Source: Planoprotostelium fungivorum
Taxonomy: Eukaryota; Evosea; Variosea; Cavosteliida; Cavosteliaceae
DNA length: 22,305 nucleotides
Assembly: GCA_003024175.1 (NCBI GenBank)
Contig: MDYQ01000417.1
Span: 1-22,305, forward strand
Direction of reading: 5' to 3'
Of the stretch, positions 1-22,305 are shown piece by piece. The notes under the pieces are model-generated. The model ran no database searches and was not told the origin of the DNA. It saw only the letters and a program-made list of their open reading frames with translations. Position 1 is the first letter of the stretch. The number at the start of each line of letters is the position of its first letter. Made by a program: the position numbers and the translations under genes.

Positions 1-122
1 CCTAAACCCTAAACCCTAAACCCTAAACCCCTAAACCCTAAACCCCTAAACCCTAAACCCTAAAACCCCCTAAACCCTAAACCCTAAACCCTAAACCCTA
101 AACCCCTAAACCCTAAACCCCC
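1..122. repeat. Telomere repeat tract, CCCTAAA type
   Basis: Tandem CCCTAAA (TTTAGGG on the other strand) fills the first 122 bases, with interspersed CCCCTAAA and one TAAAACCCCC variant unit. The C-rich strand reads 5' to 3' into the window, as expected for a left chromosome end. The TTTAGGG repeat is known from plants and many protists (apicomplexans, chromerids, dinoflagellates, some others), so it does not fix the lineage. Confidence 0.97.
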
Positions 123-159
123 AGTCAGACATTCCATTCCTAAGATGACTTATGATGAT
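123..159. repeat. Direct repeat copy 1, abutting the telomere
   Basis: These 37 bases are repeated exactly at 892-928, where they form part of the left arm of the foldback at 875-995. Here the outer part of that arm is missing and telomere repeats join directly, so this looks like a truncated copy capped by telomere. Confidence 0.8.
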
Positions 160-189
160 GTGCGTATCAGCCATTTCACCACTGGGGCA

Positions 190-870
190 AGTGGGGGTCA
201 GAAACCCCAGCATACATCATTCTGACTCAGACAGATGCGCTGATTACAACGGTGAAAGAGAAAAGTGGTGAAACTGGTTCCCAACTGAGATAAAGCCATT
301 TTTTCGCTAAGCCTTAGCGTACGGACGCTAGACCTTAGCGTAATTTGCATTCATCTCTGATGCAAACGGTCGGAGGTGAAAACAGATACCACTCCTGGGT
401 AGGCCAGGTGTTGTTCTACATGGTCATGGTGTCAGACTCGACCTGACACCATCCCTAAGGTCAGACGTGACCCTGTTTCTCATGCATACATTTGGTATCA
501 GACCAATTTGAACTGACCTGATCCATACTCTATGAGACGCGCTGATTCCAATGGTATATCACACTGGTCACGAAAACGATGCCTGACTTGAGCAAAGTGC
601 ATATTACGCTAATATTTAGTGTACGTACACTAATATTAGGCGTAATTCTCACTTTACTCTGATACAAAGGTCCGGACGAAAAAAATGGATTACACCAGCG
701 TGTAGGCCATGTGTCTCTCTACCTGGAAAAAGTGTGAAAACTGACCTGCTACCCTCCCTAAGATTTGACATGCCCCTCTGGTCATAACTTTTGGGACTCC
801 ATGGAACCAGGGGGTCAGACCCTTTCTGACCCACATCCTCCTGACTCAGTCAGATGCACCAGATGCCCTA
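190..870. repeat. Diverged subtelomeric tandem repeat, about 300-bp period
   Basis: Matching blocks recur about 302 bp apart. GATGCGCTGATT near 234 and GACGCGCTGATT near 537 are one pair. The segment with TACGCTAA-type inverted words followed by a TCTGATACAAAGGTC-like block occurs near 305-400 and again near 605-700. A GGGTCAGA to CAGATGC block near 195-240 recurs near 811-857. The copies are clearly diverged. No credible coding region is seen here. Confidence 0.6.
605..644. repeat. 40-bp near-perfect palindrome
   Basis: The left half, beginning TACGCTAAT, is the reverse complement of the right half, ending ATTAGGCGTA, apart from a one-base indel in each half. The centre is GTAC/GTAC. A diverged relative with two small TTAGCG-type hairpins lies near 305-345 in the neighbouring repeat unit. 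Confidence 0.8.
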
Positions 871-874
871 ATTT

Positions 875-995
875 CGCCAAAATAGGAGAAAAGTCAGACA
901 TTCCATTCCTAAGATGACTTATGATGATACGCATCAATGCACATCATCCAAAATCACTAAGTCATCTTATGTCTGACTTTTCTCCTATTTTGGCG
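875..995. repeat. Foldback (inverted-repeat) element
   Basis: The 26 bases at 875-900, beginning CGCCAAAATAGG, are the exact reverse complement of 970-995. The stem continues with 910-921 pairing to 958-969, leaving 901-909 as a one-sided bulge and a loop of about 36 bases. The whole is a hairpin of about 120 bp with no coding capacity, resembling a MITE or foldback. No clear target-site duplication was found, only TTT on each side. Confidence 0.85.
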
Positions 996-1194
996 TTTTT
1001 GCTATTACATTTTTCAAGATTATTCACAGCACGTGTTGTCATAAATCTATCTGTGTTATTGTTCTGATTTCATCAAGTCATGTGTTCATATTGGTAATAC
1101 AGAATAAGTGGAATAGTTGTGGGGAGAAGACACAAAAAATTTAGGTGGTTCACAAGAATTGTAAATAATTATTCTTTTATTATGTACTTTATAT
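996..1194. other. AT-rich stretch without recognised genes
   Basis: AT-rich, with no long open frame on either strand and no recognised element. It separates the foldback from the first MITE-like element. Confidence 0.5.
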
Positions 1195-1294
1195 TAAGGA
1201 ACCAAAGAGATGGTCTTGATGTGGTAACCTTAATGTGTCTTGCAATTAGGACATGTGAACCTTAACATGCAAGACAGTCTTGTGCAGGTCCTTA
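1195..1294. mobile_element. MITE-like element, copy 1 (100 bp)
   Basis: It starts TAAGGAACC and ends GGTCCTTA. The last 11 bases, GCAGGTCCTTA, are identical to the end of the element at 1577-1761. The flanks are CTTTATAT (1187-1194) and CTTTATAC (1295-1302), a 7-of-8 match consistent with an aged 8-bp target-site duplication. Internal AAGACA/GTCTTG words are partly self-complementary. It has no coding capacity, so it would be non-autonomous. An 8-bp duplication fits the hAT superfamily (inference). Confidence 0.65.
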
Positions 1295-1576
1295 CTTTAT
1301 ACAGACTTTGTTAATCAAGCAGTAGCTTAGCCCTCATGGCTTCCAGAGCAATGATTATCTCATATGTCTCCTCTGGTTGGTCTTATCAGGATGTAAAGTG
1401 TCTTTTCTCTTGTCACTTCAGAAACATCAACCAGACCTCTGTACAGGGGTGCACATTAATCATAGTTCCCATGTAGTGTACATGCTGAGTGGTGAGGAGA
1501 CTGTGGCATCAATCCCATTTTGTGTTGTCTGAGACGTTTGCATTCATTGGGACAATTGTTGTTCACTCATTGTAAC

Positions 1577-1761
1577 TAAGGACCTGCGAGAGAAGTTTAC
1601 GCCCCTCCAATTTGATGCTTTACATCATGTCTCCTGCTTGTCTCGTAGCGTCTTGCTGGACAAATACCCCCTATTTGTTGGACAAGACGCTGCGAGACAT
1701 CAGCAAGACACATTACCAAGGGGCAAACAAAAGGGGCGTAATCTTGTCTTGCAGGTCCTTA
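1577..1761. mobile_element. MITE-like element, copy 2 (185 bp) with perfect 8-bp TSD
   Basis: The terminal inverted repeats start TAAGGACCTGC and match in 27 of 30 positions (1577-1606 against the reverse complement of 1732-1761). Inner inverted blocks with TCTCG(T/C)AGCGTCTTG extend the foldback almost to its centre near 1672. The flanking octamer ATTGTAAC is identical at 1569-1576 and 1762-1769, a perfect 8-bp target-site duplication. No open frame is present. Superfamily assignment to hAT rests on duplication length only. Confidence 0.85.
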
Positions 1762-1769
1762 ATTGTAAC

Positions 1770-2655
1770 ATGAATGATGTGATATATGAAGAAGACATGG
1801 GACTGGTGAATTGAGTGGGACAGAGCTGCAACACCTGGTACAATTCCAGATCTTCTGACAATGATGTTGTGCCCAACATTTGACATCATTGACTCATTGG
1901 AAAACTTGGAGAAAAGTCAGTGAAAACTCAGCAACCAAGAAACACATTCAATGCATGTTCATTGAAAAGGAACACCTTGGCTTTCTTTGGTTTGAAATCA
2001 TTCTTTATAAACAGAGACTCATTGAACTGTTTGGTTCTTATGTGGTGACCATACACCACACATAGTGTTGAATTCTTGTTCACTGATCATCAATCTCCAC
2101 TGAGATCAGAGGTGATCTCCATCCATAATGATGGAGACCAACGTGAACATTGGACTCACCTCTCCCTTTCATCTTGTCCCAGTGATGTGGCGTTTGAGTC
2201 TCATTGACTGATTATTGATCTGTATCGAGATTAGAGGTCATTTCATCTCCATAATCAACTTCATTTCAATCCTCTCTCTGAGCTCACTGTTAGTAACATA
2301 TTTGTTGGATCCTTGCAACTATCCGTCACGTGCTACGCAGAACTCACCCAGAGATTAAGCACCTGATTGAGATTAAAATCATCTCATTCAGAATCATTCT
2401 CACCTTGACGTATACACAGAGCTTCCTTCTCCTAATCAGTCCTAGAATTGTATATCAATACAGATGTATGCATCTGTATCGATTGAAAATATGTATGATT
2501 CAATCCTTCGGACGAAAGGATTCATCCGCAGTGAGTCCGAATTGGCAAATCAATAATCTCTCTTTGGGGTTGGTTGGTGTGTCTGTCTGTCTGTCTTGCT
2601 TGTTTCTTTCTCTTCGTGTCCTCGTTTTGATTTTTCCTCGAGAGCAAAAAAGAAA
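1770..2655. other. Non-coding subtelomeric DNA with a weak direct repeat
   Basis: No open frame here shows protein-like composition or good splice sites. Two diverged direct repeats of about 50 bp are visible, 2081-2129 and 2206-2255, sharing the pattern ACTGAT(C/T)AT, GAGAT(C/T)AGAGGT and CCATAAT. A pyrimidine-rich run lies near 2560-2640. Confidence 0.45.
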
Positions 2656-2743
2656 GGCGCTTCGCCCGGCATTGAACCCGAGAGCGCAAAGGCCAGACAC
2701 TCAAACAGGAGGCTGGGCTTTACCACTCCGCCATTGGAGCGCC
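2656..2743 (-). pseudogene. tRNA-like Pol III element (class II-sized tRNA relic or SINE head)
   Basis: On the minus strand, TGGCGGAGTGG fits the A box exactly and GGTTCAATGCC resembles the B box, 55 nt downstream, the spacing of long-variable-arm tRNAs (Leu/Ser). The ends GGCGCT and AGCGCC pair as an acceptor-like stem and a TTTTTT run follows as a Pol III terminator. However, three extra bases separate the acceptor from the A box, the T stem has a G-G mismatch, and no anticodon stem forms cleanly. It is therefore a decayed tRNA gene or a tRNA-derived SINE rather than a confident functional tRNA. Confidence 0.45.
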
Positions 2744-3337
2744 CGGATTATACGAACCCACAAAGGCCAGAAGGATCGGCATTTTGTAAATTTTGGCCCG
2801 AAAATTCGCGCAAGCCCCGTCTCGACGAACACCCTCACGCAGAAGAAGTAATCAAAGATGGAAGAACCTTTATTAATCAATACCGTAGATCCACCTTCCA
2901 CGTGTGGTGAGATGAGCTGGACGAAGGACAAGAAGTCACGTGACCTCTCGTCTCGTTCAGCACAACGCACGACACACGCACACGTGGGAAACATATCCCA
3001 CCATCTACACGACCATCAACGGTACCACAACACCGAAGACAAAGCCAGCGACAACAGCGACACAACCCACGATTGTCAGGGAAGAAAGAGTCAGAGAGCA
3101 ATAAGACTTTATTGCCCGAAGGCCGACAACCCATCAGAGACCCAGCAAAGGAGAGCACCGCCACTGGCGACGACGATGACGCCAACAACGCCAACTCGAC
3201 ATACAGCGACGAAGAAGTCCACTGCCACGCGAAGGAAAGTATGTCTCTGCAGCGAAAGTCAGCAAGAAAGACAGCCATCACTCACCTGACACAGGCTTGC
3301 GGCTCAACTTCCACCACTACCTCGATATGATCCACAT
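2744..3337. other. Region with possible 3' exons of the neighbouring minus-strand gene
   Basis: A well-formed minus-strand intron, 3276 to 3238, begins GTGAGTG, has a GCTGAC branch-like motif and ends CTGCAG. On either side one frame stays open, from GTGGTGGAAGTTGAG upstream to a stop near 2877. It could extend the gene at 3338-4138 by about 140 residues if an intron of about 68 nt starting near 3388 is used. The encoded sequence is Ser/Cys/Leu-rich and unrecognised, so it is not called as a gene. Confidence 0.3.
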
Positions 3338-4138
3338 CTATACCAGTGTCAGCACCTGCTGCTCATAAATGAATGACCCTTGACTCACCGTGTTCACCTG
3401 GTATTCGAATGGAACAAGCACATCATCGCATCGACGCTCACATTCACCGGCGTGCATCAGACTGCATGCACGAAGCATCTCTCACCTCAATTGCTCGTCG
3501 AGAACCGGCTATTATAAACACTACATTACATTGCCAGAAATGGTGTGGCCATCATTCTCCCAATTGAACCACGACCTCTCACCTCTTCTGACAGCCGATC
3601 CGTTGCGGCTAGCGTCATCCTTTGGGGACTACCAGATGTGTTGGCCTTTTCCATACCCTTCATCAAAATCAGTTGAAGTCTATCGGAGGATAATCTCTCG
3701 CCTTCTGGACCTGATTGTGAGAGGTCGATCTTGGGCGACCTCTTAATCTTTGGCGGCAATGGAAATGCCACCCTCGGTTCCATCTTAGTCCCTCTCTCAG
3801 CGAGAGGAAAACCCCCGAACATAAAGACTCACCTGGGCTCCTTGCGTGATGTCTCGCTGATGAGGTTTGCTGGTGCATTTCAGGAACTCCAGTTTTAATT
3901 GGATGCGCAGCCCGCTGTAACATTCGTGAACCAAAAGACGCACCTGCAACCTGGATCTGATTTGAGAGCCAAGGCGTAATGTATGAGAATCTACAGAGAT
4001 GTGCAGTGGTGTCATCGTCTCATCAAGATGTTCACGCCTCTTGCGCTGCCCAGACGCGTGCCGTCGTCACCAAGGAGGCCTGCTCACCCTCCATCTCTCA
4101 GAAGCCATTGAAGATTCCATCGATCTCATCGCATCCAT
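3338..4138 (-). CDS. Hypothetical protein, five exons
   Basis: I do not recognise this protein. Exons inferred on the minus strand are 4138-4088, 4045-3833, 3783-3583, 3508-3486 and 3461-3338. Joined, they give about 203 residues starting MDAMRSMESS and ending at TAG. Four of the five 5' splice sites read GTGAG and all phases agree. The second exon has an alternating hydrophobic stretch (IQLKLEFLKC); the third is basic and proline-rich (PPKIKRSPK). The fourth intron would be only 24 nt (3485-3462), which is suspiciously short. The real 3' end may instead lie further left, in 2877-3337, and more 5' exons may lie right of 4138. Neighbours give no functional hint. The gene call is moderate and the function is unknown. 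Confidence 0.45.
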
Positions 4139-4600
4139 CCCGAACCGATGACAGCAGCACCTCTCAAGAGGTGCACGTCAACAATGACACTGTGCTACCG
4201 GAAAGAGTGGATGGGACCACCCATCCTTCCACCTCAACACCAACACACCCGCCAACACAAGACCATCCTCTAATACAAGGGGAGCACTCCGACGAGCGGC
4301 CGCGAAGAACAATCGCAAGGTCGCAATCACATGATCCTGAAGTTGAAGGGACACCTCCATCGCAGCACACGCACCCTCTAACGAGGCCACCACCATAAAA
4401 CGTGAAGTTGGACCTCACCTCAATAATCGCCATTTCATTTCGGCACCATCGCATTTAGAAGTGCCTTTGCACGAGAGAAACAAGAAAGTTCCCCTTCCTT
4501 GCCCGGCTCAGACCTCCGCTGAGATCCAACGCGCCACCATCTCTGAAAATGGTGTATCCGATACACAGAATCGTGCCAGCTCGTGAAAACAATCCGAACA
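4139..4600. other. No gene called
   Basis: Long open frames exist on both strands here (a plus-strand Ser/Thr/Pro-rich one and minus-strand ones). None joins a splice-supported gene cleanly. A minus-strand GTGAGG site near 4413 hints at an exon to its right, and this stretch may be partly intronic or upstream sequence of the gene at 3338-4138. Confidence 0.3.
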
Positions 4601-4619
4601 TAACGCGGATGTCATTCAG

Positions 4620-5045
4620 ACACACTGTTCTCCTCATTTTATTATCAACCAGATATTACCCAATAATTGTATGATATACAGTGGGAACCTATATATACAT
4701 CATCAGCTCATCGTATCATGTCACGTCCAACTCACCAAGAAACATCTGTCCGTATCTTCGTGTCCCATGAGTCAGACGATCGTGAAGAGTTTCTCTCACT
4801 GCCTCTACAACGAGCATCGCTTCCCACAACCCATCTTCTTCGAAAATGTTGCCAACTTGGCGCGGTCAGTCAACTGGTGTGATCATCAGAACGGTCTGAC
4901 CTCAAAAAAGACTCACCTTCATCTCTTCAAAGCCATCAGTGTCTGTGAATCCCTTCTTCTCCGTAATGGTGACAGCACAACGCCTCTTGAGCCTGAGATG
5001 TGGATGGTGATATCTGAGACTGTCACCTCTGTTTCATCGGGCGTC
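4620..5045 (-). CDS. Unresolved intron-rich gene fragment
   Basis: A minus-strand gene is likely but its structure is not resolved. The best-supported part joins a frame reading CAVTITEKKGF, DTDGFEEMK (ending near 4919) across a 44-nt intron (GTGAGTC to ACCAG) to LTDRAKLATFSKKMG. A further GTGAG site near 4735 opens an intron ending TATATAG near 4686, before a short hydrophobic C-terminal stretch. The joined segment faintly recalls SUI1/DENR-type domains, but I would not assign it. An intron-like segment here contains the TCGTTGTAGA word at 4804-4813. The start, the middle splice and the stop are all uncertain. Confidence 0.3.
4804..4813 (-). repeat. TCGTTGTAGA word in unresolved gene
   Basis: The sense copy sits in a stretch with an in-frame stop, GTGGGAAG to GAGGCAG, best read as a 29-nt intron of the unresolved minus-strand gene. 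Confidence 0.5.
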
Positions 5046-5465
5046 TACTTTCGTATCAGTATCGAAGTGGTGACAATCATCGCCCATAACTCGATCTCTC
5101 AAGAAAGATGATTACGTGAAATGTGGTGTGGCCTGAGCTCCTATGAGGTGCGGCTTATAAATGTTTATGATTGATTCCCTTGACCCCCTTCTTCTGTATA
5201 CGTATCAGCGAACATTGAAATTTAGAGTCAACTGTATGGCCTCTATTGATGTAGCTCTCACCTTCCGAGGGATATTCGTGTTGCTCGTTGCTGCTTCCAA
5301 GTGATTGGGAGAATGATACGCATACCCTGAATTGCATGTGAATTTCGTTGTAATACGCAAATTTTCATCAGTAAATCGAAATTGTTGCTTCAAACTGAAC
5401 TGATCAGCAGTGCTAAATCCACAAGAAGCTCAGAGAGAACACGTCAAGACCAATTTTTATCTTAG
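5046..5465. other. Intergenic or 5' exon region of the WD40 gene
   Basis: The large plus-strand gene needs at least one exon upstream of 5466, because its frame is closed by TAG at 5463-5465 and TTTTTATCTTAG looks like a 3' splice site. No convincing ATG-containing exon was found between 5110 and 5460. A minus-strand GGTGAG site near 5253 suggests another possible exon of a leftward gene. Nothing more can be supported. Confidence 0.3.
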
Positions 5466-8400
5466 ATAATCGCTGCACATGGTGTGAATCCTCGAGACTC
5501 ATTCCCCCTCGGTCTAATCTTACGATCAGGAACCCCAAGACGTTCCAGGCTTTCAAAAGTTCTTGAAAGCCTTCAAGTTGCCAGGAAATGTGTGTCTGAG
5601 CTGGATAAGAGGTTTACTGACAAGATCGTAGCGATCTCGTCAAGTTGCCATCAGGTTGATCAGAGTGGGCAAGGCTGAGAGTATAGATGCAATCATTATC
5701 GGTAAACGTATCAGCTTGAGAAGAGGAAAACGTTATTGCCTTGATTGCAACAAATCGTATCCACTCACAATCCTTCCTTACCGTCACAAATGCGAGCACG
5801 GGCCAAAAAAGGGCGAGATTCAACTCAAGGAGGAGGGCCGGATCCGGGAGGTAACACCTTTTTCAGCCGTGAGATCAGAAGATCTGAATGCCAACCAGGT
5901 TGTAGAGCATGTCCTTCGTCTGCTTTTCAAGAAAAAACAAACACGTGACCCCAAAACACCTAAACCCTCATACGTTCAGATAGAGGTCAATTGGAAGACT
6001 GCTCTGAAGAGGCTATCATCGTTCAAAGAGAAGTCTGGACTGGAATCTGGTTACCAGTGGTTCACCGATAGCGATGGCGAGTCCTTGTCCTCATTAGAAG
6101 ATGATTCTGCAGATCATCAAGAGGTGAGTGTTCGTGAGAAGGAGATGAGTTGACTCATACAGGAGCACCCATTCGACACATCAAGCAAAGAGCAAATCAC
6201 ACCCCGTGGAGAATCAGACGGAGATTATGAGATGCCAGTCGGGGATAACAGCGAGGCAGCCGAAAGACGAGCAGCCAAGAAGATGACCTCTTTCATCCCC
6301 TCTGAGAAGACGTCAAAAGAGAGGGATGACTCAAAGAAAGCTCGAAGAACCGTAGAAAAGCTGAAGGACAATGTCACTGAGTCACAAAAGAAGGTCAATA
6401 AGCCACAGAAGAGGGTATGCAAGCCTCAGAAGAATGTTGATGTCAACAATTCCAAGGAGGAGGTCAATGAGAACCAAGTAGAGTCTGTCAATGACGAAGA
6501 TGACGAGGTCTTAATGAGCCGAAAGGAAGTAGAAGAGCTGAGAAGGACAGCGATAGAAGCAGAGATACGAGCGAATGAAATGCAGAAGATGCTGGAAGAT
6601 CTACTGAGAGCCAACCAAGACAGAGATGCTCAAGCAAGAGAAGCACAGAAGAGACAAGACGAGAAGAGGGCAACACCACAGACAGAGTCAGCAGAGAGCG
6701 ACGAGGACAAGGACCTACCCTCCCCTCCAGAGGAGTCACCAAACAGCAGTCACTCTGTGGATTCCTCTGAAACACTCGAAGAAGACACCTCCTCTACTCT
6801 GGCAACCACCTGTACAACCACTGGATCTACTATGGAGAGATACTCAGAGGAGTTTCTCTGCGAGACTGAAGAACAGCTGGTGTCGATCCATTTCATCCGT
6901 CGTCCATCTTTGAGGGCGTGAGTAGAACGCTTAAGAGGGTGGCAGCTGAGATAACACAGGAAATTCTTTCGTGGATCTGACGGAACTCTTCGATTACACA
7001 AGGAATACGGAGCTATTGACGCGATGTGCCTCAACCCACATGTGAACTCTCTCATGCGTCATCTCTTCTCATCCGTCATCTCATTCATCATCTCATTCAT
7101 CATCTCATTCATCATCTCATTCATCATCTCATTCATCATCTGATCCATCACAGGGAGATCGATTGTATCGCTGTCATTACGATCACACCGTTCGATCTTG
7201 CACGGTTGAAAGTCCATTCACCGAATCTGTCGTTGCCGACCTCGAATGGATGGTCAGAGACATCGATGTCTGTAGCAAAGACGAGTGGATCGCCATTGCC
7301 ACTGAGTGAGTCCCTCTCCCAGCATCGTACTCATTTCTATCAGAGAGGGTGTCATCCGTTTGATGATGGTCCACCACCAGGAGACAATCACGAAATGCGC
7401 TCACGTGGGCTCAGTCCGGCACGTGCAGTTCGACCCCCAGTCCAACTTTTTGGTTTCTGTGGGGGACGACGGCTACCTCCGCGTCTGGAACGTCTTCAAC
7501 CGATTCAAACCGGTGATTCTCATTGCCTCCTGCATCCTCTGATGATCATCAGGTCGGACAGATTGCAGGAATTGTCCCAGAGGGAGAGGGAGACAATGTC
7601 TTCCCATCGATGATGTCCTGGCATCCTTCCTCCTCTCATCTGGCCTTACCCAGCAACAGAGGTGAGTCATTTGAATGGACACGAATGACACCATGCAGAC
7701 ATCATGATCGTGAGTAGTGCAGACTGGACGGTGGAAAGTCGTCTCTCTGGCCAACATTCGGGGGTGATGACGAAGACAAAGAGACGATCTCATCCTCCAC
7801 AGGCGGTGATCATTGCATCCTTCTCTCCCAACGGAATGTACCTGGCCACGGTGGACACCCAGGGAAGAGTCAATCTGTGGTGCTTCAGGGACCGAGCGGT
7901 CATTGATTCGTGAGGAGATGCACATTTCCATTCAACTGACCGCTTCAGTCGCAGTTTCACTGAGGTAATCATCGGTATGAACTGGCACCCAACAGAAAAT
8001 TGCCTCTTTATGGTGAGGGTATGGCAGCGTCATGACCTGATACGTGCAGACGAATATCGATGATGATGTGCATTACTGGACCAACTGTACACCCAATTCA
8101 CCTCACGAGGTCAGCCGAGCGGCCCCACCACATCAGAGAGAGGTTCGTAACCAGAAGATCGGACGAAGAGAGGCAGGAGAGGACATCACACCTCCCTCCA
8201 CCAAGACCCTCGAGAATGCCTCTGTGAAGAAGATCCAAATTGAACAGAGGTCAATCAGTTCCCCCATCAGTTCACTGATTCATTCCCCAATCAGAACAAG
8301 TCCAACGAAGCCATCAAAGGAGAGACCCATTGCTTCTCCGAAGGTATCCCCACACAAGAAGCTGTCAACAGTGCCCGCAAAGAAGCCATTCATCATACAA

Positions 8401-10089
8401 AGGACATCGGAGAAGAACAGGCTTCGATTTGAGGACTTGATTTACTTTGCTGCTGAGGAGCCAGAATACATGGGATTCGGGGTGAATCCATATTCAGAGT
8501 TACCAAACAGCGGTCACTCTGTGGGAAGGACATCAAGCAGTCAGAAGCCCAGTTCATCCAATTCATTCTCAAAGGAGAAGGTGAGCAGACGTCAGTGATG
8601 AGAAGAGTGATGATGATGACAGAGCTCATCGTTGTTGTGGTCACAGATCAATGTGGGAAAGAGAGAAGAATCTGATTCAGAAGACTCAATGGACGAAGAA
8701 GTGGCTAGAGAGAAGCTATTCCCAGAGCCATCGAATGTCTTTCACCCTCGAGTTCTCGTCAGAGACTTTCAACCCAGCCCTCACCCAGAACCTGAAAGAC
8801 CAAATGACCGAGGAGTCAACGAGGAGTCTGTTGCCCCTCCACATCAAGAAGAGCCTGTTGCCCTTCCACATCAAGAGGCCCTTCCACATCAAGAGGAGTC
8901 TGTTGCCCCTCCACATCAAGAAGAGCCTGTTGCCCCTCCACATCAAGAGGCCCTTCCACATCAAGAGGCCCTTCCACATCAAGAGGAGTCTGTTGCCCCT
9001 CCACATCAAGAGGCCCTTCCACATCAAGAGGAGTCTGTTGTCCCTCCACATCAAGAGGATGCACATCCCATCGGACGCATCGACGATCCAGACGTGCAAC
9101 TGGATCAAGTGGAAGAGGAACTGTCACAGACCTTCGAAGGTTCCATTGGTGAGGTCGTTTCATGCGGGAGAATTGACACTGGCAGATGACATCTCAGGAA
9201 GTGTCTCCAAGGTGATCAAGTACATTGCAGGGGGTCAAAAGGCATACATCGAATCCTACGGACAGAAGGACATCCACAAGATCATCAGGGTCTCCGTCGA
9301 AACACTGTTCCAGACCCTTCAAGAGATCCAGCAGACATCTAGAGTGCTGCTGAGCATCATCCAAGTGAACAACGACAAGCACGTGTACGACCTGAGAAGC
9401 CCCACGAAGCCCAAAGCTGTCGCCCACATTGGAGGATTCTTCTCTCAGGAGGACTCCAAATTCTATCAGGACCTGCGAAACTATGGACCCGTACACAATC
9501 TCAACAAGTTGACGGTGAAGGTGAGATCCATCCCTCGTCGCCCCATTTCTCATCTCCACAGGGCGACAGCAATGGCTGCAAAGAGATCCTCGCCAACATC
9601 AAGGCCAACTACCCCACTCCAAAAAGTCGCCTTCTCTCCACTTCTCACTTGTGATATCTCCTCTTTGACTGTTTGACTCACACTCTCACAGCATCTTGAT
9701 CTTCGAAGTGGAGATCACCACGGAGATTCCAATGAAGAGGAAGGAAGGAAGGCTCACCATCGCCGACCTCACTCCACCACCCAAGAAACTGATCAGCAAC
9801 TCGGCCTCTGCAAGGGAGAAGCGGGATCACAACAATTTGAGCGTGTCCATCTTCTATTACCGCTGGGCCGTCAATGATCTCCGCACCACGGTACCTCCTC
9901 AGGCCAACAACAACAGATCCCGTCACAATGGAAACGTTGTCTTCCGCTATTCACCGTTGACCCAAGTGGTGGCCTCCGGTATCGGTGAGTCAGCCCACCA
10001 AATGACCTCTCATCTCTACAGCGAACGCGAGAAGTGTCTCCTTTGGGGATATCAATGACACTCAGGGACGCGTGCAGGTGATGATGTGA
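5466..10089 (+). CDS. WD40 (Ctf4/AND-1-like) protein fused to a degenerate kinesin motor domain
   Basis: Exons: 5466-5611, 5655-6123, 6163-6917, 6960-7041, 7154-7305, 7344-7512, 7553-7661, 7699-7763, 7803-7909, 7949-8012, 8050-8580, 8647-9148, 9186-9520, 9562-9650, 9692-9984, 10022-10089. All phases agree, giving about 1311 residues plus an unfound start exon. Residues about 70-110 hold a Cys/His cluster (CLDC, HKC). About 205-430 is charged and probably coiled coil. About 430-706 is WD40, with blade ends GSDGTLRL, DGYLRVWN and QGRVNLW and Ctf4-like WHP motifs. Then come a basic Ser/Pro linker and PHQE repeats (about 940-1025). About 1040-1311 matches the kinesin motor: AYIESYGQ, LLSIIQVNN, VYDLR, STSHFILIFEVEI, GRLTIADL, FRYSPLTQV. 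The Walker A motif expected after YGQ is absent, switch I is reduced to STSH and switch II to DLTPP, so ATPase activity is unlikely. It may be a chromatin or cytoskeletal scaffold (inference). Confidence 0.7.
7078..7141 (+). repeat. 12-bp intronic minisatellite
   Basis: A TCATTCATCATC unit repeats about five times in tandem inside the 112-nt intron 7042-7153 of the WD40/kinesin-like gene. It accounts for that intron being almost three times the usual length. Confidence 0.9.
8824..9060 (+). repeat. Coding minisatellite (PHQE repeats)
   Basis: CCTCCACATCAAGAG-like units of 15 bp and TCTGTTGCC-type spacers are tandemly repeated in frame, encoding about eleven PHQE motifs in ALPHQE and ESVAPPHQE versions. 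High identity between units indicates recent expansion. All three forward frames stay open through it, a by-product of the repeat. Confidence 0.92.
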
Positions 10090-10357
10090 TGATGGAGAGG
10101 CCCTAAGTCGTGCAGGACCGTAGAGAGGTGACACCCGTGCGATCTCGCAAAGCGAAGCAGCTCGACAAACGCGCCCAGCCCCTCTCTCCCAAATCTGTTC
10201 ATAGAATATAAATAATGTGTATCGTGACGGTTCATGTGTTGGTGTGACATTTTTCAAATCAATTAAAATGGGAGTTGTTGAACCGGCTTGTATCGTCATT
10301 GATTACCAAAGGGAAGAGAGGATACACCAAGCGAGAAACGTGAAATCTATGGAATAG
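10090..10357. other. Intergenic region between two plus-strand genes
   Basis: This should hold the 3' end of the WD40/kinesin-like gene and the promoter of the PX gene. AATATAAATAATG near 10205 and AATTAAAATG near 10260 are AT-rich words that could serve 3' processing. No other gene is seen. Confidence 0.4.
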
Positions 10358-12550
10358 ATGAGTTCACAGATGGAGCCAGACGTTTGGTTCATTACCTTGA
10401 ACAATCAACTCGATTCACAAGTGAGTGACAGTGAGGACGTAGGTTCTAATTCAGATCAGATTGGGGCTGTCTTCACCGTCGATGCATCGGGAGATAATCA
10501 CTATGAATCGTGGTCTTGTCAACTCTCTCTGGAAGAGCTTCATCAATTTTGGGTCGAGGTGTCTCTCTAACGTCACATCTCCACTCAATCGACTTCAGAT
10601 GAGAAACTTTGGAGTCGTCAACAAACTTCCTTTACCTCACTGGCCCACCATTCCAGAAGTAACAGGGAAATCATTCAATAGCTTCTTTGGTGATCTCACC
10701 TGGTGTCCTGGAAAGGGATTGATGTGATTCAGGGAAGAAGAGATTCGAGGCCAATGAGAAGCAGAAGAAACAGATTGAAGATTTCTTCTTGGGAATATCA
10801 AGGAGCCCAGTGTTGAACAGCAGCTCTCCCATCAGAAAGAACTTTTCAGAGGCAGCGGAGAAAGAGAGGGAGAAAAAGAGGCGTCAAAAAGAGACGAGAG
10901 ATCGCCTCATCGGTTCGCAATCGGATCTGCACGGTGCGATCATCCTTCATCCAATCACCATCCACCCATCATCCGTCGCATCAGATCCCTCTCGTCCCAT
11001 CCAACAGAATAACCTGCGACTTTGTTTCATCCATCGAATGAGATTGAACGTAGACAGAGAGTCTGAAGGGACTGGATGAATCAGGCAACGAAGTCGATCT
11101 CTATCTCCTACCCAAAGTGCCTCAAGCCACCTTTCCCATCCCAACAGTCATCTATCTCGGCTCTCAACGAATCAACGAGGTGATCATCTCTTCATTCCCA
11201 CCCGATGATTCACCCTCACCTCCATTCTCCTGTCGTTCTACTGCAATCGTTGTAGAGGAGAGATGATGATGGGAACAGGTTCTCATGTTGCAGCCAATCT
11301 ACGAGCACATCACGGAGTGCATCACTCGTTTCTTGGCCGTACACGATCTCGCTTCCAGTCCTCAAGCCACTGAAGAGCAACTCATGTCCATCCTCGAATC
11401 TCAAGTGAGTTCATCTGTCTATGTCCACCTACATCTATGTCTGTCTATGTCTGTCTATGTCTACATACATCTATGTCTGTCTATGTCCACCTACATCTAT
11501 GTCTGTATACATCATCCTCTCTATTCACATTCCATCAGAGAGAGAGACTACTTCGAGACAGTGACACGCTGGAAGCAGAGAGGATCAGTCTGCACAAGGT
11601 GAGAGAAGAAGGGAGATGGAACTGAAGGGAAGAGGCCATGAGAGAGTGCGAAGAAGTGAAGAAGGAGGGGACACTCAGGAGATTCATCGCAGAATGCATC
11701 GTAGAAGTGGAGAGGGCCGTACGATGGGAGAGGAATTTGGACAGCATCGTGTTCATGAAGTTGGAACAAGTGAGATCATCCATTCACACGAACGATGATA
11801 GAGTAGATGACGAGGGGCACAGATCCACATGACTAGTCCACTGATGGGAAGGGAAGGAATGAAACACGCCAACTTGTCCGATCTGTACAGACAATACGAG
11901 ACGAAATCCAACGAACTGATGATCGCACTGGGCAGCACCGACATGGCAGAGATGCAGAAGGCCTCTTCTTCCATGAGAGATCTCATCCTTCAGATAGAGA
12001 GGGACGTCAACGTCTTACACGAGAAGAAGAACACGCTCTCCACCTTGGACACAAGGATCGTAGAATCACTCGATCGACTCCTCGGCACCCTCAAGAAGAA
12101 CGGTGTCTCTGTGGTATCCACAGACATACGACATCAAGTGAGACGTCTTCTCTGTTCGCATGGTTGACACCTCCAGTTGAAACTGATCGAGGGGAAATTG
12201 TTCCAATGCATCGATGGTTCTGCTGGAATGTGTGAGGGAACTGAACAGTCGGCAAAGAAGGACATCCTCAGACAAGTGAAGACCATGAGGAGACAACTGA
12301 GAGACATCCGCTCTCAATCGACAGAGGCAGACATGGATGAAGGTGAGGGATGTGTGGAGGGGGAGATCTGATGGAGGCAGCGGCACAGAAGCACGTGATG
12401 CATCAGATCGAAGACATCGAAGAGAACGTGGAGAACTTTCGACACAATTTTTGTAACCAATTTGGAATGAGGGATTCCACCATCGAGAGGGAGAAGGAAG
12501 AGAGTTCGAGGAGACACGAAAAGTACCAGGAGGACATGTTTCAGCTGTGA
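10358..12550 (+). CDS. PX-domain protein, sorting-nexin (SNX-BAR)-like
   Basis: Exons: 10358-10558, 10599-10689, 10733-10933, 10985-11023, 11085-11179, 11279-11404, 11539-11598, 11635-11769, 11823-12137, 12177-12342, 12381-12550, giving 532 residues with all phases consistent. The ATG at 10358 follows an in-frame TAG. Residues about 35-125 look like a Phox-homology domain: FTVDASG, a tryptophan strand (ESWSC), LEELHQFW, a proline-rich turn (LPHWPTIPEV), then FFGKKRFE and the C-terminal helix QKKQIEDFFLGI, SPVLNSS. PX domains bind phosphoinositides on endosomes. The usual RR(Y/F) after the first strands is absent (SCQLSLEEL), so PI3P binding may be weak. The rest is long, charged and helical, of a size fitting a BAR-type dimerisation region, which would make it a SNX-BAR-like membrane-remodelling protein (inference). 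Confidence 0.65.
11247..11256 (+). repeat. Intronic TCGTTGTAGA word
   Basis: Sense-orientation copy within the 99-nt intron 11180-11278 of the PX gene. Confidence 0.85.
11405..11538 (+). repeat. Intronic repeat (TCTATGTCTG / CCACCTACATC)
   Basis: This 134-nt intron of the PX gene, GTGAGT to CATCAG, consists largely of TCTGTCTATGTC and CACCTACATCTATG words in imperfect tandem order, explaining its length. Confidence 0.8.
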
Positions 12551-12642
12551 TCAGATACGAACCTTATGAGACAACGAATGCACGGAGAGAGAGAGAGCAG
12601 ATGAAGAGAGAACGAAGGGAGAGGGTATGAACAAGGAATGTA
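12551..12642. other. Tail-to-tail intergenic, 92 bp
   Basis: It lies between the TGA of the PX gene and the TAA of the minus-strand kinase gene, so both 3' ends must be processed within or across it. It is rich in GA repeats (GAGAGAGAGAG). Confidence 0.6.
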
Positions 12643-15600
12643 TTAAACCTTCTCGTTGATGGCGTGATCCCACGACGTCTTCGTGTCTTCATCGTTCTCG
12701 TAAGCCTGAATGTCGTCAATCTTCTCTTCTAAGCGATGATCTCTCACTTGCTGTAATTCCACCACAGTCTTCAACACTTGATTGCACTGCGGTCGTTCGG
12801 CTGGATCAGGTGCCCACATTTGATTGCTGTCACATCGTCGATATCACCTCATCCATCGTCTCATCGAGGATGACTCACCACAGGTTGGTGATCTCGATGG
12901 GGCAGGAAGGTGGGAGGGTGGGTCTCCTCCTGTTCTTGGCCTGCATCAAGATCTGGAATTCCTGCTTGATGTCTGGGAATTCATAGTAGGGTCTCTCGTA
13001 TTTCCCCGTGATGCATCTGTGCACACACTCCCAGAGGATCTGATTCGTTCAGCTCCTCTACAACGAGCCAACTCACCACTCCGATGGCGTAGACGTCACT
13101 CTTGACGGAATACTCCACCTCGTCCATCAATTCCTGTTCTATTCTCAGTCGTTGTAGATGGAGGGGAGTACTCACCGGTGCGGACCAAGCGGGTGTCGTT
13201 CTCAGTTTTCTGAGAGTGTTCTGGGATGCACTCGATTTGATTCGAGCCAGCCCGAAATCGCAGATCTGCGAGGGTCAACGCGATTCCACCTGCAATCCCA
13301 CCTTGATCTCCCAATTGTCCGTGACTAGGATGTTGAGTGACTTGAGATCTCTGTGCAATATGCACTCTGGGCGGTTGTGAAGGTAATCGATACCCCTCAT
13401 CTACATCTACGTCAGTTCTCCACGAGTTTTCCGTGAGATCTCACGATATCTCCGGTGATACTGAGGATTCTGTCCCAACCGATGGAATACACCTCCGAGT
13501 TCAAGACGTGAAAGAGAGAACCTCCCCCCGTCAATCTACAACGAGCCAATTCCCTCACCTCTCGATGCGTATTGCATGATGATGGCCAACTTTGGAGAAT
13601 CAACCGAATCGTACAGTTTGACGATGTATGGACACTCGTCGGTGTCTCTTAGAATCTCCGTCTCGTGTCTGAACTCTTCTACGTTCTTGGCATCGACAGA
13701 GTCCTTCATGACCTTCACGGCACATTCCTTTCCCTTGTAGATCCCCTTGTACACTTTACCAAAGGCTCCCTGTCCGATCTTTCCTGTGACTTGCACCATT
13801 CCATTGCAGATCACCTTCCCTTGTTTGATCTGTCTCCCTCTCAGTTCTCTTCATGTATCTCTATCCAACAGATGTTCTATCGTCATCCGTGATGAATAGA
13901 GATGTAGATCATCAGCTGATGCACAGAGAGAAAGGTGAAGGATGGATAGAGATGTAGATCATCAGCTGATGCACAGAGAGAAAGGTGAAGGATGGATAGA
14001 GATGTAGATCATCAGCTGATGTACAGAGAGAGAGGTGAAGGATGAATTCGTCCTCACTTTTGATCTCATTCCTGCGGGGGATGCACCCAGTTGGTTCTTC
14101 ATCCACGGATTCTTCACCGTTCCGTGGATTCGATTCTTTTTCCCGGAACTCTCCTCCTCCACTTCGAATCTCTTCCTCAACACCACCGTGTCCTGACGAC
14201 ATCAGTCTCGTTGTAGATCGAAAATAAAATGGAATAATCACGTTGCTCTTGAATCCCAACTCGGCCAGTGTCTTCTTTGGATCGAGTCGATCGGGTGACT
14301 CGGGCAGTGACAGTTCAAATCTTCTCTGTTTCATTCGAATGAGAACTCTCACACGAAGCAAAGATCATTCACCGAAACGTCACCGGTGATATTGACGTTA
14401 CCCTTCTTCGCAATCTTCTCCAAGACCTATTTTTGGCGATCAATCATCCGTCTACAACGATGTAGATACCTCCTCCATGGTGGTGTTGATGGAGAAGATG
14501 GCGGATGTCTTCTTCGGGCAATATAATTCCTGGAAATCTTCGATTTCAACTTGAAGTCCAATGTTCCCTCCCTCGTCCATTCGCTGCTCGATCGGTTTTC
14601 TACTGAGGAAGATGAAATCCTATTTCACGTCAATCTACAACGAGACAATTTCATCTCACCCTCGTCTTCGCTCCGTACGATCCTAAAGTCCGGCTCTGTG
14701 ACGAGTCAGTGACATTTCGATGAAATTTCATCACATTCTCCATGGGAGTGAGGGTACCCCCAGTGTCGCGTATCAACTTTAAAGATTGTGGTGCATTCAT
14801 CGCTGCCAGAGATCCCCTTGTATGATGTCAAGAGAAGTGTGAGGAACAGTTCTTACATTCTGGAGCGAGGGGAGGTTTCCAATAGATTGGGTTGGTGTTG
14901 TTTCGTGTGGATCTCATTCCACCAGAACAATTGATATTTCGATTCATCCCTATACCATCGTCATTCCTATTCATCATTCTACAAAGAAGAGAGAAGGAGA
15001 GAAGATGAGAGAGAAGGAGAGAAGAAAGAGAAGATGATAGGAGAGAAGAGAGGATGAAAGAAGATGAAAGAAGATGAAGATGAAAGAAGAGAGAAGGAGA
15101 GAGAAGAGAAGAAAGAGAAGAAGAGAGAGAAGAAAGAGAAGAAGAGAGAGAAGAGAGAGAAGAAAGAGAAGAGAGACACCTGAGGGGTATTCCAACGGAA
15201 GCCTTCCTGGCGACCTTATGCAACACTTCGATGATGGGCTCATCGGGAAAGAAATTAGCCACCACCTATCCCCATCACCCTTCTTCCCTCTCTCTCCTCA
15301 CCTGCTTGGCACTCTGAAGCAATTCATAACAATCAATGATGATGACGACGGGAATCTGAATTCGGATCTTCCTCCTCAGAGACACGTTGCTCTGTCTACG
15401 TCATTCACATCCTCTCCCTCCACTCACTCTGTCCTTCAGTTGTAGATCAGACAAGGTCTCGTCTTTCGGCAGGATCCTCTCGTGCTCACCCTCCACCCAA
15501 ACGAGATCAAAATTCGTCTCACCGTATTGGTAATTCGAGGCGATGATGTACACGTTGGCCTGCGTGGAGGTCACGTGACCTACCCCGTGTAGAGGGGTTC

Positions 15601-16524
15601 ACCTTTAAGGCGACTTTGTGTAGCATGTCTGAGACGGTGATGTAAGGGTGGAGTCGCAGCGTGACTGTTCTGGCAGAGAGTAATTCTTCGTAGTCATCGA
15701 TGGTGATGACGAGACGGATCATGCCGGAGGAGGCAGGTGATGTGGGGAAGGCATCGACTCTCTCGGTGGAGCGGATGTCCATGCGATCGGGTGTGGAGGA
15801 TGCTTCTCGGGTGAGATCGTCTTTGGAGGTCCTCCGTGGAGAGGTCATCTTCTCTCTGGAATGGAGATCAGATGATTCGAATGAGATGGAGGCTGGATGA
15901 AGAGACGTGTATGAGGAACGGACCTTTCGGTATCGCCCAACAGATCAGCGGAACTGGCTCTCAATTTGACTCGATCGGGTGTGAACTTCCTCCAAGTGTT
16001 TGTGGGAGAAGAGCCTAGAGGACTCGTTCCTGTGGGGATTTTTCTCGTCTGTTGGACTCAGTGGAATGTCGAGCGATCGATGAGAATGTGAGAATGGATG
16101 GTGTCCTCACGCCGTCTGGAGACATTGGTATGTGCACGGCGGGAGACGGTGGTGGTACTCCATAATCATTCAGTGATGTTGCCGACGATTCCTGTGCGGG
16201 TGTGAGAATGACATCTGGTGTGGAAAGGCGTGGCTCGCGACTCTCCAACGATCCTCAGGAAGAATATGACTCACCGGTGGAGAATGTATGAGGGCGTCTG
16301 TGTCTATGTTTGTGTTCGTCGAAGAGCTACGGCTGAGAGAACTTCCCGTGGATTGGCTGGGCGTCATAGCCATCCCTTCTATCAGACTGTGCAGCTGCTT
16401 CGCCGTCTACTCATACCCCGGTCAGTATGTGTCACACAATAGACGAAGAATACACAAAGGAGAATCGATAGAGGATGGTCACCTCATCTGGAGACTCTTT
16501 AGACAGTGCCGTGGGGGTCTGCAT
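12643..16524 (-). CDS. TKL-type protein kinase with three N-terminal FERM-F0/ubiquitin-like modules
   Basis: Twenty-one minus-strand exons from ATG at 16524 to TAA at 12643 join in phase to about 872 residues. Residues 1-185 are Ser/Pro/Thr-rich. Three beta-grasp modules follow, like the talin/kindlin F0 fold: about 188-280 (IRLVITIDDYEEL to ILPKDETLSDL), about 280-420 (IDCYELLQSAK to SRTLGSYGAKTRDFIFLSRK, with an Asn-rich insert) and about 430-525 (LQVEIEDFQEL to DPKKTLAELG, NDTVVLRKRF). The kinase domain spans about 572-835: GQGAFG 579-584, Lys599 (AVK), HRDLKSLN with Asp694, ICDFG with Asp712, WSAPE near 740, SDVYAIGVILWE. All catalytic residues are present, so it should be active. HRDLKSLN and the APE-SDVY context point to the TKL group. 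The modules suggest recruitment to membrane or adhesion complexes (inference). Five of its introns carry the TCGTTGTAGA word, and one holds a 3 x 50-bp repeat. Confidence 0.88.
13057..14643 (-). repeat. Six intronic TCGTTGTAGA / TCTACAACGA copies in the kinase gene
   Basis: Sense TCGTTGTAGA is at 13057-13066, 13535-13544, 14451-14460 and 14634-14643; sense TCTACAACGA is at 13149-13158 and 14208-14217. Each lies in a separate intron of 37 to 49 nt. Around 13535 and 14634 the match extends to 22 of 23 bases (AATTG, G or T, CTCGTTGTAGATTGACG), so these two introns are homologous. (The kinase entry's count of five is superseded by this list of six.). Confidence 0.9.
13891..14040. repeat. Three tandem 50-bp repeats in a kinase intron
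   Basis: Three adjacent copies, 13891-13940, 13941-13990 and 13991-14040, differ at only a few positions. Each contains the palindrome CATCAGCTGATG. They make up most of the 228-nt intron 14057-13830 that separates the beta-grasp region from the kinase domain. Confidence 0.95.
14985..15178. repeat. Homopurine (GA-rich) tract in a kinase intron
   Basis: The plus strand is almost uninterrupted A and G (AGAGAAGGAGAGAAG-type) for about 190 bases, so the intron 15179-14979 is an extended polypyrimidine tract in the transcript. It is low complexity; apparent Leu/Ser- or Lys/Arg/Glu-rich open frames in it are artefacts. Confidence 0.9.
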
Positions 16525-16690
16525 GTGATGTGTGGAAGAAAATGTCAAATTTACTTGCGGGACGGAATATTCTGATGAGATAAACCCTATCACAGACTCT
16601 CTTGATTATCCTCTTCTATCCACCTTCAGTTGATTCACATCGATAACCTTTGGATGACATGTAGATGTTATCACAGAGAGAGACATTTAT
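16525..16690. other. Intergenic between two minus-strand genes
   Basis: It holds the 3' end of the Zn2Cys6-PAS gene and the presumed promoter and 5' UTR of the kinase gene. No other feature is seen. Confidence 0.5.
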
Positions 16691-17903
16691 TTAAGGCACA
16701 GGGATCTCCTCCACCACGCCGTGGAACGCCTCTTCCTCGTCCTTCTCGGGTACAAAGTGAATGATGAACAACAGAGGGAGGTCGAACACATCTCTCTTGG
16801 TGGTATAGCATAGACTCCCGTTGACGTAATCGTTCGTGCCATAGATTTTGAAACCTCCCTTCATCGTGTGTCTGCCTCCTTCATCATCACATCACATGCG
16901 ACGTCTTCACCTGTTGAGTCCATTCAAGATCACAGCAGGCATATGTTTCTGACATCCCACAACACATTCGGGTGATAAGATCTGAAAGAGGGCGTAGTCT
17001 TGCACCTTCGTAGGGGTCGGTGCCTCCCATTTGGTCATCTGCTTTGTTTAGAACATGAGAGGACGCACATCATCACCCTTCGCATGGCCCGGTTGACGTG
17101 AAGGATGATCCCCTTGCCTCCAAAGACAACCACGGGGAATTCACTCATGTCGGCTGCGATCTGATGCATGATCACCATCTTTCATGATCATCACGTCTTC
17201 ACCTGTGCATCTCGCTTCACTTGTTCATAGTGAAGGAACATGTCTCTCTTTTGTTCGGTTGTGAGCATGCATAATAGTTTTGATGTCTTCTCTTGATACC
17301 ATGTGATGGCGTTGACCACTTGGGCTCCACCTCGTGGCTGATTTGAACGAGAGTACCATTTCGATGCAAAATCTACATCATACAGATCGAATGAGGGAGG
17401 TACGGCTGTAGGGTCAAACGTGGAGGCAAAGTCTGGGGCATTGGATGAGGGAGAAGGGGGTATCCAGTTCTTCAAGATGAGTTCTGAGGGTAAGACGGGT
17501 AGAGAGGATGTGCCTTCCAGCGATCAGAACATGATCTCAACTGATGCGAATTGATGATACCTTCTGGGAGAGGCGGAAAGGGAAGAATATCGTGGACGTT
17601 GAAATCATCTACACAATCGATCTGCAACCGAAGATCAGTGACGACCAGAAGTAGATCTCACCAAGTCTAAGAAGTTGGGATCAGGATATGTATGGGGCGT
17701 TGGCGCCTTCTTTGATTTCCTCTTCTCCCTCTGACGTTCTATACAATCTAATCCTTTGCTGACGCATCTTCTACACGGCTTCTCTGTTTCAATCACACTT
17801 CACATCATGCTTTACGAAGGGCACCCTTGTCACAAGATATATGACTATCGTAGCATGCTATGCACGCTTTGGCGGGTCTTCTCGAAGTAATCGGTCTACT
17901 CAT
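16691..17903 (-). CDS. Zn(II)2Cys6 zinc-cluster transcription factor with PAS domain (AcuK/ERT1-like)
   Basis: Exons (minus): 17903-17825, 17783-17662, 17621-17561, 17513-17203, 17160-17077, 17038-16911, 16871-16691, giving 321 residues, all phases consistent. After splicing, residues 14-40 form a perfect binuclear zinc cluster, C-x2-C-x6-C-x5-C-x2-C-x6-C (ACIACYDSHISCD, then PCRRCVSKGLDC), followed by basic REKRKSKK. The His in DSHISCD and the PCxRC context match the fungal AcuK/ERT1 gluconeogenesis-regulator family (known there). About 185-305 is PAS-like (FPVVVFGGKGIILHVNRAM, then GGFKIYGTNDYVNGSL and PLLFIIHFVPE). The protein is much shorter than the fungal ones, which usually exceed 500 residues. 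It should act in the nucleus as a sequence-specific regulator, perhaps metabolite-sensing. AATAAA overlaps the stop region and may serve polyadenylation. It is divergent from the sterol reductase gene. Confidence 0.8.
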
Positions 17904-18463
17904 CAGATCTGTCTCGAAAATTCCATCCCAGATCTGAACACCACCGATCCGATGATGGAGCAAAACAAAGGGACTTTCGAGTCATATTCAAATCGGTTGA
18001 TACAGGTCAGACTTTCCCTCTTCAGTATTCTCCTGTTCTCTCGACAAGGAAATGCTCGACTGCAGTGCGAATTTCAATCGAGACAAGTAGACACTGCTGG
18101 ATGACAATCGGCTTCATTATATAGACATAACGCAGAACTTCAGGTCCTCATCTTCCTGCGAGGGAGTCGGCTGTAAGCGAAACATGCACGTGACGCAACC
18201 GCTTTCAATTTACCCTCGGCCGCGGAGATTTGTTGTCAAAGGGCGTGACCTCCTCATCCTGCATCCTCTCCTCTTTCTCTCGCTCGAGATGGTTGCTGTA
18301 TAGAAGAGAGAGAAGGCATACAGTTCGTTCTATAGAAAAAGATGCGAAGCAGGTGCCAGAGAGAGCGTCGGAGATGAGCCGATCACGTGACTAACGGCAA
18401 AGGTGCTCTCTTTTGAGCTCAGTGCCGACGGCATTCTCTCGGGGACCACACACGAACAGCAGC
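17904..18463. promoter_or_regulatory. Shared divergent promoter region
   Basis: These 560 bp separate the start codons of the divergently transcribed Zn2Cys6-PAS and sterol reductase genes, so both promoters must lie here. Visible words include CACGTGACG near 18187 and CGGCCGCGGAG near 18217, the second being a GC-rich CGG/CCG-type sequence of the kind zinc-cluster proteins often bind, and CACGTGAC near 18383. No coding region is supported. Regulatory roles are inference. Confidence 0.5.
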
Positions 18464-20153
18464 ATGACCAAGCAGAAGGACGCTAAGGCCGCTAAGTGAG
18501 TAGATCGGAGATGTCTAAAGCTCAACCTATGCAGGTGGACTGAGGCTAAAGTCGATGAGACACCATTCGGTCTGCCCCACTGGGTGCACACCGTCTTTGT
18601 GCCCCTCTTTATCATGACTTCCACCTTCTTCACGGCCCCTACTGTGTGGATTATCTGCACTGCCTTCAAGGGGTAAGACATTTTGCATTTTGCATCCGAT
18701 ACTCACGCCTCCTTAGAGATCTGGTTGAGTTTGTGCAGAACCTGCACAAGGTCCCTCTCCTGTGGCCCTCACCTACCTTCGAGGCCGCTAAAATCATCGG
18801 ATGGTTCGCCGCCTTGAACGTTGCCCTTCTCCTCTTGGTTCCCTCCAAGAGACTCCTGGGTCCCATCACACCCGAAGGTGATTCTTCATTTTACAAATCA
18901 CCTCTCAACCGAATCTCACTCTCTATCCAGGAAACCAGCCCGTCTACCGTCTGAACGGTGTCTCTTGCTTCCTGTTGAACCACGTCATCCTCTACATTGG
19001 TGGTGCCGTCTTCAAGCTCTACAACTTGGGCATCGTCTACGACCACCTCGGTTCCATCTTGGTCACCCTCTCTTACTTTGCCCTCCTGGGTTGCTTCCTC
19101 CTCTACGTCAAGGGTGAATCGATCCCTCTCGTTCCAGAATGGAGATTGATTCTGTGCAGGAAGACTCGCCCCCACCAACAAGGATGCCAGTGTCACTGGT
19201 AACCCCATCATGGACTACTACTGGGGAGTCGAGCTCCACCCCGCCGTATTGGGTGTCTCCCTCAAGCAGATTGCCAACTGCCGTCTCGGCATGATGTGCT
19301 GGTCTGTCATGCTCTGGTCTTACCTGTTCAAGCAGGTCCGTGTCATCTCCATCTCATGTGACTATCATTCTGATGACGATGCAGGCTGAGCTGTACGGAT
19401 CCGTCTCCAACTCGATGATCCTCTCTGTCGTCCTCCAGTCCGTGTACTGCCTCAAGTTCTTCCACTGGGAGGGTGGCTACTTCCACACCCTCGACATCAT
19501 GCACGACAGGTCCGTCTACAACGCACCATCACCGTCTCACGTTTCACAGATTCGGTTACTACATCTTCTGGGGTGTGATGGTCTGGATCCCCTCTGTCTA
19601 CACTCTGACTGGAATGTGGTTGGTGGAGCACCCCATCGAGCTGTCCCCCGTCTACTTCTACTCCGTCCTCGCCTTCGGTCTCTTCTCCATCTACGTCAAC
19701 TACGAGGCCGACGCCCAGAGAACTGTGAGTGTCTCGTTGTAGACAGTCCCGCTCACCGCCTCAGCTCTGCCGTGCCACCCAGGGCAAGTGCAAGATCTGG
19801 GGCAAGGACCCCGAGATGATTACGGCCACTTACTACACCGCTGAGGGTACCCCCAGAACTAACCTTCTCCTCGTCTCTGGATGGTGGGCCGTGGCCAGAC
19901 ACTTCCACTACGTCCCCGAGTTAGCCCTCTCTCTCGCTTGGTCCCTCCCTGCCCAGTACGGAGGCTTCATCCCCTACTTCTACTTGGTGAGAGGAAGGAG
20001 AAGATGAAGAGTGACGCCGTGTAGGTCTACTTGACTGTCCTCTTGGTGCACAGATCAGGAAGAGACGAGCTGAGATGCAGTGACAAGTACGGAAAGGACT
20101 GGGAGAAGTACAAGGCTCGCGTTCCCTACCGCATGGTCCCCTTCCTCTACTAG
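18464..20153 (+). CDS. DHCR7: 7-dehydrocholesterol reductase (sterol delta-7 reductase)
   Basis: Exons: 18464-18495, 18535-18672, 18717-18877, 18931-19113, 19160-19335, 19385-19509, 19550-19724, 19765-19986, 20025-20153, giving 446 residues, close to plant (about 430) and animal (475) enzymes. It reduces the C7-C8 double bond of sterols with NADPH at the ER membrane, the last step to cholesterol-type sterols. Family signatures are clear: [43 protein letters not shown], the late [12 protein letters not shown] and the terminal PYRMVPFLY. Several hydrophobic segments fit a polytopic membrane protein. The short charged N-terminus ([11 protein letters not shown]) comes from a tiny first exon. It is C-rich at third positions (GTC, CTC, TAC, AAG), suggesting high expression. 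Introns at 19510 and 19725 carry the TCTACAACG word in opposite orientations. Confidence 0.95.
19515..19523 (+). repeat. Intronic TCTACAACG word
   Basis: Sense TCTACAACG(C) copy, 9 of 10 to the consensus, in the 40-nt intron 19510-19549 of the sterol reductase gene. Confidence 0.75.
19734..19743 (+). repeat. Intronic TCGTTGTAGA word
   Basis: Sense TCGTTGTAGA copy within GTCTCGTTGTAGAC in the 40-nt intron 19725-19764 of the sterol reductase gene. Confidence 0.85.
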
Positions 20154-20274
20154 ATCCATCCATTCGAATAGATCTTAGATTTCATTCTTTGTCTCTTCTT
20201 GTCAGAGGAAGAGCAGACGAAAGAGAAAAGTGCAGAACACAATCGATCTTCTATAGAGTGATTGTAGATGTTGT
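20154..20274. other. Tail-to-tail intergenic, 121 bp
   Basis: It lies between the reductase TAG and the TAA of the minus-strand glycosidase-like gene. No terminator or polyadenylation consensus stands out. Confidence 0.5.
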
Positions 20275-22007
20275 TTAATTGCCCCACACTTGGTGAAACT
20301 TCTTGGTGATGCCTCCGGCGATGACGAGATAAGCGTCCTTGTTCATCTTGTACCCATCCATGTCCAACGTCACGAAGGGAGGGCTCACTGGGGCATTCTC
20401 TCTCGTGGCAACCACCTGAAGACTGTCACACATTCCCTCGTGATAAGACGCTGCAACTCGCTCACCTTGAATTGGGCCGTACCTGCGAACGTGTCAGCGA
20501 AGAAATCCATCATCCGTGTCCATCACCCTCATCGACCTCGTCGAACATGGCCAGGAAGAGGAAGAGAGGTTTGTTCGCAATGTGCACCTCAGCCTGCGCC
20601 TTGATGAACTTACCACCGTCCCTGGGTACCTGGTTCAACTTGGCGTCTTGGGGTGGATTGTGGTTGACGTGCATGTTCCTCCAGCTGAAGCCGGGCCACA
20701 GGACCGGCGAGTATTCGACACCGATCGAACGAGCGTAGCTGACATCCACATCAGTGACTCATGCGTCTCGTCATCTCACTCCATGTCGTCCTTCAAGAGT
20801 TGAGGCCAGCTGCCCTGGAAGCCACCTTCATCAAAGGCACCGACCATCCAAGGTTGAATGACGTGGGGGATCTGAATGGAGGTCGGGGGATGGAGAGGAG
20901 AGGAAGCTCACCTTGTAGACTTGAGCGTAGGGGTCGTTGTTCTTCACGTCTTCAAACCTCCAGATCCAGTTTACACCTGCGATGAGGAAAGTCTTCGGTT
21001 TGAAATAGTTGAGGGCGTTCGTGGCCTGCTGGGGGGTCATACGCTCCTGCTGCCGTCAGAAGATGTCTCGTTGTAGACGGTCGAAATCGCGTGGTACCTT
21101 GAAGAAACCCCATATCTCTAAGACGGGGAGATTGTTGTGGTGGAGGTAGGCGGGGGAGTCTGTGATGTGGAGGGTGTTGGTGAGGTACTCCCAATCTTTC
21201 GTCAGGAAGTCTTGGATCTGGTCACCTGCGGCACCGGACATGTCGTATTCCACGGCGAAGACTCTTCCGTATTTCTCGGCCGCCGCTCTGACCTTTTGCA
21301 AGATCTGAGAGGAGTCAGATGATGAGAGGAGTCAGATGATGAGAGGAGGATGAGGGTTAAGAGGATGAAGGAGTGAAAGAGAAGGTGAGAGGTGATGACG
21401 GTGGACCTGTGCGGTATCTGGGTTGTTCTGATAGCCAAAGAACCTCTGGACGAACACACCGTCGATGTTGTACTTCTTCATCCACTTGAAGTGGGTGTCA
21501 ATGACACCGGTACAGAAGGAACTGTACAGTTTGAGGGGCGTTCCGTCGGCTCTCGATAATTCTACCACACATCAGCAGCTATCAGCCAACATACGATAAG
21601 GAGATGAGATTTGATGAGAACGAGAGCTCACGAGTCGGGCACAGGCATTCACTGGGATATTCGGACACATCGGGGAAGAGATCGACTCGGACTGAACAAG
21701 GTAAATCACTCAGATGTTTTAATAAGAAGATGGATCTCACTCGTCTGGTTGTTGGGAGGTTGACTCGAAGATTCGGTCCAATGCCAATATGTGGGCCATC
21801 CTGCATCTCTCAATCTACGGAAATCAGAACATGATCTCACCTGATCCATCTCCGGGACATCTGAACCAAGCCTGGTAACCATAGATAGTTTTACCCGCTA
21901 TGGTCTTAGAGTTGACTGCAGCGCTCACGATGGCAACTGATCTGTTCAGAACAATGGACGATCGAATTTGTCTCACCGTACAGGAGCAAAAGTAACAAGA
22001 CTCTCAT
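20275..22007 (-). CDS. Secreted glycoside hydrolase family 71/99-like protein
   Basis: Exons (minus): 22007-21977, 21936-21841, 21800-21741, 21691-21632, 21561-21407, 21304-21098, 21046-20912, 20871-20780, 20738-20527, 20482-20466, 20415-20275, giving 401 residues in phase. A signal peptide is evident (MRVLLLLLLYVAIVSA). The mature part matches the GH71/99-like family (bacterial xylosidase/arabinosidase-type annotations): GYQAWFRCPGDGSG, LFPDVSEYP, LYSSFCTGVIDTHFKWMKKYNIDGVFVQRF (two segments, about 94-123), YGRVFAVEYDMSG, VNWIWRF, WMVGAFDEGGF, SPVLWPGFSW and AMFDEVDEGTAQFK (about 342-354). Family members are TIM-barrel glycosidases; the substrate cannot be read from the sequence. It likely acts outside the cell or in the endolysosomal lumen, for example on bacterial or fungal glycans (inference). 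Exon 10 is only 17 nt. One intron (21097-21047) carries the TCTACAACGA word. Confidence 0.88.
21068..21077 (-). repeat. Intronic TCTACAACGA word (sense)
   Basis: The plus strand reads GTCTCGTTGTAGAC at 21066-21079. In the transcript the orientation is TCTACAACGA, in the 51-nt intron 21097-21047. Confidence 0.85.
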
Positions 22008-22305
22008 CTTTGTCGGTTTGTCTCTTTTCAATAAGTCACAGCGAGTTTTCCTCAAAGATTAAATTCGAAATAAAAGACTTTTTTAAGGGATGAACCCACA
22101 ACCACGGTGTGACGAGCGTGGAGGGCTTCTGTACGTAAGTGAGATAGTCAGTAGCTCCTGATCCATCCGAGTTAGAAGAGCAGGAGTAGTGATCGACAAC
22201 ATCGAGTGAGAAGAAGAAGAAGACTCTGTGAGAGGAGAAACATGGGAAAACGAGAGGACAGGAGGCGGTAATGATTTGAGATAGATTCCCTCACACTTTC
22301 TATCT
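22008..22305. other. Upstream region of the glycosidase-like gene
   Basis: It should contain the promoter of the leftward gene at 20275-22007. No coding exon, RNA or repeat is supported up to the window edge. Confidence 0.4.

Follow-up and report, generated by a model that had tools for sequence, protein, structure and literature searches.

Short introns are usually seen as almost free of sequence demands besides the splice signals. Among the closest described systems, sites of classical transcription factors are preferentially found in promoters and in first introns, the motifs of intron-mediated enhancement in plants are biased to introns near the start, and nematode introns carry periodic An/Tn clusters, i.e. 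periodic runs of A/T. DNA uptake sequences and Chi are bacterial and are not restricted to introns; we know of no companion vocabulary, of the kind described below, that belongs to them.

The window analysed here, a stretch of 22,305 nucleotides (contig C386, positions 1–22305) whose left end carries telomere-like CCCTAAA repeats, contains a short word, TCGTTGTAGA, which recurs within introns in both orientations. Among the papers listed for the exact word, for intronic motifs and for introners, no title or opening part of an abstract describes the word, which is not proof of novelty.

Copies of the word in the window

The initial annotation reported eleven copies of the word, all of which were recovered at the same places, ten being exact and one mismatched (19515). 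Ten of the copies had been assigned to introns, and seven to the sense and four to the antisense orientation; our own gene finder places ten of the eleven in GT-AG introns of 37–99 nt, the exception being the copy at 4804, and gives the same seven to four split relative to the predicted genes. The copies, a neighbouring intron and a near match are:

4804–4813, minus strand: word copy outside predicted introns, bordering an exon whose prediction is doubtful
10015–10024, minus strand: form TCGCTGTAGA with one mismatch, which overlaps the acceptor in intron 9985–10021; probably chance
11247–11256, plus strand: word copy, sense, in intron 11180–11278
13057–13066, minus strand: word copy, sense, in intron 13040–13076 of the kinase gene
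13149–13158, plus strand: word copy, antisense, in intron 13134–13175 of the kinase gene
13535–13544, minus strand: word copy, sense, in intron 13522–13558 of the kinase gene
14208–14217, plus strand: word copy, antisense, in intron 14193–14241
14451–14460, minus strand: word copy, sense, in intron 14427–14469; near-palindrome TCTACATCGTTGTAGA
14634–14643, minus strand: word copy, sense, in intron 14620–14659
14696–14734, minus strand: intron with the companion word GAAATTTC, adjoining word-bearing introns
19515–19524, minus strand: word copy with G ahead of the nine-base core, antisense, in intron 19510–19549 of the ERG24-like gene
19734–19743, plus strand: word copy, sense, in intron 19725–19764 of the ERG24-like gene
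21068–21077, plus strand: word copy, antisense, in intron 21047–21097

When up to one mismatch is allowed, the window has 14 matches, compared with a mean of 1.1 in shuffled sequence (14 or more in 0 of 100 shuffles). The word-bearing introns of two genes are independently supported by protein alignments: the spliced protein of the ERG24-like gene (18464–20153) aligns to PDB 4QUV across both of its word-bearing introns, and the spliced product of the kinase gene (12643–13799) matches positions 2–256 of the 258 in PF07714. Scanning the window for Rfam families and tRNA genes returned no match.

Other parts of the initial description are revised by the present analysis. The word is real, but its conserved part is the 9-bp CGTTGTAGA and not the ten bases first proposed. 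Complete GTCTCGTTGTAGAC, to which 'several' copies were said to extend, is present at two of the eleven only (19734 and 21068). The match of 22 out of 23 bases between two introns (13522 and 14620) is real, with no longer similarity seen around it.

A sharp core, read on either strand

Throughout the 36,859,091-base assembly, TCGTTGTAGA occurs 5,774 times (2,853 forward and 2,921 reverse), against 150 occurrences of a control, the mirror word, which has the same letters in backward order. The core CGTTGTAGA, with any preceding base, has 12,082 copies, against 562 for its mirror. All nine of its positions are nearly invariant, whilst the base in front is degenerate (counts over the initial 134 kb: T 92, A 32, G 11 and C 4). 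This sharpness is evident genome-wide near GTGAG donors, where there are 741 perfect sense cores (control 3); allowing transitions at the CpG raises the count to 789 (control 17), and allowing transitions at five other positions gives 826 (control 48). The remaining 27 single-mismatch variants of the 10-mer number 6,410 genome-wide against 3,637 for the control, an excess which is real but small. A 16-bp palindrome, TCTACAACGTTGTAGA, is found at 681 places (control 0); in viral contigs it is present in 13 stretches, at one place apiece, which we take as chance.

Statements on introns, here and below, are made on predicted gene models. The finder was self-trained on sequence and employs GT-AG introns and a codon-phase model; the interior of an intron does not enter its scoring. 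Most of its training loci had been selected for the word, and the 14-nt acceptor window could learn copies that lie at the acceptor, a type to which none of the ten intronic copies in the window belongs. The predicted introns are short (median 43 nt); some of those in L032, a gene of low complexity, are doubtful. Orientation was scored in 1,030 predicted introns from 65 loci, many of them chosen for the word; a second, unselected set comprises 14 stretches at arbitrary coordinates.

The 1,030 introns contain 76 sense copies, a further 37 sense copies at the acceptor and 63 antisense copies; for the donor-proximal (GTGAG) class genome-wide, 741 sense copies compare with 595 antisense, the controls being 3 and 0, respectively. 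The core has weak flank preferences, TGNCT on the left and TGGA on the right. Among non-palindromic copies, the right flank reads T43 G36 G41 A42 of 60 in sense and T32 G32 G27 A25 of 44 in antisense, i.e. the preference is the same on either gene strand; the left flank reads T40 G36 C34 T48 of 60 and T20 G23 C22 T27 of 44, i.e. the same letters, more weakly in antisense. Since both orientations occur, and the flanks track the word and not the gene strand, the motif behaves as a site in double-stranded DNA.

Introns, exons and intergenic DNA

The excess in introns implied by the initial annotation is borne out in the 14 arbitrary stretches, where the core has a density of 1.2 per kb in introns (24 copies in 20.0 kb), 0.33 in intergenic DNA (6 in 18.5 kb) and 0.36 in exons (25 in 69.6 kb); the mirror word has 0 copies in the same stretches. 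Of the 25 exonic copies, 15 lie in a single Ser/Thr-repeat gene, L071, where TCTACAACG encodes Ser-Thr-Thr (its alternative reading is part of Phe-Tyr-Asn), and omission of this locus lowers the exonic density to about 0.16 per kb. In the loci around the first 75 exact places on contig C1 (75 of 100 places listed, with 5,774 genome-wide), the 9-mer has 111 copies, 83 being intronic, 27 exonic and 1 intergenic, with some of the calls in L032 doubtful.

The intergenic copies of the word, fewer per kb than those in introns, lie upstream of a predicted start in six of seven cases. When the word is pooled with its companions GAAATTTC and TGACGTCA, 11 of 12 intergenic copies are found in the 400 bp ahead of a predicted start, and this class accounts for 18.5 of 36.6 kb. 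Corresponding upstream counts are 5 of 7 for GGCGGG and 2 of 6 for TCACGTGA.

Distribution among genes and regions

Copies of the word are distributed unequally among genes. In loci taken without selection, 19 of 323 introns of 40 genes have it, a distribution matched or exceeded in unevenness by 14 of 2,000 permutations. The richest genes carry it in up to about half of their introns (8 of 19 in L013, 4 of 7 in L037), whilst some long genes have it in few introns or in none (1 of 37 introns in L078, 0 of 17 in L076). The order of introns from 5′ to 3′, where W denotes the word and o a companion, is ....W..W.o.W.oWWoWWW.ooWo in L067 and ...WWoWW.ooW. in L065; L073:1 has companion words in five introns and the core word in none.

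Early introns are the poorer ones. When the introns of complete genes are divided into fifths from start to end, the word is present in 5/92, 6/76, 18/78, 17/76 and 9/70, respectively, that is, in 11 of 168 introns of the first two fifths vs 44 of 224 of the last three. The trend is milder in the 13 word-rich genes with a start, where 5 of 34 introns within 600 bp, 11 of 39 at 600–1,200 bp and 41 of 124 beyond carry the word.

Differences are also seen between regions, statements on which rest on the start of C1 and on the examined DNA stretches. The first 70 kb of C1 contain no TCGTTGTAGA, and four copies with a different first base. On contig C4, 0 of 70 introns have the word at 63–87 kb, compared with three stretches at 0–54 kb where 9 to 11 introns out of 39 apiece have it; rich and poor stretches alike were picked from listed places and show a contrast, not a frequency. 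The C4 regions are alike in GC (0.47–0.48 vs 0.49–0.50), GC3 and intron density.

Companion words

Genes with at least two word introns (word-rich genes) also carry other short words in introns without the word. GAAATTTC is present in 27 of 260 such introns of word-rich genes and 2 of 303 in word-poor genes (p 6e-8, uncorrected), and TGACGTCA, which we take to resemble a CRE site, in 27 of 260 and 7 of 303 (p 6e-5, uncorrected); both were first noticed in overlapping data, and some loci in the rich set had been selected because they carry the word. GGCGGGAA, presumably similar to an E2F site, is present in 9 of 260 and 2 of 303 (p 0.03, uncorrected). GGCGGG, which forms part of GGCGGGAA, is found 16 times in rich and 2 times in poor genes (p 2e-4, uncorrected, in a comparison that covered 1,028 six-letter words), and is the more weakly supported as a companion word. 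By the same comparison of non-word introns, TCACGTGA, ATTCGAAT, ATCGCGAT and CATCATCA show no excess in rich genes over poor ones.

The companions mostly occupy different introns from the word (GAAATTTC is in 5 and TGACGTCA in 3 of 92 word introns). GGCGGG takes the place of the left half, as TGGCGGGTTGTAGA, in six of eight cases of GGGTTGTAGA. Other words are commoner in word-poor than in word-rich genes, i.e. TCATCTCA (12 vs 0), AAGAGAG (12 vs 0) and CATCTC (48 vs 18); hundreds of words were tested, and these differences may be due to chance.

In an intron common to the paralogues L035 and L069, which are 88% identical, one copy reads ATCTACAACGCTGTAGAC and the other ATGTACAACGTTGTAGAC. A different half of the palindrome has been lost in each, with one perfect core kept in each. 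This single pair gives a hint of selection.

The uneven spread over genes and regions, the rarity in early introns and the presence of companions in other introns of the same genes are new with the present analysis.

A candidate protein-binding site in gene bodies

We consider it probable that the word is a double-stranded DNA binding site for a sequence-specific protein, within a small intronic vocabulary. As would be the case for a binding site, the motif is sharp and independent of strand, its flanks included (the left one being weaker in antisense), and it co-occurs with companions in the same genes. The full site would be about 18 bp in length, TGNCT-CGTTGTAGA-TGGA, or would be formed by two half-sites that overlap within the palindrome TCTACAACGTTGTAGA; it would belong to a small set with GAAATTTC, TGACGTCA and, more weakly, GGCGGG. 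In a subset of genes, such sites may be located in introns, which are free of coding constraint, and more often in those after the first few; in one class the putative site would double as the splice acceptor (TTGTAG/A). From the patterns described above we infer protein binding, upkeep by selection, and a regulatory or chromatin-related role in gene bodies. Against the binding-site reading is the number of one-mismatch 9-mers in the sampled predicted introns (28 vs 6 for the mirror), although this is partly explained: nine of the 28 are the partner half of a palindrome with a perfect other half, three overlap the donor and two are the GGCGGG form. Also against it are the long genes with few copies or none, the five companion introns of L073:1 alongside no core word, and the rarity of GAAATTTC and TGACGTCA in the word introns themselves.

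Three features, namely the few copies in early introns, the lower density in intergenic DNA (0.33 vs 1.2 per kb) and the regional pattern, argue against an ordinary enhancer, and favour either the marking or licensing of gene bodies or a drive linked to recombination. Regional variation, such as the absence from all 70 introns at 63–87 kb of C4, also argues against regulation gene by gene. It is a possibility, put forward tentatively, that the introns of a subset of genes and chromosome regions each carry one of a few strand-blind words as a gene-body code. Several proteins would land on these words and thereby mark or license the gene body, with the marking perhaps concerned with chromatin, elongation or recombination, and the richest genes would be labelled in about half of their introns past the first few. 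If so, introns would together form an address label distributed along the gene, distinct from both promoter and splice signal.

Selfish drive, in which a word that promotes recombination or repair spreads by biased conversion, in the manner of DNA uptake sequences or Chi in bacteria, and accumulates where it does little harm, namely in introns, would account for the sharp core, the use of either strand, the high copy number and the regional differences; it would, however, have to produce several unrelated companions in the same genes but mostly in different introns, as well as fewer copies in early introns, and intergenic DNA, which is likewise free of coding constraint, is poorer in the word. 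We regard it as rather unlikely. Some 12,000 copies, the sampled ones being mostly intronic, and their companions point to intron sequence being selected or driven on grounds other than splicing, and offer a definite example, open to testing, of why so many introns are kept in a compact genome.

RNA-level readings

The observations most suggestive of a splicing element, by which the word or a surrounding hairpin would be recognised in the pre-mRNA, come from the acceptor class. In 37 of the 113 intronic sense copies, the TAG of the word is itself the intron acceptor (TTGTAG/A), and these copies are preceded by CTGAC, which is branch-site-like and at the place of a branch site. The class loses the flank preference after the first T, as expected, since the flank there is coding. 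At the C1 loci, a gap of 13 nt or more separates the acceptor from the end of all 42 other sense copies, and from that of 30 of 34 antisense copies. Recognition in RNA is nonetheless difficult to reconcile with the antisense copies (63 in the sampled introns and 595 donor-proximal ones genome-wide), which agree with the initial view that the word is not a normal strand-specific splice signal, or with flank preferences that track the word rather than the transcript. In the arbitrary stretches, the genes that have four or more introns carry the word in 19 of 323. A structural signal in introns had also been proposed; an intronic signal is supported but the hairpin is not, as eight of the ten word introns in the window, when folded as RNA, were no more stable than shuffled sequences (z −1.21 to +0.67). 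An RNA-level element is therefore quite improbable, and the data support action of the word as a double-stranded DNA motif, not as a hairpin.

Introners

The initial annotation raised an introner-like family that inserts in either orientation; the word would then be the terminal-repeat remnant of short mobile elements that made the introns. Concentration in introns, both orientations, palindromes, several word families and clustering in some genes are all consistent with such an origin, as is the density of introns per kb of exon, which is 6.95 in word-rich vs 5.63 in word-poor genes (6.29 vs 5.37 in unselected loci), although selection of genes with at least two word introns itself favours higher intron density. 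Non-word introns alone amount to 4.64 per kb of exon in rich genes vs 5.63 in poor ones, so word introns have not simply been added.

The sequences around the word do not resemble the remains of a common element. Similarity is absent beyond about 5 bp around a core that has decayed little: in a comparison of 136 copies, flanks are identical at close to the chance level outside roughly ±5 bp, and the upper tail shows a slight excess, of which the top pairs listed trace to paralogue or tandem repeats and to palindromic copies. No longer introner-type element was found around the word. Word introns are also ordinary in length, phase, donor use and flanking exon length. Median length is 43 nt in word introns, in other introns of rich genes and in introns of poor genes alike; phases are 68/39/38 in word introns, compared with 194/106/63 and 135/99/74 in the comparison sets; flanking exons measure 126/135 vs 126/125; and exon bases −3 to −1 and +1, +2 are broadly similar, except for the A after the acceptor class.

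Two word-intron positions (three pairs) are common to paralogues whose intron lacks the word, with the same codon and phase in alignments of 33–36% identity, although parallel gain is possible. Among aligned paralogues, 4 of 53 word introns and 21 of 240 plain introns are at shared positions, leaving 49 of 53 and 219 of 240 unshared; a DNA search with L013 for recent duplicates returned only L013 itself. Flanks near chance, ordinary introns and shared positions together tell against the introner proposal, which we consider very doubtful, and they caution that a word common to many introns need not imply introners.

Generation of the word by preferred codons or low-complexity repeats, for which the Ser-Thr-Thr and Phe-Tyr-Asn readings of TCTACAACG and the share of L071 in the exonic copies could be cited, can hardly be correct and is refuted as the main cause by the intron excess, as it covers the exonic copies alone and leaves 24 copies in 20 kb of introns of the same stretches.

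Comparison with known systems

The word shares features with several described systems. It resembles intronic transcription-factor sites and enhancers in being a short, sharp and strand-independent motif with palindromic dimer forms and companion motifs; it differs in that it is found mainly in gene-body introns, and is scarcer in early introns and in intergenic DNA. With intron-mediated enhancement it has in common an intronic motif possibly tied to gene expression, but here early introns are the poorer ones (11/168 vs 44/224). The An/Tn clusters are likewise a sequence feature that a subset of genes carries in many introns, whereas the present feature consists of sharp, discrete words. An invariant core of 8–10 bp, present in thousands of copies on either strand, recalls DNA uptake sequences and Chi. 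Finally, introners, as portrayed in PMC9860276 and PMC4457414, resemble the present case in comprising thousands of introns that share sequence, in either orientation and with inverted-repeat character; in contrast, what is common to the introns described here is only a 9-bp core with weak flanks, in introns that are otherwise ordinary.

Intronic words and palindromes

Among the companion words, the other short intron words that share genes with the core word, GAAATTTC is tied to word-rich genes, occurring in introns of L012, L026, L043 and L044 (loci of the same assembly) and in the window at 14696-14734, among others; in several introns a second GAAAT or ATTTC lies approximately 3 bases from it. 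Another short word, TGACGTCA, is concentrated in introns (L013, L026, L027, L036, L048 and others). Several of its copies read GTGAGTGA[TGACGTCA], or [TGACGTCA]TCAG at the acceptor, and GATGACGTCACGTGACGTCAC is common to two introns of different loci, L013 and L048.

In intron interiors of the first 134 kb fetched, 71 palindromes of 10 bp were present, compared with 20 in shuffles, and 28 of 12 bp, compared with 6; the word's own palindrome accounts for 10 of each set. Further intron palindromes are GTCACGTGAC, CATTCGAATG and ATCGCGAT, for the cores of which no tie to word-rich genes was found.

Distribution between genes and regions

Word-rich and word-poor DNA alternate between neighbours (contig C4 63-87 kb and contig C1 10-19 kb versus contig C4 0-54 kb), although these stretches resemble one another in base composition and in how their genes are built. 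One gene (L073:1-3997) carries companion words in 5 of its 10 introns and the core word in none of the 10. The Ser/Thr-rich repeat coding region of L071 (6168-8802) contains 15 exonic copies, which are present because the codons of Ser-Thr-Thr spell the word.

Features of the window

Within 1-2857, contig end: telomere-like CCCTAAA repeats (from sequence)
12643-14800, minus strand: two predicted genes, a kinase and its neighbour (gene finder)

Between the CCCTAAA repeats and approximately 2.8 kb, the gene finder predicted no genes. The word is carried by 6 of the 13 introns of the two genes at 12643-14800, the second of which gives a weak, below-cut-off ubiquitin-like match. These predictions may represent one gene, RAF-like on our own reading, that the gene finder split in two.
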